A DNA stretch of 64,000 bases from Levilactobacillus bambusae (GTDB taxonomy: Bacteria; Bacillota; Bacilli; Lactobacillales; Lactobacillaceae), in the NCBI RefSeq assembly GCF_003124125.1, contig NZ_QCXQ01000002.1:266747-330746 (forward strand), read 5' to 3'. Positions 1 to 64,000 of the stretch are shown here, in pieces. Under the pieces are notes generated by a model. It was not told the origin of the DNA. It saw only the letters and a list, made by a program, of their open reading frames with translations, and searched no databases. Numbering within the stretch: position 1 is the first letter of the stretch; each line of letters starts with the position of its first letter. Position numbers and translations under genes: made by a program.

Positions 1-65
1 ATTGGGCTCATGCCGTGATTTTTTGATTCTATCTATTTTTTTGGCTAACATTATTTTCAACGCTA

Positions 66-557
66 CTAATGAATCAGCCGCTCTAGCCGTGGCAATAGTC
101 CCATGGCTAAAACTACCCCGACCAGTCCCTGGATCATATTGGGCAAAATCCCAGCTACCCCGGCCGGCCAACTGTACAATAGCCAATCCGTCACGAAGTA
201 GCCGAGCACCATTAACAGTCCGCTACCCAATAGGATCAAGGTGCGCGAGGTCCGTCTCAGGGATTGTTTCGCATACCCGGCGCACCACCCCTCTAGGCCG
301 TGGACGATCAGCGAAAAGAACATGTATTGACCATACCCACCCAGTAAATCAAGCAGCAGGCCGCTAAATCCGCCAATCGCAGCTCCCCACCGGGAACCCA
401 TCAACATAGCGGCCACTAAAATAAGGGCGTCGCATAAATTAATGTAGCCGTGGGTCATCGGGACGGGAATGATAAAAATTCGACTAATCACAACGTTAAC
501 GGCGACCAAAGTGGCCGCAAAAACCATTTGATGAATTTGGTTGGTAGACTGGGTCAT
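66..557 (-). CDS. pdxU: ECF transporter S component, probably for vitamin B6
   Basis: This 163-residue protein has about five or six hydrophobic segments and the size and pattern of an S component, the substrate-binding membrane subunit of energy-coupling-factor vitamin importers. No ATPase or T component is nearby, as expected for group II systems that share one EcfAAT module. Its start overlaps the ywlG stop by four bases (ATGA), and it is the third gene of an operon that begins with a pyridoxal kinase. By that context the substrate is probably pyridoxine or pyridoxamine. The family is clear from the sequence; the substrate is inferred from neighbours, and another vitamin is possible. Confidence 0.8.
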   Translation of the reverse strand: MTQSTNQIHQMVFAATLVAVNVVISRIFIIPVPMTHGYINLCDALILVAAMLMGSRWGAAIGGFSGLLLDLLGGYGQYMFFSLIVHGLEGWCAGYAKQSLRRTSRTLILLGSGLLMVLGYFVTDWLLYSWPAGVAGILPNMIQGLVGVVLAMGLLPRLERLIH

Positions 558-1120
558 GACCTTAAGTTAGCTTCGGTAAAGTCATACTGTGCCCGAGCCC
601 CTCCAATTAATTTCGGTCGAGTCTTCAAGGCGACGACGTTAGCGGCACCAATCTGATGGGTCGTCAAATGAACGGGAACCTGAACAAATCGGACGTGCAT
701 CCCAATTTCCGTTCCACCAATGTCAATTCCACCGTCCGCAACAATGTGTTCCACTTCCACTGGTTCCGACATTTCTTGGTAGGCCGCAACTTGAGTGGCC
801 CCACCCGCATGCATGGCGGGAACCACTTCAACCTGGTCAAAGTGATGCCGATCCATCGTCCTTTTTTCCATCAACAAGGCCCGGTTAATGTGTTCGCATC
901 CCTGAATGGCTAAGTCAAAGTGGTTGGCTTGGGCGTAATCGTTTAACGTTTCAAATACAGCTTGCCCCACTTCCAGACTCGATCCGGTACTCATCCATTC
1001 GCCCTGAATCATGCTCGTACTGCATCCCACTACGAATAATCCTCCGGTAGGAAAATCGACGAGTTCCAGGTAGTTATCCATGACCTGGCTAATATCACGC
1101 TTAATTTGTTCATTTGTCAC
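554..1120 (-). CDS. ywlG: YwlG / UPF0340 (TIGR01440) family protein
   Basis: This 188-residue soluble protein belongs to the conserved Firmicute family UPF0340, whose biochemical role is not established. Recognisable parts are an early GCSTS motif, the GCEHINRAL segment, and a glycine-rich GGIDIGGTEIGMH stretch in the C-terminal third. I chose a GTG start at 1120 because a GGGGG ribosome binding site lies seven bases upstream. The start overlaps the pdxK stop by 11 bases, and the stop overlaps the next start by four, so the three genes are probably translationally coupled. Co-transcription with a B6 kinase and a vitamin importer suggests a cofactor-related role, but that is only context. Confidence 0.88.
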   Translation of the reverse strand: MTNEQIKRDISQVMDNYLELVDFPTGGLFVVGCSTSMIQGEWMSTGSSLEVGQAVFETLNDYAQANHFDLAIQGCEHINRALLMEKRTMDRHHFDQVEVVPAMHAGGATQVAAYQEMSEPVEVEHIVADGGIDIGGTEIGMHVRFVQVPVHLTTHQIGAANVVALKTRPKLIGGARAQYDFTEANLRS

Positions 1121-1907
1121 TGTGAATCCCCCGTTTCGTTATTTCTCGTAAAATTGGGACTAAGTTAATGCCAGACCGTTGGTTAGTCGAACAGGTAGCG
1201 GCGAGTTGAAAAGTAGCAGCTGCTTTAGAAATCGCCTCATCCAGGGAATCCGTTTGAATGAAATAGCCTAATAACAAAGCTGCCCACGTATCCCCAGCAC
1301 CACTCAAGTGTTGCGAAACACGTTGCGATAGCCGTGTCACTAACTGATCATTCACTAACCAACCACAGCCAATTTGATCCGCCACTTGAATCCCTGTCAC
1401 CACCACTTGCGCCCCGTGATACTGATGCTCGAGCTTGGTAATGGCACGTTGAATATCGGTTAAGGATGCCAGCCGGTCATTTGTCAGCAGCCCCAGCTCC
1501 GTTACGTTTGGCGTTATCAGCGTTGCCATGGGCAGTAACCCGATTAGCCGGTCCACGTAAGCAGCATCAAGGCCGGGATAAAGCCGCCCCTCATCGCCCA
1601 GCACGGGATCAATTAGGACGGTCTTCGGTTGCCAACGGCTCAGAAATTGTTCAACCTGGTCAATTGCCGCTAACTCCCCAACGTAACCAATCAGTGCTGT
1701 ATTAATGCGAAAATCAGTGATCGTCTGCCACTGCTGAATGGTCTGGTCTAACCAAGGCGTGGTTGCAACTTTGGCAGGGACCCCAAAGCCTTCCGTTTGA
1801 GTAGAAAGTAGTTGGGTGGGAACCGGATAGGTTTGGTGTCCAAAGGCCGTTAAAATCGGTAAGGCCGCGGCCATAGAAATTCCGCCAACCGCCGATAAAT
1901 CCTCCAT
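1110..1907 (-). CDS. pdxK: Pyridoxal/pyridoxamine kinase, PdxY type
   Basis: The protein is a ribokinase-superfamily B6 vitamer kinase: ATP plus pyridoxal, pyridoxine or pyridoxamine gives the 5'-phosphate. Seen are the N-terminal DLSAVGG segment, the LIDPVLGDEG motif in the middle, TPNVTELGLL, and the ATP/anion-hole motif GAGDTW near residue 205. It heads a three-gene B6 salvage operon. The given start (ATG at 1907) is the only standard start codon after the upstream in-frame stop, but it has no ribosome binding site and would remove the first beta strand. A strong GGAGGTG lies before an in-frame ATC at 1926-1928, seven codons upstream, so the true protein probably begins there. Confidence 0.9.
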   Translation of the reverse strand: MEDLSAVGGISMAAALPILTAFGHQTYPVPTQLLSTQTEGFGVPAKVATTPWLDQTIQQWQTITDFRINTALIGYVGELAAIDQVEQFLSRWQPKTVLIDPVLGDEGRLYPGLDAAYVDRLIGLLPMATLITPNVTELGLLTNDRLASLTDIQRAITKLEHQYHGAQVVVTGIQVADQIGCGWLVNDQLVTRLSQRVSQHLSGAGDTWAALLLGYFIQTDSLDEAISKAAATFQLAATCSTNQRSGINLVPILREITKRGIHSDK

Positions 1908-1925
1908 GATTAACGTCGTCGTTAC

Positions 1926-1967
1926 GATGCTGTCACCTCCGTTTAGTTCATGTTAGTTCCAATTATA
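1926..1967 (-). promoter_or_regulatory. Promoter -10 and ribosome binding site of the B6 operon
   Basis: Read leftward, a perfect TATAAT lies at 1967-1962 and GGAGGTG at 1940-1934, followed after five bases by ATC at 1928-1926. I see no clear -35 element 17 bases upstream of the -10. The ribosome binding site points to the ATC and not to the ATG 21 bases further on. Confidence 0.55.
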
Positions 1968-2040
1968 GACTAAATAGGCAACAGAAATTCTTTGATTTTA
2001 GATATTTAGACAACTCCAACACATTGTTTAACTGCATTAA

Positions 2041-2080
2041 AATAACGGAGTCCATTCATTAAATGGTGGCTCCGTTATTT
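2041..2080. terminator. Terminator after codA
   Basis: A ten-base arm AATAACGGAG pairs with CTCCGTTATT across a 20-base loop. T-rich sequence on both sides could let it stop transcription of codA and perhaps from the other side. It lies just after the codA stop codon. Confidence 0.75.
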
Positions 2081-2088
2081 TAATCCAG

Positions 2089-3339
2089 TTAAAAATTAAT
2101 TTTCATTTCTACATCCCGCGGTGTTGTCTTTTCAATCAATTTCCCGCCATGAATGGAATATAATACCTCAGCCCGTTCGGTTAAGGCATGGTAAAAATTA
2201 TCGGCATTCATCATCACAAGGCTAGCCGTTTTGCCAACTTCAATGCCGTAATGATCAAGAATATGAAGGCACTTGGCCCCGTTAGTGGTAATGAACTGGT
2301 AGGAATCCATAATATCGTCAAATCCCATTACCTGAGCAACGTGCAGCCCCATGGAAACAACGTCTAACATGTTGCCGTCCCCCATGGGGTACCATGGGTC
2401 CTTAATATCATCTTCACCAAAGGCAACGTTAATGCCATTTTCATGCAATTCCTTCACCCGGGTAAGTCCCCTACGTTTAGGATAGGTATCGAACCGGCCC
2501 CCTAAGTGAGTATTAATTAACGGATTGCTAATCATATTAATTCCCGACATCTTTAACAACCGCATTAACTTATAGGCATAGGCATTATTGTACGATCCCA
2601 TGGCCGTGGTATGACTGGCCGTCACTTTATCACGCATTCCAGATTCCAGAGCCCGAGTGGCTAACGTTTCAAGTCCCCGGGCAGCCGGATCATCGATTTC
2701 ATCACAGTGAGCATCCACGAGCAGGTTATATTTCTGGGCGAGTTCGACCACAAAGTTTAGGGATTCGACACTATATTCCCGCGTAAACTCAAAGTGCGGA
2801 ATCGCTCCTAAGGCGTCTACCCCTAACTTAGCGGCCTCTTCCATCAACTCCTTGCCGTGGGGAAAGGATAAAATCCCCTCCTGCGGAAACGCAACGAGTT
2901 GTAATTCAATATCATCCTTAACCTCATCCCGCACTTCAATCAAAGCTTTTAGGGCCGTTAGGTTAGGGTCGGTGACGTCTACGTGGGATCGAACATACTG
3001 AATCCCATGCGAGGCCATTAACCGGAGCGCAGCCTTGGCCCGTTCCTTCACATCGTCATGTGATAGCGTCTTTTTCCGCTCTGACCAAATTCGAATACCG
3101 TCAAATAGGGTTCCGGATTGATTCCATTCCGGGTCACCCGCAGTCATAGTTGAGTCAAGGTGCACGTGAGGATCGACAAAGGGAGGTAAAACTAGCTTTC
3201 CTTGCCCATCAATCACCTGCTCTCCTGGCTGAGGTATTAATTGTTCAGCAATTGCGGTAAATTTACCGTCTTCAATGCGAATGTCGCTCGGTTCCGTGGC
3301 GTTTTCAATCAAAACTTGTTGAATTAACATGTCTTGCAT
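2089..3339 (-). CDS. codA: Cytosine deaminase (amidohydrolase)
   Basis: The enzyme converts cytosine to uracil and ammonia in pyrimidine salvage. It is about 416 residues, normal for CodA. Metal-binding and catalytic motifs are in the expected order: DPHVHLD near the N terminus, the HCDE segment in the middle, ASHTTAMGSY after it, and FGEDDIKDPW further on. The ribosome binding site AGGAGG sits three bases from the ATG at 3339 and twelve from a second ATG at 3330, so either could be used; an earlier start in the same frame has no support. It is divergent from a ThiD-type kinase and has no codB permease beside it. The uracil permease at 49.9 kb may serve the same salvage route. Confidence 0.92.
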   Translation of the reverse strand: MQDMLIQQVLIENATEPSDIRIEDGKFTAIAEQLIPQPGEQVIDGQGKLVLPPFVDPHVHLDSTMTAGDPEWNQSGTLFDGIRIWSERKKTLSHDDVKERAKAALRLMASHGIQYVRSHVDVTDPNLTALKALIEVRDEVKDDIELQLVAFPQEGILSFPHGKELMEEAAKLGVDALGAIPHFEFTREYSVESLNFVVELAQKYNLLVDAHCDEIDDPAARGLETLATRALESGMRDKVTASHTTAMGSYNNAYAYKLMRLLKMSGINMISNPLINTHLGGRFDTYPKRRGLTRVKELHENGINVAFGEDDIKDPWYPMGDGNMLDVVSMGLHVAQVMGFDDIMDSYQFITTNGAKCLHILDHYGIEVGKTASLVMMNADNFYHALTERAEVLYSIHGGKLIEKTTPRDVEMKINF

Positions 3340-3500
3340 TTTCCTCCTCAAGGTGACCAAAACAATTCGATATTTAGTTTTCTCAAATAACTTTATCATA
3401 TTTCAACTCACCTGACGTAAAAAAATGAAAACGGCCCCCGATTTTCTAAAATAATGGTATCCTTAGTGACAATAACCGAACGAAACGGAGGGATTTTTTT

Positions 3501-4319
3501 ATGATTAATGATTTTCCGCAGGCAATGACCATTGCCGGATCCGATAGCGACGGGAGTGCTGGGATGCAGGCTGATCTTCACACTTTTTTTGCCCGCCGAG
3601 TTTACGGCATGTCCGTCATCACAGCTTGCGTCGCCGGAAATTCATACGGAATCCATGCGGCCCAAGCAATGCCAACCGACTTTATTAACCAGGAATTTAG
3701 TGACATTGCGGCCGATTTTAAGGTCCGGGCTGCTAAAACCGGAATGCTAGCCGATTCCCAGCTGATTGAAACCGTGGTGGATAACGTTCAACGGTATGAC
3801 TTCGGTCCGCTCGTGGTGGACCCCGTAATTATGACCAAGCATGGCGCCCAGCTCCTGGAAGACAGCGCCTTTGAAACCTTAAAGTCGAAGTTACTTCCAC
3901 TAGCCACCGTCATCACCCCTAATTTTTACGAAGCCCAAAAGCTGACGGACTTACCCATTCAATCCGATGCAGATATGGTAAACGCGGCCCATAAATTACA
4001 GAATCTCGGGGTCCCAAATGTAGTCATCAAAGGGAACCACGCAGATCCAACCCAAACGGAAGTCCGAGATTACGTGTTGCTTGCTTCGGGCAAGGATTTT
4101 TGGCTTTCCGCCCCCTACCACCAAACGGAACGGTTAAACGGTACCGGTGATTCCCTCTCAGCTTGCATCACCGCCGAATTGGCTAAGGGCCGTCCCGTGG
4201 AAGCCGCCATTCGAACCGCCAAACAATTTGTCAACGTCGCCATCGGCAATCCAATTGACGTTGGCCATAAAGTTGGGCCCATTAACCACTGGGCCCCAAT
4301 GGATCAGATGCCTGACTAA
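3501..4319 (+). CDS. thiD: ThiD-type hydroxymethylpyrimidine / pyridoxine kinase
   Basis: The 272-residue protein is a ribokinase-fold kinase of the ThiD/PdxK group, which phosphorylates hydroxymethylpyrimidine (and its phosphate) for thiamine, or pyridoxine in some Firmicutes. Seen are TIAGSDSDGSAGMQADL at the N terminus, AAKTGMLADS, VVDPVIMTKHG, and the catalytic loop LNGTGDSLSACI near residue 215. The loop has Ser where ThiD usually has Thr. A GGAGGG ribosome binding site precedes the ATG. It stands alone with its own terminator and no other thiamine gene nearby. With a separate PdxY-type kinase at 1.1 kb, the thiamine role seems likelier, but sequence alone does not settle it. Confidence 0.85.
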   Translation: MINDFPQAMTIAGSDSDGSAGMQADLHTFFARRVYGMSVITACVAGNSYGIHAAQAMPTDFINQEFSDIAADFKVRAAKTGMLADSQLIETVVDNVQRYDFGPLVVDPVIMTKHGAQLLEDSAFETLKSKLLPLATVITPNFYEAQKLTDLPIQSDADMVNAAHKLQNLGVPNVVIKGNHADPTQTEVRDYVLLASGKDFWLSAPYHQTERLNGTGDSLSACITAELAKGRPVEAAIRTAKQFVNVAIGNPIDVGHKVGPINHWAPMDQMPD

Positions 4320-4337
4320 GCACAGCCTACCAAAAAA

Positions 4338-4386
4338 ACGGTCCTGAATTTGAGCACGCTTGGCTCAAGTACAGGACCGTTTTTTT
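4338..4386 (+). terminator. Terminator after thiD
   Basis: ACGGTCCTG pairs with CAGGACCGT, with an inner TTGAGC/GCTCAA helix, followed by seven T residues. It begins about 20 bases after the thiD stop. Confidence 0.9.
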
Positions 4387-4451
4387 CTGTTTCATCAAAT
4401 TTTTATAGAATATTTTATGGTTGTCAGTTGTGTGCTGAATTGGCCTTCAGT

Positions 4452-4631
4452 TCACCATTCAGATGGATTCCATGCCCGACCATCGATTTCATCTTCCGTC
4501 TGTTCAATCCGCCGGTACTGCTCATCCACCAGATCCTTTAGTTGGTGAAAATAGGCCCGCGTCTTAAAGTCCGTTGCCTGCTTTTCTAAGCCGCTAATCT
4601 GTTCCAGCAACCAGTTTTCCCGCTGATTCAT
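4452..4631 (-). CDS. 59-residue protein coupled to the quinone reductase gene
   Basis: A 59-residue open frame starts with ATG at 4631 inside the stop of the upstream reductase gene (ATGA overlap), which suggests translational coupling. The peptide begins MNQRENWLLEQISGLEKQA, is charged and strongly helix-forming, and ends in a tryptophan-rich tail (RAWNPSEW). It has no cysteine and no membrane segment. I do not recognise a family. The C terminus of the reductase is also helical and rich in Glu and Gln, so a helical partner role is conceivable but unproven. The overlap and regular codon use make it a credible small gene. Confidence 0.6.
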   Translation of the reverse strand: MNQRENWLLEQISGLEKQATDFKTRAYFHQLKDLVDEQYRRIEQTEDEIDGRAWNPSEW

Positions 4632-5323
4632 TCTTCTTCGCCCTCTTTAATCATTGCCAACGTTGACTGAAGTTCTTGAATTTTATCGTGATTGGCCAAA
4701 ATTTCCGTTTGAATCATTTCCAAGACCCGACTTTCAGATTCTGGCGCGAGCTTAAGGTACTGTTGAAGCCGCTGGGCATACCACTTTTCTCGGTGACTAA
4801 AGTTATCCGGCGCCGGCTGAGTCAGGTAGCGCTGATAATTGATCAATAACGTCATTTTTTGGTCCTCGCTCATGTAGGAAAACTGAGTAACAGAGAAGGT
4901 TTGCAGCCAAGTGGCGTGAGCTTCGTGGGTAATTGCACGCATAGAGGACAGCAGTTCATCCAAGGTAAAGCCAACGGACCCGCCCGCTTGAAATTGATTG
5001 AGGGGTTTGCCGGTGGTGACGACTACCGCTACCTCTTTGTCCTGCAGCGGATATTGATCGCCCCGTTTAAATAGTTTTTGACTAAAAACTAAATCGGCCC
5101 AATGTTTCAAGCTAGCTGGGGCTGCGTACCAGTACAACGGAAATTGAAAGACAATTCGGTCTGCAGTCATTAATAACTGGCGTTCGTTTTGGACATCATC
5201 CTCGGTTAACTCATCCACCCGGTGCCACAGGACATCCGGCAGATCTTTGACCCCCTCCCTCAAAAAGGATTGGGTAGCAGAAGAGGTAATCTCAGGATGG
5301 GCCACAATCACTAGCGTTTTCAT
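4628..5323 (-). CDS. Flavodoxin-fold NAD(P)H:quinone oxidoreductase
   Basis: The 231-residue protein belongs to the NQO1/KefF/MdaB flavin reductase group, which reduces quinones and related electrophiles by two electrons with FMN or FAD. Evidence is the N-terminal strand TLVIVAHPE, the FQFPLYWYAAPASLKHWAD motif near residue 75, and the VVVTTGKP segment with the following glycine-rich GGSVGFTLDELL. The C terminus beyond residue 180 is an extra helical Glu/Gln-rich extension. The start is the ATG at 5323, with AGGAG about nine bases upstream. It overlaps the next small gene by four bases. The substrate is not predictable. Confidence 0.87.
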   Translation of the reverse strand: MKTLVIVAHPEITSSATQSFLREGVKDLPDVLWHRVDELTEDDVQNERQLLMTADRIVFQFPLYWYAAPASLKHWADLVFSQKLFKRGDQYPLQDKEVAVVVTTGKPLNQFQAGGSVGFTLDELLSSMRAITHEAHATWLQTFSVTQFSYMSEDQKMTLLINYQRYLTQPAPDNFSHREKWYAQRLQQYLKLAPESESRVLEMIQTEILANHDKIQELQSTLAMIKEGEEE

Positions 5324-5442
5324 CAAAAAAACTCCTTTCCGCTTTAGACTTTATCTCACTGAATCATAAGTGTCTTTCACCTATGATGCTCAACAATTGC
5401 ACGCCCATTTTATCGTAAATGGCTAGTTGCAATCATACAAAA

Positions 5443-5469
5443 TAGAGTCCAGAACAATGCGTTCCAGAC
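5443..5469 (-). terminator. Terminator after tRNA-Arg
   Basis: On the minus strand a nine-pair helix (GUCUGGAAC with GUUCUGGAC, two G-U pairs, loop of five) is followed by a U-rich stretch. It begins 11 bases after the tRNA 3' end. Confidence 0.65.
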
Positions 5470-5479
5470 CCCAAATTAG

Positions 5480-5553
5480 TGTCGCAAGAGAGATTCGAAC
5501 CCTCGACCTACGGTTTAGAAGACCGTTGCTCTATCCAGCTGAGCTATTGCGAC
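5480..5553 (-). tRNA. tRNA-Arg (anticodon TCT)
   Basis: The cloverleaf is complete on the minus strand. The acceptor arm GTCGCAA pairs with TTGCGAC, the D arm contains AGCTCAGCTGG, the anticodon stem ACGGT/ACCGT encloses the loop CTTCTAA, and the T arm has the GGTTCGAATCC consensus. The anticodon UCU reads AGA and AGG codons. CCA is not encoded: the bases after the discriminator A are CTA. A minus-strand terminator follows closely, so it is probably a single-gene transcript. Confidence 0.96.
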
Positions 5554-5717
5554 AAGTTAATAAGTACAAGTAGTAATTATAGAATAGCACCTGCCACAAG
5601 TCAACGCGACATTCCCACCTGTGGGGTAAAAATTCATTTAATTCTTTTCGTTTTCCTTGAATTTATATCCAACTATTAGATAATGGAACTAACAACCGAT
5701 GAATGGGGGAATTTGAA

Positions 5718-5861
5718 ATGGGTTACGTTTTTGCAATTATTGGAATTTTCACAGTTGCGGGGTTATGGCAGTACTTTAATCAGCAGTCTGAGTCGCTCCA
5801 CCAAAGCAAGCACCTTGCCAAACATGACAAATTCACGCATCATCGTGGTGAAGAATTGTAA
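5718..5861 (+). CDS. 47-residue single-pass membrane protein
   Basis: A short frame starts with ATG at 5718, seven bases after a GGGGGA ribosome binding site. The product begins MGYVFAIIGIFTVAGLWQYF, one membrane helix with almost no N-terminal tail, followed by a hydrophilic C-terminal half rich in His, Lys and Gln (several His residues in HQSKHLAKHDKFTHHRG). I do not recognise a family. The clean ribosome binding site, the helix, and the terminator shared with the converging cspA gene support it. The histidine-rich tail could bind a metal, but that is a guess. Confidence 0.6.
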   Translation: MGYVFAIIGIFTVAGLWQYFNQQSESLHQSKHLAKHDKFTHHRGEEL

Positions 5862-5930
5862 GTTTTCGGGTTACGCACTTTTTGGACTTCTCGCAATGAC
5901 GTCAGATAGTGAGGGGGCCAGTTTTTTACA

Positions 5931-5966
5931 GAAAAAAACCCTCACAACTAAGTTGTGAGGGTTTTG
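5931..5966. terminator. Bidirectional terminator between the 47-residue gene and cspA
   Basis: CCCTCACAAC pairs with GTTGTGAGGG across a three-base loop. It is flanked by A residues on the left and T residues on the right, so it can terminate both converging genes. Confidence 0.9.
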
Positions 5967-5979
5967 TTAAAGGTTATAA

Positions 5980-6186
5980 TTAGTCTTCAACAACTGAAAC
6001 GTTAGCAGCTTGTGGGCCACGATCGCCGTCTTCAACATCAAGAGAAACCTTTTGGCCTTCTTCAAGAGTCTTGAAGCCGTCAGCGTTGATAGCTGAGAAG
6101 TGAACGAAAACATCGCTGCCGTTGTCTAAAGTGATAAAACCGTAACCCTTGTCAGCGTTGAACCATTTAACAGTACCTTGTTCCAT
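5980..6186 (-). CDS. cspA: Cold-shock protein, CspA family
   Basis: A 68-residue single cold-shock domain that binds single-stranded RNA or DNA and acts as an RNA chaperone. It carries both nucleic-acid-binding motifs: KGYGFITL (RNP-1) and DVFVHFSAI (RNP-2), and begins [10 protein letters not shown] like most family members. The start at 6186 is chosen because GGAGG lies ten bases upstream; a possible earlier in-frame start is not needed. About 250 bases of AT-rich sequence precede it, consistent with the long 5' leader usual for cold-shock genes, but I could not fix its promoter. Confidence 0.95.
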
Positions 6187-6467
6187 AAGTGAAACCTCCG
6201 TGCGCATAGCGCAATAATATATTTTGCATTTGAAGCTGGGATTAAAAAGGAATCACTTCTTATGAGAACTTGACACCCTTAAACCTTCCGAACTATCAAA
6301 ACACTAAACATAGTTTAACAGTAAGTAATTGGAATATCAATCAAGAACTCCTGAAAATCCCAATTTTTTTGAGAATTCGATTGCCAATGTCAAGCCCTGA
6401 AAGCGATTTGCTCGGTTAATAAAATAATAAATTTTAAATAATAGTTTTTTTAATCTTGTTGTGAACC

Positions 6468-7058
6468 TCAGTTTGAGAGCCATTGCACAGCGGCGTTGAC
6501 CTCAGCAGGTGCAATCATATGGCTGCCCCCACTAATTAGGCTTGTTACATCAGCCTTGCGCTCCCACAGGCTGCTCACCATCATATGAAATTGTGCCATG
6601 GTTGGATGGGGTTCCCTTTGACCGTGCGACAGCCAAACTCGGTCGGTCAGAAGCGTTTCAGCCGCCGAAGTGGGAACGGGCAACGGATGGAACAGCAGGT
6701 GACGGTGAAAGGGCAGGACCTGGGCGTAAATTCCCCCTAGTAGGAAGGAAGCTCCATTGGAGTACCCGACACCAACGGCCTCTGCCAACGTTTGGTGCGC
6801 AATAGTTATTGACTTCAACTCCGCAACGAGTTCATTTAGTGCCCTCTCAATTTCCGTTGCATCCGGCTGCTCCGTCCAAGTTTGGGCAAAATATTGGGTC
6901 CCCATCGAGGTCTGGTGATCTGTTCCAACTGCTAGGAGCGGACTTTTTGGGGATAACCGCTTACCAAAATCAATCATTTCCTCAGTCGTTCCGTTGGTCC
7001 CGTGAAATAGAATTAACGTCCGTTGATCCGCGGCGCCCGGAAAATATTCAAGGTTCAT
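6468..7058 (-). CDS. Alpha/beta hydrolase, carboxylesterase-like (MhqD/YtaP type)
   Basis: A 196-residue serine hydrolase without signal peptide. Visible are the oxyanion segment LILFHGTNGTTEEM near the N terminus, the nucleophile elbow GYSNGAS near residue 108, and a C-terminal catalytic His in ISGGSHMIAP. The usual acid-loop Asp after the HG motif is not obvious (HGQREPHP is found there), so the acid may be a Glu. ATG at 7058 has AAAGGAG upstream. It is divergent from an OsmC-family gene, and the shared intergenic region holds a perfect palindrome. MhqD-type hydrolases are linked to quinone and electrophile stress, which would fit an OsmC partner. Substrate unknown. Confidence 0.82.
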   Translation of the reverse strand: MNLEYFPGAADQRTLILFHGTNGTTEEMIDFGKRLSPKSPLLAVGTDHQTSMGTQYFAQTWTEQPDATEIERALNELVAELKSITIAHQTLAEAVGVGYSNGASFLLGGIYAQVLPFHRHLLFHPLPVPTSAAETLLTDRVWLSHGQREPHPTMAQFHMMVSSLWERKADVTSLISGGSHMIAPAEVNAAVQWLSN

Positions 7059-7075
7059 TCTCTGCACTCCTTTAA

Positions 7076-7104
7076 TTGACAACTGAAATCGATTTCAGTA
7101 CAGT
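7076..7104 (+). promoter_or_regulatory. Consensus promoter with a palindromic operator filling the spacer
   Basis: TTGACA at 7076-7081 and TACAGT at 7099-7104 are separated by exactly 17 bases. Sixteen of those bases form the perfect palindrome CTGAAATCGATTTCAG (7083-7098). A repressor bound there would block RNA polymerase at the OsmC gene, and could also affect the divergent hydrolase gene. Confidence 0.75.
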
Positions 7105-7135
7105 AAAGCCAATCGATTAAATGGGAGGTCCTTTT

Positions 7136-7555
7136 ATGGCACTTGTTGAAGTTAAAGCCGCACTGCGCCCTGCTGGCGACCAGGTTCAAATCCAAGCCGG
7201 TGAGCATACTTACTTAGCGGACGAACCCGTTCGCAAGGGCGGCACGGATGCCGGCCCAACTCCAGTTCAATACCTATTGAGCTCTATCGGCGCCTGCATG
7301 TCAATTACCGCACGCTACGTTGCCAGTCTGCACGAAGACTTAACCCTCGCCCACTTTTCTGCCGACGTTTCCGGCCGAACCAAGGGTTACCCTGACGGCA
7401 GCTCAAACGTCATCGATATCACAATTACCCTCACCGCGGACTGCAATTGGTCGGGTGATCAGCTTCACGCCTATTACGATGAAGTCGTTACTAAGTGTAC
7501 CGTCCATAAAACGTTAGCTCCAGGTGTCCCCATGACACTCCAATATACTGAATGA
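7136..7555 (+). CDS. OsmC/Ohr family protein
   Basis: A 139-residue OsmC-like protein. The family uses a pair of reactive cysteines to reduce organic hydroperoxides or handle other oxidants. Both are present: one in SSIGACMSITARY in the first half and one in VVTKCTVHKTL near the C terminus. The ATG at 7136 follows GGGAGG by eight bases and an excellent promoter by about 30. A strong terminator follows the stop, so it is monocistronic. The palindrome in its promoter suggests control by a dedicated repressor, but no regulator gene is adjacent. The subfamily (OsmC, Ohr or YhfA-like) is not certain. Confidence 0.9.
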   Translation: MALVEVKAALRPAGDQVQIQAGEHTYLADEPVRKGGTDAGPTPVQYLLSSIGACMSITARYVASLHEDLTLAHFSADVSGRTKGYPDGSSNVIDITITLTADCNWSGDQLHAYYDEVVTKCTVHKTLAPGVPMTLQYTE

Positions 7556-7562
7556 GAATGAC

Positions 7563-7609
7563 AGCTAAGCCGATGAACCAGTCATCGGCTTAGCTGCCGT
7601 TTTTATTTT
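7563..7609 (+). terminator. Terminator after the OsmC gene
   Basis: AGCTAAGCCGATGA pairs with TCATCGGCTTAGCT across a five-base loop, followed by GCCG and a T-rich run that enters the end of the converging mutY gene. Confidence 0.85.
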
Positions 7610-8718
7610 GTGGGATCCATCCCCAACCGGTTCATCATTTTAATCTGGACCTTTGGCAGTGCCAACTTGGCAAGGTTCGATTGCGGCACCCACTCCCCCG
7701 GAAAATGGGAGAGGTCCTGCGCTAAGACCTCAGCGCCAAATAAATTCACCTGCCATTTTTGATGGGTGTACACCTGGGTAATGGCTCGGCCGCCCATTGG
7801 GGTGAGTTCCGCCGTAATTCCCGTTTCCCGGTGCAAATACTCCGTGACGTGCTGGGCAAGTTCGGTCGCCATAACGACATCATCGCCAAGGTCGAGATCC
7901 GCAATTTTGATCAGCGGGAAGGTCCAAAAACCGGCCAGCATTCCCGTAGTTCCCCGGTGCTGCATCAGATAACCCCGTTCCGACCTAATGATCAGTCCGA
8001 CATACGGGACATCGACTGGTTTCGGCTTCTTCGACTTAACCGGGAAGTCTAGTTCTTTCCCGTCTAAGTAGGCTTGGTCAAACGCCTTCACGGGGGAGTG
8101 TTCAGGATCGGGATTTTTTGCCGTCATGTAGCTAGATCCCAGGTCCATAATGGCCTGGTTGAAATCTCCGGGGCGATCAGGATCGATGACCTTTGCAATA
8201 ATATCCGTAAAAATTTTACGGGTCTGGGGCTTAGCGATGTCCGCCTCAATCTCCATTAACCGGGAAAACACCCGAAAGGCATTCCCATCAACGGCCGGTA
8301 CCGGCACGTTAAAGGCAATACTGGCAATTGCCCCCGCTGTATAGGGTCCGATTCCGGCCAAATCTTCTAAAGCCTCAGGGGTCTCCGGAAAAACACCCTG
8401 GTAATCCGCCATGATCTGTTGGGCCGCCCGCTTTAAGTTCTTAGCCCGTGAATAATACCCTAATCCCTCCCACGCTTTTAACAAAACTGCCTCATCTGCG
8501 TTCGCTAAGTCGGAAACAGTAGGAAAAAGTTTCATAAAGCGGGTATAATAGGGAATAACAGTATTAACCTGAGTTTGTTGGAGCATAATTTCGGAAATCC
8601 ACACGTGGTACGGATCATGATCTTGCCGCCACGGTAGGTCGCGCCGTTCTTCATCGTACCAATCCAGCAGGGTTTTGCGAAATTCTTTAATTTGTTGGTT
8701 CGACCACGTGACGGTCAT
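7603..8718 (-). CDS. mutY: Adenine DNA glycosylase MutY without iron-sulfur ligands
   Basis: MutY removes adenine mispaired with 8-oxoguanine. The 371-residue protein has the expected layout: WISEIMLQQTQV with the catalytic Glu near residue 40, the helix-hairpin-helix LAGIGPYTAGAI near 120, the catalytic Asp in PAVDGNAFRV, and a C-terminal NUDIX-like 8-oxoG-sensing domain from about residue 230. The four cysteines that normally hold a 4Fe-4S cluster are absent: the region reads GSSYMTAKNPDPEHSP where MutY usually has a CX6CX2CX5C pattern. Cluster-free MutY homologues have been described in lactobacilli, so activity is likely. GGAGG lies seven bases before the ATG at 8718. Confidence 0.95.
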   Translation of the reverse strand: MTVTWSNQQIKEFRKTLLDWYDEERRDLPWRQDHDPYHVWISEIMLQQTQVNTVIPYYTRFMKLFPTVSDLANADEAVLLKAWEGLGYYSRAKNLKRAAQQIMADYQGVFPETPEALEDLAGIGPYTAGAIASIAFNVPVPAVDGNAFRVFSRLMEIEADIAKPQTRKIFTDIIAKVIDPDRPGDFNQAIMDLGSSYMTAKNPDPEHSPVKAFDQAYLDGKELDFPVKSKKPKPVDVPYVGLIIRSERGYLMQHRGTTGMLAGFWTFPLIKIADLDLGDDVVMATELAQHVTEYLHRETGITAELTPMGGRAITQVYTHQKWQVNLFGAEVLAQDLSHFPGEWVPQSNLAKLALPKVQIKMMNRLGMDPTK

Positions 8719-8782
8719 TGATCTGCCTCCACTCATCCTAATATCTTAACGACTATAACCAGTTTTCCTGGGAGGAACTAAT

Positions 8783-10435
8783 ATGAAGCATCCCCATACC
8801 GGTCTACTCGTCCTCATTGCCTGTTGTCTTCTGCTTGTTGGGTGTACAAATCACACACCTGCCGTCCATAAGAGCAACAGTCAGGGCGTCATGAGTACCC
8901 ACCAAGTCTTAAATCTTAGTACCACGCAACCCCTAAGCACCATTAACGTCTCAGAGGCTACTGGGTTTGGTCGCCTAACTGACCTCTACGAAGGCCTTTA
9001 CCGGTTAGACGGTGATGGCCATGCGACCAACGCTTTAGCCATTAAAACACGAGAAACTGAAAATGGCAAACGGATCGTGTTTACCCTCCGCCCCAACCTC
9101 AAGTGGAGTAACGGAGATCCCCTTACCGCAAGCGATTTTGTTTACTCATGGCGGCAGACCATTAATCCCGCCAACCATTCATCATACGCCTTCCTATTTG
9201 ATATCTTAAAAAATGGAAGCGCTGTGAGAAGCGGGCGAAAAAGTCCCGATCAATTAGGGGTCAAAGCGGTGGATGACCGCCACTTAGAGGTGACTTTAGA
9301 TCACCGGGTAACCTACCTTAAAAGTTTATTAGCCTACCCGCTGTTTTCACCCCAGGACGAAGCGTTTGCGGAAAAACAGGGCAGCCAATACGCCACATCA
9401 GCTTCAACCCAGGTCTATAATGGTCCCTTCCAACTGACGAAATGGACGAAGACTGGTTGGACAGCCACCCGGAATAAAACGTACTGGGATCGCGATAACG
9501 TCTATCTGACCCAGGTTAAAACGATTGTTTACCGGCACCCTAACGAAGCTTTAGCCGCCTATAAACGTGGTGACGTAGACGAAGTTAAACTAAGCGGACT
9601 GGTCAAACACGCCGAAACCATCCACAGTACGTATAACGCTCGGCCTTACTCCCAGACTAATTACATTGGCTATAATTTTCACGACCAAAATACAACCGCC
9701 AATCGCATCCTAAACAATCGCAATACCCGTCTCGCCATTTCCCACGCCTTAAACCGTCAGGCTATTATTAACGAAGCCCTGGGAGATTCTTCCCTGCCAT
9801 CTAAGGGAATCGTTCCCGCCGGGTTAAGCTACAATACCGAGACCGGGACGGACTTTGCCGATCAGCAAAATGAAGAACCCGTTACCTATAATTTAAAGCA
9901 GGCGCAGCGTGAGTGGCAAAAGGCCCGGGAGCAAACCCACCTATCAACCATTACCGTCAACCTGCTTTACCGGCGTGATCCCACGAGTCAAATGGTGGTT
10001 CAGGCCGTCACGCAACGGTTGCAAAAAAATCTACCGGGATTAAAAATCAAGCTGGTCCCGATGACCGTCAAACCCCTAACCCGCGCCTTGCAACAGGGAA
10101 AGTTCGATCTCTATTACCTGGGTTGGGGAGCCGATTATGCTGATCCTTCAGCAATGTTACAAGTATTTACGTCTAATAACAGCTATAATTATGGTCAGTG
10201 GGAAAATAAAACGTATAATCAAGAGTACCAAAAGATTAGTCTTGAAACGACATTCAGCTATCAGGATCGCTGGCAATTAATGCTGCAGGCCAACAACCGG
10301 CTGATGGCCGACCAGGGAGTAACGCCTATCTTCCAACCGGCTACCTCCTACTTAACAAACAGTCGTTTAAAGGGACTGATTAAGAATACTACGGGCGCAT
10401 CCACAGACTATAAAGGTGCCTACTTTATTCAATAA
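8783..10435 (+). CDS. Oligopeptide-binding lipoprotein, OppA family
   Basis: A 550-residue extracytoplasmic solute-binding protein of the peptide/nickel family (SBP_bac_5). The signal peptide ends in the lipobox LLVGC near residue 21, so it should be anchored by a lipidated cysteine. Family hallmarks are the ALAIKTRETENGKRIVFTLR region, WSNGDPLTASDFVYSWR near residue 110, and LYYLGWGADYADPSAML near residue 450. GGGAGG precedes the ATG. No oppBCDF permease genes are adjacent, so it must share a transporter encoded elsewhere or act as a peptide receptor. An Mga-type regulator begins just after it on the same strand, which hints at peptide-linked control. Confidence 0.92.
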   Translation: MKHPHTGLLVLIACCLLLVGCTNHTPAVHKSNSQGVMSTHQVLNLSTTQPLSTINVSEATGFGRLTDLYEGLYRLDGDGHATNALAIKTRETENGKRIVFTLRPNLKWSNGDPLTASDFVYSWRQTINPANHSSYAFLFDILKNGSAVRSGRKSPDQLGVKAVDDRHLEVTLDHRVTYLKSLLAYPLFSPQDEAFAEKQGSQYATSASTQVYNGPFQLTKWTKTGWTATRNKTYWDRDNVYLTQVKTIVYRHPNEALAAYKRGDVDEVKLSGLVKHAETIHSTYNARPYSQTNYIGYNFHDQNTTANRILNNRNTRLAISHALNRQAIINEALGDSSLPSKGIVPAGLSYNTETGTDFADQQNEEPVTYNLKQAQREWQKAREQTHLSTITVNLLYRRDPTSQMVVQAVTQRLQKNLPGLKIKLVPMTVKPLTRALQQGKFDLYYLGWGADYADPSAMLQVFTSNNSYNYGQWENKTYNQEYQKISLETTFSYQDRWQLMLQANNRLMADQGVTPIFQPATSYLTNSRLKGLIKNTTGASTDYKGAYFIQ

Positions 10436-10463
10436 CCTGAAATCTGATGAAAGTTGGCGTGCT

Positions 10464-11927
10464 ATGGAACTTGTTAGTGCACTACTCAGCAAGAAAAAAT
10501 TACAAAAAATCAAGCTATTAGTTTACCTGCAAGAAGATCAAGGCAACTTGAAGGAATACGGGGAGAAAGTCCATTTTTCCTATGCCACCGTTTATAATTA
10601 CTACACTGAATTAACGGATGAATTAAGGGAGATTAGCAAGCAGCCAAATGCTGACCCGCAAAAACTCATTAAGACGGTTCCGATCGATCTCTACCGACGT
10701 TGGGCATACTACAATAGTGTCGCCTACCAATTAGTTCTTGCGACTTTACTGCCGCCTAAAACCACCTTAGATGAGTTTCTAGCCGATGCCGATATTAGTC
10801 AGGCAACCCTGTACCGTAAAACCCGACAACTTTTTGCTGACCTCAAAGAAGTGGGGATTCATTTTTCGTTTCCCAAGTTCAAATTTACGGGAACTGAACA
10901 GATCCTGCAGATTTTCTACCTCCGATTTTTACACCTTACGAACACGTCAATTAACGATGAATTTAGCGACTCAGAAAATCAATTTCTTACTCTGCTGCTT
11001 GAACCCTTTATTGAATCACCCGATTTACAGCATTCAGATAGCCTCCACTTACGTTGGCGCCATCTCATGCAGATTTGGCTACTCCGAGCTAAAAACGGTC
11101 ACGTTTACGAGCCCACGTTCTGCGAACCCGTCTACCTGACCGATGTTTCGGCGTCCGCCAAACTAATCAGCAAAACGCTAGATCTTTCACCTGAAACGGC
11201 ACTAACTCAGGCTAAATTTTTAGACTACATCATTACAAATTCCATGCGGGGCATTTCCTACTTGACCGACCTCGGAATTAACCATTACTACGCCGCTTTA
11301 GGGCTGGATATGACGGAAGCGGCGGAATTCCTGGCGGCCATGCCGTTCGGTTCTATCTCTAAGGAGTTAACCCTGCAGCACTTTCAGCGGCGCCTCCTAG
11401 CGCTGGGGTTATACATTCTTCTGTTTGAAGAACTTCCGCCCATTGAAAGTGACATTTATAACCAGGAGGAACCAACGGTAGAGGATAAACTGGAGGTTGA
11501 GACCAGTCTCCCAATTATTGAACGAATCTATAAGCGCCCCGTCACCAAACGGGCAGAGCTCCTATGGCAGGGTGTGTTAGCCCAACTGGTGGCCCTCTAT
11601 AACCAGTCAGGATGGGGAGTAACATTTTATACCACCCCAGAACTAACCAATACCTCGAGTGACATTATTGCCCACTGGTTCCACGGGATTATGCATATCC
11701 GGCCTGTCTCACAATTGCCCGCTAACTCTACGGATAAAAATGCGGCGGTTCTATACGATGCTATTACACCCAAAATCCATAAGTTAGAAGAGGAAAAACG
11801 GATCGTTGGCTTTCATTGGATTCAGGAACTGAACTACGCCCAAAATATGCACCGGTTTGAAGATTTTTTAATCACGAACCACATTGGCCTATTCGGGATG
11901 GCAATTCTAGACACTGAAAGTTCTTAA
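10464..11927 (+). CDS. Mga-type helix-turn-helix transcriptional regulator
   Basis: A 487-residue soluble regulator with two N-terminal helix-turn-helix regions: one around YGEKVHFSYATVYNYYTEL (residues 35-55) and one around LADADISQATLYRKTRQLF (about residue 110), followed by a long mixed helical region. This layout matches the Mga/AtxA-like group (Mga HTH plus PRD-like domains). I prefer the ATG at 10464. A GTG at 10416 inside the oppA-like gene would extend it by 16 residues and overlap the lipoprotein stop, and neither start has a strong ribosome binding site. It probably shares a transcript with the peptide-binding lipoprotein. Targets are unknown. Confidence 0.75.
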   Translation: MELVSALLSKKKLQKIKLLVYLQEDQGNLKEYGEKVHFSYATVYNYYTELTDELREISKQPNADPQKLIKTVPIDLYRRWAYYNSVAYQLVLATLLPPKTTLDEFLADADISQATLYRKTRQLFADLKEVGIHFSFPKFKFTGTEQILQIFYLRFLHLTNTSINDEFSDSENQFLTLLLEPFIESPDLQHSDSLHLRWRHLMQIWLLRAKNGHVYEPTFCEPVYLTDVSASAKLISKTLDLSPETALTQAKFLDYIITNSMRGISYLTDLGINHYYAALGLDMTEAAEFLAAMPFGSISKELTLQHFQRRLLALGLYILLFEELPPIESDIYNQEEPTVEDKLEVETSLPIIERIYKRPVTKRAELLWQGVLAQLVALYNQSGWGVTFYTTPELTNTSSDIIAHWFHGIMHIRPVSQLPANSTDKNAAVLYDAITPKIHKLEEEKRIVGFHWIQELNYAQNMHRFEDFLITNHIGLFGMAILDTESS

Positions 11928-11955
11928 TTTTTTTGCGTCCAACTAGTTAATAGTG

Positions 11956-12273
11956 TTAATTATCTAACAACTTCCTAATTGCAACGTCAAGAACTTCCTG
12001 AGCCACAAACTCCGAGGTAAACCGCTGCATGGGGGTAAAGTCATGCCGATCTTTATAGGCCACGGACTTGGCTGCTACCACCGCAACCATGAGGTTGTTT
12101 TCGGTCATAAAGACTTGGCCTATCCCCCGATATTTGCCCCGGGTATGCCTACCGGTACGCCACGAATGGAGTTTAAAATCACCCCCGGGTTCGCGCTTAA
12201 TCTGATAGTTGCCGGAAGAATCTGGTTCGACGGGCACCCCAATGTACTGTTGCACCACATATTTTGCTTTCAT
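11956..12273 (-). CDS. Hypothetical protein, 105 residues
   Basis: A basic, soluble small protein starting MKAKYVVQQYIGVPVEPD, with mixed beta and alpha content and no signal peptide or membrane segment. The central part (HSWRTGRHTRGKYRGIGQVF) is Arg-rich and the C terminus forms a helix ending in RKLLDN. AAAGGAG lies upstream of the ATG at 12273 with slightly long spacing; a TTG nine codons earlier is less likely. I do not recognise the family. It faces a small acidic gene on the other strand. Confidence 0.6.
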   Translation of the reverse strand: MKAKYVVQQYIGVPVEPDSSGNYQIKREPGGDFKLHSWRTGRHTRGKYRGIGQVFMTENNLMVAVVAAKSVAYKDRHDFTPMQRFTSEFVAQEVLDVAIRKLLDN

Positions 12274-12392
12274 TTTTTGCTTGCTCCTTTTACGAGTCAA
12301 ATTGCTTAACAGATTTGATATAAACGGCTATGATGATAGATGAAGACGATTACAGCTTTGTAATTGACTAAATTACTTGGAGGGATTTTATT

Positions 12393-12611
12393 ATGGCTGA
12401 AGATATTGAACCAACTATGTTTATGGATCGTACGATGAGTGAAGTATTTGACTGGTCCGATGATAGCACCCCCGTTCGGGATGCCCTCTGGGACTACTTC
12501 ATGGAAAATGATGGTCATGATACCGACAAGACTGAAGCAGACATGCAAGAAATGGATGCCAAGACCGACGCCGAAATCGAAGCTTTCATCAACGAAAATC
12601 TTAAGAAATAG
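12393..12611 (+). CDS. Small acidic hypothetical protein
   Basis: A 72-residue, strongly acidic protein (many Asp and Glu, few basic residues) beginning MAEDIEPTMFMDRTMSEVF and ending in a helical AEIEAFINENLKK tail. No cysteine, membrane segment or known motif. GGAGGG lies eight bases before the ATG and a strong hairpin follows the stop, so it is a good monocistronic gene. I do not recognise its family. The antisense frame across the same bases has no such signals. Confidence 0.72.
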   Translation: MAEDIEPTMFMDRTMSEVFDWSDDSTPVRDALWDYFMENDGHDTDKTEADMQEMDAKTDAEIEAFINENLKK

Positions 12612-12658
12612 GCTAATTAACGAAAGTTGAATCATTAAGTATTCAGCTGCCAATAAAA

Positions 12659-12695
12659 AGCGATTCTCAACTCAAGTTGGGAATCGTTCTTTATT
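12659..12695. terminator. Bidirectional terminator
   Basis: CGATTCTCAACT pairs with AGTTGGGAATCG (one G-U pair), with A residues to the left and a T-rich run to the right. It serves the small acidic gene and the converging MFS gene. Confidence 0.88.
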
Positions 12696-13922
12696 TTACC
12701 CAAAAATTGACCGCCGTTTGGCCACTACAACTCCCGAAATAACGAGTAACACCGAAAAAATTGCGGCTAAAATCAAGACGGCGTTCCAGCCGATTAGGCC
12801 CCCAACGTAACCAAATAAAACGGGCCCGACCGCAGCTAACAAATAGCCCGCTGACTGTGCCATGCCCGATAAATCGGCCGTTTCAAATCCGTTCGTTGTC
12901 TTCTGCGTAAAAAAGACAACGGCCAAACTAAAGGCCGCGGCGGACCCAAGCCCCATTAAAATACAGCAAATAATCCACCACCAGAGTGCGTTGATCGGTA
13001 GTAAAATTCCCAGGGTTCCACCAATGAAACCAACTCCGATAATGCTTAAAATGATTGGGGTACCATTTTGACGTTCTGCCACCAGCGGCGTACTAAACGT
13101 CATTGGCAATCCGCTTAATTGAAGCAGAGTAACTAGGTTAGCGGCCGCCACCGTGGATAATCCCCGGCTAGTAAAAATGGTGGGGAGCCACGTTAGTAAG
13201 GAGTAGTAGACAAAGGCCTGCAGCCCGAAGAACGCGGTGACCACCCACGCCAGCTTTACCCCCCAAACAGACCGGTGCTGCGGCCGTTCCATTGTCGGAC
13301 TGGTTAAGGTAAGATCCCGGTGATTGAACCGTAAATTAGGCAGCCAAACCACTAAGTTTATCAGTCCGATCACCGACAATAAGGCCAAACTAATCTGGAG
13401 GGACCAGCGGGTAGCTAGCACTCCGGATAAGCCCGTCCCCACCGCCCCGACTAGTACCATAGTGAGCGTATACTCCGAGGTCTTGACGGACATTCGGTTC
13501 GGGTAGCAATCCTTAATCACGGCCGGAATCAAAACGTTACCGCCATCAATTCCAATCCCCACCAAAAGAGTTCCAAAGAACAGCCATGCCATCGAGGGTA
13601 TAATTCGCAGGTAACTCCCGAGGGCTAAGATGATTAGCGTTACATAAATAATGAATTCGTTCCCGTAGCGGCGCCCAAGCCGGGCTAGAAGCGGTGAAAC
13701 CACCGCAAACGTCAGGAGTGGAATTGTGGTTAACAACCCCGCCATTGAACTGGGCATCCCTAACGATCGTTTTAGCATCGGTAACAATCCCGGCATCATC
13801 GTAATGGGTAACCGCATGTTGGCTGCTACCATAATTAAGCCTAACGTTAAGTAGCGGCTATGTTTTTGACCCTGTAAAATAAGTCCTCTTTCCTTCCTTA
13901 GCGATGAGTCCTTAGATTTCAT
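12696..13922 (-). CDS. MFS transporter, CynX/NimT family
   Basis: A 408-residue, 12-helix major facilitator protein. The start of the membrane region (GLIMVAANMRLPITMMPGLLPMLKRSL) and the loop LARLGRRYGNEF are typical of the CynX/NimT branch, whose members carry cyanate, nitroimidazoles or glyoxylate-like compounds. The first 25 residues are a hydrophilic Lys/Arg tail. Ribosome binding sites for ATG 13922 or the nearby TTG are both weak, so the start is uncertain. The gene begins 15 bases after the broken phosphatase gene, with which it could share a transcript. Substrate unknown. Confidence 0.85.
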   Translation of the reverse strand: MKSKDSSLRKERGLILQGQKHSRYLTLGLIMVAANMRLPITMMPGLLPMLKRSLGMPSSMAGLLTTIPLLTFAVVSPLLARLGRRYGNEFIIYVTLIILALGSYLRIIPSMAWLFFGTLLVGIGIDGGNVLIPAVIKDCYPNRMSVKTSEYTLTMVLVGAVGTGLSGVLATRWSLQISLALLSVIGLINLVVWLPNLRFNHRDLTLTSPTMERPQHRSVWGVKLAWVVTAFFGLQAFVYYSLLTWLPTIFTSRGLSTVAAANLVTLLQLSGLPMTFSTPLVAERQNGTPIILSIIGVGFIGGTLGILLPINALWWWIICCILMGLGSAAAFSLAVVFFTQKTTNGFETADLSGMAQSAGYLLAAVGPVLFGYVGGLIGWNAVLILAAIFSVLLVISGVVVAKRRSIFG

Positions 13923-13937
13923 CGCTTTCAATCAATC

Positions 13938-14558
13938 TCAGTAAGTAAGCCCCCGGTTGTAGTACCACAGATACCGGTGCCCTGTTTCACCCACAATTTC
14001 AAGTTTAGTCACACTGACATTTCCCGGGGCTGGTAATAGCCGGGAATCCGGGGCGTCAACTGCCGCTAGGATGGCCGCCTTAATCGAAAAACCGTGGGTG
14101 ACCACAATAATCCGATCCTTTGGCGCATTGACCACGTAATCCGACATAAAGTTTCCCATTCGTTGGGCCACGTGCAAAATTGTTTCCCCGTGGGCGACTC
14201 CCGCATATTCTGGTAGCACCTCACCCGTGTGCAAATCAACGAGGTCCGGGTGGGCACCCCCGGCTTCCTGGTGGGGACGACCATCCCAATCCCCGTATGA
14301 AATTTCACGTAGTCGGTTATCCTCCACAATTGGAACCCCCCGACCCGAGTTTAAAATTTCGGCCGTTTGTTTGGCTCGGCCTAACGGGCTAACGACCAAT
14401 TGATCAGCAAACCTGATATCAAATTGATCATGCAGCTACTGAGCCTGCCCCCTGCCCTGTTCCGTCAACTGCATCAATGGGCCGTCTAAGTTGCCCTGTT
14501 TTATCCCGGCAACGTTGGCCTGCGTCTGGCCGTGCCGGACAAAATAAAATTCGGTCAT
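13938..14558 (-). pseudogene. Histidine phosphatase (phosphoglycerate mutase-like) gene interrupted by one amber codon
   Basis: Read from ATG 14558 the frame begins MTEFYFVRHGQTQAN, the RHG motif of the histidine phosphatase superfamily, and continues to GRGQAQ before a TAG at 14438-14436. The same frame then runs on with a normal family sequence: LVVSPLGRAKQTAE, LREISYGDWDG, HGETILHVAQRM and the second catalytic His in VVTHGFSIKAA, to a stop at 13938. There is no frameshift and nothing else is missing, so the lesion is one base change and probably recent. The ribosome binding site AAGGGG fits ATG 14558. Alternatives are a sequencing error or amber read-through. The family includes phosphatases and true mutases; substrate unknown. 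Confidence 0.88.
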
Positions 14559-14592
14559 CTTCGTCATCCCCTTTTATACCAGAATAGCACCC

Positions 14593-14627
14593 AAAAAGGG
14601 CAACGCCAAGACCGGCGTTGCCCTTTA
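14593..14627 (-). terminator. Terminator after the EamA gene
   Basis: Leftward, AAAGGGCAACGCC pairs with GGCGTTGCCCTTT across a six-base loop and the last arm runs into a U-rich end. It lies between the EamA stop and the start of the broken phosphatase gene. Confidence 0.85.
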
Positions 14628-14649
14628 GCTTCTTGATTGACATTAATCG

Positions 14650-15597
14650 TTACTCTAACATTTGTTCTTGAACGTCTCGGCGACCGCGTTGGAGAAGGTA
14701 TATGGCTAGAATAACCAAGATTGACCCTAAAACCTCCACCCAGCTCATCTTTAACCCCAAAAAGATAATGGAGAGAATGAACGTCACTACGGGTTGAAAG
14801 GCGTCCACAATGCTAACCACGTCCGAAGGTGCAAATTGGGAAGCGTAAAGCAGGAGTGAAAACGGCAAAATGGTCCCAATAATAATCACCGTACTCATAC
14901 TAATAATCAACGTATGCGTAATGGGTGGGGTGGCAACCCAGAATGGGTGATACAAGTTAAACCCAATCCCACCAATTAGTGATCCCCACCCCATGATGGC
15001 CATGGAGGGGTTATTTCCCTCCTCCACTAGGGGCCGGGGCAAAACCACGTAGAACGCACAGGTAATTCCAGATGCGATCCCAAACAGGAGGGCGGGAAGT
15101 GGAATACTAAGCGTAAAAATGTTCCCCTTGGTAATCGCAAGGAACACCCCCACTAGGGCAACCACAAAGGCGATCATATCACTTCGTAATGGTTTTTGGT
15201 GCTTAAAAACTAGGGCGCCTAACACAATAAAAAGTGGGCTTAAATACTGCAGAATAGTGGCTGACGCCGAGTTACCATACTGAATGGCATAGTAAAACGT
15301 CAGCAGATTGGCTGACAACCCAAAGATGGCGTACGCAAACAGCCACGCAATGGAACGGCCCGATCGAAAAACGTTAAACGTTTTTTTGCCGTAGAGACAA
15401 AGACTTATAAGTAAAACCACGATTCCCGCACCAAGCATCCGTACGGATAGGTACCAGTCGGCAGGTATTTTTTCTCCCTGAGAAATAACTTGCAGGACCG
15501 TCCCTGAGATCCCCCACATGGTAGAGGCAATGGCCGCCCAAAAAATCCCTTGCATGACCCGGTTTTTGGACGTCCTTGATTGTGTTTGATCAGCCAA
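14650..15597 (-). CDS. EamA/DMT family transporter
   Basis: A 315-residue protein with ten predicted membrane helices in two EamA repeats of five. The first opens with GIFWAAIASTMWGISGTVLQ, and the second begins around residue 165 (LPALLFGIASGITCAFYVV). The family exports metabolites such as amino acids or drugs. The start is a TTG at 15597 with an AAGGGAAG ribosome binding site upstream; the first ATG in frame lies 14 codons further in and would cut the N-terminal tail. It is followed by its own terminator. Substrate not predictable. Confidence 0.85.
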   Translation of the reverse strand: MADQTQSRTSKNRVMQGIFWAAIASTMWGISGTVLQVISQGEKIPADWYLSVRMLGAGIVVLLISLCLYGKKTFNVFRSGRSIAWLFAYAIFGLSANLLTFYYAIQYGNSASATILQYLSPLFIVLGALVFKHQKPLRSDMIAFVVALVGVFLAITKGNIFTLSIPLPALLFGIASGITCAFYVVLPRPLVEEGNNPSMAIMGWGSLIGGIGFNLYHPFWVATPPITHTLIISMSTVIIIGTILPFSLLLYASQFAPSDVVSIVDAFQPVVTFILSIIFLGLKMSWVEVLGSILVILAIYLLQRGRRDVQEQMLE

Positions 15598-15720
15598 AAT
15601 GTTTCTTCCCTTCTCTGTTTAAGCATGTAAACTAATTCGTTCTTAAACATTATAACAGGTTTTAGCTAACCTGAGGACTCATGTTAGATCTTTTTACATG
15701 ATTTTACCATTAACCCCGTT

Positions 15721-16401
15721 TTACGCGTGATTCGTTCGCCGAGCTAACCAATCGCCGATCATTTGAACTAGAAAGACTAAGGCTAAAATGATAATCAGCG
15801 CCATCACAGTCACATCCGTTTCAAAGCGATCGTAACCGATGATAATGGCCAGGTTACCTAACCCACCACCACCAACGGCACCAGCCATTGCCGTTAAATC
15901 AATAATACTAATTAACGTGACAACGGAAACCCGGATCAATTCTGAACAGCTTTCCCGTAAATATACCCGAAAAACGAGCGCGACCGGTCCCGATCCGACG
16001 GCTTGAGCGGCTTCAATAATTCCTCGGTCCACCTCCACCAAGGCATTCTGAACTTGCCGAGCATAGAACGGCGCAGCCCCCACGATTAAGGGGACGATCG
16101 CTGCAGTCGTCCCAATCGCAGTGCCTACAATCAACCTGGTCACCGGTGCAATCACCGCAAGTAAAATTACGAACGGAATGGAGCGAAACAGATTAACCAG
16201 CTTATCAAGCAGGTTATACACTAACCGATTAGCCAAGATGCCCCCCGGTGCCGTCACCACCAAGGTAATTCCCATTGCCATTCCGATAACTCCCGCCACA
16301 ATAGCGGTAATGGCAACCATATACAAGGTTTCACCGGTCGCCGTCACAAAGTCGGCTTTCATCGTCACAACGTTGGGAAAATAATGGGCAAACCAATTCA
16401 T
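15721..16401 (-). CDS. metI: Methionine ABC transporter permease MetI
   Basis: The membrane subunit of the MetNIQ methionine importer. It is 226 residues with about five or six helices, including the coupling-helix region [22 protein letters not shown] near residue 130 and the [13 protein letters not shown] segment typical of MetI. GGAGG lies seven bases upstream of its ATG, which overlaps the metN stop by four bases (ATGA). It ends the metQ-metN-metI operon controlled by a methionine T-box. Confidence 0.96.
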
Positions 16402-17456
16402 TGCGCCACCTCCTGTTTAAGCTTAACGGGACTCACGTGAATTTGTTGCTGCTGACAGTAGTTCAAGGCGTCATCTAAGTTGGCCTGGTCCCCTGTCATT
16501 ACCACGATTAAGTTCCCTAACGGCGTCCCCTGCAAAATTTCAACGTTGCCGTATAAAATATTCGAAACCACCCCGTACCGTTTGTACAATTCCGTAATCA
16601 GCGGGGCATCCGCAGCAGTTCCCACGTATTCCAAATGGATTAACCGCTGGGTGTCGCTGAGGGTTAACGCCTGCTGACTAATCTTTTCTATCGCTTGGTT
16701 CACCTGCGTAGAGGTATTAATGAAGTCCTTTGTAAGCGGTTGTTTTGGCTGACTAAAGATCTGGAGCAGGCTGCCCCGTTCAATAATCTGACCGTCCTCC
16801 ATTACCGCCACCTTGTTGCAAATTTCCTTAACCGCATCCATTTCGTGGGTAATTAGGACGATGGTCACCCCCAATTGTTCATTCAACTCCTTTAGGAGCG
16901 CAAGAATGGCACCAGTCGTCTTAGGATCTAATGCGCTAGTGGCTTCGTCGCTAATTAAGACTTCCGGATCGTTGGCTAACGCCCGAGCAATGGCCACCCG
17001 TTGCTTTTGACCCCCAGAAAGCTGGGCCGGATAACCCTGGGCCTGATCCGCTAACCCCACTAACTCCAACAAGTGGGCCACCTTTGCTTCACGGGCTGCC
17101 TTATCCAATCCGGATCCCTTCAGCGGATAAGCGACGTTATCGGCAATGGTGCGTTGGTTCATTAAATTAAAGTGCTGAAAGATCATCCCGATCTTCGTTC
17201 TAGCGTGCCGGAGTTGTTTGTTCGTTAATGCCAGCATGTTTTGACCGTTTACCTCAACCTGCCCCGCCGTGGGTTCTTGCAGTCGGTTAATTACCCGCAC
17301 CAACGTACTTTTTCCGGCTCCGGAATACCCTACGATTCCGTAAATATCCCCCCGGTTAACCGTTAACGAAACATCCCGAACGGCTTTCACCGTCCGATGC
17401 TGCTGGTTAAAGGTGACGTCAACGTGTTGCAGCTTAATCATGGCGTCTAATTTCAT
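16398..17456 (-). CDS. metN: Methionine ABC transporter ATP-binding protein MetN
   Basis: The 352-residue ATPase has Walker A GYSGAGKS near residue 45, Q-loop IFQHFNLM, signature [15 protein letters not shown] near 145, Walker [12 protein letters not shown], and the His switch LITHEMD. The last 90 residues form the NIL domain ([19 protein letters not shown]...), which binds methionine and inhibits transport in characterised MetN proteins. The start at 17456 has a modest GGGTG ribosome binding site; a second ATG five codons in is possible. It lies 21 bases after metQ and overlaps metI. Confidence 0.96.
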
Positions 17457-17477
17457 TTTCGTTCACCCATTTCTCCA

Positions 17478-18299
17478 CTAAAACTTGTGATCCCATGCCG
17501 GAATGGCGTTTCCGTGATAATACTTTTGAATGTTCTTCTTATTTGCCTCCGACTGGTAAGCCTTCACGACCTTTTTATAGGCTGCCTTATTCTTATCCTT
17601 AGCGTTCGCCGCAATAACATTAACGTACGGCTTTGAACTCCGGTTGATTTTTTCGGTAAAAATAACCTTTGAGAGCGGTAGATTGGCGTTTGCTGCCATA
17701 TCATTTGGAACCACGGCCGCCGCAACGTCCTTAAGTGAACGCGGAGTCTGGGCTGCATCAAGCGGCGTAATTTTCAGGTTTAACCGGTTCGTCTTTATAT
17801 TTTTTGGAGTAGGCAATGCGACCCCCTTTTTGAGGGTAATTAACTTAGCCGATTGAAGGAGGTTCAAAGCTCGGCCCTCATTGGTGGCATCATTCGGAAT
17901 CACAATTTCATCATTCTTCTTAATATCGTCAATTCCTTTAATTTTATCCGAGTAGAGCCGGGATGGCGCCAGGTAGGTCGCCCCAATGGAAACGATGTCC
18001 GTATGATGGGCCTTATTCCATTGATCCATGAAATAGGTATGCTGAAACGAATTTAGGTCCAGTTCATGATTCGTCAGGGCCGCATTCGGCTGATTATAAT
18101 CCGTAAAAGTGATTAACTTCAGGGTAACCCCCTCTTTGGCAACTTGCTTCACAATGGGTTCCCATATCGGTTTATCGGTACTCATAATGCCGATCTTAAC
18201 GGTTTGGTCCGCTGAGCTCCCCTTCCCACAGCCCGCAATAATTAGAATGGGCAGAAGTAACAATACCCCGAGTAATAACTTTTTCACTTGTTTTTTCAT
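17478..18299 (-). CDS. metQ: Methionine-binding lipoprotein MetQ
   Basis: The 273-residue NlpA-family binding protein delivers methionine (or its analogues) to MetNI. It has a lipoprotein signal peptide ending in LIIAGC near residue 24 and the conserved HTYFMDQWN region near residue 90. AAAGGGAG precedes its ATG. It is the first gene behind the T-box leader, so the whole importer should be induced when tRNA-Met is uncharged. Confidence 0.95.
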   Translation of the reverse strand: MKKQVKKLLLGVLLLLPILIIAGCGKGSSADQTVKIGIMSTDKPIWEPIVKQVAKEGVTLKLITFTDYNQPNAALTNHELDLNSFQHTYFMDQWNKAHHTDIVSIGATYLAPSRLYSDKIKGIDDIKKNDEIVIPNDATNEGRALNLLQSAKLITLKKGVALPTPKNIKTNRLNLKITPLDAAQTPRSLKDVAAAVVPNDMAANANLPLSKVIFTEKINRSSKPYVNVIAANAKDKNKAAYKKVVKAYQSEANKKNIQKYYHGNAIPAWDHKF

Positions 18300-18342
18300 C
18301 TTGCTCTCTCCCTTTAATTCAATTTTGAAACGGCCCGATCAA

Positions 18343-18640
18343 ATAAAAAAGCCCGCCCCTAACGTTACGTTAGAAGCGAGCTTTGTCGCGGTACCATTCT
18401 ACCTTCAAGTCAATCTTCCGACTGACCCCTCATTAACACTCTCATCCCGAAGGACTGTAAGTGCGTGCACGATAATGAGTGCCAGTCATCGCTACTTCAT
18501 CCACTGGATTCAGCAACGCCATTGTCTTTCAGGCCATCTTCACTAAGGCTCTCGTTCCCCGCTTTCAGCAAGTGCGGGGTCTCTTTGAACGTTTGCGCTT
18601 AGGTACTCACCCGATCATGTTTGTCGTTTCAAATTAGTGT
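18343..18640 (-). ncRNA. Methionine-specific T-box riboswitch upstream of metQNI
   Basis: The leader has the T-box TGGTACCGCG at about 18396-18387, followed by a 15-pair terminator (AGCTCGCTTCTAACG with CGTTAGGGGCGGGCT, loop of three, then T6) at about 18382-18344. Stem I carries AGTA in the 5' side of the specifier loop (about 18609), and the 3' side reads TGAAG-ATG just after the CTAAG/CTTAG helix; a TCGGGT/GCCTGA helix closes it below. The specifier codon is therefore ATG at 18537-18535. Uncharged tRNA-Met would stabilise the antiterminator and allow transcription. Structure was read by eye. Confidence 0.93.
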
Positions 18641-18641
18641 A

Positions 18642-18670
18642 AGTGTATGCTAGCGACTAAATCTTGTCAA
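18642..18670 (-). promoter_or_regulatory. Promoter of the T-box met operon
   Basis: Leftward, TTGACA at 18670-18665, a 17-base spacer, and TACACT at 18647-18642. This puts the transcript start just before T-box stem I. Confidence 0.85.
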
Positions 18671-18750
18671 CCCAAATTCTCATCTTTTTTAATTTTTATC
18701 TCATTCGAATCTAATAAATAATTTTATAAATTTTGGTCTCGACTCATCGA

Positions 18751-19290
18751 TCAGTCAAGCACCTCATCTTTAAAAATTCCCGCCGCCTTCAAAAACATGG
18801 TGGTTACCACGGGCCCCACAAACTTGAATCCCCGACGTTTCATATCTTTAGCCACCAGGGCACCTAAGGGCCATTGATTTTCCACCTCGGTTCGATCCAC
18901 CACTTGCATCGTTAAGGGAACCTCATCAACAAACTGCCACAGGTAATCGGAAAAATGTGAAAACTCCGATTTTAAGGTTAAAATTGCCTGAGCGTTCGTG
19001 ATCGTCGCTGCGATTTTGCGGGGGTTTCTAATCATATCCGGATCCGCAGCAATTCGTTCCACGTCCGGTTCCCCCATCTGAGCAACGGCTTCAATCGCCA
19101 TCCCCTTAAAATCCCGCCGCAAAACCGGCAGTTTACTTGCCGCGGCCTGCCAACTCAGGCCAACCTGAAAAACGCCAACCGTTAAAAGTTCAAAAAGCAC
19201 GTGATCATCATAGGTCGGCGTTCCAAAGTAGCGGTCATAGTCCGCCACTCCTTGACTACTAAAATCGTTTCCATCGTTTGGACCAATCAT
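18751..19290 (-). CDS. tag: DNA-3-methyladenine glycosylase I, without zinc ligands
   Basis: A 179-residue Tag homologue, which removes 3-methyladenine from alkylated DNA. The family core is visible: the YDRYFGTPTYDDHVLFELLTV region, QVGLSW near residue 42, and MIRNPRKIAATITNAQAIL near residue 90. E. coli Tag holds a structural zinc with two cysteines and two histidines at the ends of the protein. Here the N terminus starts MIGPNDGNDFSSQ and the C terminus ends GIFKDEVLD, with no cysteine at either place, so the zinc site is gone. GAGGTG precedes the ATG at 19290, which supports the short N terminus. It is divergent from the GH3 gene. Confidence 0.88.
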   Translation of the reverse strand: MIGPNDGNDFSSQGVADYDRYFGTPTYDDHVLFELLTVGVFQVGLSWQAAASKLPVLRRDFKGMAIEAVAQMGEPDVERIAADPDMIRNPRKIAATITNAQAILTLKSEFSHFSDYLWQFVDEVPLTMQVVDRTEVENQWPLGALVAKDMKRRGFKFVGPVVTTMFLKAAGIFKDEVLD

Positions 19291-19354
19291 TTGCTCACCT
19301 CGTCTACAGTTAGTTTACAGAAAAAGTGACTCTTCAACCACCATAATAAAAAAT

Positions 19355-19366
19355 GGTAGCGCTATA
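19355..19366. promoter_or_regulatory. Candidate LacI-type operator before the beta-glucosidase gene
   Basis: GGTAGCGCTATA contains the palindrome TAGCGCTA with a central CG, as in LacI-family and catabolite sites. It matches the cre consensus poorly in its outer bases. It lies about 20 bases upstream of a TATACT that may be the -10 of the beta-glucosidase gene. Confidence 0.4.
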
Positions 19367-19420
19367 CTTCGTGAAATTTCAGCTGTATACTGAAGCTAAT
19401 CTAACAAAAGGGGTATAACT

Positions 19421-21679
19421 ATGGACATCAACAAAACGCTTTCTGAACTGACGTTGACCGAAAAAGCGGCACTCGTTTCCGGTAAGAACAATTGGTACAC
19501 CGCCAAAATTGACCGTCTTGGAATTCACCCGTTGATGATGACGGATGGGCCGTCGGGACTACGTAAGGTCGAACCTGGCAAGGGAATCTCTGATATTAAC
19601 GATTCCGTTCCTGCCGTTTGTTTTCCAGCGGCTTCCCTCACCGCGAACTCCTTTAACAGGGATCTATTTTTCCAACTCGGCGCCTTAATCGGGGAAGAAG
19701 CCCGGTCCGAACGGGTAAGCTTAGTCTTAGGCCCCGGAGTTAATATGAAACGGACTCCGGCTGGCGGCAGAAACTTTGAGTACCTCTCCGAAGATCCCCT
19801 ATTAACGGGCGTTTTAGGTGCCGAGTACGTTAAGGGTGTTCAAAGCCAAAACGTTGGGGTGGCCGTAAAACACTTTGCGGCTAATAACCGGGAAAATCAG
19901 CGGTTTACCGTCTCCTCTGACGTTTCCGAGCGAACCCTCCGGGAGCTGTATTTACGGGCATTTGAAATTATTGTCAAAACCGCCAACCCGGATACCCTCA
20001 TGATTTCCTACAATAAAATTAATGGGACCCTTAACACCCAAAATTACCATCTGATCACCGATGTCTTACGGGACGAATGGGGCTACCAAGGCGCGACCAT
20101 GTCAGATTGGGGCGGTGTTGCGGATCATACTGCGGCCATTCGGGCCGGACTAGACCTTGAAATGCCCGGAAAGGGGCAGCCTTCCACTGATGAAATCGTC
20201 CTCGCGGTGAAAACCGGGAAGTTAGACGAAGGTGCACTCGACAACGCCATTCGCCGGCTTCTTACCATCATCGATCGGCGCCAACCAGATGCTAATCCCG
20301 AACCTTATGACCAGTCAAAACACCATGAGGCAGCCCGTAAAATGGCGGATGAAAGTATCGTTTTGTTACGAAACACCCATAACGAATTACCATTAGACCT
20401 CGCAAAGGGAACGACCGCAATTATTGGGCAGTTAGCTGATAAACCCCGGTTTCAAGGTGGGGGTAGTTCCCACGTGAACCCCGTGCATCTTGTTACGCCA
20501 CTCGACGCGGCGAACCAGTTATCGGATCACGTCATCTACCAGCCCGGTTACGACCTTGATCAGTTAGACACAGAGCCGACCCTCGAGGCAGCCGCGCTTG
20601 AAGCCGCTAAACAGGCTGATCACGTTGTCGTTTTTCTGGGCTACCCCGAATCTTGGGAATCAGAGGGGTTTGACAAAACGAGTCTCCAACTCCCCGATAA
20701 CCAAAGCGAACTGCTGAGTGACTTAACCGACGTCAATGACCACATCACCGTGGTCTTAGAAACCGGTGCCCCGGTTGAAATGCCGTGGGTCCATGACGTC
20801 AATGCCATTGTGGAGACCTACCTTGCGGGGGAAGCTGTGGGTGAAGCGACCTGGGATATTCTCACCGGGGCCGTCAACCCATCGGGCCACCTAGCCGAAA
20901 CCTTCCCCGTCCTCCTTTCAGATACCCCAATGTCGATGACGTTTGATCAAGATCCGAACCACGAAATTTATTCTGAGGGCATCTTTATGGGGTACCGGTT
21001 CTATAACAGTCACGAAATGCGGGTTCTCTACCCGTTCGGCTACGGGCTTAGCTATACCGCCTTTGAATACACTCACTTGCAGACCGAAATTGATGACGAA
21101 AAGGTTCAAGTGACGTTTAACGTGACCAATACGGGAGAAAGAACCGGCCAAGCGGTCCCACAACTCTACGTTGCCAATCACGCAACTCATCGCCCAGTTC
21201 CCGCCACCGAACTCCGCAACTTTGCTAAGGTGGCCCTGAAAGCTGGCGAAACGAAGACCGTCACCTTTACCTTAACCCGGCGTGATTTCAGCTGGTACCG
21301 GACTGGCAAACACATGTGGGAGGCTGACTCAGGTGATTATGAATTAATGATTGGGGCGTCATCCCGGGATACCCGGCTTCAACAGCGAATTACCCTCACC
21401 TTTGAAAACGAACCCCACGAAATTTCCGAAAATACCTACCTTAACGAAATCATTAGCGACCCGACGTTGATGGCTCTCTTCATGAAGGACGTCGTGACGC
21501 CATTTTCTGACCACGGTTCAACTACGGAGCAACAGTTATTTACGGTGGATCAGAACGGTAAGGTCGCCATTTTACAGAATCCACTGTTTACGAATATGCC
21601 GCTAAGGGCCCTAGTTGCTCAGGGTTTACCTAACCAACTTATTCAAACCTTCATTCGGCACGCTAACAATAGGGAGTAG
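19421..21679 (+). CDS. GH3 family beta-glucosidase
   Basis: A 752-residue glycoside hydrolase family 3 enzyme without signal peptide, so cytoplasmic. It has the N-terminal TIM-barrel domain (MMTDGPSGLR, the NFEYLSEDP substrate loop, VAVKHFAANN) with the catalytic nucleophile Asp229 in MSDWGG. The C-terminal sandwich domain holds FQGGGSSHVNP, and a fibronectin-III-like domain (YPFGYGLSYTAFEY onward) follows. A roughly 100-residue tail follows that domain. Known enzymes act on beta-glucosides, gentiobiose or beta-xylosides. AAAGGGG precedes the ATG. No transporter is adjacent, so its substrate source is unclear. A structured repeat begins 19 bases after the stop. Confidence 0.93.
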   Translation: MDINKTLSELTLTEKAALVSGKNNWYTAKIDRLGIHPLMMTDGPSGLRKVEPGKGISDINDSVPAVCFPAASLTANSFNRDLFFQLGALIGEEARSERVSLVLGPGVNMKRTPAGGRNFEYLSEDPLLTGVLGAEYVKGVQSQNVGVAVKHFAANNRENQRFTVSSDVSERTLRELYLRAFEIIVKTANPDTLMISYNKINGTLNTQNYHLITDVLRDEWGYQGATMSDWGGVADHTAAIRAGLDLEMPGKGQPSTDEIVLAVKTGKLDEGALDNAIRRLLTIIDRRQPDANPEPYDQSKHHEAARKMADESIVLLRNTHNELPLDLAKGTTAIIGQLADKPRFQGGGSSHVNPVHLVTPLDAANQLSDHVIYQPGYDLDQLDTEPTLEAAALEAAKQADHVVVFLGYPESWESEGFDKTSLQLPDNQSELLSDLTDVNDHITVVLETGAPVEMPWVHDVNAIVETYLAGEAVGEATWDILTGAVNPSGHLAETFPVLLSDTPMSMTFDQDPNHEIYSEGIFMGYRFYNSHEMRVLYPFGYGLSYTAFEYTHLQTEIDDEKVQVTFNVTNTGERTGQAVPQLYVANHATHRPVPATELRNFAKVALKAGETKTVTFTLTRRDFSWYRTGKHMWEADSGDYELMIGASSRDTRLQQRITLTFENEPHEISENTYLNEIISDPTLMALFMKDVVTPFSDHGSTTEQQLFTVDQNGKVAILQNPLFTNMPLRALVAQGLPNQLIQTFIRHANNRE

Positions 21680-21697
21680 CACTCTCTGGATTTAATG

Positions 21698-21936
21698 ACA
21701 TTAGTCGTTTAAGCCTGGCAAAATAGGGATCATCCCGTAATACGAACGTCCTTTGTTCGTGTTTTGGGATGATCCCTATTTTGATTTGGGTTGACTAATG
21801 TTACGTAACTACTAGCTCGAAGGCATCCGTATTTTGGATGAGGGGCTTCGTGCCAAGTTGCAGATTTGTGGCTTTTGAGCGAAGCGGACTAACGTCACAT
21901 CCCCATTTGTTTGTAGTCTATCTTTAGTCGGGCTCC
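21698..21936 (+). repeat. Compound structured repeat, copy A
   Basis: Module 1 (21698-21801) is a long hairpin. An outer arm ACATTAGTC pairs with GACTAATGT, a 17-base arm at 21720-21736 pairs perfectly with 21766-21782, and an inner ACGAAC pairs with GTTCGT. Module 3 (about 21805-21890) contains a CATCC/GGATG hairpin and ends in GAGCGAAGCGG. The first bases of module 2 (TCTTTAGTCGGGCTCC) lie at 21921-21936 and overlap the 3' end of the UDG-family gene. Related copies are at 25.5, 34.5 and 42.9 kb. No open frame fits these bases. Confidence 0.85.
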
Positions 21937-22559
21937 CCACTCAGATAAGCTCGGAGTTTTTTAAGGTCGGCATCAACTACGGGGCGCATCTTCTTGAACC
22001 GTTTGCTATACGAAGGATGATACGTTGGAAAAATCGTATATTCCCTATCACTAAAGTGCCACTGCTGGTGTTTCACATCCCACTCTAAAATCGCATGGTG
22101 TAAAAATTGACCGTGAACTTCGCCAATTTTTTGCCCCCGGCCCAATAATCGTTCCAGCCCTGTGTTCCCCATTGGAACCAGTAAGTCACAGTCCAAGTGA
22201 GCAATTTCAAAGTCAAAGAACGGAGCAAAAGCTTCGATTTCGGCGGGAGTTGGTTTGCGGTCCCGTTTAAACCCCTTTTTTTCGTTAAACGGCCGACTCT
22301 TGACCGCAGCCGCAATGTAAATTTCATCCCGGCTGACGCCAAGCTGTTGGCACCACTCATTTAATTCTTTCCCCGCCGGACCCTGGAAGGGGTGACCTAA
22401 CTTAATTTCCGTTCGGCCGGGGGCCTCGCTGACTAACACAAACTTGGGTGTCAGCGATCCTTCGCCCGCAACGAAACCCTCCAGTTTGGGATTTTGAGCC
22501 GTTAGCTGTTTTGCCTGAGTTATTAGTTCTGGCGTTAATATGGTTGCCACTTTCTCCAT
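21924..22559 (-). CDS. Uracil-DNA glycosylase superfamily protein lacking cluster cysteines
   Basis: A 211-residue protein of the UDG fold, closest to family 4/5-type enzymes. Motifs: LVSEAPGRTEIKLGHPFQGPAG near residue 45, VPMGNTGLERLL in the middle, and the C-terminal FPTYHPSY (motif 2 region). In family 4 enzymes four cysteines bind a 4Fe-4S cluster. Here the KSRPF segment replaces the usual KCRPP, and the helix after PTPAEIEAF also lacks Cys. It begins three bases after the elaA stop, and its ribosome binding site AGGGG abuts the ATG, so translation may be coupled. Its last codons lie in a repeat module. Confidence 0.82.
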   Translation of the reverse strand: MEKVATILTPELITQAKQLTAQNPKLEGFVAGEGSLTPKFVLVSEAPGRTEIKLGHPFQGPAGKELNEWCQQLGVSRDEIYIAAAVKSRPFNEKKGFKRDRKPTPAEIEAFAPFFDFEIAHLDCDLLVPMGNTGLERLLGRGQKIGEVHGQFLHHAILEWDVKHQQWHFSDREYTIFPTYHPSYSKRFKKMRPVVDADLKKLRAYLSGEPD

Positions 22560-22562
22560 CCC

Positions 22563-23015
22563 CTATGTTAATGATTTAACCATGTCAACGTGTGGAATCC
22601 CCGTTTCTAAGTAAACGTCGCTCGTAGCTTTAAACCCAAACCCTTGATAAAATTTTTTAAGGTAGGCTTGGGCCTGAGCAACGACCTGTTCAGCATTCGG
22701 ATAGGTCAAGCGAACGACTTCTAATGCGGCCTCGATTAAGGCTTCAGCATATCCGTGATGGCGGGATCCAATGGTGACTAAAACCCGACCCAAGCGGATT
22801 TGCCGGCCATCTCTTTCAGGGATTAAGCGCGCGTAGGCGATAATCTTTCCCGCTTCGTTGACGAAAAAAAGATGCTGGGCCCGTAAGTCATCCAGATCGA
22901 CCTCTTGGTAAGCACAATCTTGTTCAACCACAAATACGGCCGTCCGCACCCGATAAATCTCAAATAACTCCATTGTCGTTAACTCATCAAAGCTTTTCTG
23001 TACTGGCGTAAGCAT
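22563..23015 (-). CDS. elaA: GNAT acetyltransferase, ElaA type
   Basis: A 150-residue GCN5-related N-acetyltransferase resembling ElaA. Seen are SFDELTTMELFEIYRVRTAVFVVEQ near the N terminus (the ElaA R-R-VFVVEQ signature), AYARLIPERDGRQIRLGRVLV leading into the acetyl-CoA loop, and the FYQGFGFKATSDVYLETGIPHVDM tail. The start at 23015 has AAAGGGGAT nine bases upstream; earlier in-frame starts would cover a terminator. It is followed after three bases by the UDG-family gene. The acetyl acceptor is unknown. Confidence 0.88.
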   Translation of the reverse strand: MLTPVQKSFDELTTMELFEIYRVRTAVFVVEQDCAYQEVDLDDLRAQHLFFVNEAGKIIAYARLIPERDGRQIRLGRVLVTIGSRHHGYAEALIEAALEVVRLTYPNAEQVVAQAQAYLKKFYQGFGFKATSDVYLETGIPHVDMVKSLT

Positions 23016-23045
23016 CCTAACATCCCCTTTTTTCTTAGCATACAC

Positions 23046-23085
23046 AAAAAGACCGTCAGGAACAAACATCTGGATTCCTAACGGT
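23046..23085 (-). terminator. Terminator after the TetR gene
   Basis: Leftward, ACCGTTAGGAA pairs with TTCCTGACGGT across a 12-base loop, followed by U5. It separates tetR from elaA, so elaA either depends on read-through or has a promoter I could not place. Confidence 0.75.
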
Positions 23086-23090
23086 TCGGT

Positions 23091-23639
23091 TTACATTTTT
23101 TGAATGAGTTGGGTGAGATAGGTAATCATCGATTCCTTCGTCCCCAAGTTTTCTTGCATTAGCCACTGATCAAGTGTTCCCACAATGGCACCGCACACGG
23201 CCCCCATTATGAGTTTACCGGGTTGATTTTGCTGCAAATGAATGGTTTGAACAACCACATCCTCTTGGTAAGCCGGATTATATTGACGGCCATCAACTAC
23301 CCGCAAACATAACTGCATCATTTCATGATAGACTGTCTCGTGTTTATCACTACTGGTGGCATGGATTAGGAACGTCCGGTGAGAACTCACAAACGTTACC
23401 AATTGATCAACAACTGATATTTGTTCGTCCTTTTCTAGCAACTGATCCGCAAAGTATTGGAATACCCCGTAAAGTAAATCATACTTATCGGTAAAGTACC
23501 GGTAAAACGTACTCCGGTGAAGCATGGATTCCTCACAAATATCCGTAATTGTAATGGATTCAAACGACTGTTTTTCCACTAAATCAATCATTGCAATCAC
23601 AATATCTCTTCGGGTCCGCTGTTGCAATTTTGTCAACAT
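23091..23639 (-). CDS. TetR/AcrR family regulator
   Basis: A 182-residue repressor with the TetR N-terminal DNA-binding domain: ITITDICEESMLHRSTFYRYFTDKYDLLYG at residues 28-58 is the helix-turn-helix. The C-terminal ligand domain resembles the TetR_C group found with small dehydrogenase or transporter operons in lactobacilli. GGAGG lies seven bases before its ATG. A 14-base palindrome 27-40 bases upstream is probably its own operator. No obvious target is divergent from it. The adjacent ECF component ends 135 bases upstream on the same strand. Confidence 0.9.
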   Translation of the reverse strand: MLTKLQQRTRRDIVIAMIDLVEKQSFESITITDICEESMLHRSTFYRYFTDKYDLLYGVFQYFADQLLEKDEQISVVDQLVTFVSSHRTFLIHATSSDKHETVYHEMMQLCLRVVDGRQYNPAYQEDVVVQTIHLQQNQPGKLIMGAVCGAIVGTLDQWLMQENLGTKESMITYLTQLIQKM

Positions 23640-23665
23640 CTATTGACCTCCTTTAAGACTTTTGC

Positions 23666-23679
23666 TCATTGTACAATGA
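23666..23679. promoter_or_regulatory. Palindromic operator of the TetR gene
   Basis: TCATTGTACAATGA is a perfect 14-base palindrome, of the length and shape TetR proteins bind. It lies in the promoter region of the tetR gene, so autoregulation is likely. Confidence 0.6.
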
Positions 23680-23773
23680 ATTGGTCTACTGAAACGGCCA
23701 TTTGGCAAATCTTAGAAAAGTCTTGCCGACATCATCATAGTTTCATCATGAAATGTTCACACTCTAGGCAAAA

Positions 23774-24391
23774 TCAGTCCAAATGACCGTTTCGTTTTAG
23801 CGCAATCACGAGCGGTGTTGCAATTAACGGCGTCAAAATCGTGGACGCAATAAGTTCCGGAATTCCGTTGGCTCCCGCAATCCCTAATAGGAACGGTACC
23901 CAAGCCCCACCGGTAATTCCCCCGAAGCCCGTCTGAAAGAGCATAAATCCGAGCCAGGTAAACAGCAGAACAAAAAAGGTGTTCGTAAACGATGCCATGA
24001 ACCCGGCCGCAGCCATCCCGAACTGCTTGTGTTTCATGCGTTTAGCAAAGTACACGTACGTTAACCCCGCAAATAGGCCAACTAACGAGCGGGCTAATAT
24101 GGATGCAAAGGGATTATGCATCATTAATGCAGCGAAGGGTGTGGTCGGAGCCGCCCAAGACCGAACGAACTCAATCACTCCCCATACCGTCCCAACAATC
24201 ACTCCGGATCGGGTCCCGAGCGTAATTGCCGCAATGGCCGTTGTAATTTGAAGCAGCGTAATACTAACTGGTCCCAACGTGATGTAGCCTAAAAACGGAA
24301 CAATCGTTTGAATAATAATAATGGCAATAAAAAGTGCCAATGCAATGGAGCGAAAGTTCCGTTCCCGGGCAGCTCCTTTTTTTTGTGGCAT
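23774..24391 (-). CDS. ECF transporter S component, substrate uncertain
   Basis: A 205-residue membrane protein with about six helices. It has the S-component pattern: a short basic N terminus (MPQKKGAARERNFRS), small-residue-rich helices, and a LGTRSGVIVGTVWGVIEFVRSW loop and helix. The general shape resembles pantothenate-type (PanT) S components, but I cannot confirm this from motifs. The ATG at 24391 follows GGGGGA by seven bases. No vitamin gene is next to it and I see no riboswitch upstream. The energising module would be encoded elsewhere. Confidence 0.78.
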   Translation of the reverse strand: MPQKKGAARERNFRSIALALFIAIIIIQTIVPFLGYITLGPVSITLLQITTAIAAITLGTRSGVIVGTVWGVIEFVRSWAAPTTPFAALMMHNPFASILARSLVGLFAGLTYVYFAKRMKHKQFGMAAAGFMASFTNTFFVLLFTWLGFMLFQTGFGGITGGAWVPFLLGIAGANGIPELIASTILTPLIATPLVIALKRNGHLD

Positions 24392-24594
24392 ACTGTCATC
24401 CCCCATTTAACTGAATGGTCTCATTATACGTTCTTTTCCTCCCCTACGACAAGAAGAACACGTAACCTGTCAGGGAAATAAAAGTGATTACTTGTTCCCG
24501 GTTCATAAACTGATAAAATAAGGAGTTACAGGAGAAATTGTTCTTCTCTCACTCAAACAATAACTAATAATAAATTGCACTGGAGTTGCTAAGA

Positions 24595-25464
24595 TTGAAC
24601 GTTGCCATTGTTACGGACAGCGTGAGTTATGTTTCGCCCGAAGAAGTCGCCAAATATAACATTCACGTTGTCCCCGTCACCATTATCTTTAACGGCCGCC
24701 CCTATAAAGAAGGCGTCGATATGACGACCGAGGAATTTTACCACAAGCTCAAAACCGAACGGGAACTGCCTAGTACCGCTCAGGTGTCCATCGGCGAGAT
24801 TACGGCTGAATATGACAAACTCGCTGCCGAAGGATACGATACCGTCATTAGTATTCACCTGTCGAGCGGTATCACCAGTTTTCTCCCGAACTTAGAGGCC
24901 TACCTTCCCAATATCACTAATATTAAGGTCATTCCCTTCGATTCCAAAATTGCCGCAATGGGTGAAGGAATGATGGTTCGGTTGGCCGCTCGAATGGCCA
25001 TGGATGGTCGCTCTGCTGATGACATTATGATGGCCTTGAACCGGTTAAAAGCTACCATGGATGAATACTTCGTCGTGGACGACCTTTCCCACCTCGTTCG
25101 GACCGGCCGGTTATCAAACGCCTCCGGCTTCATGGGGAACCTTCTCCGAATCAAACCCATCCTAACCTTCAACGAAGCCGGCCAAATTATCGCCATTGAT
25201 AAGGAACACACCATGAAGCGAGCGTTTGCTAAAATTAAACGCGGGTTTGCGGAAAAAATTGCGAACGTTGATTACCCGGTCAGGGCAGTGGTGATCGATG
25301 CCAATAACCCTAAGCTATCCGCAGATTGGATTACCGAGCTTAAGCAGGAATTTCCCCAAGTGACGTTCGAAACGAGTTTTATTGGTCCCGTTGTCGGTGT
25401 CCATACCGGTGAAAAAACCATGGCGCTGCTGTGGTCCGAAGACTTTGAAAGTTTAAGGCATTAA
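24595..25464 (+). CDS. DegV family (FakB-like) fatty-acid-binding protein
   Basis: A 289-residue DegV protein. Members bind a fatty acid and, as FakB, present it to the kinase FakA for phosphorylation and entry into phospholipid synthesis. Seen are VAIVTDSVSYVSPEEV with the ligand-contacting Ser/Thr, STAQVSIGEI near residue 60, SIHLSSGITS, and the YFVVDDLSHLVRTGRLSNA motif near residue 165. The start is a TTG at 24595 with GGAG nine bases upstream; there is no good ATG. A large structured repeat begins 22 bases after its stop. Confidence 0.93.
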   Translation: MNVAIVTDSVSYVSPEEVAKYNIHVVPVTIIFNGRPYKEGVDMTTEEFYHKLKTERELPSTAQVSIGEITAEYDKLAAEGYDTVISIHLSSGITSFLPNLEAYLPNITNIKVIPFDSKIAAMGEGMMVRLAARMAMDGRSADDIMMALNRLKATMDEYFVVDDLSHLVRTGRLSNASGFMGNLLRIKPILTFNEAGQIIAIDKEHTMKRAFAKIKRGFAEKIANVDYPVRAVVIDANNPKLSADWITELKQEFPQVTFETSFIGPVVGVHTGEKTMALLWSEDFESLRH

Positions 25465-25486
25465 CTAGGCAAGGCAGGGACATAGG

Positions 25487-25907
25487 ACGTTTAGATCATG
25501 CTAAATAGGGCAAAGGACCAGGTTCGATTGCATTTTGATCGGATTTGGTCCTTTGCCCTATTTGGTTGTGGTCTGTCTTTAGTCGGGCTCCGCTTCTCAA
25601 CTTTCTGCGGTTAACCAAGCTCACAAATAATACTAAAACCCAGTATTTTTTGTGAGCTCCGTTAATCCTCAAAAGTAAGCGAGAATCTCCACACCCTTTT
25701 AGTCGGGTTCCATCGCTCAGATCTCTGCGTTTAACCAGGTCATCGAATAATGCCCAAGATCAGCATTTTTCGATGACCCCGTTAAGCCTCAAGATCTACC
25801 GAGTGAATTCCTCACCCTATCCCGTAACTACAGGTCCGAAAGCATCCTGTTAAGGATGAAGAGCTTTCGGGCCATGCGGCAAGAGTCATATTTTCTAAGC
25901 GAAGCGG
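25487..25907 (+). repeat. Compound structured repeat, copy B (largest)
   Basis: This 421-base gene-free block has four parts. Module 1 (25487-25563) starts ACGTTTAG and has a perfect 18-pair stem: 25503-25520 with 25546-25563. Two tandem module-2 units follow, B1 25578-25697 and B2 25698-25818. Each starts TTTAGTCGGG, ends CACCCT and folds into nested helices; the main helix is 25619-25627 with 25649-25657 in B1 and 25739-25747 with 25769-25777 in B2. Module 3 (25824-25907) carries a CGAAAGC..GCTTTCG-type hairpin and ends AGCGAAGCGG. Stem sequences differ between units while pairing is kept. It fills most of the space between degV and sbcC. Confidence 0.88.
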
Positions 25908-25948
25908 TCCAAATGTCTCAAGGCCTCATTTAAGCGTCATTAACACCC

Positions 25949-28900
25949 TTAAAATTCCGTTTGAATCGTCACGCGGCTGCGGCCGTCGCCATCCGAGATG
26001 ACCTGAAGTTGGGTAGGGACCTGATCTTGCAGTTCACTGACGTGGCTAATAATTCCAATCATCCGGTGCTGGCCCTCCACCGTTTCAAGGGAGTGCAAGG
26101 CGGTATTTAGCGCATCTTGGTCAAGCGAACCAAATCCCTCATCGATGAACAGAGCTTCAACGTCAATCGATCCCGTCTCAGCCTGAATGACTTCACCCAG
26201 TGCTAACGCCAAGGCCAGCGCCGCAATAAAACTTTCGCCGCCGGATAAAGTGTGAACGCTCCGGGTTTCACCAACGTTATCATCATAAACGTTAATTTCT
26301 AACCCCGCCCGTTTCTTGGATGAGGCTTCGCCAGTATCTAAGTCAAACTGATACCGGCCGTTGGTCAGCTTTAACAGCTGATCGTTGGCCGCCACTAAAA
26401 TTCGTTGCAGGTAGGTTTGAAGAACGTAGCGTTCTAAGCCAAGCTTACTGTAATCACTATTCCCATTCATCACATCCGCTAATTCGCCTAACTCCCGTTG
26501 GTGCGTCAGCTCCTCTTCCTGCCGATTCATCCCGGCTACAATTCGATTCAACCGCCGTTCATTTTGGGTGATCTGCATTTTAAGGTCACCCTCTTCCGCC
26601 CTCAACTGGGTCAGTTCGGTATCGGCTGCCTGCCGGGCCAGCTTAGTGGCTTCCCCATCGGGCCGCTGCCGATCCGTTAACTGCTGGTTCAGCTCCGTTA
26701 ACCGATTCTGAACTTCGGTGCAGTGCTGCTGGTAGGCCGTCACCGCCTGTCTCAGCTCGGCTAACCGGTCAAGCTGTTCGTATCCCGTCACGAACTGATC
26801 GTGGGCCGCCTCATCGGTGACGTTAAAGGTGGCAACCACGGCTGCATGCAGTTGGTTTCTTAAGTCATCGGCCTTTTTCTGGTTATCCGTTAACTGGTTC
26901 TGCGTTAGTTTGATTTGGGATGTCAGCTCGGTTAATTGCATTTGTAGTTTATTTCCCTGCTCCGTGACAGACTCTAACTTGGCATCATGGCCAGCTACTA
27001 CCGCCTTTAACCGTTGAATTTCCACCTGTAAATCACCGGCAGTTTGAAACTCAGCTGGCAGTTTTTCCTGGACGGTTGTTAGGGTCGCTTGAGTGGCGGA
27101 TTGCAACTGTTCGGCTTTTTGGAGTTGTTCTTGCAGCTGATTAATGGTCGTTGTCAATTCAGTAACCTTCACCTGCAACTGCTGTTTCACCTGACGATCT
27201 TGGTCTAACTGATCCAGCTGTTGGGTAAGGTGACTCAACGTTGCTTGAACCTGATTTTGCTCCTCCGTTAGTCGCTTGATCACAAGTTCAGGGGCAACCG
27301 ACTCCAAAGTCACCATCGTTAACTGGTCCGCCAATTGGTCCTGATCACTGGTTAACTTGGTTTGGATCTGTTGGCACTGCGCCTGGTAATCTTGAAGCTG
27401 AGCCTTCGCCGTTGTCAACAACTGGTTAGCCTGATCGCTAGTTTGACGGGCCACTTTCACTTCGGCCTCAGTAACGGACTGAACCGTTGTTACCGCTGGG
27501 TAAGGATGTTCCGTTGATCCGCATACGGGACACGGTGTCCCTGGAGCTAACTGTTGGCTTAATACGGCAATCTGACTTTGAATCCAGCGCTGATTGATCG
27601 CTTCAAATGCTTGGTTAGCCGCTTGGAATTGCTCATCTGCTTGATCGACTTCGACCTGTTTTTGCTGAACCAGTAACGTTAGCTGCTGCTGGTTTTTTTT
27701 CTGCTCCTGAACCAGCATGGCCTGGTCCATTAACCGTTCTAACTGGTGCTGGCGAGTCACAGTTACCGTTTGATCGTGGTGCAGTTGATCGCTTTGATCC
27801 AGCCGAGCTTGAACCTTAACCGATTGATTCTGAACGGCTTGCTGCTCATCTTGGCACGCTTTAAGGTTTTTAGTCAGCGTTTCAACGCGTTGCCGCTGAC
27901 TTTTCAATTCCTGATTCAATTCATCAACCCGCTGATAAGACGCAACCAGTGACTCTAATCTCACCCGGTTAGCCGTTGTCTGATCTATTTGCGGCTGCTG
28001 GTCCGTTAGTTCACGCCGCTGATTTCGCAGTTGCAGCAACTCGGGTTCGAGTTGCCGTTTTGTCTGATCCATCTGTCGTAACTGCTGCTTCATCTGGTCC
28101 ATATCGTCCGTTAACTGCACTAACTGGGTGTATTCTGGCGCCCGTTGCTGAATCCAATCTAGCTGATCCACTAACCGCTGCCGTTTTTTCATCTGATCGG
28201 CCTGATCGGTCAATTCTGCTAATTGCCGCGTTTGCTGATCCCGCTGATCAAACATTCGGGTCGTCTGCAATTCCCTTTCGGTCTGCTGAATCAGTTGGTT
28301 AACTCGTTGCTGGACCTGAATAATTTTCTGATCGAGCGTTGCCTGCTGGCCCTTCCAATCGGTTTGCTGCTGGTTAGCCAGTTCTATCAGTTCGCTGGTG
28401 GTTTTCCCAACCGTTCCGGTGTCAATCGCCTGCTGGTTAGGTTCCGTCCAAATCAAGTCACTGACATCTCGTTGGATCGCCGTCTGTTGATCCCGTAATG
28501 CTTGATTGGCCTGTTTTTGGGCCGTGCGCAATTGTTCCGCCCAGTCCACGTAAAGCTGCGTATGAAAAAGCTGCCGCAAAATGGCCGCCTTATCATCACT
28601 CGGCGCCACTAAAAACTGCCTGAATTTACCCTGGGGCAATAACACGATCTGTGAAAACTGGTTCGCATTCATCTTTAGTAGCTCAAGAATCATGTCATCC
28701 GCCTGTTTTTTTCGGGTGACCTGATCGACTTCGTGCCCTTCCACATCAAAGACCGTCAGTTCAACACTCGCCCCCTTTTCGGTCACCCCGCCGCCCCGTT
28801 TAGTGTGCAGCTGCTTGGGCTGACGGATAACTTGGTAGTGACGGTGCCGGTGTTCAAACTCAAACGCCACCTGCGTATAATCATCGGGGGATGCAAAATC

Positions 28901-29101
28901 TGATCGCATGCTCGTCGCGTCCCGTTCCTGGCCGGAAGTTTGGTCAAACAGGGCGTAACTCATACCATCAAAAATGGTTGTCTTCCCACTCCCCGTCTTC
29001 CCGCTGATCAAAAATAGCGGCGCATCCGCCAGTTTGGTGAAATCAATCTCAGCGTGTTCATAGGGTCCAAACCAGTCTAAGGTTAATTTAATAGGTCGCA
29101 T
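25949..29101 (-). CDS. sbcC: Nuclease SbcCD subunit C
   Basis: A 1050-residue SMC-like ATPase of the SbcCD nuclease, which opens hairpins and processes double-strand breaks. It has the N-terminal Walker A ISGKTGSGKTTIFDG, two very long Gln-rich coiled-coil arms, the zinc hook CPVC in the middle, and the C-terminal signature LSGGESF with Walker B FIDEGFGSLD. I place the start at ATG 29101 (MRPIKLTLDWFGPYEHA), which overlaps sbcD by 14 bases; a longer frame upstream has no family similarity. Hairpin-cutting activity is notable since large hairpin repeats lie next to it. Confidence 0.95.
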   Translation of the reverse strand: MRPIKLTLDWFGPYEHAEIDFTKLADAPLFLISGKTGSGKTTIFDGMSYALFDQTSGQERDATSMRSDFASPDDYTQVAFEFEHRHRHYQVIRQPKQLHTKRGGGVTEKGASVELTVFDVEGHEVDQVTRKKQADDMILELLKMNANQFSQIVLLPQGKFRQFLVAPSDDKAAILRQLFHTQLYVDWAEQLRTAQKQANQALRDQQTAIQRDVSDLIWTEPNQQAIDTGTVGKTTSELIELANQQQTDWKGQQATLDQKIIQVQQRVNQLIQQTERELQTTRMFDQRDQQTRQLAELTDQADQMKKRQRLVDQLDWIQQRAPEYTQLVQLTDDMDQMKQQLRQMDQTKRQLEPELLQLRNQRRELTDQQPQIDQTTANRVRLESLVASYQRVDELNQELKSQRQRVETLTKNLKACQDEQQAVQNQSVKVQARLDQSDQLHHDQTVTVTRQHQLERLMDQAMLVQEQKKNQQQLTLLVQQKQVEVDQADEQFQAANQAFEAINQRWIQSQIAVLSQQLAPGTPCPVCGSTEHPYPAVTTVQSVTEAEVKVARQTSDQANQLLTTAKAQLQDYQAQCQQIQTKLTSDQDQLADQLTMVTLESVAPELVIKRLTEEQNQVQATLSHLTQQLDQLDQDRQVKQQLQVKVTELTTTINQLQEQLQKAEQLQSATQATLTTVQEKLPAEFQTAGDLQVEIQRLKAVVAGHDAKLESVTEQGNKLQMQLTELTSQIKLTQNQLTDNQKKADDLRNQLHAAVVATFNVTDEAAHDQFVTGYEQLDRLAELRQAVTAYQQHCTEVQNRLTELNQQLTDRQRPDGEATKLARQAADTELTQLRAEEGDLKMQITQNERRLNRIVAGMNRQEEELTHQRELGELADVMNGNSDYSKLGLERYVLQTYLQRILVAANDQLLKLTNGRYQFDLDTGEASSKKRAGLEINVYDDNVGETRSVHTLSGGESFIAALALALALGEVIQAETGSIDVEALFIDEGFGSLDQDALNTALHSLETVEGQHRMIGIISHVSELQDQVPTQLQVISDGDGRSRVTIQTEF

Positions 29102-30227
29102 TACCAAGTTCCCCTTCCGCTTTAACGAGGGCACTGGCCGCCCAGTCCTTTTGATTAACCGATAGTTTTTCGCCCGTGACTTGGTGGTAAAAATCAGACA
29201 ACAACTCCGTTGGGTTCTGTTTGATTTGCTCAACGGTCTGACTTGGAGTCGTTAACTGCCTGGGATTTACCCGGGTCAGCTCAATAATTTGTGGAAACCG
29301 GCGCTTCAAATCTTCCATGACGTTCGGGATTGGTGCCGAATCCGTTAGCTGAATGGCCACGTAATCCGTTGGCCGGACGTTAAACGTTTGGTTTGGATCC
29401 ATTAGTTGGTCGTAACTATTCTTTAAAATGACAAGATCGTGCAGGGGCGTTATCGCCCGAAAAGTGACCGTCACTGGATTGGTTTCCGTATCCACAATCC
29501 AGCATCCCTTAACGTCTTCGGCCTCACTAGTCGAAAATTTCAGGGGAGACCCACTGTATTTAACCGTTGCTTCATTCAGGGCCTCTTTTCGGTGCAGATG
29601 CCCCAGTGCAACGTAGTCAAACGCTGATAACTGATCAACCGGAATGGCGTTCAATCCCCCCACCTCAACCAAGGTTTCAGAATCCGTGTGAGTACTCCCC
29701 GCCGCAAAAAAGTGTGCCACCAAAACGTGGCGTTTGTCCGCATCAAACCGCTGGGTCATTTCACTTAAGATGCTTGTCATTCCATCCTGGACCGTCCGAA
29801 TGCTTTCATCATGAAAGGTTTCGCGAACTTGATGGGGTTCAAAATAGGGCAGCAAAAAGAACTGGGTATTCCCCATAACAACGGGTGTTAAACTCTGCTT
29901 TATGGTTGTATTCAGGTAAAAATCGGTCGCCGAAAACCATTCCTGGCCCGTACTTAACCGGGTGGCACTATCATGATTTCCGCTAATTGCTAAGACGGGC
30001 ATTTTCAGTTGTCGATTCAAATCGACTAGCATGCCGTTTAAACAATTGACGGCGTCCTCGCTGGGAACCTTACGATCGTATAGATCCCCAGCAATGACCA
30101 TTGCGTCCACGTTTTCTTCCTGGGCAATTTGTCGTAATTGTTGGTAAGCATCCTGCTGTTCCTCCAGCAGGCTGAACCCGTGAAGCTGTTTACCGATATG
30201 CCAATCGGCTGTATGTAAAAACCGCAC
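29088..30227 (-). CDS. sbcD: Nuclease SbcCD subunit D
   Basis: A 379-residue Mre11-type phosphoesterase, the nuclease subunit of SbcCD. Metal-binding motifs are in order: HTADWHIGK at residues 5-13, GDLYDRKVPSEDA near 50, GNHDSATRLS near 85, VAHFFAAG, and LGHLHRKEAL near 210. The start is a GTG at 30227 with AAGGGAG upstream. It overlaps sbcC, the usual gene order. Confidence 0.95.
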   Translation of the reverse strand: MRFLHTADWHIGKQLHGFSLLEEQQDAYQQLRQIAQEENVDAMVIAGDLYDRKVPSEDAVNCLNGMLVDLNRQLKMPVLAISGNHDSATRLSTGQEWFSATDFYLNTTIKQSLTPVVMGNTQFFLLPYFEPHQVRETFHDESIRTVQDGMTSILSEMTQRFDADKRHVLVAHFFAAGSTHTDSETLVEVGGLNAIPVDQLSAFDYVALGHLHRKEALNEATVKYSGSPLKFSTSEAEDVKGCWIVDTETNPVTVTFRAITPLHDLVILKNSYDQLMDPNQTFNVRPTDYVAIQLTDSAPIPNVMEDLKRRFPQIIELTRVNPRQLTTPSQTVEQIKQNPTELLSDFYHQVTGEKLSVNQKDWAASALVKAEGELGNATY

Positions 30228-30400
30228 GTCTATCGCTCCCTTAATTTAGTGTCAAATGTATGTTCGCATGACTTTTCACTGTCGTCAACCAATAATTTTC
30301 TTCCTATCCATAGAAGTCCGTCAAACAGTTCCTCTTCCACCTTGCAAAATTAAAAAACTGGAGCCTATAATAAAGGTAGCAATCAAGGGAGGTTATCGTT

Positions 30401-31294
30401 ATGGCTCATAACAACAATCGCTGGTTTACCTTATCAGCGACAACCATGCTTTTAGTTTCAGTTATCCTGCCGGTTTCAACGGCAGCGGCTAAATCTAAAT
30501 CCGTCAAACCCACTCAGGCCGTCTTAAAGGCAAGCGCTAAAAAGACCCGGGCCAACGCTAAGGGACTGGCTTCAAAGTACAAGTTAGCCTACGGCGCTCA
30601 AAGGGGCTTTGATAAAAAGGGTCGGGTTTGGATCTACGCTAAAACATCGAGCAAGACGCTAAAATCTAGTCTCAAGGTAGCCGCTAACTATTGGAACAGC
30701 CGGTTGGGTAAAAAGGAATTCAATATCGGTACCAAATCCCACCATACGGTAACCTTTACGGCCACTAACCAAAAAAACGGGAACTCAGATGCCTGGTGGA
30801 CGCCCTCCCTCAAGTCACTAAAAGTTCAACTTTCCTACTATAGTAAAAGCCACAAAGACGTTCAATCCGGAATGACCAGCTACGTGAACAGCTACTACCA
30901 AAATCAGGTCGCCGTTAAAACCACCAACTACTTGGCCAACCGAGGGATTGCAACGACGGATCCCAAATACAGTCAGGAATTTTACTCATACGCCGTCAAG
31001 CATCAAGGTACGGAACAAAAGAACGCCAAAAAGGCGGTCAAAAATATTAATCAATCCGTGGCAACCCAGGGAGTCATGTACGAGTATGCGTCAACATTAG
31101 CCCATGAAATGGGTCATATTATTGGCCTCAACCACTCCCCTAATAAATTAGATCTCATGTATTACCAAAGCGGCAACAAGAACATTTACAATTACTTCGA
31201 TGTTAAACGGGGCCTGAGAGGTTATAATCCGGTGACCGCCACCGATAAAGCCCGGGCTCAACTTGCCATTAAAGTCTGGCAAGCCAAACACTAA
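30401..31294 (+). CDS. Secreted zinc metalloprotease, matrixin-like
   Basis: A 297-residue exported protein. The signal peptide is about 30 residues (FTLSATTMLLVSVILPVST then AAA), followed by a Lys/Ser-rich linker. The catalytic motif HEMGHIIGLNHS (HExxHxxGxxH) lies near residue 235, with a Met-turn candidate in KLDLMYYQSG, both hallmarks of the metzincin (M10-like) fold. The central region is rich in Tyr, Ser and Lys. GGGAGG precedes the ATG and a TATAAT lies about 30 bases before that. No propeptide cysteine switch is evident. It starts a block of secreted wall-active proteins; its substrate is unknown. Confidence 0.9.
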   Translation: MAHNNNRWFTLSATTMLLVSVILPVSTAAAKSKSVKPTQAVLKASAKKTRANAKGLASKYKLAYGAQRGFDKKGRVWIYAKTSSKTLKSSLKVAANYWNSRLGKKEFNIGTKSHHTVTFTATNQKNGNSDAWWTPSLKSLKVQLSYYSKSHKDVQSGMTSYVNSYYQNQVAVKTTNYLANRGIATTDPKYSQEFYSYAVKHQGTEQKNAKKAVKNINQSVATQGVMYEYASTLAHEMGHIIGLNHSPNKLDLMYYQSGNKNIYNYFDVKRGLRGYNPVTATDKARAQLAIKVWQAKH

Positions 31295-31301
31295 CTCAAC
31301 T

Positions 31302-31349
31302 AAAAATCCCGATTCCAGACGTTTAAAACCGTTTGGGATCGGGATTTTT
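31302..31349. terminator. Terminator after the metalloprotease gene
   Basis: AAAAATCCCGAT pairs with ATCGGGATTTTT, with further pairing inside (ACG..CGT). The T-rich right arm ends the transcript. Confidence 0.85.
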
Positions 31350-31463
31350 GATGACCTTAAAATCAAATTCGACTTTGGTCGCTTGCTGAAACTTCAAACT
31401 TACCAGTCGCTTTCACTCTCATTTACAGACACGTGACAGATTCCAGCTGAATTGATACGCTTC

Positions 31464-31480
31464 TGTAATTCACGCGTTAT
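31464..31480 (+). promoter_or_regulatory. Possible WalR-type site before the first GH25 gene
   Basis: TGTAAT, five bases, then CGTTAT matches the WalR direct-repeat consensus TGTWAH-N5-TGTWAH with one mismatch. It lies about 100 bases upstream of a wall-hydrolase gene, a typical WalR target class. Confidence 0.35.
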
Positions 31481-31564
31481 TTATCTGTGATGTTCTGGTG
31501 GCATACTATCCCTCGTTGTGATTCACAGAGTAAATCAGTTATTTCGAGGAGGAGTTTTATTTTT

Positions 31565-32275
31565 ATGACATTATCAATCCGTACAACATTAACGACCGTT
31601 GCCGCTGCCTTTACCTTAACCAGTGTTAGTCTTGTCTCGCAAACTAAAGCACCTCAAACGAACGTTGCTGCAAGTGCAAAGGCTGATGTCGCAACGAAAC
31701 GCATTGCGGATGTGTCAGAATTCCAAGGAGACATTAACTGGAAGGAAGCTTCCAAACACTTAGACGCCGTTATTACACGGGTCCAAGCGGGTAACCCAGG
31801 CGATGACGGCTACCACTACGATACAAAGGCCAAAACCAACGCTCAGGGAGCCAAATCGAACCACTTAAGTTTCGGTCAATATGAATACTCTCAGTTTACC
31901 AGCGTTAAAGACGCTCAAAATGAAGCTAAAAGTTTCTATCAACACTCTGATAAAAGCGCTAAGTTTTTAGTTCTGGATAACGAAACCCGGGCCACATCCG
32001 ATGGAAGTGAATCGGACTACGTTAAAGCCTGGGTTAAACAAATGAAGAAGTTAACCAACAAACCGCTCGTTTACTACTCAAGCGAGAACTTTGCTAAGGA
32101 AAACAACATTGACACGTCGCAATTTAGCGGATCATGGATTGCCAACTACTCATCCAAGCCTGAAAAGACTGATCTTTGGCAGTATTCCCAAAGCGGTTCC
32201 GTTAAGGGAATCGATGGGGATGTCGACATGGACACTGCCGTTAACAACAAGACAGTCGCAAGTTGGTTAGACTAA
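31565..32275 (+). CDS. Secreted GH25 lysozyme, copy 1
   Basis: A 236-residue glycoside hydrolase family 25 muramidase that should cut peptidoglycan beta-1,4 bonds. A signal peptide (MTLSIRTTLTTVAAAFTLTS...) and a short Ala/Lys linker precede the catalytic barrel. It keeps the DVSEFQGDINW strand with the first catalytic Asp and the LVLDNE strand with the Asp and Glu pair. It ends IDGDVDMDTA, as GH25 domains do. There is no wall-binding repeat, so it is a minimal enzyme. I start at ATG 31565 because GAGGAGG lies about ten bases upstream; a longer frame is unsupported. A close paralogue follows 125 bases later. Confidence 0.92.
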   Translation: MTLSIRTTLTTVAAAFTLTSVSLVSQTKAPQTNVAASAKADVATKRIADVSEFQGDINWKEASKHLDAVITRVQAGNPGDDGYHYDTKAKTNAQGAKSNHLSFGQYEYSQFTSVKDAQNEAKSFYQHSDKSAKFLVLDNETRATSDGSESDYVKAWVKQMKKLTNKPLVYYSSENFAKENNIDTSQFSGSWIANYSSKPEKTDLWQYSQSGSVKGIDGDVDMDTAVNNKTVASWLD

Positions 32276-32400
32276 TTGTGACCAACCCGTAATGTGGCTG
32301 TTAGTTTGCTGACACACGGCCCTGTTAATATACAAAACATTGACTTTCTATTTATAACGTAAATCAAACAAATGACACTGTCTAGGGGGACTTTATCTAT

Positions 32401-33087
32401 ATGACTTTATCAATCCGTAAAACATTCGTAGGCATCGCTGCTGCGTTATCCATGACTGCCGTTGGTTTTTCCGCCACCTCACAATCTGCTTCAGCTGCCA
32501 CCTACAAAAAGTCTGCGGACGTATCGGAGTTTCAGGGGGATATTGACTGGAGTAAGGCTGCAAAGGACCTTGACTTTGTGATCACCCGGGTTCAAGCCGG
32601 AAATCCAGGTGATGACGACTACCATTTTGATACAAAATCATCACAAAATGCGACGGGCGCCAAAGCCAATAACTTACCGTTTGGTCAATACGAATATTCT
32701 GAATTTACCAGCGTTGAAGATGCTAAAACCGAAGCCAAAAGTTTCTATAAAAATTCAGATAAAAACGCTAAGTTCTTAGTTCTGGATAATGAATCCCGGG
32801 CAACTTCAGATGGCAACGAACGTGATTTCGTTAAAGCCTGGGCTAAACAAATGCGAAAATTAACGAATAAGCCAATTGTTTACTACTCAGGTGATAACTT
32901 TGCCCGGGATAACAAAATTGATTTTAGCGATTTTAATGGTAACTGGATTGCCAACTATTCGATTCACCCAACCACTCAGGTAGACCTATGGCAATATAAT
33001 GATTCCGGCTCCGTTAATGGAATTGACGGTGACGTTGATATGGACCTTACCCTTAACTCGTCAATCATCAACAGTTGGTTGAAATAA
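32401..33087 (+). CDS. Secreted GH25 lysozyme, copy 2
   Basis: A 228-residue tandem paralogue of the gene upstream. The first six residues (MTLSIR) and most of the catalytic domain are identical or conservatively changed, including DVSEFQGDIDW, TRVQAGNPGDD and LVLDNES. The signal peptide probably ends in SASA. Catalytic Asp and Glu residues are kept. GGGGGA precedes the ATG with ten-base spacing. The two copies differ mainly in the linker and in charge. This suggests an older duplication kept under selection. A strong terminator follows. Confidence 0.92.
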   Translation: MTLSIRKTFVGIAAALSMTAVGFSATSQSASAATYKKSADVSEFQGDIDWSKAAKDLDFVITRVQAGNPGDDDYHFDTKSSQNATGAKANNLPFGQYEYSEFTSVEDAKTEAKSFYKNSDKNAKFLVLDNESRATSDGNERDFVKAWAKQMRKLTNKPIVYYSGDNFARDNKIDFSDFNGNWIANYSIHPTTQVDLWQYNDSGSVNGIDGDVDMDLTLNSSIINSWLK

Positions 33088-33129
33088 TTCAAATTTAAAT
33101 CACCACTTCAGGGAACTGAAAACCGTGGC

Positions 33130-33169
33130 CAGCCGCTCGAACAAATAAAACTCGAGCGGCTGTTTTTTT
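33130..33169 (+). terminator. Terminator after the second GH25 gene
   Basis: CAGCCGCTCGA pairs with TCGAGCGGCTG across an 11-base loop, followed by T7. Confidence 0.92.
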
Positions 33170-33175
33170 GCGCTT

Positions 33176-33192
33176 TGTAACATAAGGGTAAT
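33176..33192 (+). promoter_or_regulatory. Possible WalR-type site before the NlpC/P60 gene
   Basis: TGTAAC, five bases, then GGTAAT matches the WalR direct-repeat consensus with one mismatch. It lies about 90-100 bases upstream of a peptidoglycan peptidase gene. Confidence 0.35.
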
Positions 33193-33279
33193 AATGATGT
33201 AAAGTCCCTGATTCTTTTCCGTAATTTAAATAGGTTATTATGAATATATTAAGAAATAGAGAAAAGAGGACTATTACAT

Positions 33280-34335
33280 ATGAAAACCAGTTTGAAAGTT
33301 GGATTAGCTGTTGCAACTGCGCTAGTCCTCACACCTTTCTTAGGTAGCCAGGCCCACGCCGCTACCAATACTAACCGCATCACAAGTACTTCGAGTGTTA
33401 ACAAAGTTGCTTACATCCGGAAAAGTGCTAGTGGCGCAACTTATAACTTTAATATGACAAGCAATACGAACTTTAAGTTTAGTGGTCGGACCCATAATTT
33501 AAAGAACTACCCTAACACGACTTGGGTCGTTACTAAAAAAGCCTACATCGTTAAGGGTAATACAAATACCACTTCCCTTTACTACTATGTTACAAATGGT
33601 CACGGCGATGTTTCCGGCTGGATCTGGCACGGCTACTTAAAGGTTAAGCCAAAGCCAGCGGTTGCTTACGACCGAATTACAAGTACGTCAAGCGTTAATA
33701 AAACTCAGTACCTTCGGAAAAGCGCCAGCGGAGCAACCTACAACTTTAACATGTCAGGTAACACCAACTTTACTTTTAGTGGCCGGACCCATAACTTAAA
33801 GAACTACCCGCACACAACTTGGATCGTTACTAAAAAGGCCTACATCGTTAAGCACAATACGAACACGACCTCCCTTTACTACTATGTCACAAATGGTCAT
33901 GGCGATGTTTCTGGTTGGATCTGGCACGGCTACTTAACACCAAAACCAAAGCCAGTAGCTAAGGCCGCTTCCTACGCAGCCGTCTACAATAAAGCTAAGG
34001 CTCAACTTGGAAAACCATATGCATGGGGAGCTGCAGGCGCAAACTCATTTGACTGTTCTGGTTTAACCCAGTACGTTTACAAGCAGGCAATTAATAAGCA
34101 GCTTCCTCGGACTGCTCAAAGTCAATACAATTCTTACTCTCACGTTAGCACCAACAACTTGAAGAAGGGTGACCTTGTCTTCTTTGGTTCTAACGCAGGT
34201 AACATCTCTCATACGGGGATCTACGTTGGTAGCAACAAAATGATCGATGCCCAGAACCGTGGGGTTATCACCGAAAACATTCATGCTTCATGGTGGAACC
34301 TAGTTGGGGCTTCTCGTCCAGCAAACTTGCAGTAA
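33280..34335 (+). CDS. Secreted NlpC/P60 peptidoglycan endopeptidase with two N-terminal repeats
   Basis: A 351-residue exported protein with a signal peptide ending near QAHA (residue 27). Two near-identical repeats of about 90 residues follow (roughly 32-122 and 131-222). Each runs from RITSTSSVNK to DVSGWIWHGYL and is rich in Asn, Thr and Tyr, so they are probably wall-binding. After a KPKPVAK linker comes the C-terminal NlpC/P60 domain: catalytic Cys in FDCSG near residue 259, His in ISHTGIYVG, and the RTAQSQY segment. The family cuts stem-peptide bonds in peptidoglycan. GAGGA precedes the ATG. Confidence 0.93.
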   Translation: MKTSLKVGLAVATALVLTPFLGSQAHAATNTNRITSTSSVNKVAYIRKSASGATYNFNMTSNTNFKFSGRTHNLKNYPNTTWVVTKKAYIVKGNTNTTSLYYYVTNGHGDVSGWIWHGYLKVKPKPAVAYDRITSTSSVNKTQYLRKSASGATYNFNMSGNTNFTFSGRTHNLKNYPHTTWIVTKKAYIVKHNTNTTSLYYYVTNGHGDVSGWIWHGYLTPKPKPVAKAASYAAVYNKAKAQLGKPYAWGAAGANSFDCSGLTQYVYKQAINKQLPRTAQSQYNSYSHVSTNNLKKGDLVFFGSNAGNISHTGIYVGSNKMIDAQNRGVITENIHASWWNLVGASRPANLQ

Positions 34336-34340
34336 CCAAA

Positions 34341-34370
34341 AAACCTTAGCAATCCTGCTAAGGTTTTTTT
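34341..34370 (+). terminator. Terminator after the NlpC/P60 gene
   Basis: AAACCTTAGCA pairs with TGCTAAGGTTT across a four-base loop, then T-rich. Confidence 0.92.
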
Positions 34371-34414
34371 ATGTCAAATTTTCAATTAGAAAAGAAAGTG
34401 TTTTGAACAATGGG

Positions 34415-34576
34415 TGACTAATTCCGCTTAGATGCCACAACTCCTGCAGCTTGATTAACCATAGGAAACCGAGAAATGGAACCCGATTAAAGCCAGACCA
34501 TAACTAAAGGGACGGTACCCAAATTCGATTACAATCGAATCTGGATACCGTCCCCTATTTAATATGGCCTAAACGT
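34415..34576 (-). repeat. Compound structured repeat, copy C
   Basis: On the minus strand module 1 begins ACGTTTAG (34576-34569), followed by AAATAGGG. Its stem is formed by GACGGTA with TACCGTC and an inner ATTCGAT with ATCGAAT. Next comes the start of module 2 (GGTCTGGCTTTAATCGGGTTCC, 34498-34477), which then diverges and ends with a remnant like module 3 (ATCTAAGCGG near 34425). It directly follows the spx stop in the same orientation. Confidence 0.8.
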
Positions 34577-34599
34577 CTTGTGTTCCAGCCACTGATTAA

Positions 34600-35022
34600 T
34601 TACATTGCGTTAGCTTCCTTAGATGATCCATTCAAGATTTTGAAGAATCCGGCCAATTCCTTTTTCCGGTACTCGGCGGGAACAAATTCACGAATCGTTT
34701 CAAGGTCAAACCCAGTAGCGAGCTTGTGGTCATCTACGATAATCGGATTCTTCAAGATATTCGGATTAGTTTGCAACAGGTCGACCAATTCGTTCAACCC
34801 CATGTTATCGATTGATTCAGGTAAATTCTTATAAGCTTTGGAACGTTTAGAGATCAAGTCATCAGTTCCCTCTTCCGTAAGGGATAACATGTGCAGGATC
34901 GTTTCACGATCTAAAGGCTGCTTTTTAATGTCTTGGCCTTCAAATGCGGCGCCATGACTCTTTAACCATTTCATTGCCTTAGTAACGGCCGTTGTCTTTG
35001 TGTGATAAAACATTTTAATCAT
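34600..35022 (-). CDS. Spx/MgsR family regulator lacking the CXXC switch
   Basis: A 140-residue protein of the ArsC/Spx fold, which binds the RNA polymerase alpha C-terminal domain in stress responses. The family frame is clear: KMFYHTKTTAVTKAMKWL at the N terminus, NPNILKNPIIVDDHKLATGFDLETIREF in the second half. At the usual CXXC redox site the residues are Thr-Thr-Ala-Val, and I see no cysteine in the protein. It therefore cannot use the normal thiol switch. GGAGGG lies before the ATG at 35022. A structured repeat follows its stop. Confidence 0.88.
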   Translation of the reverse strand: MIKMFYHTKTTAVTKAMKWLKSHGAAFEGQDIKKQPLDRETILHMLSLTEEGTDDLISKRSKAYKNLPESIDNMGLNELVDLLQTNPNILKNPIIVDDHKLATGFDLETIREFVPAEYRKKELAGFFKILNGSSKEANAM

Positions 35023-35103
35023 CTATTAAACCCTCCAATTTGGAACGTTATGCGATCAACTCGTCATTAGCACTATTTTAATTCTCTGCTAACAACAACT
35101 ATT

Positions 35104-35132
35104 ATTGTACACCATAATTCATAAAGGTTAAA
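35104..35132 (-). promoter_or_regulatory. Candidate promoter of the Spx paralogue
   Basis: Leftward, TTTAAC (35132-35127), 17 bases, TACAAT (35109-35104). The -35 is imperfect. The spacer to the gene, about 80 bases, is AT-rich with no other structure that I see. Confidence 0.4.
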
Positions 35133-35272
35133 CCCTAAAACCCCAATTTAATCACTTTTTTCTCCATCGATTAATCAAAAGGTCAAACATTCGTCACCCG
35201 TTATGATTGGCTCTCATCTTACAGATATCCACCACCCTTGTCAACTTCTTTTACAAAAAGTTTAGAAACAAA

Positions 35273-35337
35273 CGGTTCCGCTTACATTTAAAGAGTTCAT
35301 TAATAATATTGTCGAGCTTAGATTTTTATCTTATACT
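35273..35337 (+). promoter_or_regulatory. Promoter 1 of the twin membrane-protein genes with upstream box
   Basis: TTGTCG (35309-35314), 17 bases, TATACT (35332-35337). Upstream at 35273-35289 is CGGTTCCGCTTACATTT. The same box stands at the same distances before the second gene of the pair (37559), although the sequences between differ. Confidence 0.7.
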
Positions 35338-35374
35338 GAGAAAGAATTATTATTTTAGTACTAGGGGAGACATA

Positions 35375-37450
35375 ATGGGGAGAATTAGTCGTATTTTTTT
35401 AGTGACCGCTTTATTTGGAATCGGTCTTATTTTGGTGGGAATAGCTGGAATACTTGCTCTGTTTAAACCAATTAATTTTTTGGCAATTCATCAGTGGGTA
35501 TCCCCCCTCACCCTACTATTTTGTAGTGTGATTTTATTTATCTTACTCCGGGGCATATGGTTAGGGTTAAATCATTTGTCGCCAAAGCAGCTTCGCATCA
35601 ACATGATCATCGTCACCGGACTCCTTTTACTTTGCCAGCTTTGGGTTGCGACCCACTTTGAAGTCAGCGAACGGGCCGATCTCTATTACGTTCGGGAGCA
35701 AGCCATTAATTTATTTCAGGGCCACACCAAATGGCTCTCTTACTTCTACGTATACAGTAACAATGTTAACGCCGCAATCTTCCTCAGTTGGTGGAACCGG
35801 CTAGCTCATTGGATTGGGCTGCCCATTTATGGGACTTCGATTTATGTAGCACAGTTTCTTTGGTTAGACGTTGGGCTTGCCTGCGCAGCGTGGATGCTAA
35901 AACGAGTCCGGGGCTTAGCTGGCAGCATTATCTTCCTGCTTTTATGCCTCGTTTCGGTTCCACTTTATTACTACGCCCTTTACATTTACACGGATACAGT
36001 TGTTTTTCCAACCACTTTAATTAGCTTGGCCATTATAATGAAGTTAACCTCAGCTAAGCGATGGCAGCCTCGGTTATTTTGGACCATTTTACTTGGGCTC
36101 ATCGTGACCTTTGCTACCCTTGTTAAAATGAATTTTCTAATCCTATTAATTGCAATCATCATTGGATTGGCATTAACGGTATGGCCTAGTCACGCAAACT
36201 GGCAAATGAAAACGTTAGTAATTGTTGTCCTCGTCGCAATCATGGGGATCGGATTCAGGGCTGATGGTGCAATTAAAACGGCCAACCACTACCAACTTGA
36301 TGAACACCAAGTTATGCCCCTCATTCACTGGATTGATATGAGTTGGAATCCTGAACAATTCGGAAATTATAGTCGTGCGGATACCGCCTTTTTAACCCGT
36401 TATCCCTCTAAAGAGCAGAAGGTTGCCATTGAATCTAATCAACTCAAAACTCGAATTCATAAAATGGGATCAAAGGGTGTGATTAAACACCTTTACCGAA
36501 AAACTCGTTTATTCTTAGCTACCGGCGATTTTGATATTTTCAGACTTTACGGACCCTTTCAAAAGGCGCCGACTTGGTACCTCTCACGGCAAGGCACCCT
36601 TAACTGGGTACTAGCTCAATGGTGTCAAGTGCTCTATCTCGTGATGCTCTTTGCCACATTGCTATTTGGCCTTACTGCCTTAAAGCGCCACCAAGTTAAT
36701 CACCCCATTGCAATCGTGGCTGTCTTATTTCTCATCGGGATGGGAATCTTCCACATCTTCATTTGGGAAACGGAAGAACGTTACGCTTTACCACTCCTTG
36801 CCGTTTGGCTTGTCAGCGGAACCATGGGACTAACTCGACCGGTTACATTGTCTGACCATCTGGAACAGCCCAGCTGGCTTCGCCCGGGAATTTTAATCGG
36901 TTGTCTCTTAATTAGTGCCATGTGCTACGACTGGGATCGACCCGTTTTTACTACCCAGTTACCGTACCAACGCGGGGTTCTCAGTCAAACCGTGGGTAAC
37001 TACTATAAATCTTATGACATCACCCTCAAACCCGGTCATTCAATTACCCAGCGGTTTAAGGTCCCGTTAGCCTTTAACGTTATTAAGTTGGGAAATAATG
37101 ATGAGAGTGCTAAGCAGATGCGATTCACCGTTTATAATGGTGCCCATAAGCGCCTCTATCAGCGAAATGGTCAGGGACAAAAAATTCACTTTAAAAAGTC
37201 GCTGCCAGCCGGAAGTTACCAATTGACGTTAACTAATCGGTCAAAAAAACCACTCCTTGTGAGCGTTGGGATTGGTAAATTCCCGCTGATTACTCATCCG
37301 CTAAATGGTTTTAAAACAACCTATTTACGTTTCTCAGCTTGGGAAAGTATGAAACGAACTGCCGTGTCTCGGCAACTATATACCCTTTTACTGGGGTTAT
37401 TCACACTCGTCGGGTTAGCCTTAGGATGGCGACTTACCCGAAAAAAATGA
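35375..37450 (+). CDS. Large polytopic membrane protein, GT-C glycosyltransferase-like, copy 1
   Basis: A 691-residue protein with about twelve membrane helices in the first 530 residues and a soluble, beta-rich C-terminal domain of about 130 residues (KPGHSITQRFKVPLAFNVIKLG onward), closed by a last helix and a basic RLTRKK end. The first outer loop holds EVSERADLYYVREQA; an acidic motif of this kind is where GT-C (PMT/ArnT-like) transferases keep catalytic Asp/Glu. I infer a lipid-linked sugar transferase acting at the outer membrane face, not proven. I start at ATG 35375, where AGGGGA lies upstream. It is duplicated by the next gene. Confidence 0.72.
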   Translation: MGRISRIFLVTALFGIGLILVGIAGILALFKPINFLAIHQWVSPLTLLFCSVILFILLRGIWLGLNHLSPKQLRINMIIVTGLLLLCQLWVATHFEVSERADLYYVREQAINLFQGHTKWLSYFYVYSNNVNAAIFLSWWNRLAHWIGLPIYGTSIYVAQFLWLDVGLACAAWMLKRVRGLAGSIIFLLLCLVSVPLYYYALYIYTDTVVFPTTLISLAIIMKLTSAKRWQPRLFWTILLGLIVTFATLVKMNFLILLIAIIIGLALTVWPSHANWQMKTLVIVVLVAIMGIGFRADGAIKTANHYQLDEHQVMPLIHWIDMSWNPEQFGNYSRADTAFLTRYPSKEQKVAIESNQLKTRIHKMGSKGVIKHLYRKTRLFLATGDFDIFRLYGPFQKAPTWYLSRQGTLNWVLAQWCQVLYLVMLFATLLFGLTALKRHQVNHPIAIVAVLFLIGMGIFHIFIWETEERYALPLLAVWLVSGTMGLTRPVTLSDHLEQPSWLRPGILIGCLLISAMCYDWDRPVFTTQLPYQRGVLSQTVGNYYKSYDITLKPGHSITQRFKVPLAFNVIKLGNNDESAKQMRFTVYNGAHKRLYQRNGQGQKIHFKKSLPAGSYQLTLTNRSKKPLLVSVGIGKFPLITHPLNGFKTTYLRFSAWESMKRTAVSRQLYTLLLGLFTLVGLALGWRLTRKK

Positions 37451-37484
37451 ATTTAGCTCCACCTAATGAACAACAACTAAACTG

Positions 37485-37527
37485 GCTCCCGAAAACTACC
37501 AAACGGTAATTTTCGGGAGCTTTTTTT
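37485..37527 (+). terminator. Terminator between the twin membrane-protein genes
   Basis: GCTCCCGAAAA pairs with TTTTCGGGAGC, with an inner ACC/GGT, followed by T7. The two genes are therefore transcribed separately. Confidence 0.9.
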
Positions 37528-37558
37528 ATGGGGATACTTTTAGTCACCTCAACATTAC

Positions 37559-37623
37559 CGGTTCCGCTTACATTTTTTTACCAAGTCGTCACATTTGTCC
37601 CCCTTCTAAATTCAATTTATACT
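37559..37623 (+). promoter_or_regulatory. Promoter 2 of the twin membrane-protein genes with the same upstream box
   Basis: TTGTCC (37595-37600), 17 bases, TATACT (37618-37623), with CGGTTCCGCTTACATTT at 37559-37575. From box to -10 is 59 bases and from box to ATG 102 bases, the same as for the first gene. Confidence 0.7.
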
Positions 37624-37660
37624 TATTATATTAAGTTTACATTTGGGGGAAGTATGGATT

Positions 37661-39739
37661 ATGGAAAAGGTCAATCGTGCACTGGTTACCTGTTTGGCTT
37701 GGTTAGGTCTCGGCTTTACCGGGGGCATTTTATTATTAGCACTTTTTAAACCCATCAACTTTTTGACCATTAGACAGTGGTTATCACCATTAACCCTGTT
37801 ATTTGGGGGCGTCGTCTTAATCCTTCTCATTCGGGGGGTCTGGTGGTGGCTTAGCCAACGTACCAAAAAACAGCTCTGGGTCATCTTAGGGATTGTTTCC
37901 GTCGTCATGCTAGCTTGTCAAATTTGGGTTGCCACCCACTTCGAAGTTAGTGAACGGGCCGACCTCTATTACGTTCGCGAACAAGCCTTAAATATGCTTC
38001 ACGGTCAAACAAAATGGATTTCTTATTTTTATATGTACAGCAACAACGTTAACTTTGCCATTTTACTTAGCTGGTGGAACCGATTTACCAGTGCGGTGGG
38101 GCTACCCATCTACGGTGCCTCAATCTACCTAGCACAGTTTTTATGGTTGGACGTTGGATTGGCGTGCAGTGCTTGGATTGTCAATAAACTAAGGGGCTTG
38201 GCGGGCAGCGTCATTTTTATTATCCTCTGTACGGTATCGGCACCCCTATACTATTACGCCCTCTACATCTACACGGACATGGTGGTCTTTCCGGTCACCC
38301 TGATAAGTTTAGCTATTGTGATGAAACTGACAACGGCCAAAACATGGTGGGCACGCCTTGGTTGGACCATCCTACTTGGAGTCGTCATCACCTTTGCCAC
38401 GTTAGTTAAAATGAACTTCTTAATTTTACTGGTAGCCGTTATTCTGGGTCTATGCCTCACAAAGTGGCATAATCACGCGAACTGGCGGATTAAAACCCGG
38501 GTCGTCTTAACCCTAGCGGCGATTACCCTCATTGGGTTTGCCGGAGACGGCGTCATTAAATCGGCTAACCACTATGAAGTCAAAGATAGCCAGGTGATGC
38601 CCATCGTCCACTGGATTGATATGAGTTGGAATCCCGACATGTTTGGAAATTATTCGGACCTTGACACGAAGTATATGGGCCAGTACCACTCCAAGGCAAA
38701 AAAGACGGCGGTGGAAACCAAGGAGTTTAAGTCCCGAATCCATAAAATGGGACCCAAGGGCATTATTAAGCACCTCTACCGGAAAACGCGCCTTTTCTTA
38801 GCCACCGGTGATTTTGATATTTTTAGGCTGTACGGGCCCTTCTATAAGTCCCCGTCCTGGTATCTATCCCACAAGGATAGTATCGAATGGAACCTCGGTC
38901 AGTGGACCCAGGTTCTCTACGTTGGGCTGTTAATGGCCACCCTTCTCTTTGGGTGGGCCGTTTTAAAGCGCCGCCAAGTAAGTTCGCCCATAGTGATGAT
39001 TGCTATCCTCTTTCTTTTTGGGCTCAGTTTCTTCCACATCGTGATTTGGGAAACGGAAGAGCGTTACACCCTGCCCCTGCTGGCCATCTGGTTATTAAGC
39101 GGGACGCTGGGTCTTACAAGCCCTCAACCCGTTATCAGCCTCGCCCACCTACCTAAGTGGAGTCGACCCGCTGCCCTAATTGGCTGCGTCATCATCGCAG
39201 GAATCTGTTACGTCTGGGATCGACCGGCCTTTACCACACCCATTTTGCACCAGCGTCTCGTAGTCAGCCAGAGCGTGGGCCAGTATTACCGCCACCACTA
39301 TACCAAGTTAAAACCGGGCCATTCCATTACCCAGCAGTTCTACGCACCGGTGCGTTATAACCTCGTGAAATTGGGTAATAGCAACGCAAATTCAAAAAAA
39401 ATGCGGGTAACCCTCAAAAATGCTCAGGGGAAACCTCTATGGCGACTAAACGCTCCCGGCCAAAAAATCCATTTGGATACCCCGCAACCCGCAGGCCACT
39501 ACCAATTAACCATTACGAACCGGACCAAACGCCCCCTCGACGTTTGCGTTGGTCTAGCTCGATATCCGTTACAGCCTAAACCGTTGAACGGGTTTAAAGA
39601 AACCTACTTACGGTTCTCCATATGGAAAAACTACATTGGTCCTGCTACCTCAAAGCGGTTGTACCTCGGAATCTTAAGCTTGATCACCCTTGTTGGTTTA
39701 GCAGAGGGATGGGTGCTCACCAGGAAAAAGGAACGTTAA
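37661..39739 (+). CDS. Large polytopic membrane protein, GT-C glycosyltransferase-like, copy 2
   Basis: A 692-residue paralogue of the preceding gene, collinear over its whole length. It shares ATHFEVSERADLYYVREQA, the SWWNR segment, the WIDMSWNPD loop, TRLFLATGDFDIFRLYGPF, and the C-terminal beta-rich domain starting KPGHSITQQFY. The differences are spread evenly and mostly conservative. GGGGGA lies ten bases upstream of ATG 37661; a TTG six codons earlier is less likely. It has its own promoter and the copies are separated by a terminator. Two enzymes with related but different substrates are plausible; the function is inferred. Confidence 0.72.
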   Translation: MEKVNRALVTCLAWLGLGFTGGILLLALFKPINFLTIRQWLSPLTLLFGGVVLILLIRGVWWWLSQRTKKQLWVILGIVSVVMLACQIWVATHFEVSERADLYYVREQALNMLHGQTKWISYFYMYSNNVNFAILLSWWNRFTSAVGLPIYGASIYLAQFLWLDVGLACSAWIVNKLRGLAGSVIFIILCTVSAPLYYYALYIYTDMVVFPVTLISLAIVMKLTTAKTWWARLGWTILLGVVITFATLVKMNFLILLVAVILGLCLTKWHNHANWRIKTRVVLTLAAITLIGFAGDGVIKSANHYEVKDSQVMPIVHWIDMSWNPDMFGNYSDLDTKYMGQYHSKAKKTAVETKEFKSRIHKMGPKGIIKHLYRKTRLFLATGDFDIFRLYGPFYKSPSWYLSHKDSIEWNLGQWTQVLYVGLLMATLLFGWAVLKRRQVSSPIVMIAILFLFGLSFFHIVIWETEERYTLPLLAIWLLSGTLGLTSPQPVISLAHLPKWSRPAALIGCVIIAGICYVWDRPAFTTPILHQRLVVSQSVGQYYRHHYTKLKPGHSITQQFYAPVRYNLVKLGNSNANSKKMRVTLKNAQGKPLWRLNAPGQKIHLDTPQPAGHYQLTITNRTKRPLDVCVGLARYPLQPKPLNGFKETYLRFSIWKNYIGPATSKRLYLGILSLITLVGLAEGWVLTRKKER

Positions 39740-39855
39740 CTTTTGCCCAGACGTTTCTAACAGCAAGCGTTCTTTTCACATTTATAAATTGATAGCTTGT
39801 GTTTTCTTGCTAACTCCCCTACCATAAGGGCATTGACAGATAGAGGAGAGAAAAA

Positions 39856-40674
39856 ATGTCCATTCAACTTATTGCAACTGACGTTGACGGTACCCTCATG
39901 GATAGTCGGCACCACTACAACCAGAATCACTTCCGGGCCGTCCTCGATGAGCTTCACAAAAGGGGCGACCACTTTGTAATTGCCAGTGGCAATCATATGG
40001 GGCACCTGCTCAAGGTCTTTGAGGGGGAACCCGTTGATGCCTTTATTGCTGAAAACGGCGCCCAAGTCATGGTTAACCAACAAACAATATTCGCTAAACC
40101 CCTGCCCCGGACCGTGGTTCATCAGGTCGTTGAAACCTTGCGGAACGATCCCGCATTTACCCCCACAACCATTCGATTATCCGGGTACCACGGGACCTAC
40201 ATTGAAAAAACGAGTCGGCCCGTGGACCGGACAACGGAACAGTACTACTTTAATAACATTGTCCCCGTGGACCACTTAAGCTCGGTGACGGATTCCTTCT
40301 ACAAGGTGAACGCTGAATGGGCGGGAATTGACGTTGCTAACCTAGCCACCCAATTGAACGCCCAATTTCCCAACCAAATTCACGCCATGCCAAGTGGGTT
40401 TGGTAGTATGGATATTGTTAGCAAAGGGATCAACAAGGCCACCGGACTTCAGCAGTTGGCCGCCTACTGGCATCTGATACCCGATCAAATGATGGCTTTC
40501 GGGGATAACGGCAATGACCTGGAGATGTTAGCATCGGTCGGTCTAGGGGTGGCCATGCAAAATGGTACCTTGGCTACCAAGGAAATTGCGAATCAGGTGA
40601 CCCTGGCGGATAATAACCATGATGGGGAACTAAAACTCATCGATGAATTACTCGCCAACGGAACCATTCACTAA
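39856..40674 (+). CDS. Cof-type HAD hydrolase
   Basis: A 272-residue phosphatase of the haloacid dehalogenase superfamily, Cof subfamily (IIB cap). Motif I is DVDGTLMDS at residues 9-17, motif II is in VIASGNH, motif III is Lys in the SKGINKATGL region, and motif IV is FGDNGNDLEM near residue 215. Such enzymes remove phosphate from sugar phosphates, flavins or pyridoxal phosphate. GAGGAGAG precedes the ATG. It is monocistronic with a strong terminator. Substrate not predictable. Confidence 0.93.
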   Translation: MSIQLIATDVDGTLMDSRHHYNQNHFRAVLDELHKRGDHFVIASGNHMGHLLKVFEGEPVDAFIAENGAQVMVNQQTIFAKPLPRTVVHQVVETLRNDPAFTPTTIRLSGYHGTYIEKTSRPVDRTTEQYYFNNIVPVDHLSSVTDSFYKVNAEWAGIDVANLATQLNAQFPNQIHAMPSGFGSMDIVSKGINKATGLQQLAAYWHLIPDQMMAFGDNGNDLEMLASVGLGVAMQNGTLATKEIANQVTLADNNHDGELKLIDELLANGTIH

Positions 40675-40710
40675 TCTAGATTGAGTCTGCCAAAACTTAA
40701 ATCTAAATGA

Positions 40711-40745
40711 AAAGAGGGAGACCCGAATTCGGGTCTCCCTCTTTT
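40711..40745. terminator. Bidirectional terminator
   Basis: AAAGAGGGAGACCCGAA pairs with TTCGGGTCTCCCTCTTT, with A residues to the left and T to the right. It serves the HAD gene and the converging hydrolase gene. Confidence 0.93.
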
Positions 40746-40773
40746 ATTAACTGCTTGTTTTGTAGGTTGCCCC

Positions 40774-41631
40774 CTAGTCCGACATCCATAAGGTTTTAGC
40801 GATGAGCGCCCACATCTTAGGGGAAGAATGCAATTGGTAATGGGATACGCCGTTAATCTGTTTTTCATGGTACCCAATTCCCGTGTGGGCAACCAAAGCC
40901 CTCAGGGACTGGGCCTGAGAAAACGCCGTTTGACCGTCTGACTGCCGGTGGTTAATCGAGCCGTAAAAATTATAAATCTGCGCGTTTCGATTTGAAGTTA
41001 GCGACCCCTTTGCCGCAACCAAAGCATTATAGGCTTCATCCCGCTTGCTGGGTAGGAACCGGCCGACAATGGAATCCTTTTCCCCTAGGGCTTCATTCAC
41101 AGGTGCGCCCAGTAGCACCATTTTATTCAACCGGGGTTGGGCTTTCGCATCCCCGTGCAGGATGAGGGCATTGACTGCCGCACTCCCACCCCAGGAATGT
41201 GCCACGATGTTATACGTTTGGACCCCGTAGCGACTCTTTAAAACTTCCAGAATATGCCGTACCCACTCCGTCTGCTGGGAGTAATCAAGGGTTAAATTAT
41301 GCATAAACAGGACCTGAATCATGGGGTTAACCGGACGGTGATCCCAATCTCCCGAGAAATTCAGTTTGCCGCTCCAGCCGACCTTAATCGTTAACACCTT
41401 TTCACCGTAATGCTGCTGTTGATAATTACCAATCATTTTATTATACGCAAAAGCGTTGCCACCCCACCCCGGAATAAATAGCGTGGGGGTATTAGAGTAA
41501 GTGACACCCTTAGCGGGGGTTACCTTTGCAACGTGCGTCGTTGGTACCGATAAATCGCCAACATAGTGATACAACGCGGCGCCACTCACTACGAGCACCG
41601 CCAACTTACCTAACGTCGCCATCACTTTCAT
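40774..41631 (-). CDS. DUF915 alpha/beta hydrolase, membrane-anchored or secreted, copy 1
   Basis: A 285-residue serine hydrolase with an N-terminal hydrophobic segment (TLGKLAVLVVSGAALYHYV). That segment could be a signal peptide or an anchor, so it acts outside the membrane. Active-site motifs: the oxyanion region PTLFIPGWGGNAFAYNKMI, nucleophile elbow AHSWGGSA near residue 148, and the C-terminal His in NGVSHYQLHSS. DUF915 proteins are common in lactobacilli and their substrates are not known. The start has AAAGG upstream. A relative is encoded at 59.5 kb. Confidence 0.85.
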   Translation of the reverse strand: MKVMATLGKLAVLVVSGAALYHYVGDLSVPTTHVAKVTPAKGVTYSNTPTLFIPGWGGNAFAYNKMIGNYQQQHYGEKVLTIKVGWSGKLNFSGDWDHRPVNPMIQVLFMHNLTLDYSQQTEWVRHILEVLKSRYGVQTYNIVAHSWGGSAAVNALILHGDAKAQPRLNKMVLLGAPVNEALGEKDSIVGRFLPSKRDEAYNALVAAKGSLTSNRNAQIYNFYGSINHRQSDGQTAFSQAQSLRALVAHTGIGYHEKQINGVSHYQLHSSPKMWALIAKTLWMSD

Positions 41632-41700
41632 CCTCGTCCCGACCTTTCGTTCAAAACTCTTCAGTCAATTATCGGGTTCCTGAGGTAAATTAGCAACTAA

Positions 41701-42783
41701 TCAGACTTTCCGGGTTGAACCTCGCACGATAAGCTGCGGATCATACTGGATGGAGGCCACTTTTTCGTGCTTGATTTCCTTCATTAACAGGTCGGCCGCA
41801 TCATGCCCCATCTTTTCTTTTTCGTGCATCAGGGTAGTGAGCCGGGGGTCCATGTACTGACCCAGCTGATAATTATCAAATCCCGCCACTGAAACATCCT
41901 TTGGCACCGATAAATCAAGTGACCGAATCAAATCAATGACTTGCAGGGCTAATTGATCGTTATAGCAAATAATGGCCGTGGGCTTCTGATCCGACCCCAA
42001 CCGGGTTTCAATTTTATTCAAAACCTGACTGAGATCATCGGAAGACTGGTACATTATCGCTTCGGCGTTTAATGAAATCTGCGGGTGCTGCCGATAGGTG
42101 TTTAGGAACCCCTCCATCCGGTGAACCCCCTGTAAATCATCCACCTGAAAGACCCCCAGAATCCGTTCGTGGCCGTTATCAATGAGGTAATTCGTTAGTT
42201 TTGCAACCCCTAACGCATCATCCACCGTGACCGTGGGAAACATCCCCTCTAACTGGGGGTAAATGGCGTTGATAAAAACGGTCGGCAACCCTATTTCATA
42301 GATCTTATGGTAAAGGTCAAGGTTGTTCGATGCCAGGGCACTCTGGGTGGGTTCTACGATCAAGCCGGAAACCCGGTTATCCAACAGGGCTAACAACGAC
42401 CTGCGTTCTCGTTCCGGATCGTTATGGGTGTTGCTTAGGGTCATCATATAACCATTATCGGACAGGACCCGGTCCGCCCCACTAATAATATTCGGAAAAA
42501 TATAGTTTGCAACGTGGGTGGATAAAATCCCTACCATTTTATTGTCCGTTGACTGGGCCGCTTCCTGGTGTTCCCAGTCATCCACGAACATGCCGCCACC
42601 CTGAATCCGGTAAATGAAGTGTTCGTTTTCAAGGTCGCCGACCGCCCGACGAACGGTGTACCGGCTGACCTTGTACTGGTTCATTAATTCCGTCTCCGTG
42701 GGCAGCTTTTGGTTAATGGAGTACTTACCAGCAAGAATATCCTCCTTTAATCCCTTTTTAATTGTTTCGTACTTTGTTGTCAT
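41701..42783 (-). CDS. araR: Arabinose operon repressor AraR
   Basis: A 360-residue regulator with the AraR fusion: a GntR-type winged helix at residues 1-70 (NQKLPTETELMNQYKVSRYTVRRAVGDLE) joined to a LacI-type periplasmic-binding ligand domain (MVGILSTHVANYIFPNIISGAD onward, ending with the SVAGFDNYQLG hinge region). In B. subtilis AraR, L-arabinose releases it from its operators. Sites resembling the AraR operator lie before araT (48378-48393) and before the GH43 gene. I use ATG 42783 with AGGT upstream. A structured repeat separates it from araA. Confidence 0.93.
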   Translation of the reverse strand: MTTKYETIKKGLKEDILAGKYSINQKLPTETELMNQYKVSRYTVRRAVGDLENEHFIYRIQGGGMFVDDWEHQEAAQSTDNKMVGILSTHVANYIFPNIISGADRVLSDNGYMMTLSNTHNDPERERRSLLALLDNRVSGLIVEPTQSALASNNLDLYHKIYEIGLPTVFINAIYPQLEGMFPTVTVDDALGVAKLTNYLIDNGHERILGVFQVDDLQGVHRMEGFLNTYRQHPQISLNAEAIMYQSSDDLSQVLNKIETRLGSDQKPTAIICYNDQLALQVIDLIRSLDLSVPKDVSVAGFDNYQLGQYMDPRLTTLMHEKEKMGHDAADLLMKEIKHEKVASIQYDPQLIVRGSTRKV

Positions 42784-42910
42784 GTTTTCTACCTGCTTTG
42801 CTCCGAACAGTTCTCGGTTTCTCACGTCATATCTTAGCACAGTTAGGCCTAGCAGGCATTCTTATCCGATTTCTTAACGCAAAAAAGGCGAGAATATCAA
42901 AACGGAACAC

Positions 42911-42989
42911 AGTTAAATAGGGCAATGCCCCAATCCGATTAAAACATCATCGAACCCGGTCACTGTCCTATTTAACGTGGTCAAAACGT
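42911..42989 (-). repeat. Structured repeat, copy D (module 1 only)
   Basis: On the minus strand it starts ACGTTTTG (42989-42982) followed by TTAAATAGG. The long imperfect stem pairs TTAAATAGG with CCTATTTAA; the upper loop has GGTTCGATG and AATCGGATTGG as in copy B. It lies in the araA-araR gap, 24 bases after the araA stop in the same orientation. Confidence 0.8.
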
Positions 42990-43013
42990 TTGACGTCCTA
43001 ACCTTTTAAACAA

Positions 43014-44438
43014 TTATTCAATATCAATCGATTCAATACCAAGCATTGTCGCTAAATCATTAATTTGTTCTTCGGTTAAGGCAAATGAGAAGACGGTGTG
43101 GTGACCACCACCGGCGTGAATCCATGCGGTTGCCCCAGCCTTCAAACCAACTTTAGGCGTCCATAGTTGTTTAGCAACGGGCAGGTTTGGCGTTTCAGCT
43201 TCTGGTTTGTGGGCGTCCACGGGGTAGCTAATGAACTTAAAGCCGTCGCGGAAGTCGGACACGGTCACATCAATGGCTTCGCCTTCAGATCCAGTAAAGA
43301 CTAGTCGGGCTGGGTCGGCCTTGCCGCCAATATCCAACGGATGAACTTCAACCCGTGGTTTATCGCTGGCGATTGATGGATCAACTTCAAGCATGTGAGA
43401 ACCCAGGATGGCTTCGTGGCCCTTCCGTAGGTCTAGCGTGTAATCTTCCATAAAGGCAGTCTTTTCGTTGTGGGCCATGATCTTCATCAATCGACCCAAA
43501 GCAGCGGTCTTCCAGTCCCCTTCAGCCCCAAACCCGTAGCCATCGCGCATTAAGAGTTGAGCGGCTAACCCAGGTAATTGATCCATTCCGTGCAGGTCCT
43601 CAAAGTTAGTGGTGAAGGCGGTGTAGCCCTTATCATCCATGAACTTCTTCAGGGCAATGTATTCCCGAAGCTGGTAACGAACGGCCTTCACGTAGGCATC
43701 GTGGTCGTTATCACCCTCAACCATATCGTACTTTGCTTCTAGCTCCTGGTATTGAGCGTCAATGTCAGCATCCGAAACGTTATTAATTACATCCACTAAG
43801 TCACCAACTGGCCAGTAATCAACGGTCCAGCCGAGGTCAATTTGGGCTTCAACCTTGTCCCCTTCAGTCACCGCTACGTTTCTCATGGTATCACCGAACC
43901 GAACCACCTTGATCTTGTAGCTTTCGTTGTAAGCTACAGCAACGTCTTCCCACTTCGCAATTTCAGTCTGGGTATCGTCATCCCCCCAGAAACCGTAAAC
44001 CACCTTGTTATTGAGGCCTAAGCGAGCGTTAATGTAGCCGTATTCCCGGTCACCGTGGGCGCTTTGGTTTAAGTTCATGTAATCAAAATCAATGGTGTCG
44101 TAGGGAATATTGTTCAAGTATTGTGTTGCCAAGTGAAGCAGTGGTTTTTGCAGCAGCTTAGTCCCACGAATCCAGTTCTTAGCTGGTGAGAAGGTGTGCA
44201 TCCAGGTCATCACGCCGGCAACCTTTTCGTTGTAGTTAGCGTCCTTCATGAACTGGGTGATTCCTTCGGCCGTAGTCATAACTCCCTTGTAGACAATTTT
44301 ATAGGGCATCTTTCCGCTGGCATTCAGCTTATTGACCATGTCTTCAGCATCGTTAGAAACTTCTTTTAGTTGGTCATCACCGTAAAGAAATTGACTTCCA
44401 GTCACAAACCAAAATTCATAATCAGGTACAGATAACAT
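43014..44438 (-). CDS. araA: L-arabinose isomerase
   Basis: Converts L-arabinose to L-ribulose, using Mn2+ or Co2+ in characterised enzymes. It is 474 residues, normal length. The active-site residues of the family are seen: Glu in [15 protein letters not shown], Glu in FMEDYTLDL, His in [11 protein letters not shown] and His in [17 protein letters not shown] precedes the ATG after an A-rich stretch. It is the last gene of araT-araB-araD-araA, 49 bases after araD. A structured repeat follows its stop and may stabilise or terminate the mRNA. Confidence 0.97.
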
Positions 44439-44487
44439 AATAAACGCTCCTTTTTGAGTTCAGTTTTTTTAAGGGTTAAACACAAAG

Positions 44488-45216
44488 TTATTCGTGTGCT
44501 GCATGATCCTTCGACTTCGCATTATCTTGGCCGTAGTAGGCGTTTTTACCGTGCTTACGGTAGTAATGCTTATCTAACAAATATTGGGGCACGTGGATTT
44601 CGTCCCGGGTCATTTGCAGTCCGTGGTAGGCAATCTCAGCGGACACTTCAAGCACCTTAGCGTTGTAGACGGACTTGTCTGGGGTGGGTCCCCAAGAAAA
44701 CGGCCCGTGCTGGCTCACTAAGACGGCTGGAACGGCATCGGGATCGAGGTGCCGTTTGTCAAACTCATCAACAATCACCTTGCCCGTGTTCAATTCATAG
44801 CCTTCCTTGATCTGTTCATCCGTTAGTGCAGGGGCACATGGGACGTCACCAAAGAACGTATCGGCGTGGGTGGTGCTAACGGCCGGGATGTCTAACTTAG
44901 CCGCCGCAAAGGATACCGCCCACGGAGAATGGGTGTGGGTAATTCCGCCAATCGTTTTGAAGTGGTTATAGAGGTAGGTATGAGTTGGCGTATCGGATGA
45001 CGGATTCATGTCGCCTTCCACGACCTCCCCCTTCAGGTTCACCACCACCATATCGGATGGCTGCATGTCCTCGTAGGCCACGCCAGAGGGCTTAATAACA
45101 AACAACCCTTTTTCACGATCGATTCCTGAGACATTGCCCCAAGTAAAGGTCACCAAATCCAGCTTGGGCAGCTGCATGTTGGCTTCATAAACTTCCTGTT
45201 TTAAATCTTCTAACAT
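44488..45216 (-). CDS. araD: L-ribulose-5-phosphate 4-epimerase
   Basis: Converts L-ribulose-5-phosphate to D-xylulose-5-phosphate, the entry to the phosphoketolase pathway. It is 242 residues, a class II aldolase-fold enzyme. The zinc-binding HTHSPWAVSFA lies near residue 95 and a third His in VSQHGPFSWG near 168. AAAGGGG lies nine bases before the ATG. It starts four bases after the araB stop, so the two are tightly coupled. Confidence 0.96.
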   Translation of the reverse strand: MLEDLKQEVYEANMQLPKLDLVTFTWGNVSGIDREKGLFVIKPSGVAYEDMQPSDMVVVNLKGEVVEGDMNPSSDTPTHTYLYNHFKTIGGITHTHSPWAVSFAAAKLDIPAVSTTHADTFFGDVPCAPALTDEQIKEGYELNTGKVIVDEFDKRHLDPDAVPAVLVSQHGPFSWGPTPDKSVYNAKVLEVSAEIAYHGLQMTRDEIHVPQYLLDKHYYRKHGKNAYYGQDNAKSKDHAAHE

Positions 45217-45220
45217 TCAA

Positions 45221-46837
45221 TTAACCCCTTTCTTCATCTGCCAGTGTCTTACCCGCTTCCGCCTCAACAGGCAGGGCCGCTTGATAGCGGTTGATAAACT
45301 GCTGGTAACCCGCAACTCCCGCTGGTTCAGGGCTAAGGGTCATGCTATCGGGATCGGCGAAGACCTCTTTATCAAGGAAGTCTTCCAAACTCTCGGTTTG
45401 ATTGCCAACCTTAGCGTAAACGGCTAAGACAGCCATCCCCCACGGACCACCTTCCCCAGCATTATTCATGATGGTAATTGGCGTATCTAACGCATTGGCC
45501 AAGACTTGTTGTCCCACCACAGGGGTTTTAAATAATCCTCCCTGAGCGACCATCACATCGGTTTGAATATGTTCTTCATCAGTTAAGATGGTCATTCCAA
45601 TTTGAAGCGGCGCGAAGGCGGCGTAGAGTTGGGTGAGCATAAAGTTGGGCAAATTGAAGTTACTGTTAGGGGTCCGAACAAATAACGGGCGGCCCTTTTC
45701 AATCCGGGTAATATTCTCCCCGGAAAGGTAGCTGTAGTTTACTAGTCCACCGGCATCAGGCGTCGACCGCGTCGCCTCTAAAAATAGCGTGCCATACAGT
45801 TTGTCCGGACTAATATCCAATCCTAACCGGTCCGCAAACTGTTTAAAAAGGCTCACCCAAGCGTTAATATCCGATGAACAATTATTAATGTGAACCATTG
45901 CAACGGGTGAACCATCGGGAGTGGTCACAATGTCAATATCCCGGTGAACCGACTTTAACGGTTGATCTAAAACCACCATCGAAAAAGCGGAGGTCCCCAC
46001 CGAAATATTTCCGGTCCGTTTCCGAACACTATTGGTACCAACCATACCCGTTCCGGCATCCCCTTCAGGTGGAGCCATAACGCTTCCCACCTGAAGGTTC
46101 CCAGCGGGATCTAGCAGCTTAGCCCCTTCAGCCGTCAACGTACCGGCCACCGTGCCGGCCGTTTGAACACTAGGTAAGACATCCTCGATCTTCCAAGAAT
46201 AGGCCTTCACCTTTGGCAGATCGCTAAACTCAGTCATCCGTTGTTCAGAATACGACCCCGTCTTAGGATCAATCGGGAAGACCCCGGATGCATCCCCAAC
46301 ACCGAGAACTTTTTGTCCGGAAAGCTGCCAGTGAACGTACCCTGCTAAGGTCGTGACAAAGTCGAGTTCCTTAACGTGCGGTTCATCGTTCAAGATGGCC
46401 TGATAGAGGTGAGCGATGGTATAGCGTTGCGGAATGTTAAAATCAAACAGCTTCGTTAGGTCGTCCGCCGCCTGTTCCGTCATATTATTGCGCCAAGTCC
46501 GAAATGGCACGAGCAGCTCATCGTTCTTATTAAAGGCTAGGTACCCGTGCATCATCGCACTCACCCCAATTGAACTAATCTTTTGCAGGGGTTCATGATA
46601 CGTACTTTGAACTTCTGCCGCTACTTGAGCGTAACTAGCCTGGATTCCCTCCCAAACTTGATCAATCGGGTAGGTCCAAACCCCGTTTTCAAACTTATTT
46701 TCCCAGAGGTAACTGCCCGAGGCGATCGTCTTAAAGTCATCCGTAATTAAGACTGCCTTAATCCGGGTCGACCCCAATTCAATTCCAAGGGAGACGTTCC
46801 CGCTCTTAATGGCGTTCGAGGTTTCAATTAAATTCAT
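45221..46837 (-). CDS. araB: Ribulokinase, FGGY family
   Basis: Phosphorylates L-ribulose at C5. The 538-residue protein has the two-domain actin-like kinase fold of the FGGY family: phosphate-1 motif LGIELGSTRIKAVLI at the N terminus, MHGYLAFNKND near residue 90, GTSAFSMVV in the middle, and the adenosine motif VMVAQGGLFKTPVVGQ in the C-terminal domain. GGAGG precedes the ATG by eight bases. Lactobacillus AraB proteins are of this xylulokinase-like FGGY type. It lies between araT and araD. Confidence 0.93.
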   Translation of the reverse strand: MNLIETSNAIKSGNVSLGIELGSTRIKAVLITDDFKTIASGSYLWENKFENGVWTYPIDQVWEGIQASYAQVAAEVQSTYHEPLQKISSIGVSAMMHGYLAFNKNDELLVPFRTWRNNMTEQAADDLTKLFDFNIPQRYTIAHLYQAILNDEPHVKELDFVTTLAGYVHWQLSGQKVLGVGDASGVFPIDPKTGSYSEQRMTEFSDLPKVKAYSWKIEDVLPSVQTAGTVAGTLTAEGAKLLDPAGNLQVGSVMAPPEGDAGTGMVGTNSVRKRTGNISVGTSAFSMVVLDQPLKSVHRDIDIVTTPDGSPVAMVHINNCSSDINAWVSLFKQFADRLGLDISPDKLYGTLFLEATRSTPDAGGLVNYSYLSGENITRIEKGRPLFVRTPNSNFNLPNFMLTQLYAAFAPLQIGMTILTDEEHIQTDVMVAQGGLFKTPVVGQQVLANALDTPITIMNNAGEGGPWGMAVLAVYAKVGNQTESLEDFLDKEVFADPDSMTLSPEPAGVAGYQQFINRYQAALPVEAEAGKTLADEERG

Positions 46838-46876
46838 TACCGTTTCCTCCGTTTATTATTGGCTAACTTGACTAGC

Positions 46877-48274
46877 CTAGTTAATGGTTGGTTCCTTCTT
46901 GGCGTTCCGATTGGTGCCTTGGTCTTCAATTTCTTCAAGTGACCGGCCCCGGGTTTCTGGGACGCAGAATCGTATGAAGAGGACCCCAAGTAAACAAATT
47001 CCACCAAAGATGGCGAATACGGCTTCCTGTGACATCACTGCCGTCATGATTGGGAATAATAGACCAACCGCCCATGACCCAATCCAGTTAAGGGATGAAG
47101 CCAATCCACTTGCCTTCCCCCGAATATTTAACGGGAAGACTTCACCCACGATTACCCAAGTCAGGGGCGCCCACGTAAAGGAGTAAAAGGCAACGTAGAT
47201 GGATAGAAAGACCACGATCCAAATCGGGTTCATGTTCGGCATCATCCACTTCATAATGGATGGAAGCAAGAAAGACAGGGCCATAACCGTGCCCCCCATT
47301 GTTAAGAGGGTCCGACGGTTAATTTTATCGGCAATGGCCAAGAAAACTAACGAACCAAGGACTAAGATGACACCTTGGACAATGGGCCAAAGCAGTGCTG
47401 AACTTGCTGCTTGACCGGTGGCTTTTTCAACGATCAATGGAATGTAGTAGAAAATGGCGTTGGCGCCTTGGAACTGTTGGAACGCAGCAACCCCAATCCC
47501 CGCAATTACGAGGTACCGGTATTTACCGCTAAACAGCGACCCCCACGAGGTATTCTCGGTGGCTGTCTCTTCTTCACTGGTTACCTCTTGAATCGTCTTT
47601 AATTCAGCGTTCACTTCGTTAGCCGGCCGAATCATGGAGAGCACGTGCCGTGCGGCATCAAGTTGACCATTCTGGGCTAAATAACGGGGTGATTCAGGCA
47701 ATTTCAGAACCCCAAAGTAGAGGATCAAAGCTGGAACTGCGGCAAAGGCTAGCATGACCCGCCAAGCCCAGGCTCCCGGTAAATCTTTTAAAATAAAGTC
47801 CATAATGTAGGAAATTAACATCCCAGACACAATCATCGTCTGGTTTAATCCGGATAACATCCCCCGCTTATCAGCGGGAGCCATTTCAGACATATATGCC
47901 GGAACTAACGCTGAAGCCGCTCCGACGGCTAACCCAAGGAAGATCCGGGCAGCAATTAAAAAGTATGAGCCGTTGTTAGGAACAATTGCTGATAATAATG
48001 AACCAAGTGCAAAAATAAGGGCTGAAATCAAAATCATTTTCCGGCGACCGTACCGATCCCCCAGTGAACCCGCAATGGCACCCCCAAAGATGGCACCAAA
48101 CATAACGCCTGACGTAATCCACCCAACCAGCCCCGCAGAACCGGATAAGTTCCAATCAGTTTGTAAGAACGGGAGGGCTCCCGTCATAACACCAATATCG
48201 TAACCAAATAGAATCCCACCGAATGAACCAAAGAAATAGATAAAACGACTTGAAATCTTTTTATCGTTAGCCAT
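46877..48274 (-). CDS. araT: Sugar:proton symporter of the MFS sugar porter family, arabinose
   Basis: A 465-residue, 12-helix transporter. It has the sugar porter signatures: GSLGDRYGRRKMILIS after helix 2, PESPRYLAQNGQ before the central loop, the QFQGANAIFYYIPLI motif in helix 7, and PETRGRSLEEIED at the C terminus. By position as first gene of the ara operon it should import L-arabinose; xylose or galactose are alternatives. GAGGAGG precedes the ATG. Its upstream region carries a promoter, a cre site and an AraR-like operator. Confidence 0.93.
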   Translation of the reverse strand: MANDKKISSRFIYFFGSFGGILFGYDIGVMTGALPFLQTDWNLSGSAGLVGWITSGVMFGAIFGGAIAGSLGDRYGRRKMILISALIFALGSLLSAIVPNNGSYFLIAARIFLGLAVGAASALVPAYMSEMAPADKRGMLSGLNQTMIVSGMLISYIMDFILKDLPGAWAWRVMLAFAAVPALILYFGVLKLPESPRYLAQNGQLDAARHVLSMIRPANEVNAELKTIQEVTSEEETATENTSWGSLFSGKYRYLVIAGIGVAAFQQFQGANAIFYYIPLIVEKATGQAASSALLWPIVQGVILVLGSLVFLAIADKINRRTLLTMGGTVMALSFLLPSIMKWMMPNMNPIWIVVFLSIYVAFYSFTWAPLTWVIVGEVFPLNIRGKASGLASSLNWIGSWAVGLLFPIMTAVMSQEAVFAIFGGICLLGVLFIRFCVPETRGRSLEEIEDQGTNRNAKKEPTIN

Positions 48275-48306
48275 TCTGCAACCTCCTCAATTGTGCGTCT
48301 TTTATC

Positions 48307-48393
48307 ATGAAGCGCTTTCACATCTGTTAACGGAATTTATCTTAACTTATTAATTCGAATAAATCAAACTATTTTTAATTTGTACGTATAAAT
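48307..48393 (-). promoter_or_regulatory. Control region of the ara operon: AraR box, promoter, cre
   Basis: Leftward: ATTTGTACGTATAAAT (48378-48393), close to the B. subtilis AraR operator ATTTGTACGTACAAAT; TTGATT (48367-48362), 17 bases, TAAGAT (48344-48339) as promoter; and TGAAAGCGCTTCA (minus strand, 48320-48308), a cre site just after the start point. The pattern fits repression by AraR and by CcpA. Confidence 0.75.
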
Positions 48394-48536
48394 ATAGTTT
48401 TATAAAGCCCCTTAAAATCCTTATCCCCACTTGTTTTACGGGTCGTATAATTTTTTTGATTTTTTTATTTAAATGTAATTGCTTCCAACGTGATTAAATA
48501 TAGAATTTATATTAAGCTCTGATTTTTTGGTTTTAA

Positions 48537-48585
48537 TTGATTTATCCAGATAAATATTTTAAACTAATTATTGAAACCGATTTCA
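48537..48585 (+). promoter_or_regulatory. galM promoter with perfect cre
   Basis: TTGATT (48537-48542), 17 bases, TAAACT (48560-48565), and TGAAACCGATTTCA (48572-48585), which matches the cre consensus at every fixed position and sits at the likely start point. Confidence 0.7.
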
Positions 48586-48605
48586 AATGTAAAAAGGAGT
48601 TCACT

Positions 48606-49667
48606 ATGACAACTAATCTTATTTCGGCACACGTCGAACCTTTTGATACCTATAATGGTGCATCCATTCATCGTTACTCACTCACAAACCAACATGGGTT
48701 AACCGTTTCTGCCATTAACCTTGGGGCCACCCTCTACGAGATTTTGGTTCCGACCCCGGACGGTGGAACGGATAACTTAGTTTTAAACTACCCAAATAGT
48801 GCGGATTACCTGGCTAATCCCTTCTACGTTAATATGGCCATTGGCCGGACCGCTGGACGAATCGGCAACGGTGAGTTGCTTCTCAATGGCCAGCGTTACC
48901 CTCTGTCAACCAACGAGGGATCGACCACCCTTCACGGCGGTCCCAACGGTTTTAACTCGGTAGTATGGGAGGGCAGCGTTACGGACTATGATGGCCAACC
49001 CGCCATTACGTTCACCCACGTTCAGAAGTCATCCGTTGACGGTTACCCGGGCGACTTAGACGTCTCCATTACGTATACCCTGGATGAAGCAAATACCATC
49101 CACCTTTATTACACGGGAACGGCTTTAAACCAAACCACCGTTTTCAATCCGACCCAACACACCTACTTTAACTTGGGGCATGCGGCAACCATTCACGATC
49201 ATCTTCTTAGGTTAGATGCGGATTCGCACTTAGCTTTTAACGCTCAAAAGGTCCCAACCGGCGACTTAATTGACGTAAGCGCAACTCCGTTCGATTTAAG
49301 AAGTGAAAAACGGTTGGGCGACGTCATTGATGACTTAGCCGAGACCGACGAAAAAGGCTTCGATGATATTTGGAAGATTAACGAGACCAATTCCGGCGAA
49401 GCAATTGCAACGTTAAGTGATCCACAAAGCCACCGAAAAGTGACGGTTGGCTCAAGCCGAAATGGGTTAGTTGTCTTTACCGCCAACTCCTTCACCCGGG
49501 AGAAAATGAATTTTATTCGGTCTAATGGTCAGGGCCAACCTTACGAAGGGGTGGCCTTGGAAGCCCAAACTCTACCGGATGCCACCCGCCACGAGGGCTT
49601 TGGGGATGTGGTTCTGCCAGCTGGTGAAAGCCGGACCGATGAAATTTCGTACCACGTTGAATTTTAG
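48606..49667 (+). CDS. galM: Aldose 1-epimerase (mutarotase)
   Basis: Interconverts alpha and beta anomers of sugars, supplying the form needed by the isomerase. It is 353 residues. Family motifs: NLGATLYEILVP near residue 35, GRTAGRIGNG, LHGGPNGFNSVVW near 105, the catalytic-His region NPTQHTYFNLG, and the C-terminal catalytic Glu in GVALEAQTLPDA. Start at ATG 48606, six bases after AAGGAG. It is divergent from the ara operon and shares its intergenic control region, so an arabinose-linked role is likely. Confidence 0.95.
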   Translation: MTTNLISAHVEPFDTYNGASIHRYSLTNQHGLTVSAINLGATLYEILVPTPDGGTDNLVLNYPNSADYLANPFYVNMAIGRTAGRIGNGELLLNGQRYPLSTNEGSTTLHGGPNGFNSVVWEGSVTDYDGQPAITFTHVQKSSVDGYPGDLDVSITYTLDEANTIHLYYTGTALNQTTVFNPTQHTYFNLGHAATIHDHLLRLDADSHLAFNAQKVPTGDLIDVSATPFDLRSEKRLGDVIDDLAETDEKGFDDIWKINETNSGEAIATLSDPQSHRKVTVGSSRNGLVVFTANSFTREKMNFIRSNGQGQPYEGVALEAQTLPDATRHEGFGDVVLPAGESRTDEISYHVEF

Positions 49668-49670
49668 TCA

Positions 49671-49848
49671 TTGACACCCCGACCGTTTCCACTTAAAATG
49701 AGCTTAACTAAATATGACCTTTAACTTAGTCCCGTGAGGCTAACAAGGTACGATGATAATGCAGCCGTCATACACACCGGCTAGTTTTGACTACGATTGG
49801 ACATTAACTTCGACCTCTTACCTTTACGGGCAAGGGGTCGTTTTTTTA
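49671..49848 (+). promoter_or_regulatory. Promoter and PyrR attenuator of the uracil permease gene
   Basis: TTGACA (49671-49676), 17 bases, TAAAAT (49694-49699). The leader contains AGTCCCGTGAGGCT (49728-49741), a match to the PyrR-binding loop, set in an ACCTT/AAGGT-closed hairpin. It ends with a terminator, CGACCTCTT pairing with AAGGGGTCG, followed by T7 (49811-49847). In the known system PyrR with UMP favours the terminator. Confidence 0.88.
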
Positions 49849-49882
49849 TTCCATCCCATTTGTCAAAAAGAAAGGTGACAGT

Positions 49883-51193
49883 ATGAAATCTCAAGATGAC
49901 TACCACAATCCGGATGCGGTCTACGACATTCATGACCGCCCAAAGTTCTTAGCCTGGGTCGGTCTCTCCCTTCAGCACCTCTTCGCCATGTTCGGCTCAA
50001 CGGTCCTCGTTCCCATTCTAGTGGGGTTAAATCCCGGGATTGCCCTCTTTAGTTCCGGTGTAGGAACCCTGTTGCACATTTTAATTACGAAGGGAAAAAT
50101 TCCCGCATACATGGGATCCAGTTTTTCCTTCATCGTCCCCATGGTGGCCCTGATGAAAACAACGGGGTACCCGGGGATTGCACAGGGAACTCTGGCAGTT
50201 GGACTCGTCTACTTAATTGTTGCCATTCTAGTCGCCCTCATTGGGGATAGTTGGATTGATTACCTATTACCACCAATTGTGGTGGGCCCCATCGTCATGG
50301 TGATTGGGTTATCGTTAGCCGGAACCGCAGCCAAAGACGCCACCCTGAACGCTGCGGGAAACTATGACCTCCGGTACTTCATTGTCGCCATGCTAACCCT
50401 CCTTTTAACCATCGGTTTTAACATGTACCTCAAGGGTTTTTGGGCCCTAATTCCAATTTTATTGGGGATTGTTTGCGGTTATATCATTGCCATCTTCTTC
50501 GGCCTCGTCAACTTTACTCCGGTACTCCATGCCGCATGGTTTTCCCTGCCGGACTTTCAAATTCCTTTCGTTACCTACCAGCCTAAGTTTTACTGGGGAG
50601 CGGTGTTAATGCTCGCTCCGATTGCCTTTGTCACCATGACCGAACACATCGGCCATATTCTGGTCTTAAATGGGCTGACCCACCGGAACTTCTTCAAGGA
50701 TCCTGGACTCCACCGGACCTTAGCTGGGGATGGGGCAGCTTCCATCGCAGCCGCTCTGGTTGGAGGCCCGCCCGTCACTAGTTACGGTGAAAACATCGGG
50801 GTAATGGCCATCACTAAGGTTCACAGCGTCTACGTCCTAGTGGGTGCCGCCATCTTTGCCATTCTCTTCGCCTTCGTGGGAAAGTTAAGTGCCCTCATCG
50901 AAAGCATCCCCACCCCCGTCATCGGTGGAATCTCCTTCCTGCTTTTCGGGGTCATTGCCGCCAACGGACTACGGGTGCTCATTGAAAGCCGCGTTAATTT
51001 AGATCTCAAACGCAACCTCATGATCGCTTCTAGCGTCTTAGTTATCGGCATCGGTAATGCCTACCTCCAACTGGGAACCTACCAGTTCTCTGGCCTTGCG
51101 GTTGCTACCATCCTCGGAATCGTATTAAACCTAGTTCTCCCCCAAACCGCCCAAAGTGAACGGGTTGAGGGAACCGATGAAGACCTGCAGTAA
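49883..51193 (+). CDS. pyrP: Uracil permease, NAT/NCS2 family
   Basis: A 436-residue transporter with about 14 helices in two repeats. Family signatures: GLSLQHLFAMFGSTVLVPIL at the N terminus with the conserved QH, AFVTMTEHIGHILVLN with the substrate-binding Glu near residue 250, and GGPPVTSYGENIGVMA near residue 295. AAGGTG precedes its ATG. The PyrR attenuator upstream marks it as uracil-specific and not a purine carrier. With CodA it supports pyrimidine salvage. A terminator follows. Confidence 0.95.
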   Translation: MKSQDDYHNPDAVYDIHDRPKFLAWVGLSLQHLFAMFGSTVLVPILVGLNPGIALFSSGVGTLLHILITKGKIPAYMGSSFSFIVPMVALMKTTGYPGIAQGTLAVGLVYLIVAILVALIGDSWIDYLLPPIVVGPIVMVIGLSLAGTAAKDATLNAAGNYDLRYFIVAMLTLLLTIGFNMYLKGFWALIPILLGIVCGYIIAIFFGLVNFTPVLHAAWFSLPDFQIPFVTYQPKFYWGAVLMLAPIAFVTMTEHIGHILVLNGLTHRNFFKDPGLHRTLAGDGAASIAAALVGGPPVTSYGENIGVMAITKVHSVYVLVGAAIFAILFAFVGKLSALIESIPTPVIGGISFLLFGVIAANGLRVLIESRVNLDLKRNLMIASSVLVIGIGNAYLQLGTYQFSGLAVATILGIVLNLVLPQTAQSERVEGTDEDLQ

Positions 51194-51211
51194 CTGTTAA
51201 ATTACTTGGAT

Positions 51212-51254
51212 AAAAAAGTCGCGAACGTTATATTTGATACGTTCGCGACTTTTG
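51212..51254. terminator. Terminator after pyrP
   Basis: AAAAGTCGCGAACGT pairs with ACGTTCGCGACTTTT across a ten-base loop. Confidence 0.92.
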
Positions 51255-51313
51255 CTTATACTGATTCCGTCATCCAGTGAAGTTTCGGCTTACCAATAGT
51301 TAGTACTTTTGGC

Positions 51314-51366
51314 TTGACGAATCATAGTTAAGCGAGTATGATGTTAAATTGTAATAATTACTATTT
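51314..51366 (+). promoter_or_regulatory. Promoter with Zur-type operator
   Basis: TTGACG (51314-51319), 17 bases, TATGAT (51337-51342). The 21 bases at 51346-51366 read AAATTGTAAT, A, then ATTACTATTT. The B. subtilis Zur box is AAATCGTAAT-N-ATTACGATTT, so 18 of 20 fixed positions agree. It covers the likely start point, as expected for repression by zinc-bound Zur. Confidence 0.82.
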
Positions 51367-51390
51367 TCAATAACTTAGGAGGCTTGTCGA

Positions 51391-51516
51391 ATGGAAAAAA
51401 TGGATAAAGCAAGTGCATACCGGCGGTTAAAGAGCAGTAACCCTAAAACCCGGGACCGGGCCAAAAAGGTCTTAGACGACCTCAAACGGCAGGCCCAACA
51501 AACTAAAACTCGTTAA
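51391..51516 (+). CDS. 41-residue basic protein in a Zur-type operon
   Basis: ATG at 51391 follows a perfect AGGAGG by eight bases. The product begins MEKMDKASAYRRLKSSNPKT, is very rich in Lys and Arg, probably one or two helices, and has no cysteine or histidine. It is followed after 52 bases by rpsN2 and preceded by a Zur-type operator, so it should be made under zinc limitation. Similar short proteins in lactobacilli have, as I recall, been labelled putative metal homeostasis proteins, but I know of no experiment. Its charge suggests RNA or ribosome binding. It cannot bind zinc through Cys or His. Confidence 0.75.
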   Translation: MEKMDKASAYRRLKSSNPKTRDRAKKVLDDLKRQAQQTKTR

Positions 51517-51568
51517 CCCAAAAGATAATAAATTTCGTTTTTCACTCTAATTTAAAGGAGGCTCATTA

Positions 51569-51838
51569 ATGGCCAAGAAATCAAAGATTGCCAAGGAACG
51601 CAAAATTGAGGAAACCATTCAGCGATATGCTGGCAAACGTGCCGAGTTGATTGCTAATAAGGATTACGCTGGTTTAGCAAAGCTCCCCCGGAATGCATCC
51701 CCAGTCCGCGCGCACAACCGTGATAAAATTGACGGTCGTCCACACGCTTATATGCGTCAATTTGGACTATCCCGGATTAAGTTCCGGCAGCTTGCCCACC
51801 AAGGTCAAATCCCTGGTGTTCATAAAGCAAGTTGGTAA
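51569..51838 (+). CDS. rpsN: Ribosomal protein S14, zinc-independent paralogue
   Basis: An 89-residue S14 of the long, cysteine-free type ([20 protein letters not shown] ... [40 protein letters not shown]). The zinc-ribbon CxxC pairs of the short form are absent. Such paralogues replace zinc-binding S14 under zinc starvation and are usually Zur-regulated, which the operator upstream supports. GGAGG precedes the ATG. It shares its transcript with the 41-residue gene and is closed by a terminator. Confidence 0.95.
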
Positions 51839-51854
51839 AAAAGTGCTAATAAAA

Positions 51855-51892
51855 TTGGCTTGGATCCCACGAGAGGATCTAAGCCATTTTTT
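51855..51892 (+). terminator. Terminator after rpsN
   Basis: GGCTTGGATCC pairs with GGATCTAAGCC (one G-U pair) across a seven-base loop, followed by T6. Confidence 0.9.
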
Positions 51893-51919
51893 GTTGGAAA
51901 CGGTTCAGCTAATTATCAG

Positions 51920-53260
51920 TTAAGATAGTGGTCGCCCCTCGGTATCCCGTTCACCAGCTTGTACAGGGTTTTCTTTTTTCAAAAAGAATGCCGCAAATAT
52001 TGTAATGAAGAGGACGAAAATTCCCATGTAAATATACGTATGTTGATAGCCAATCGTATCATATAAGTGACCAGCTACAGATGAAAAGACGAATACGGAA
52101 ATCTGTTTAGCAAAATTAGAGGCTAACGCATAAATTGTGGCGTATAGTCGGATATCAAACGCTCCCGCAATATACTTCATAATGGAAGTTAATAGTAAGG
52201 GCATTTCAAGCCCAGCTAATAAACGAAATCCCACAACCCAAATCCAGTTTGGTGCTAATGCAGATCCCAAAATTCGGATAGCAGTGACAATACCGTAGGC
52301 TATTAACCCATTCTTAGAACCAATTCGGTTAATAATCCAGGGCATCGGAAACATAAGTAAGAATTCAATTGCAGTTTGTCCAGATGACATATAACTATAA
52401 ACAAGCGTACTTTGAGCCGTTGTATGGAAAAAAGTTCTGAAAAAAATGATGAATTGTTGGTCAAAAACATCGAATAGCGCTGATGCACCCATATAAAATA
52501 TAGCTAGCACCCATAAATTTTTTATTTTAAAGACTGATATTACAGTATGCCAATCAAGTGAATCATTTGTATCTCCTGCAGCTGATGCGTTATCCGTGTC
52601 AATTTTATCACTAAAGACTAACAGCAATACCAGAATAACCGCAGCAACAGTACAGGCCCAAAAAATAGAGTTTGGCTGCCAAATAAATAGCCGACCAGCA
52701 ACTAGGGCTGCAACAACCCCTGCTACAGAACCCCCAACACGTGCGTGGGCATATTCAAATTTGTTGGCTAAGCTAGCCCGTTGAACATATTGTTCAATAA
52801 CAGATACACCTCCGTTAAGAACAAAGCTTAAAAATGCTCCAGTAACAATTGCAACTAAAAAAGAATTAATCCTCATCAAGGGTAAAAATACCCATTGAAA
52901 GTATGGCCCAATTAGAATTCCCGCTGCAGCAATCAGTAAAATAAGATTCTTTTTAAACAATAATTTGTCTGAAATCACCCCAAATACCGGTTGATAGAAT
53001 AAAGATATTCCGGCCATCATTGAAAATACCGCACCAGATTCAGCACCGTTTAAATGTCCGACTTGTTCCATCCACAGGGTTAGATATCCGTTAACGACCG
53101 CCCAAATGAAGAAGTAGCTAAAATCGGTAAACGGAAAGCCCCAAAAATGTTTACTTTCCTTTCTGTTCTTATTAGTTTCTTCATCGATTTGATGCATTTT
53201 TTTAGGATCGGTCTCGATGGTAGCAGCTTTAGGATTAGTACTTGGATCATTCGTATCCAT
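51920..53260 (-). CDS. Oligosaccharide:H+ symporter, LacY-type MFS
   Basis: A 446-residue, 12-helix transporter of the oligosaccharide/LacY branch. After a 38-residue hydrophilic tail, helix 1 reads FWGFPFTDFSYFFIWAVVNGYLTLWM, like the first LacY helix. The ARVGGSVAGVVA segment after helix 4 and RLLAGLEMPLLLTSIMKYI near residue 360 also resemble that group. It begins 17 bases after the GH43 gene, so it probably brings in arabinose-containing oligosaccharides that GH43 then cuts inside the cell. The exact substrate is inferred. Start at ATG 53260 with AAGGAG upstream. Confidence 0.85.
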   Translation of the reverse strand: MDTNDPSTNPKAATIETDPKKMHQIDEETNKNRKESKHFWGFPFTDFSYFFIWAVVNGYLTLWMEQVGHLNGAESGAVFSMMAGISLFYQPVFGVISDKLLFKKNLILLIAAAGILIGPYFQWVFLPLMRINSFLVAIVTGAFLSFVLNGGVSVIEQYVQRASLANKFEYAHARVGGSVAGVVAALVAGRLFIWQPNSIFWACTVAAVILVLLLVFSDKIDTDNASAAGDTNDSLDWHTVISVFKIKNLWVLAIFYMGASALFDVFDQQFIIFFRTFFHTTAQSTLVYSYMSSGQTAIEFLLMFPMPWIINRIGSKNGLIAYGIVTAIRILGSALAPNWIWVVGFRLLAGLEMPLLLTSIMKYIAGAFDIRLYATIYALASNFAKQISVFVFSSVAGHLYDTIGYQHTYIYMGIFVLFITIFAAFFLKKENPVQAGERDTEGRPLS

Positions 53261-53277
53261 AGATTTTCACTCCTTGA

Positions 53278-54255
53278 TTATTGATAGTTATAAGGAACAG
53301 GTTTACCAAAGTTAGGTGTGCCATCGGCATTCCAGGTAAACGGTTGAATCTTCGTATGCCGGTTAGGATCATATAGCGGATCCCCCTTAATATCGGTATA
53401 ATTTCGGCAATGGTAGACTAAGATGTCCGTTTGATTATCCTCGGCAACGGTAAACGAATTATGTCCTGGCCCATATTGATGGGTAGCTAGATCGCTTTGA
53501 AATACGGGCTTATCATACTTCGTCCAGTTAGCGGGATCCAACAGATCTGAATTATCTGAGGCACTCAGCATTCCAATACAATAATTTTCATCAGTCGCAC
53601 TTGCTGAATACGTTAAGAAGTAACGCCCATTCCGATGAATAACAGCCGGCCCTTCGTTAACAGCAAAAATATGCGTTTCCCAATCATATTCTGGTTTTGA
53701 CAACATAACGGGATCGGTTTTTAACGTCCATGGATTTTCCATTTCAGCAATGTATAAATTTGAGTTTCCCTTAATATCTGGATCCTTTTGAGCCCAAACG
53801 TAATACAGTATTCCTTGGGCTTCAAAACAAGTAGCATCCAGTGAAAAACTATCCATCGGTGTTTTAATTTGACCATGTTCGACCCAATTTTCTTCGCTGG
53901 CCATTGGATCAGCCACATCGCACTCAATACAAAACATACGGTGCTGAAACATCCCGTTTCTGTCAAACTCCGTTGTTTTAGAGGCGGCAAAGTAAACAAA
54001 CCATTTCCCGTCTATGTAATGCAGTTCCGGCGCCCAAATCAGCTGACTCATGTCACCGCTTTCATGTTTTCGCCAAATAGTCTGTGGAGCAGCATGTGCT
54101 AATCCTGCAAGGGTTTTAGCCCGTCGAATTTCAATTAAATTATAAGCTGGTACCGATGCCGTAAAGTAATAGTAGCCATCAGTATGCTTATAGATGTAGG
54201 GATCAGCCCGTTGAACGATTAATGGATTAATGTACTGGGAACTAGAAATTGACAT
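53278..54255 (-). CDS. GH43 glycosidase, probable alpha-L-arabinofuranosidase
   Basis: A 325-residue five-bladed beta-propeller enzyme with no signal peptide, so intracellular. Expected catalytic residues: the general base Asp in VQRADPYIYKH near residue 20, the pKa-tuning Asp in SFSLDATCF, and the acid Glu in AVNEGPAVIHRNG near residue 200. WAPELHYIDGKWFVYFAA is a typical GH43 segment. The neighbours (LacY-type importer, AraR-like operator, cre) point to arabinose release; xylosidase is the main alternative. The start at 54255 has AAAGG about seven bases upstream; a GTG three codons earlier is possible. Confidence 0.88.
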   Translation of the reverse strand: MSISSSQYINPLIVQRADPYIYKHTDGYYYFTASVPAYNLIEIRRAKTLAGLAHAAPQTIWRKHESGDMSQLIWAPELHYIDGKWFVYFAASKTTEFDRNGMFQHRMFCIECDVADPMASEENWVEHGQIKTPMDSFSLDATCFEAQGILYYVWAQKDPDIKGNSNLYIAEMENPWTLKTDPVMLSKPEYDWETHIFAVNEGPAVIHRNGRYFLTYSASATDENYCIGMLSASDNSDLLDPANWTKYDKPVFQSDLATHQYGPGHNSFTVAEDNQTDILVYHCRNYTDIKGDPLYDPNRHTKIQPFTWNADGTPNFGKPVPYNYQ

Positions 54256-54282
54256 ATATTGCACCTTTTCTTACTTTTTATT

Positions 54283-54338
54283 TTTATACGTATAAATTTT
54301 AACAAAATAAGCATACCGACTTTTGTAAGCGATATCAA
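54283..54338 (-). promoter_or_regulatory. Promoter, cre and AraR-like operator of the GH43-importer operon
   Basis: Leftward: TTGATA (54338-54333), 17 bases, TATGCT (54315-54310). TGTAAGCGATATCA (54324-54337) is a full cre consensus match covering the -35. TTTATACGTATAAA (54283-54296), a perfect palindrome with the TACGTA core of AraR sites, lies just after the start point. Confidence 0.75.
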
Positions 54339-54367
54339 TACCTTTTTATGAATCTTCTTAAAAATAT

Positions 54368-54381
54368 TGAAAACGTTTTCT
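54368..54381 (+). promoter_or_regulatory. Second cre site in the divergent region
   Basis: TGAAAACGTTTTCT matches the cre consensus at all but the last position. It lies about 85 bases before the ArsR-type gene and may control it. Confidence 0.55.
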
Positions 54382-54463
54382 ATTTAAGCTATAGTTAAAG
54401 TGAAATATATCGGTCTTTGTAACGGTTAATTCATATTTTTATTAAACTTAAAGGAGAAGAATC

Positions 54464-55354
54464 TTGGAAGTCGATATCTCTAAGGAGTCGCTTGAGGTCT
54501 ATAAAGCCCTAGCAAGCTCTACTCGGTTGCAGATCATTCAATTAATTTCAGAACACCAATTAAGCGCTTCAGAAATTGCCCAGCATTTAAATCTCAGTAA
54601 CTCAATCACATTAATGCACTTAAATAAACTAGCAGATGCTGGTTTGATTCAGTTCAAACGCCACGGCCATAAAAAAATTTCCGTCCTAAAGGTTGATCAA
54701 ATTAACGTTCATTTTCCTAATTTAATTTATCCCCAGTTTCAAACCTATGTCACTGAGGTTCCTGTTGGTCACTACACTAATTATTCAGTGACCCCCTCAT
54801 GTGGTCTGGCTGGGGCCACCAACTATATTGGTAAAGTTGATACGCCCGCCTATTTTATGGATCCTAACCGTATGAACGCTCACATGATTTGGTGGACGGA
54901 TGGTTTTGTTGAATATCACTTTCCTAACTATTTAAAACCAGATGATCAATTAGAAATGCTAGATCTTTCGGTTGAGTTAGGGTCCGAATTCCCATTTTCC
55001 AATAATGTGTGGCCCAGTGACATTACCACTTCCATTAATAATGTAGAAATTGGAACCTGGACTAGTACGGGAGATTTTTCAGATATTCGGGGGAAATTCA
55101 CCCCCAAATGGGTCCCAGATAACGTTAATCAATATGGTGTCCTTAAGACCTTTCGGATAACTAATCATGGTTCCTATTTAGATGGACAACCCTTCTCCGA
55201 AATTTGTCTCTCCGATTTAAATGCTACCTCCCCTACGGTCTCGGTTCGATTTGCCATTAAGGAAAATGCCAACCACAAGGGTGGATGTACGATCTTTGGT
55301 CGGGGATTCGGGAACTATGATCAAGATATTCAAATGAAACTTTTTTATAGCTAA
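54464..55354 (+). CDS. ArsR-type winged-helix regulator with a long C-terminal domain
   Basis: A 296-residue protein. Residues 1-75 are an ArsR-like winged helix (ALASSTRLQIIQLISEHQLSASEIAQHLNLSNSITLMHLNKL). The remaining 220 residues form a beta-rich domain full of Trp, Asn, Asp and Thr (WWTDGFVEYHFPNY, FSNNVWPSDITTSIN) that looks like a sugar- or ligand-binding sandwich, unusual for ArsR. No cysteine metal site is seen in the helix-turn-helix. The start is a TTG at 54464 with AAAGGAG upstream. Being divergent from the GH43-importer operon, it probably controls it, sensing a sugar instead of a metal. Confidence 0.78.
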   Translation: MEVDISKESLEVYKALASSTRLQIIQLISEHQLSASEIAQHLNLSNSITLMHLNKLADAGLIQFKRHGHKKISVLKVDQINVHFPNLIYPQFQTYVTEVPVGHYTNYSVTPSCGLAGATNYIGKVDTPAYFMDPNRMNAHMIWWTDGFVEYHFPNYLKPDDQLEMLDLSVELGSEFPFSNNVWPSDITTSINNVEIGTWTSTGDFSDIRGKFTPKWVPDNVNQYGVLKTFRITNHGSYLDGQPFSEICLSDLNATSPTVSVRFAIKENANHKGGCTIFGRGFGNYDQDIQMKLFYS

Positions 55355-55400
55355 TCTTATACTTTAATTTTGGTCACCATTATTCAGCCAGTAAGCATCA

Positions 55401-55444
55401 AAAAGAGCGCCCGCAGCAGTTATACTCTGCGGACGCTCTTTTTT
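55401..55444. terminator. Bidirectional terminator
   Basis: AAAAGAGCG-CCGCAG pairs with CTGCGG-CGCTCTTTT (one mismatched pair) across a ten-base loop. It serves the ArsR-type gene and the converging isomerase gene. Confidence 0.88.
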
Positions 55445-55468
55445 AATGGTAAATATCAGGGAATCATC

Positions 55469-56221
55469 TTAAACTTCCGGTGTAAATTCTTCTAAATCCT
55501 TAATGCCAGCATCAATCTGTTCATCTGTAGCGGGGTATTCGAGCGCAACTGGAACATCCGTTGGAAGTAAATTCAAGGCTGCCTTCCAGTCGATGATCCC
55601 ATCGCCCAGTGGGACAACGGCCATTCCGCTATCATTCTCATAATCATCTTTCACATGAATGTAGCGAACGAAAGGTGCCACCTGTTTAGCCGCTTCTAAT
55701 TCGTCTTCACTAACGAACCGCCAGTTACCCAGGTCGTAAACGTTCTTAATATCCACGTTGGCTTCCTTTGCTGCGGTTAAGAAGGGTACGAGGTGTTCAA
55801 ACGTGCCACTTAACTGGGTTTGATCATTTTCCACGTTAATTTCAATTCCCGTCTCAAGGAATGGAGCAAAATCCGTGGCTAAGTTGCCCTGGTAGTGAGC
55901 AAAATCACCCGTATTAAACTTAATCTTTTTAATTCCCAACCGTTTTCCTTCGTCAAAGTAGGTCATTAAATCGGGGTTAACTTGGCCCCCATTCAAGAAG
56001 AGCGACTCCGGAACACTGTAGTATAACGTTATGCCAAATTGTTGCGCTGCCTTAGCCGTTTGATCTAAGTCAGATTCAAAGTCGCTAAAGAATTCGCGCC
56101 GGACTTCAGCCGTCTTAATTTCTGCATCGTTGACGTCACTCAGCATGTCAGCTTGTGACACCCCAGCACGATGTTGTTCTGCGTAAACTAAGGTATTCAA
56201 AACAATTTGATCTTTTTTCAT
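55469..56221 (-). CDS. Sugar phosphate isomerase/epimerase (xylose isomerase-like TIM barrel)
   Basis: A 250-residue protein of the AP endonuclease 2 / xylose isomerase-like superfamily. Metal-ligand candidates lie at strand ends in the usual order: Glu in ETGIEINVEND, Asp and Asn in VYDLGNWRF, His in RYIHVKDDY, and Glu in VALEYPATDEQ. It lacks a signal peptide. ATG 56221 follows GGAGG; an in-frame GTG upstream is not needed. A cre site overlaps its promoter, so it belongs to carbon metabolism and may process a sugar from the pentose region. Substrate unknown. Confidence 0.82.
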   Translation of the reverse strand: MKKDQIVLNTLVYAEQHRAGVSQADMLSDVNDAEIKTAEVRREFFSDFESDLDQTAKAAQQFGITLYYSVPESLFLNGGQVNPDLMTYFDEGKRLGIKKIKFNTGDFAHYQGNLATDFAPFLETGIEINVENDQTQLSGTFEHLVPFLTAAKEANVDIKNVYDLGNWRFVSEDELEAAKQVAPFVRYIHVKDDYENDSGMAVVPLGDGIIDWKAALNLLPTDVPVALEYPATDEQIDAGIKDLEEFTPEV

Positions 56222-56264
56222 GTCGCATTCCTCCATGTTTAAGTTCCAGTGGCAGTTTCACTAT

Positions 56265-56307
56265 TGTAAGCGATTTAATGATAGCCTTAACCCAAATTAA
56301 AAGTCAA
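56265..56307 (-). promoter_or_regulatory. Promoter and cre of the isomerase gene
   Basis: Leftward: TTGACT (56307-56302), 18 bases, TATCAT (56283-56278). TGTAAGCGATTTAA (56265-56278, plus-strand reading) agrees with the cre consensus at 13 of 14 positions and overlaps the end of the -10. Confidence 0.65.
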
Positions 56308-56521
56308 TTGTTTTTATAAGTGCTCCCTTTGCCGCTTTCCTAAAAATCGTTGTAACAACTCAATTATCCGCCATTAAAATTAAAAAGTTTATTTTCCGTT
56401 TTTATCATTCTAGCGAAAACCCCAATCGTTTGCATCAATTCCAACCCCGGTCTGGTGTAAAATAACCGTAGAGGTTTTTCAATATAACATGTTCAGCATG
56501 TTCCTGGGAGGATAAAATTTA
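56308..56521. other. Intergenic stretch before the YfhO gene
   Basis: AT-rich spacer. I see the GGGAGG ribosome binding site about nine bases before the YfhO-type ATG, but no clear promoter, hairpin or small gene. Confidence 0.5.
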
Positions 56522-59140
56522 ATGACCCGTTCGCTATCTCGGCACGGTTTAACTTGGTTAGCCGCATTTTGGATTCCGTTTATAATTATGGTACTAGTAT
56601 TCGCTAACATGCATGTTGCACCATTCGGCCCGCGCAGTCTGCAATTCAGCGACCTGCAAAGCCAATATGTGCCGCTGTTTCAAGCTTATCGTCACCATCT
56701 TTTAACGCATTCGTTCAATTTATTTTCGTTTTCGCTTTCCGTTGGTGGCAGCACACTGCCCTTAGCGGCCTATTACTTAATGAGTCCCTTTAACTTACTG
56801 GTGGTCTTCTTTCCCGCCGTCAAAGTTCCCATTGCCATCGTCTGGATTATTATTCTAAAAATTTCAACCATTGGCTTAACCATGGCCATTCTGTTAACCC
56901 ACCTGTTTCCTAAGGGGCGATCTTCCATCCCCCTGTTCTCCACGGCGTTTGCCCTCTGCGGTTTTGTGGCCCTAGATTTTTATAATGTTATGTGGCTGGA
57001 TGCACTCATTTGGCTGCCGATTGTAACGCTGGGGCTTTACCGAATTATTGAAAAACGGCGTTTCGGGCTCTTTACCATCGCCCTGACGATTACCATTTTT
57101 TCGAACTATTACTTAGGCTATATGACCGGCCTATTTTCTATCATCTACTTTGGCTACCTGCTTATCAGCAATTCTGACCAGCCCCGCCCCCTTAAGCAGG
57201 TGTGGCGAGAAGGTTGGCCGCTCATTCGCCAGTTTGTCTGGGGCGGACTATTAGCAGTCGGCTTGAGTGCCGTTCTTTTGATTCCCACCGGTTTAGGAAT
57301 GCTAGCGACCGGTAAAACTACCTTTAACCTTGACGCGTACAACATCACGCTCAACTTTGGCCCGGAGATCTTTACCCAGTTTGGTATTGGTGGCGGACAG
57401 TTTACAACCCACCTCTACCACGGTCCAGCGCTCTACATGGGCTCCCTCATGTTTTTGTTGGTCATTGTCTTCTTTGTTTCCCCCCGAATTGCAGCACCCG
57501 CTAAAAATCGGGCGCTCTGGTTACTAGGGATTTTATTTGTCAGCCTATGGATTACCGTCCTCAATACCATTTGGCACATGTTCCAAATGCCCGAAGGATT
57601 TCCGTTTCGGAATGCCTTTTTCTTTACGTTCGTCTGCATTATCATTGCCTACCAAGCGTGGCAGACTCACCCGGCGGATACCCTTAACGATCCCCAGAAA
57701 ATTCTAGCCCTAGCGTGGGGGGGCGGCCTGCTCCTCATCGGCATGGTTTCCGCCCGGATTTACCCCCGTCTCATGAACCATTTTATTCACGATCGATTCT
57801 CTTCGTACTACGTCTTATCCCAACCGAGCGCTCGATATACCTGGATTGCCATTGGCCTGCTTGTTTTAAACGTCATGCTGCTATTCATTAGCGAACACAC
57901 GGCAATCCGTGCTAGCCTAATGGCGCTCATTCTGTTTAGCGAGTTAGGGGTTAACTTCTCCATTGCCATGAACGGAATCTCTTGGACCAACCAATCCACC
58001 TACGCTAAAGCTTATCAAGCAGAGCGCCAAGCGGTTGACCAAGTGAAACCTAAGTCGCCCGATCTCTACCGAATCGACTTTTTACCCACCAATCTCCAAT
58101 CCGCCTTCACAGAACGTTATTCGGCGTATAATGACCCGATTACGTTTGGCTATGCGGGAATCGGTGCCTATAGCTCAACCCTGGAAGCTCAAAATCAAGC
58201 CATCTTAAAGGACTTGGGATTCTTTAATCTGAATGAACGTCGGGTGAGTTCCGAAGGGGCCACTAGTCTATCCGACCTGTTAACCGGGACCAAATACCGG
58301 CTATCAGGCGAAGGCACAAGTCCAGCTGACATCCAACCCGTTACCACTTATGCCGGCATGGGTTACAGCGTTCCCAAGGGGTTCGTGACGACTAAACTAT
58401 TCAGTGATAATATCTTCGCCAATTACCGACGAATCATGACGGCCCTTGACCAGCCAAACGCTGTCCGGAAGGTGACGGTCCTAGATCGCAAAGAAACCAG
58501 CGGTCAAGTCACGCTAACGGTTAAATCACCAACTGGCGGCACCCTGTACGGATACGCAAGTTCAAAGAACGTTGCCTATTCCAGCATTGACCGAGATGCG
58601 GACTCGCCAAGATCTTCCACCGTAGCCAGCGCCAATGGCGGGTACCTTTTAAATCTCGGTCATCTAAAGCCGAACCAGGCAACGACTATTTCATACACGA
58701 TTCGGTCAGCTGCTAAGCATGACTTGGCCCTAGCCACACTAAACGAGAAACAAGTTCAAACGGCTGCAAGGGCGTTACGCCAACGGTCGTTCACTATAAC
58801 AAGCCGGCAGCAAAATGGCTTAACCGGAACCGTGACTGGCACCCGACAAGCCAAGTGGTTATACCTTAGCATTCCCGATTTAGCCGGTTGGCATGCAACC
58901 GTGAACGGTAAGCCCGTTCACATTTCTTCGGCCCTGACCTCTAAATTTCAACCAGCAACCAAGCAACAGGCAAAGTTCTATAACGGTATGATGGCCCTGC
59001 CCCTTTCAACGGGGAAAAATAAGGTGGTCCTCCGTTACCAAACACCGGGGCTTAACTGGGGCCTACTAGTTTCAGCGGTTAGCCTCATCCTGTTTTTAGG
59101 GAGTGAAATTATGACTACCGTCTGGCACCGAAGGGACTAA
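56522..59140 (+). CDS. YfhO family membrane protein
   Basis: An 872-residue polytopic protein with about 13 helices, an outer C-terminal beta-rich domain (about residues 600-840) and a final helix. It opens with LSRHGLTWLAAFWIPFIIMVLVF and has the early FSDLQSQYVPLFQAYRHHLL segment that marks YfhO. The family is GT-C-like; characterised members glycosylate teichoic or lipoteichoic acid. GGGAGG precedes the ATG. It is followed by a small YjzD-type gene and stands alone otherwise. The sugar and acceptor are not known here. Confidence 0.88.
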   Translation: MTRSLSRHGLTWLAAFWIPFIIMVLVFANMHVAPFGPRSLQFSDLQSQYVPLFQAYRHHLLTHSFNLFSFSLSVGGSTLPLAAYYLMSPFNLLVVFFPAVKVPIAIVWIIILKISTIGLTMAILLTHLFPKGRSSIPLFSTAFALCGFVALDFYNVMWLDALIWLPIVTLGLYRIIEKRRFGLFTIALTITIFSNYYLGYMTGLFSIIYFGYLLISNSDQPRPLKQVWREGWPLIRQFVWGGLLAVGLSAVLLIPTGLGMLATGKTTFNLDAYNITLNFGPEIFTQFGIGGGQFTTHLYHGPALYMGSLMFLLVIVFFVSPRIAAPAKNRALWLLGILFVSLWITVLNTIWHMFQMPEGFPFRNAFFFTFVCIIIAYQAWQTHPADTLNDPQKILALAWGGGLLLIGMVSARIYPRLMNHFIHDRFSSYYVLSQPSARYTWIAIGLLVLNVMLLFISEHTAIRASLMALILFSELGVNFSIAMNGISWTNQSTYAKAYQAERQAVDQVKPKSPDLYRIDFLPTNLQSAFTERYSAYNDPITFGYAGIGAYSSTLEAQNQAILKDLGFFNLNERRVSSEGATSLSDLLTGTKYRLSGEGTSPADIQPVTTYAGMGYSVPKGFVTTKLFSDNIFANYRRIMTALDQPNAVRKVTVLDRKETSGQVTLTVKSPTGGTLYGYASSKNVAYSSIDRDADSPRSSTVASANGGYLLNLGHLKPNQATTISYTIRSAAKHDLALATLNEKQVQTAARALRQRSFTITSRQQNGLTGTVTGTRQAKWLYLSIPDLAGWHATVNGKPVHISSALTSKFQPATKQQAKFYNGMMALPLSTGKNKVVLRYQTPGLNWGLLVSAVSLILFLGSEIMTTVWHRRD

Positions 59141-59211
59141 ATATTAAACAATCTTCACTACCGTTTGGAATTAAATCGTGCTAAACTATTTAGGAATGAG
59201 AGGTGATACGC

Positions 59212-59439
59212 ATGAGAACTCTTGCTGCAAATTTAACGGTTGCCTTTTGGGCAGCTTTATTCGGTGAAGTCATTGGTTATATCGGCGGGGCATTGGAACA
59301 AATGACCTATAACCCCGGTGAAATTGCCATTGTCTGCGTAATCGTAGCCCTCCTCGGCGTAAATGGAATTGCCTTCCTGTCCCGTGAGGACGCGGCAGCT
59401 ATGAACGCTGAAAGTGCTAAGGAACGTGCAGAACACTAA
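59212..59439 (+). CDS. yjzD: YjzD (DUF2929) family membrane protein
   Basis: A 75-residue protein with two membrane helices (NLTVAFWAALFGEVIGYIGGAL and IAIVCVIVALLGVNGIAFL) and a short Ala/Glu-rich tail. It matches the small conserved DUF2929 group in size and in the first-helix FGEVIGYIG pattern. GAGAGG lies before ATG 59212; an in-frame GTG three codons earlier overlaps that site. It is 71 bases after the YfhO gene and ends in a strong terminator. Function unknown. Confidence 0.82.
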   Translation: MRTLAANLTVAFWAALFGEVIGYIGGALEQMTYNPGEIAIVCVIVALLGVNGIAFLSREDAAAMNAESAKERAEH

Positions 59440-59470
59440 CCTAATCTCAGTTGAACCTCGTTCGACTCTG

Positions 59471-59526
59471 AAAAAACCGGCTTGAAACTTGACAAGGGTC
59501 CTTGTCAAATTTCAAGCCGGTTTTTA
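59471..59526. terminator. Long bidirectional terminator
   Basis: AAAAACCGGCTTGAAA pairs with TTTCAAGCCGGTTTTT, and an inner TTGACAAGG pairs with CCTTGTCAA. Apart from one internal mismatch the arms are perfect. It serves yjzD and the converging hydrolase gene. Confidence 0.93.
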
Positions 59527-59534
59527 TTAGTGGT

Positions 59535-60407
59535 CTACTTCGATGTTGAGTCACTTGACTGTTCTTTACCCGCATCTGCCTTAGTTCCGTCTTGGAGCAG
59601 GTACTGACGCAGCAGACTAACGATTTGCTTATTTTGCGGTAAATCCGAATGCTGGGTATTAACCCCAGTAACGGTAATCTGAGTAAAGTGTTTGACCTGG
59701 TTTTGAAAAATATACTTGCCCTGGTTCACCGAATTATAGGGGACAATTCCGTCGTCACTGTAGTTTTCCGTCCCCGCCACCGAGTAAACGGTCAGTGACT
59801 TAGGGAGGCCGGACCTGTATTTAATGAGTTCCTTCAGCATCGGCGATTCATACGTGGTACTCGTGGACTCCATGTTGTAGGGAGTTGCTAAGGTCATTAA
59901 CCGGTCAATATTAACGTCCTTATTATCCCGGAAGTAGCGTTCCAAAAATAAGGTCCAGATCAACCCGCCGTTTGAGTGGCCCATTGCCGCAAAATGATTG
60001 AAATGATAACTTTCAACCAGAGCGGCAAAGGCGGTACTCAGCCACTTGGCCTGCAAATTGACGTTACTATATCCGTCCTTATTATTTTGAAAGGCAATCA
60101 CGATGTAAGGATGATTATCCCCCTGCCGGATACTCCCCGTATAGGAAAGTTGACCATCGGAGTGAACGTAAACTTTTAGGACGCTCGGTGTGGTCCTCTG
60201 GGTTGACTTCAAAGCGGTAATCAATGAATCAAACCGGTTCTGAGAAGCACTTGAACCAGGGACCATAATAATGGGATCTAACGCTGACTTATGTGTTTCC
60301 TTAAGCGAAGCCACGTTGCTGCGCATCCAAAAGACACTCGGAATGACCACCACGAGGGTTGCAATCACAATCATGAGACTTCTCAACCACGGTTTTATTC
60401 GCTTCAA
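59535..60407 (-). CDS. DUF915 alpha/beta hydrolase, copy 2
   Basis: A 290-residue hydrolase with a basic N terminus and one hydrophobic segment (SLMIVIATLVVVIPSVFWM), so membrane-anchored outside the cell or secreted. It has the oxyanion region PIIMVPGSSASQNRFDSLI, nucleophile MGHSNGGLIW near residue 140, DDGIVPYNS as the acid region, and HSDLPQN as the final His. The start is a TTG at 60407 with GGAG seven bases upstream, only four bases after the EIIC stop. Longer frames would run back into the EIIC gene. Co-transcription with an EIIC-like protein is unusual. Substrate unknown. Confidence 0.83.
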   Translation of the reverse strand: MKRIKPWLRSLMIVIATLVVVIPSVFWMRSNVASLKETHKSALDPIIMVPGSSASQNRFDSLITALKSTQRTTPSVLKVYVHSDGQLSYTGSIRQGDNHPYIVIAFQNNKDGYSNVNLQAKWLSTAFAALVESYHFNHFAAMGHSNGGLIWTLFLERYFRDNKDVNIDRLMTLATPYNMESTSTTYESPMLKELIKYRSGLPKSLTVYSVAGTENYSDDGIVPYNSVNQGKYIFQNQVKHFTQITVTGVNTQHSDLPQNKQIVSLLRQYLLQDGTKADAGKEQSSDSTSK

Positions 60408-60411
60408 TGGC

Positions 60412-61779
60412 CTACTCCTTTCTCTGCCGTTCAACCATATTTTGAACCCCTTCGTAAATATCAATGTCCGTTTCAGCTCGATTGCACAGTTTAACAAACG
60501 GAATGTAAATTAGCACGGAAATAATTAAGTCCAGCAGACTAAACAGGAAGGCGACCCAATTCCCATCCGTTCCCATAAATCCAATGAGGATTCCAGGGGT
60601 CGTTTTGGGGAGTGGGTAAGCCACCGGCGGCATCAGCTGCAGTTTGATCCCAACCCAGGCTAAACAAATTCCGGCTAGCGGGCTCAGGATAAACGGAATT
60701 AACAAAATGGGGTTAAACAAAATAGGCAGCCCAAATAAAATGGGCTCGTTCAAGTTAAAAATTCCGGGTAGCAGACTCTGTTTGCCAATCGACCGAAAGT
60801 TATGGTTAGTTGAGACCAGCAGAATCGCAATGATCAGCCCTAACGTCATTCCGGCCCCGCCAAAGTTGGCGTAAGCATCCGATAGCGTATGAAAGGAAAT
60901 CGGATTGGGTAAATTCCAGGTGGATCCCTTGCGTAACGCTGCTTCCAAGTTCTGAATGGATTCAATCGAACTATTTCCGCTAATCGCAATCGGACCAATA
61001 ATTCCAACCGTCCACAGTAAGTTATTTAAGGCTGAGGTTCCCAAGATATTAAGTAATTGATGGCCCGGGTTAGAAAAGAGTTGGGCCACCCAGTTATAGA
61101 TAACCGCCGTTAATCCCTGGGGTGAAACCAGGCTAATCCCATAACTAATTCCCGTTGCGAGAATAATGACGATGACAAACGGGCGAATAATATTATGCGT
61201 CCGTCGCAAGAGATGGGAGGCCGTTTCCGTTTCCATGTGCGTGTGGGACCCCCGTGAAAATCGACTGACAATGTAGCCAACGGTAAAGCCACAGGCAATC
61301 GCTAAAAAGATCCCCTGCGCCCCGAGGTTGCTGTAGACAAAGTAGCTTACTGGCGATGATCGGACCGATCCTTGAGCGTCACTTTTGACCCCCGCAAAAT
61401 TAAAGTTCAAAATTAAGAAGGCGAAGGCACTTAAAATCCCGGCCAATAAGTCATCGCGCCGGTGTTCACGTGCCATAAAGTTAGCTGTTGTAAAGGCAAT
61501 CACCACGGCAATGAGGCCGTTAACCGTAATTTGAACTAGGTTAAACAGGTTTTGCCACGTTGTCCACAGGGGCAACCATTCAGAGATCCGGTAAATCTGA
61601 TTTAAAAATCCATTTTGGGTTAAACAGGTTGCATAAATTAGGTCAAAATATGAGACAATTAGAATAATCGGGTACGCAATCCCCAGAGCAGCACGCAATG
61701 CCCGAAATAAAGTCCGAGTTTGAAGCCACCGGTCAAAATGAACTAGTCGGCCGCCGATCTTTTGGATCCCATGCTTCAT
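60412..61779 (-). CDS. PTS EIIC-like membrane protein, lactose/cellobiose family
   Basis: A 455-residue protein with about ten helices in the pattern of EIIC (Lac family). The tell-tale segment is LLPGIFNLNEPILFGLPILFNPILLIPFIL near residue 330, with NLNEPI the conserved sugar-binding motif, and GNSSIESIQNLEAALR before it. No EIIA or EIIB domain is fused or adjacent. Such orphan EIIC proteins may use EIIA and EIIB from elsewhere or may have lost PTS function. ATG 61779 follows AAAGGGG by eight bases. It is coupled to the DUF915 hydrolase gene. Confidence 0.88.
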   Translation of the reverse strand: MKHGIQKIGGRLVHFDRWLQTRTLFRALRAALGIAYPIILIVSYFDLIYATCLTQNGFLNQIYRISEWLPLWTTWQNLFNLVQITVNGLIAVVIAFTTANFMAREHRRDDLLAGILSAFAFLILNFNFAGVKSDAQGSVRSSPVSYFVYSNLGAQGIFLAIACGFTVGYIVSRFSRGSHTHMETETASHLLRRTHNIIRPFVIVIILATGISYGISLVSPQGLTAVIYNWVAQLFSNPGHQLLNILGTSALNNLLWTVGIIGPIAISGNSSIESIQNLEAALRKGSTWNLPNPISFHTLSDAYANFGGAGMTLGLIIAILLVSTNHNFRSIGKQSLLPGIFNLNEPILFGLPILFNPILLIPFILSPLAGICLAWVGIKLQLMPPVAYPLPKTTPGILIGFMGTDGNWVAFLFSLLDLIISVLIYIPFVKLCNRAETDIDIYEGVQNMVERQRKE

Positions 61780-61957
61780 AAACTTCACCCCTTTACGTTA
61801 TTCCCATTATAAGTCCAGCTAAATGAATCCGGCTACTGTATGCTCACCAATTTAGCCAATTTGTGGTATCAGCTTGACCAAGCAAGGTCCTGAGCCTTAA
61901 AATGGGGCCGTGCCATGTAAATCGGTTTCCATAACAATTAAAGGAGTGTTGACGATC

Positions 61958-62230
61958 ATGACTGACAATCAAATCAACCGGACCCACATTGATCCAGAAA
62001 AATTTGCGTTTCATTTCCTTGATTCACTACAGAAGGAAGCCCCTCACGGAGATATCGAGCAGCTAGCCAAGCAGCGATTAGCGGCCTACCTGTCCGCCTA
62101 CTACCTCATCGAGGACTTCAATAACCTCGAGAACAAAAGTTTTAACTCAGCGGATAACAATGATGAAACGTTATCCCACCTTTCCTATTCAGCCCTGTTG
62201 GAGCGAATTTCACAGCTGAATAAATACTAA
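61958..62230 (+). CDS. Hypothetical protein upstream of a LacI regulator
   Basis: A 90-residue, acidic, largely helical protein (FAFHFLDSLQKEAPHGDIEQLAKQRLAAYLSAYYLIEDFNNLE). There is no signal peptide or known motif. AAAGGAG lies about twelve bases before ATG 61958, a slightly long spacing. The gene is 19 bases before the LacI regulator, so they are probably co-transcribed. I do not recognise the family; a small helical partner of the sugar system is only a guess. Confidence 0.6.
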   Translation: MTDNQINRTHIDPEKFAFHFLDSLQKEAPHGDIEQLAKQRLAAYLSAYYLIEDFNNLENKSFNSADNNDETLSHLSYSALLERISQLNKY

Positions 62231-62249
62231 CCTTCAAGGAGCGAGCGGC

Positions 62250-63233
62250 ATGAAGTCATTAACCATTTCTGACGTGGCAAAAGCTGCTGGCGTCTCAAAA
62301 ACTACCCTGTCCCGCTTTCTAAACGGGAATTATAGTCACATGTCAGAGGCAACCCGTCAGCGAATCGCTCAGGTCGTTGCTGACCTGAATTATCGTCCAA
62401 ATCGACAGGCCCAGGCCCTCAAATCCAAGCACAGTCACCTACTTGGAATCGTGGTGGCCGATATGTCTAACATGTATTCCACCCAGTTAATCACCGGAAT
62501 CAGTCGCCTTGCACGACAAGAGGGCTACCAGCTGATGATGATGTCCTCGGATAATTCGGAAGCCATTGAGCACGATAATTTGAACCGCCTGCTTGATCAA
62601 TCCGTTGACGGCATTATTATGCAGCCGACCCAGCGAGATAGCGCGTCCTACGACTTCTTGATGAGTCAGGTGCCCCTCGTGTTGGTGGATCGGCAAACGG
62701 AACCGCTCACGTGGCCAACAGTCAGTTCCGATAACTATTTTTCCACTAAGCAACTAGCAACTTTGATCAAGCAGGCTGAGTATCAGCACATCGTGGTCGT
62801 TAGCGAACCCATTCATGAGGTCACCACCCGGGAACAGCGGTTTAACGGAATTCAGGCGGTAACCAACGAATTCGGGTTATCCCTTGACTTAGTTGAGGTC
62901 CACGATAGTAATCCCGAGGTTCTCCACAGTGATCTCTTAGCTTACACCACCCAAAAGACTGCCATTGTGGCACTCAATGGCCGGACGCTCAGCTTGGTCT
63001 TAAAGATGCTCATCCGTAACCACGTGCTCATTCCTGATACTGTTGGTGTCTGTGGGTATGACGATTGGAATTGGACCGAGTTGGTTGGGCCTGGAATCAC
63101 AAGTATTGAACAGGACCCAACCCAAATCGGCGTTACCGCAGCCGAGTTGCTCCTTCAAGAAATTCGAAATGGTAAACAGGCGATTCAAAACGTCGTTCTT
63201 CCAGCAGAATTAAAGAATCGTCATTCATTGTGA
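62250..63233 (+). CDS. LacI family repressor, gluconate-type
   Basis: A 327-residue regulator. Residues 1-60 are the LacI helix-turn-helix and hinge (LTISDVAKAAGVSKTTLSRFLNGNYSHMSEATRQRIAQVV), followed by the periplasmic-binding-like effector domain (HLLGIVVADMSNMYSTQLITGI, GVCGYDDWNWTELVGPGITSIEQDP). AAGGAG precedes the ATG. A strong palindrome lies in the promoter of the permease gene just downstream, presumably its operator. If the permease carries gluconate, this regulator would respond to gluconate or its phosphate. Confidence 0.92.
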   Translation: MKSLTISDVAKAAGVSKTTLSRFLNGNYSHMSEATRQRIAQVVADLNYRPNRQAQALKSKHSHLLGIVVADMSNMYSTQLITGISRLARQEGYQLMMMSSDNSEAIEHDNLNRLLDQSVDGIIMQPTQRDSASYDFLMSQVPLVLVDRQTEPLTWPTVSSDNYFSTKQLATLIKQAEYQHIVVVSEPIHEVTTREQRFNGIQAVTNEFGLSLDLVEVHDSNPEVLHSDLLAYTTQKTAIVALNGRTLSLVLKMLIRNHVLIPDTVGVCGYDDWNWTELVGPGITSIEQDPTQIGVTAAELLLQEIRNGKQAIQNVVLPAELKNRHSL

Positions 63234-63250
63234 CCACAAGGTTTTTCCGT

Positions 63251-63280
63251 TCCCCGATCTTTCGATCGGGGAATTTTTTT
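63251..63280 (+). terminator. Terminator after the LacI-type gene
   Basis: TCCCCGATC pairs with GATCGGGGA across a four-base loop, followed by T7. The permease gene thus needs its own promoter. Confidence 0.92.
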
Positions 63281-63290
63281 AAATAAAAGA

Positions 63291-63345
63291 TTGACGAAGT
63301 ATAAGAAAGCGGATACAATACTCTGTAGATGGAAACCGGTTTACA
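63291..63345 (+). promoter_or_regulatory. Permease promoter with LacI-type operator
   Basis: TTGACG (63291-63296), 17 bases, TACAAT (63314-63319). The near-perfect palindrome TGGAAACCGGTTTACA (63330-63345) lies just past the likely start point, where a LacI-type repressor would block transcription. Confidence 0.8.
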
Positions 63346-63390
63346 AATGTTTTTATCAACTATTTTATTTATCTGAGGGGGAGCACTTCT

Positions 63391-64000
63391 ATGGCGAATA
63401 CAATTATCGGGATTTTGCTATTGCTTTCATTTTTCTTATTTATCGCCTACGTTATTCGTGGTGGTAACTTAATGGTTGGCTTCTTCGTTATGGCGGTTCT
63501 ATGGTGTGTCATTGGCCTAGTTCCGTTCAACGAAGCCGTCAATGACGTGTTTGCAAAGCCAGCACTAAACTATGGACCAACCATTATTTACATTGCGTTT
63601 GGTTCCTGGTTTGGGCGGGTACTCGTCGATACTGGAATTGCGGGGAGCATCAGCATGCAAGCACAGCGGGTTGGAAAAAAGCGGCCGGTGTTGGCATCGA
63701 TTCTCGTCTGTTTGATTACCGCACTGATCTTCGTCAGTGCGTACGGGGTTGGATCAGTTATTGCAATCGGGGTTATCTTACTCCCCATCCTCCATTCCTT
63801 GGGGGTCCCAAAAAACATTGCTGTCTCAGCCTTCACGCTGTCAATTGGAGCTTCGATGTACGTTAACGTTGTGTTATTCAACCAAATCAAGGCCTTTTTT
63901 CCAGCCGTAACTTTTACCGGTCGGTACCTTCAATTTGGTTGGATCGCAATGGGCGTCCAGATCGTTGCTGTCATTATTTTCTTGTTAATTAACAGTCGCA
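63391..64000 (+). CDS. GntP-like permease, N-terminal part cut by the window end
   Basis: The frame starts at ATG 63391, about ten bases after GAGGGGGA, and is open to the window end (about 203 codons). It shows at least six hydrophobic helices: the N-terminal GILLLLSFFLFIAYVIRGGNL, then TIIYIAFGSWFGRVLVDTGIA, which resembles the GFGAMLGKMLADCG part of gluconate permeases, then ILVCLITALIFVSAYGVGSVIAIGVILL. It probably belongs to the GntP/ion-transporter superfamily. Gluconate, another sugar acid or citrate could be carried. The adjacent LacI-type gene and operator support a sugar acid. Confidence 0.75.
   Translation, partial: MANTIIGILLLLSFFLFIAYVIRGGNLMVGFFVMAVLWCVIGLVPFNEAVNDVFAKPALNYGPTIIYIAFGSWFGRVLVDTGIAGSISMQAQRVGKKRPVLASILVCLITALIFVSAYGVGSVIAIGVILLPILHSLGVPKNIAVSAFTLSIGASMYVNVVLFNQIKAFFPAVTFTGRYLQFGWIAMGVQIVAVIIFLLINSR

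What the first reader, a model, noticed from the sequence alone, without database searches (positions are those of the whole stretch)
25578..25818. Two tandem 120-bp units with compensatory changes in nested helices
Units 25578-25697 and 25698-25818 align end to end (TTTAGTCGGG ... CACCCT) with the same helix positions. The main helix is GCTCACAAA/TTTGTGAGC in the first and GTCATCGAA/TTCGATGAC in the second, both enclosing 21 bases. The inner helix AATACT/AGTATT becomes AATGC/GCATT. The flanking helix ACTTT/AAAGT becomes AGATCT/AGATCT. GGTTAAC with GTTAATCC becomes GTTTAAC with GTTAAGC. Such double changes are the classic mark of a functional RNA or of a DNA element handled as single strand.
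Basis: seen in the sequence. Interest (0 to 1): 0.85.

Follow-up and report, generated by a model that had tools for sequence, protein, structure and literature searches.

The report
Repeated hairpins docked at stop codons
The two tandem units belong to a family of about 120-nucleotide hairpins, present in tens of copies in some genomes of lactobacilli and their relatives, whose shape is kept while the letters change and which often begin right at the stop codon of a gene, so they are probably structured ends of messenger RNAs.

Summary
Confirmed, and larger than described. The two units are copies of a dispersed tandem hairpin (module B). A covariance search counts 70 units in the window's genome, finds the fold in 94 of 395 Lactobacillales genomes, and in none of 397 others drawn across the phylum. 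Across 76 units 93.2% of cells pair and 35 of 40 pairs show two-sided changes, far above slid controls. G-U exceeds A-C mispairs 172 to 53 on the MINUS strand, so that is the folding strand. On it, 45 of 77 arrays from relatives begin within -12..+3 nt of a gene's stop codon, against 0 of 77 at the mirror end. Best reading: a REP/BOX-like, stop-codon-docked 3'-UTR RNA hairpin, spread by duplication and gene conversion, acting in cis on translation termination or mRNA 3'-end decay. Structure, strand and position are shown; function and mode of spread are inferred. A strand-specific parasitic element is the main rival. In the window itself B is not docked: module C lies between it and sbcC. No Rfam match; ten paper searches listed no description.

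The parts
25578..25697 (-). Module B, unit 1 (the unit farther from sbcC); closed hairpin of helices P0-P5
   Evidence: cmsearch R2 hit 25578-25698, minus strand, 114.3 bits, E 3.1e-34; alignments A2 and A5
25698..25818 (-). Module B, unit 2 (the unit nearer sbcC)
   Evidence: listed as G000:C10:292444-292565, 94.0 bits, E 3.4e-26. The window-only search printed only unit 1, perhaps because the two hits overlap by one base
25472..25577 (+). Module A: long terminator-like hairpin (HMM core 25477-25571) starting about 8-13 nt after the DegV-family gene's stop; 45 copies in fetched loci of this genome; wobble pattern places its fold on the + strand
   Evidence: G-T 164 against A-C 4 on + in 34 rows; terminator-like pattern 25510-25556, 1 found against 0.6 expected by chance
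25819..25925 (+). Module C (HMM core 25820-25919): hairpin GGTCCGAAAGC/GCTTTCGG(G/A)CC and a conserved tail; 24 copies in fetched loci; closes composites A-(B)0-4-C
   Evidence: G-T 38 against A-C 5 on + in 19 rows
24586..25464 (+). DegV-family gene; its stop codon is just before module A
   Evidence: TIGR00762 E 5.1e-87, PF02645 E 2.7e-77
25949..29233 (-). sbcC-like gene, convergent; a transcript running past its stop would carry C antisense, then B unit 2, B unit 1, then A antisense
   Evidence: best SbcC match NF041751 E 2e-139, under its curated cut-off; PF13558 SbcC_Walker_B

Best explanation
Module B is a dispersed, REP/BOX-like family of about 122-nt RNA hairpins of the Lactobacillales. 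It is read on the strand of the gene whose stop codon it abuts and forms the first part of that mRNA's 3'-UTR, as one to several tandem hairpins. SHOWN: conserved fold with near-free helix sequence and conserved internal loops; folding strand (minus in the window); docking to stop codons in relatives; range limited to Lactobacillales in the genomes sampled; change in unit number and replacement of units at shared slots. INFERRED: because the hairpin foot lies inside the footprint of a terminating ribosome, the last ribosome melts the base and its release lets it refold, giving a translation-coupled lock on the mRNA 3' end that slows termination and/or blocks 3' exonucleases; tandem units strengthen it. 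Copies arise by duplication and ectopic gene conversion between units, selected to refold. In this window an sbcC transcript would reach B only through module C.
For: Fold: 93.2% of 3030 cells paired, 35 of 40 pairs with two-sided change, covariation 0.835 against at most 0.185 when slid. Strand: G-U 172 against A-C 53 on minus (63 relatives 148:40, 13 own 24:13). Docking: 45 of 77 non-own arrays have a stop codon at -12..+3, none at -30..-13; mirror end 0 of 77. Upstream gene on the same strand in 65 of 75 distinct arrays; between co-directional genes sense 40, antisense 7, two-sided p 1.1e-6. Own genome: in 16 of 26 B elements without C the minus-strand gene ends 1-11 nt away. Range: 94 of 395 Lactobacillales genomes, 30 of 80 genera; 0 of 397 others in a phylum draw. 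Turnover.
Against: No expression data. The window's own pair is not docked: C separates it from sbcC. 32 of 77 arrays lack a stop codon in -12..+3. G-T tolerance also fits single-stranded DNA; helix P1 shows no strand preference (G-T 19, A-C 17 on +; my sums) and the own units only a weak one (38 G-T, 64 A-C on +). Upstream genes share no function, and one gene followed across 30 loci does not keep a docked unit, as for a drifting repeat. Between two Pediococcus genomes substitutions in 7 conserved units did not clearly spare pairs: of 36, 13 unpaired, 12 kept, 10 broken, 1 not classed.
Confidence: 0.5

Rival explanations
1. A non-autonomous mobile or parasitic element whose hairpin is recognised on one strand by a transposition enzyme acting in trans. 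Structure is kept for mobility, and docking at stop codons reflects target choice plus removal of harmful insertions; no host function.
For: Near-identical copies within the own genome (95% over 263-266 nt at two places) with no blastn match in 58 other genomes; diverse neighbours; not kept at one orthologous gene; two slots with clear hits in one Pediococcus genome and not the other; composites with 0-4 B and precise-loss scars.
Against: Of 15 proteins encoded between neighbouring arrays 13 match ordinary Pfam families and 2 none; none is a transposase or reverse transcriptase. The Y1 transposase family is absent, at E 1e-10, from the window's genome and from the 9 unit-carrying genomes of the Pediococcus group in the draw, and only weakly associated over 397 genomes (50 of 129 against 75 of 268, p 0.04). 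Other transposase families were not searched. Removal of bad insertions does not explain stop codons at -12..+3 with none at -13..-30.
Confidence: 0.3
2. The arrays are sources of 3'-UTR-derived small RNAs that act in trans or bind a protein through the conserved internal loops.
For: Conserved loops GGA/GGA and YGA/GSAR on the minus strand (read); tandem units of constant length.
Against: No shared target sequence is visible in the near-free arms; no transcript data.
Confidence: 0.1
3. A DNA-level element between convergent genes (gyrase site, supercoil sink or cruciform), as proposed for REP/BIME (recalled).
For: 34 of 57 own elements lie between convergent genes and only 1 between divergent ones; an inverted hairpin tip at L030:1650-1770 shows DNA-level rearrangement of the palindrome.
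Against: Strand asymmetry of wobble pairs and sense bias; among 75 distinct arrays of relatives 47 lie between co-directional genes.
Confidence: 0.05
4. The compensatory changes come from quasi-palindrome template switching that copies one arm onto the other, without selection on structure.
For: The process is established for imperfect palindromes (recalled); tip inversion in L030 and internally deleted units in L035 and L044.
Against: It would also erase bulges and internal loops, yet the bulged base and loop motifs are conserved across genera while helices vary; it predicts neither strand bias nor docking.
Confidence: 0.03

Closest known systems
BOX elements of Streptococcus pneumoniae (boxA-boxBn-boxC)
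   Same: Modular composite with a variable tandem array of a middle unit; foldable as RNA; over-represented between convergent genes (PMC3049150, passages seen)
   Different: Unit here about 122 nt; one fold conserved across families of an order; module B has a folding strand and docks at stop codons, neither of which the passages I saw describe for BOX. Sequences were not compared
REP/BIME palindromes of enterobacteria
   Same: Dispersed palindromes clustering at 3' ends of genes (passage in PMC1590033); an effect on translation when close to a stop codon is recalled (Liang, Rudd and Deutscher 2015; nothing seen)
   Different: Longer, multi-helix with conserved internal loops; tied to one strand; no Y1 (RAYT-like) gene in the host genome
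Efa-1/EFAR of Enterococcus faecalis
   Same: Lactobacillales intergenic structured repeat; Efa-1 163 bp, 65 copies in PMC2267715 (passages); modular EFAR is recalled (Venditti 2007; nothing seen)
   Different: Efa-1 is described as a pair of adjacent hairpins; module B is a single hairpin. Sequences were not compared
Rho-independent terminators near stop codons in low-GC firmicutes
   Same: Stem-loops close after stop codons (PMC1590033, passages)
   Different: No terminator-like pattern in B on either strand; only module A matches

Membership tests
Known Rfam RNA family | Match at the curated gathering score | tested here: not met
   No match over 25578-25818 among 4227 families; with E-value up to 1 only three sub-threshold miRNA models, on module A
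BOX element | Modular A-Bn-C with variable number of tandem B | tested here: met
   Own genome: where modules adjoin the order is A-(B)0-4-C
BOX element | Sequence relatedness to pneumococcal boxA/B/C | not tested
   No BOX sequence was fetched; nothing is claimed
REP/BIME with RAYT | Y1 (RAYT-like) transposase in the genome | tested here: not met
   PF01797: 0 matches at E 1e-10 in the window's genome, 99.7% complete
REP/BIME | Dispersed palindromes at 3' ends of genes | tested here: met
Efa-1/EFAR | Pair of adjacent stem-loops, 163 bp (Efa-1) | tested here: not met
   Module B is one closed hairpin of about 122 nt; direct sequence comparison not done
Intrinsic terminator | GC-rich hairpin followed by a U-tract | tested here: not met
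   Scan of 25440-25980 finds one site only, in module A on +
MITE with terminal inverted repeats and target-site duplication | Clean empty site with duplication | tested here: inconclusive
   Two presence/absence sites between two Pediococcus genomes have diverged flanks; no clean junction
Functional structured RNA | Transcript and structure shown by experiment | not testable with these tools
   No transcript or probing data

The most novel reading that the evidence does not exclude
Lactobacillales carry a general 3'-end module for mRNAs: a structured RNA docked on the stop codon, recognised through its conserved loops by a dedicated factor or by the terminating ribosome, and exchanged between genes as a cassette so that the slot is kept while the sequence turns over. 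With up to about 100 units in a genome (101 in G206) it would form a distributed control of termination or mRNA lifetime.
Probability: 0.28. Interest if true: 0.9.

Novelty: new variant of a known kind. Interest (0 to 1): 0.74.

Why it matters
Small dispersed palindromes are often regarded as parasites. Here one family gives three independent signs of single-strand function: deep covariation, strand-biased wobble pairs, and docking to the stop codon with an empty mirror end. If the cis effect is real, tens of genes in some genomes of lactic acid bacteria share an unrecognised 3'-end control, and the open question whether such repeats work at the mRNA end can be tested by arm swaps in a laboratory strain.

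Tried and rejected
Plasmid and phage collections (blastn) gave no match, and one viral-contig pattern scan gave none. DNA search in 58 other genomes found nothing; relatives appeared only with a covariance model. My first structural model forced a conserved G.T pair (columns 35-94 of A2); the cross-genus alignment showed a bulged base instead. On own units alone the wobble test was weak (38 G-T against 64 A-C on +). Conserved association with particular genes was tested with one short-chain dehydrogenase gene: of 30 loci, units were found in 4 (own L151, L157, L160, L161), directly at that gene's 3' end only in the own genome. The window's slot in relatives: in 9 other loci of the genus, each about 3 kb, no sbcC match was seen beside the DegV gene, and the one unit found (L142) lies on the other side of that gene. 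A Y1 transposase as general mobiliser: not supported. The ortholog-pair substitution test was inconclusive. Ten paper searches listed no paper whose title or abstract start describes this family; one search showed 8 of 44 hits and one search showed 12 of 24, and most subscription papers are not in that library.

Rows dropped before counts: antiparallel shadow hits of the palindrome; own-genome arrays, units under 105 nt, loci that repeat others (L101, L105, L110, L111, L129) and also L099 and L103 of a genome already represented; arrays at locus edges (5); six identical arrays; elements without ORFs on both sides. still holds four repeated arrays, so I cite instead. One search holds 77 distinct arrays from 62 loci, so several come from one genome. 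ORFs were called by simple length rules, not by a gene finder. Family-, order- and phylum-wide model searches scored only 9 candidates a genome with stricter filters.

Full report
OBSERVATION. They are not a lone pair. A DNA search of the window's own genome (1.97 Mb, 39 contigs) gives 52 places, some overlapping. nhmmer on 38 fetched loci gives 64 non-overlapping units, 49 of full length, and a covariance search counts 70 (150 of 512 candidates scored). In the 49 own units 93.8% of cells pair and 24 of 38 pairs have two-sided changes, against 36-50% of cells when partners are slid.

ANATOMY. In this genome the unit is the middle module of a composite A-(B)0-4-C. Some loci have A and C with no B, joined as GTCTTATGTCCCG; three places have a scar AGTCGG(G/A)TTCCACAC(C/T)CT where a hairpin is missing. 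B arrays also stand alone beside ordinary terminators. In 55 fetched own loci I count 45 A, 65 B and 24 C. In the window A is 25472-25577, B is 25578-25697 and 25698-25818, and C is 25819-25925, between a DegV-family gene (+) and an sbcC-like gene (-).

RELATIVES. No blastn match was found in 58 other genomes, 35 of them of the same genus. A model of the 49 units (R1) then found the fold in 129 of 397 genomes of the family, own included, 18 of 40 genera. One exact-pattern scan of the genome collection gave 18 stretches, all Pediococcus, Lacticaseibacillus or Paucilactobacillus, and none in viral contigs. G183 has the contig length of Pediococcus acidilactici DSM 20284 scaffold 1, so the family is read as Lactobacillaceae (inference). 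A second model (R2, 76 units) hits 94 of 395 Lactobacillales genomes in 30 of 80 genera, other families included, and, in a phylum-wide draw of 398 genomes at E 1e-5, only the window's own genome. That draw also shows that R2 does not merely catch long hairpins; each genome had 9 candidates scored.

STRUCTURE AND STRAND. On a MAFFT alignment not fitted to the structure (A5, 76 units), 93.2% of cells pair, 35 of 40 pairs show two-sided changes, and the covariation score is 0.835 against at most 0.185 for slid partners. Most pairs of P1, P2 and P4-P5 occur in all four Watson-Crick types. The bulged base in P3 and the internal loops stay. Read on the minus strand, G-U exceeds A-C 172 to 53: 148 to 40 in 63 relatives, 24 to 13 in 13 own units. 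P1 alone shows no bias (G-T 19, A-C 17 on +, my sums), and the 49 own units lean only weakly. So one strand is the folding strand; this fits RNA, but single-stranded DNA also tolerates G-T more than A-C (recalled). In modules A and C the bias is the other way (+ strand: 164 to 4 and 38 to 5), so A and C seem to belong to the plus-strand gene and B to the minus-strand gene.

POSITION. On the folding strand, 65 of 75 distinct arrays in relatives and other families follow a gene on the same strand; between co-directional genes sense exceeds antisense 40 to 7 (which removes the repeats present). In the control that measures both ends alike, 77 arrays outside the own genome were examined: at the 5' end 60 have a same-strand ORF of 100 aa or more ending within -300..+20, and 45 of these have the stop codon at -12..+3, none at -30..-13, 3 beyond +3 and 12 farther upstream; at the mirrored 3' end 24 have such an ORF, none within 30 nt. 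In 17 arrays the unit's first three bases are the stop codon. In the own genome 34 of 57 elements lie between convergent genes and 1 between divergent ones; in 16 of 26 B elements without C the minus-strand gene ends 1-11 nt away, and 10 further B elements have C between. In the window C intervenes and B begins about 130 nt after the sbcC stop codon.

DYNAMICS. Upstream genes are mixed metabolic and housekeeping genes: 56 proteins, the commonest Pfam family in 5. One short-chain dehydrogenase gene does not keep a docked unit across 30 loci. Between two collinear Pediococcus genomes I compared 14 slots; two further slots have clear hits in G183 only, one weak hit in G206 only, and unit number differs at several. 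Over the 14 comparisons the unit nearest the gene averages 0.82 identity, the 120 nt before it 0.86, the 80 nt after it 0.57; at least two of the 14 have unlike upstream DNA and may not be orthologous. At three slots (A51206, A89013, A102793) the gene end is at least 92% identical but the unit is replaced by another of the same architecture (0.66-0.71). I read this as gene conversion or cassette exchange (inference). A test of whether substitutions in conserved units spare pairs was inconclusive. The inverted apical tip at L030:1650-1770 shows that the palindrome also rearranges as DNA.

MECHANISM. The stop codon usually lies some 5-15 nt before the hairpin base, inside the footprint of a terminating ribosome (footprint recalled). 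I therefore favour a cis role at the end of translation or of the mRNA. This is inference; no expression data were available. The main rival is a strand-specific parasitic repeat. I found no enzyme for it: 15 proteins encoded between neighbouring arrays include no transposase or reverse transcriptase (13 have other Pfam families, 2 none), and no Y1 transposase is found in the own genome or in the 9 unit-carrying genomes of the Pediococcus group in the draw. Other transposase families were not searched genome-wide.

KNOWN THINGS. Architecture recalls pneumococcal BOX (passages of PMC3049150); position recalls REP and the stop-proximal stem-loops surveyed in PMC1590033 (passages); Efa-1 of E. 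faecalis is a double hairpin (passages of PMC2267715). A review on RNase R mentions only that REP-containing mRNAs are its targets (passages of PMC12320835). EFAR and the REP-translation work are recalled only. No Rfam family matches. Ten searches of the paper library listed no description of this family.

Noticed in passing
L030:1650-1770: The apical tip of one B unit is inverted relative to the other 48 units of alignment A2, a trace of hairpin- or cruciform-mediated rearrangement.
   Followed up: partly
window 25472-25577 and 25819-25925: Modules A and C are repeat families of their own (45 and 24 copies in fetched loci) with wobble bias on the + strand, opposite to B.
   Followed up: partly
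G000:C10:265058-265075 (in L015), G000:C10:512872-512889, G000:C35:44558-44575: Three scars where a B hairpin is absent between its short terminal direct repeats.
   Followed up: partly
L030 and L044 flanks: Perfect terminator hairpins beside B arrays carry NN at the loop in the assembly, suggesting contig joins at palindromes.
   Followed up: no
window 25949-30227: The window copy lies beside genes for SbcC- and SbcD-like proteins, a nuclease known to cut DNA hairpins (recalled); probably coincidence.
   Followed up: no
window 5932-6377 and 49714-49847: Rfam matches: cspA thermoregulator (-) and PyrR binding site (+).
   Followed up: no
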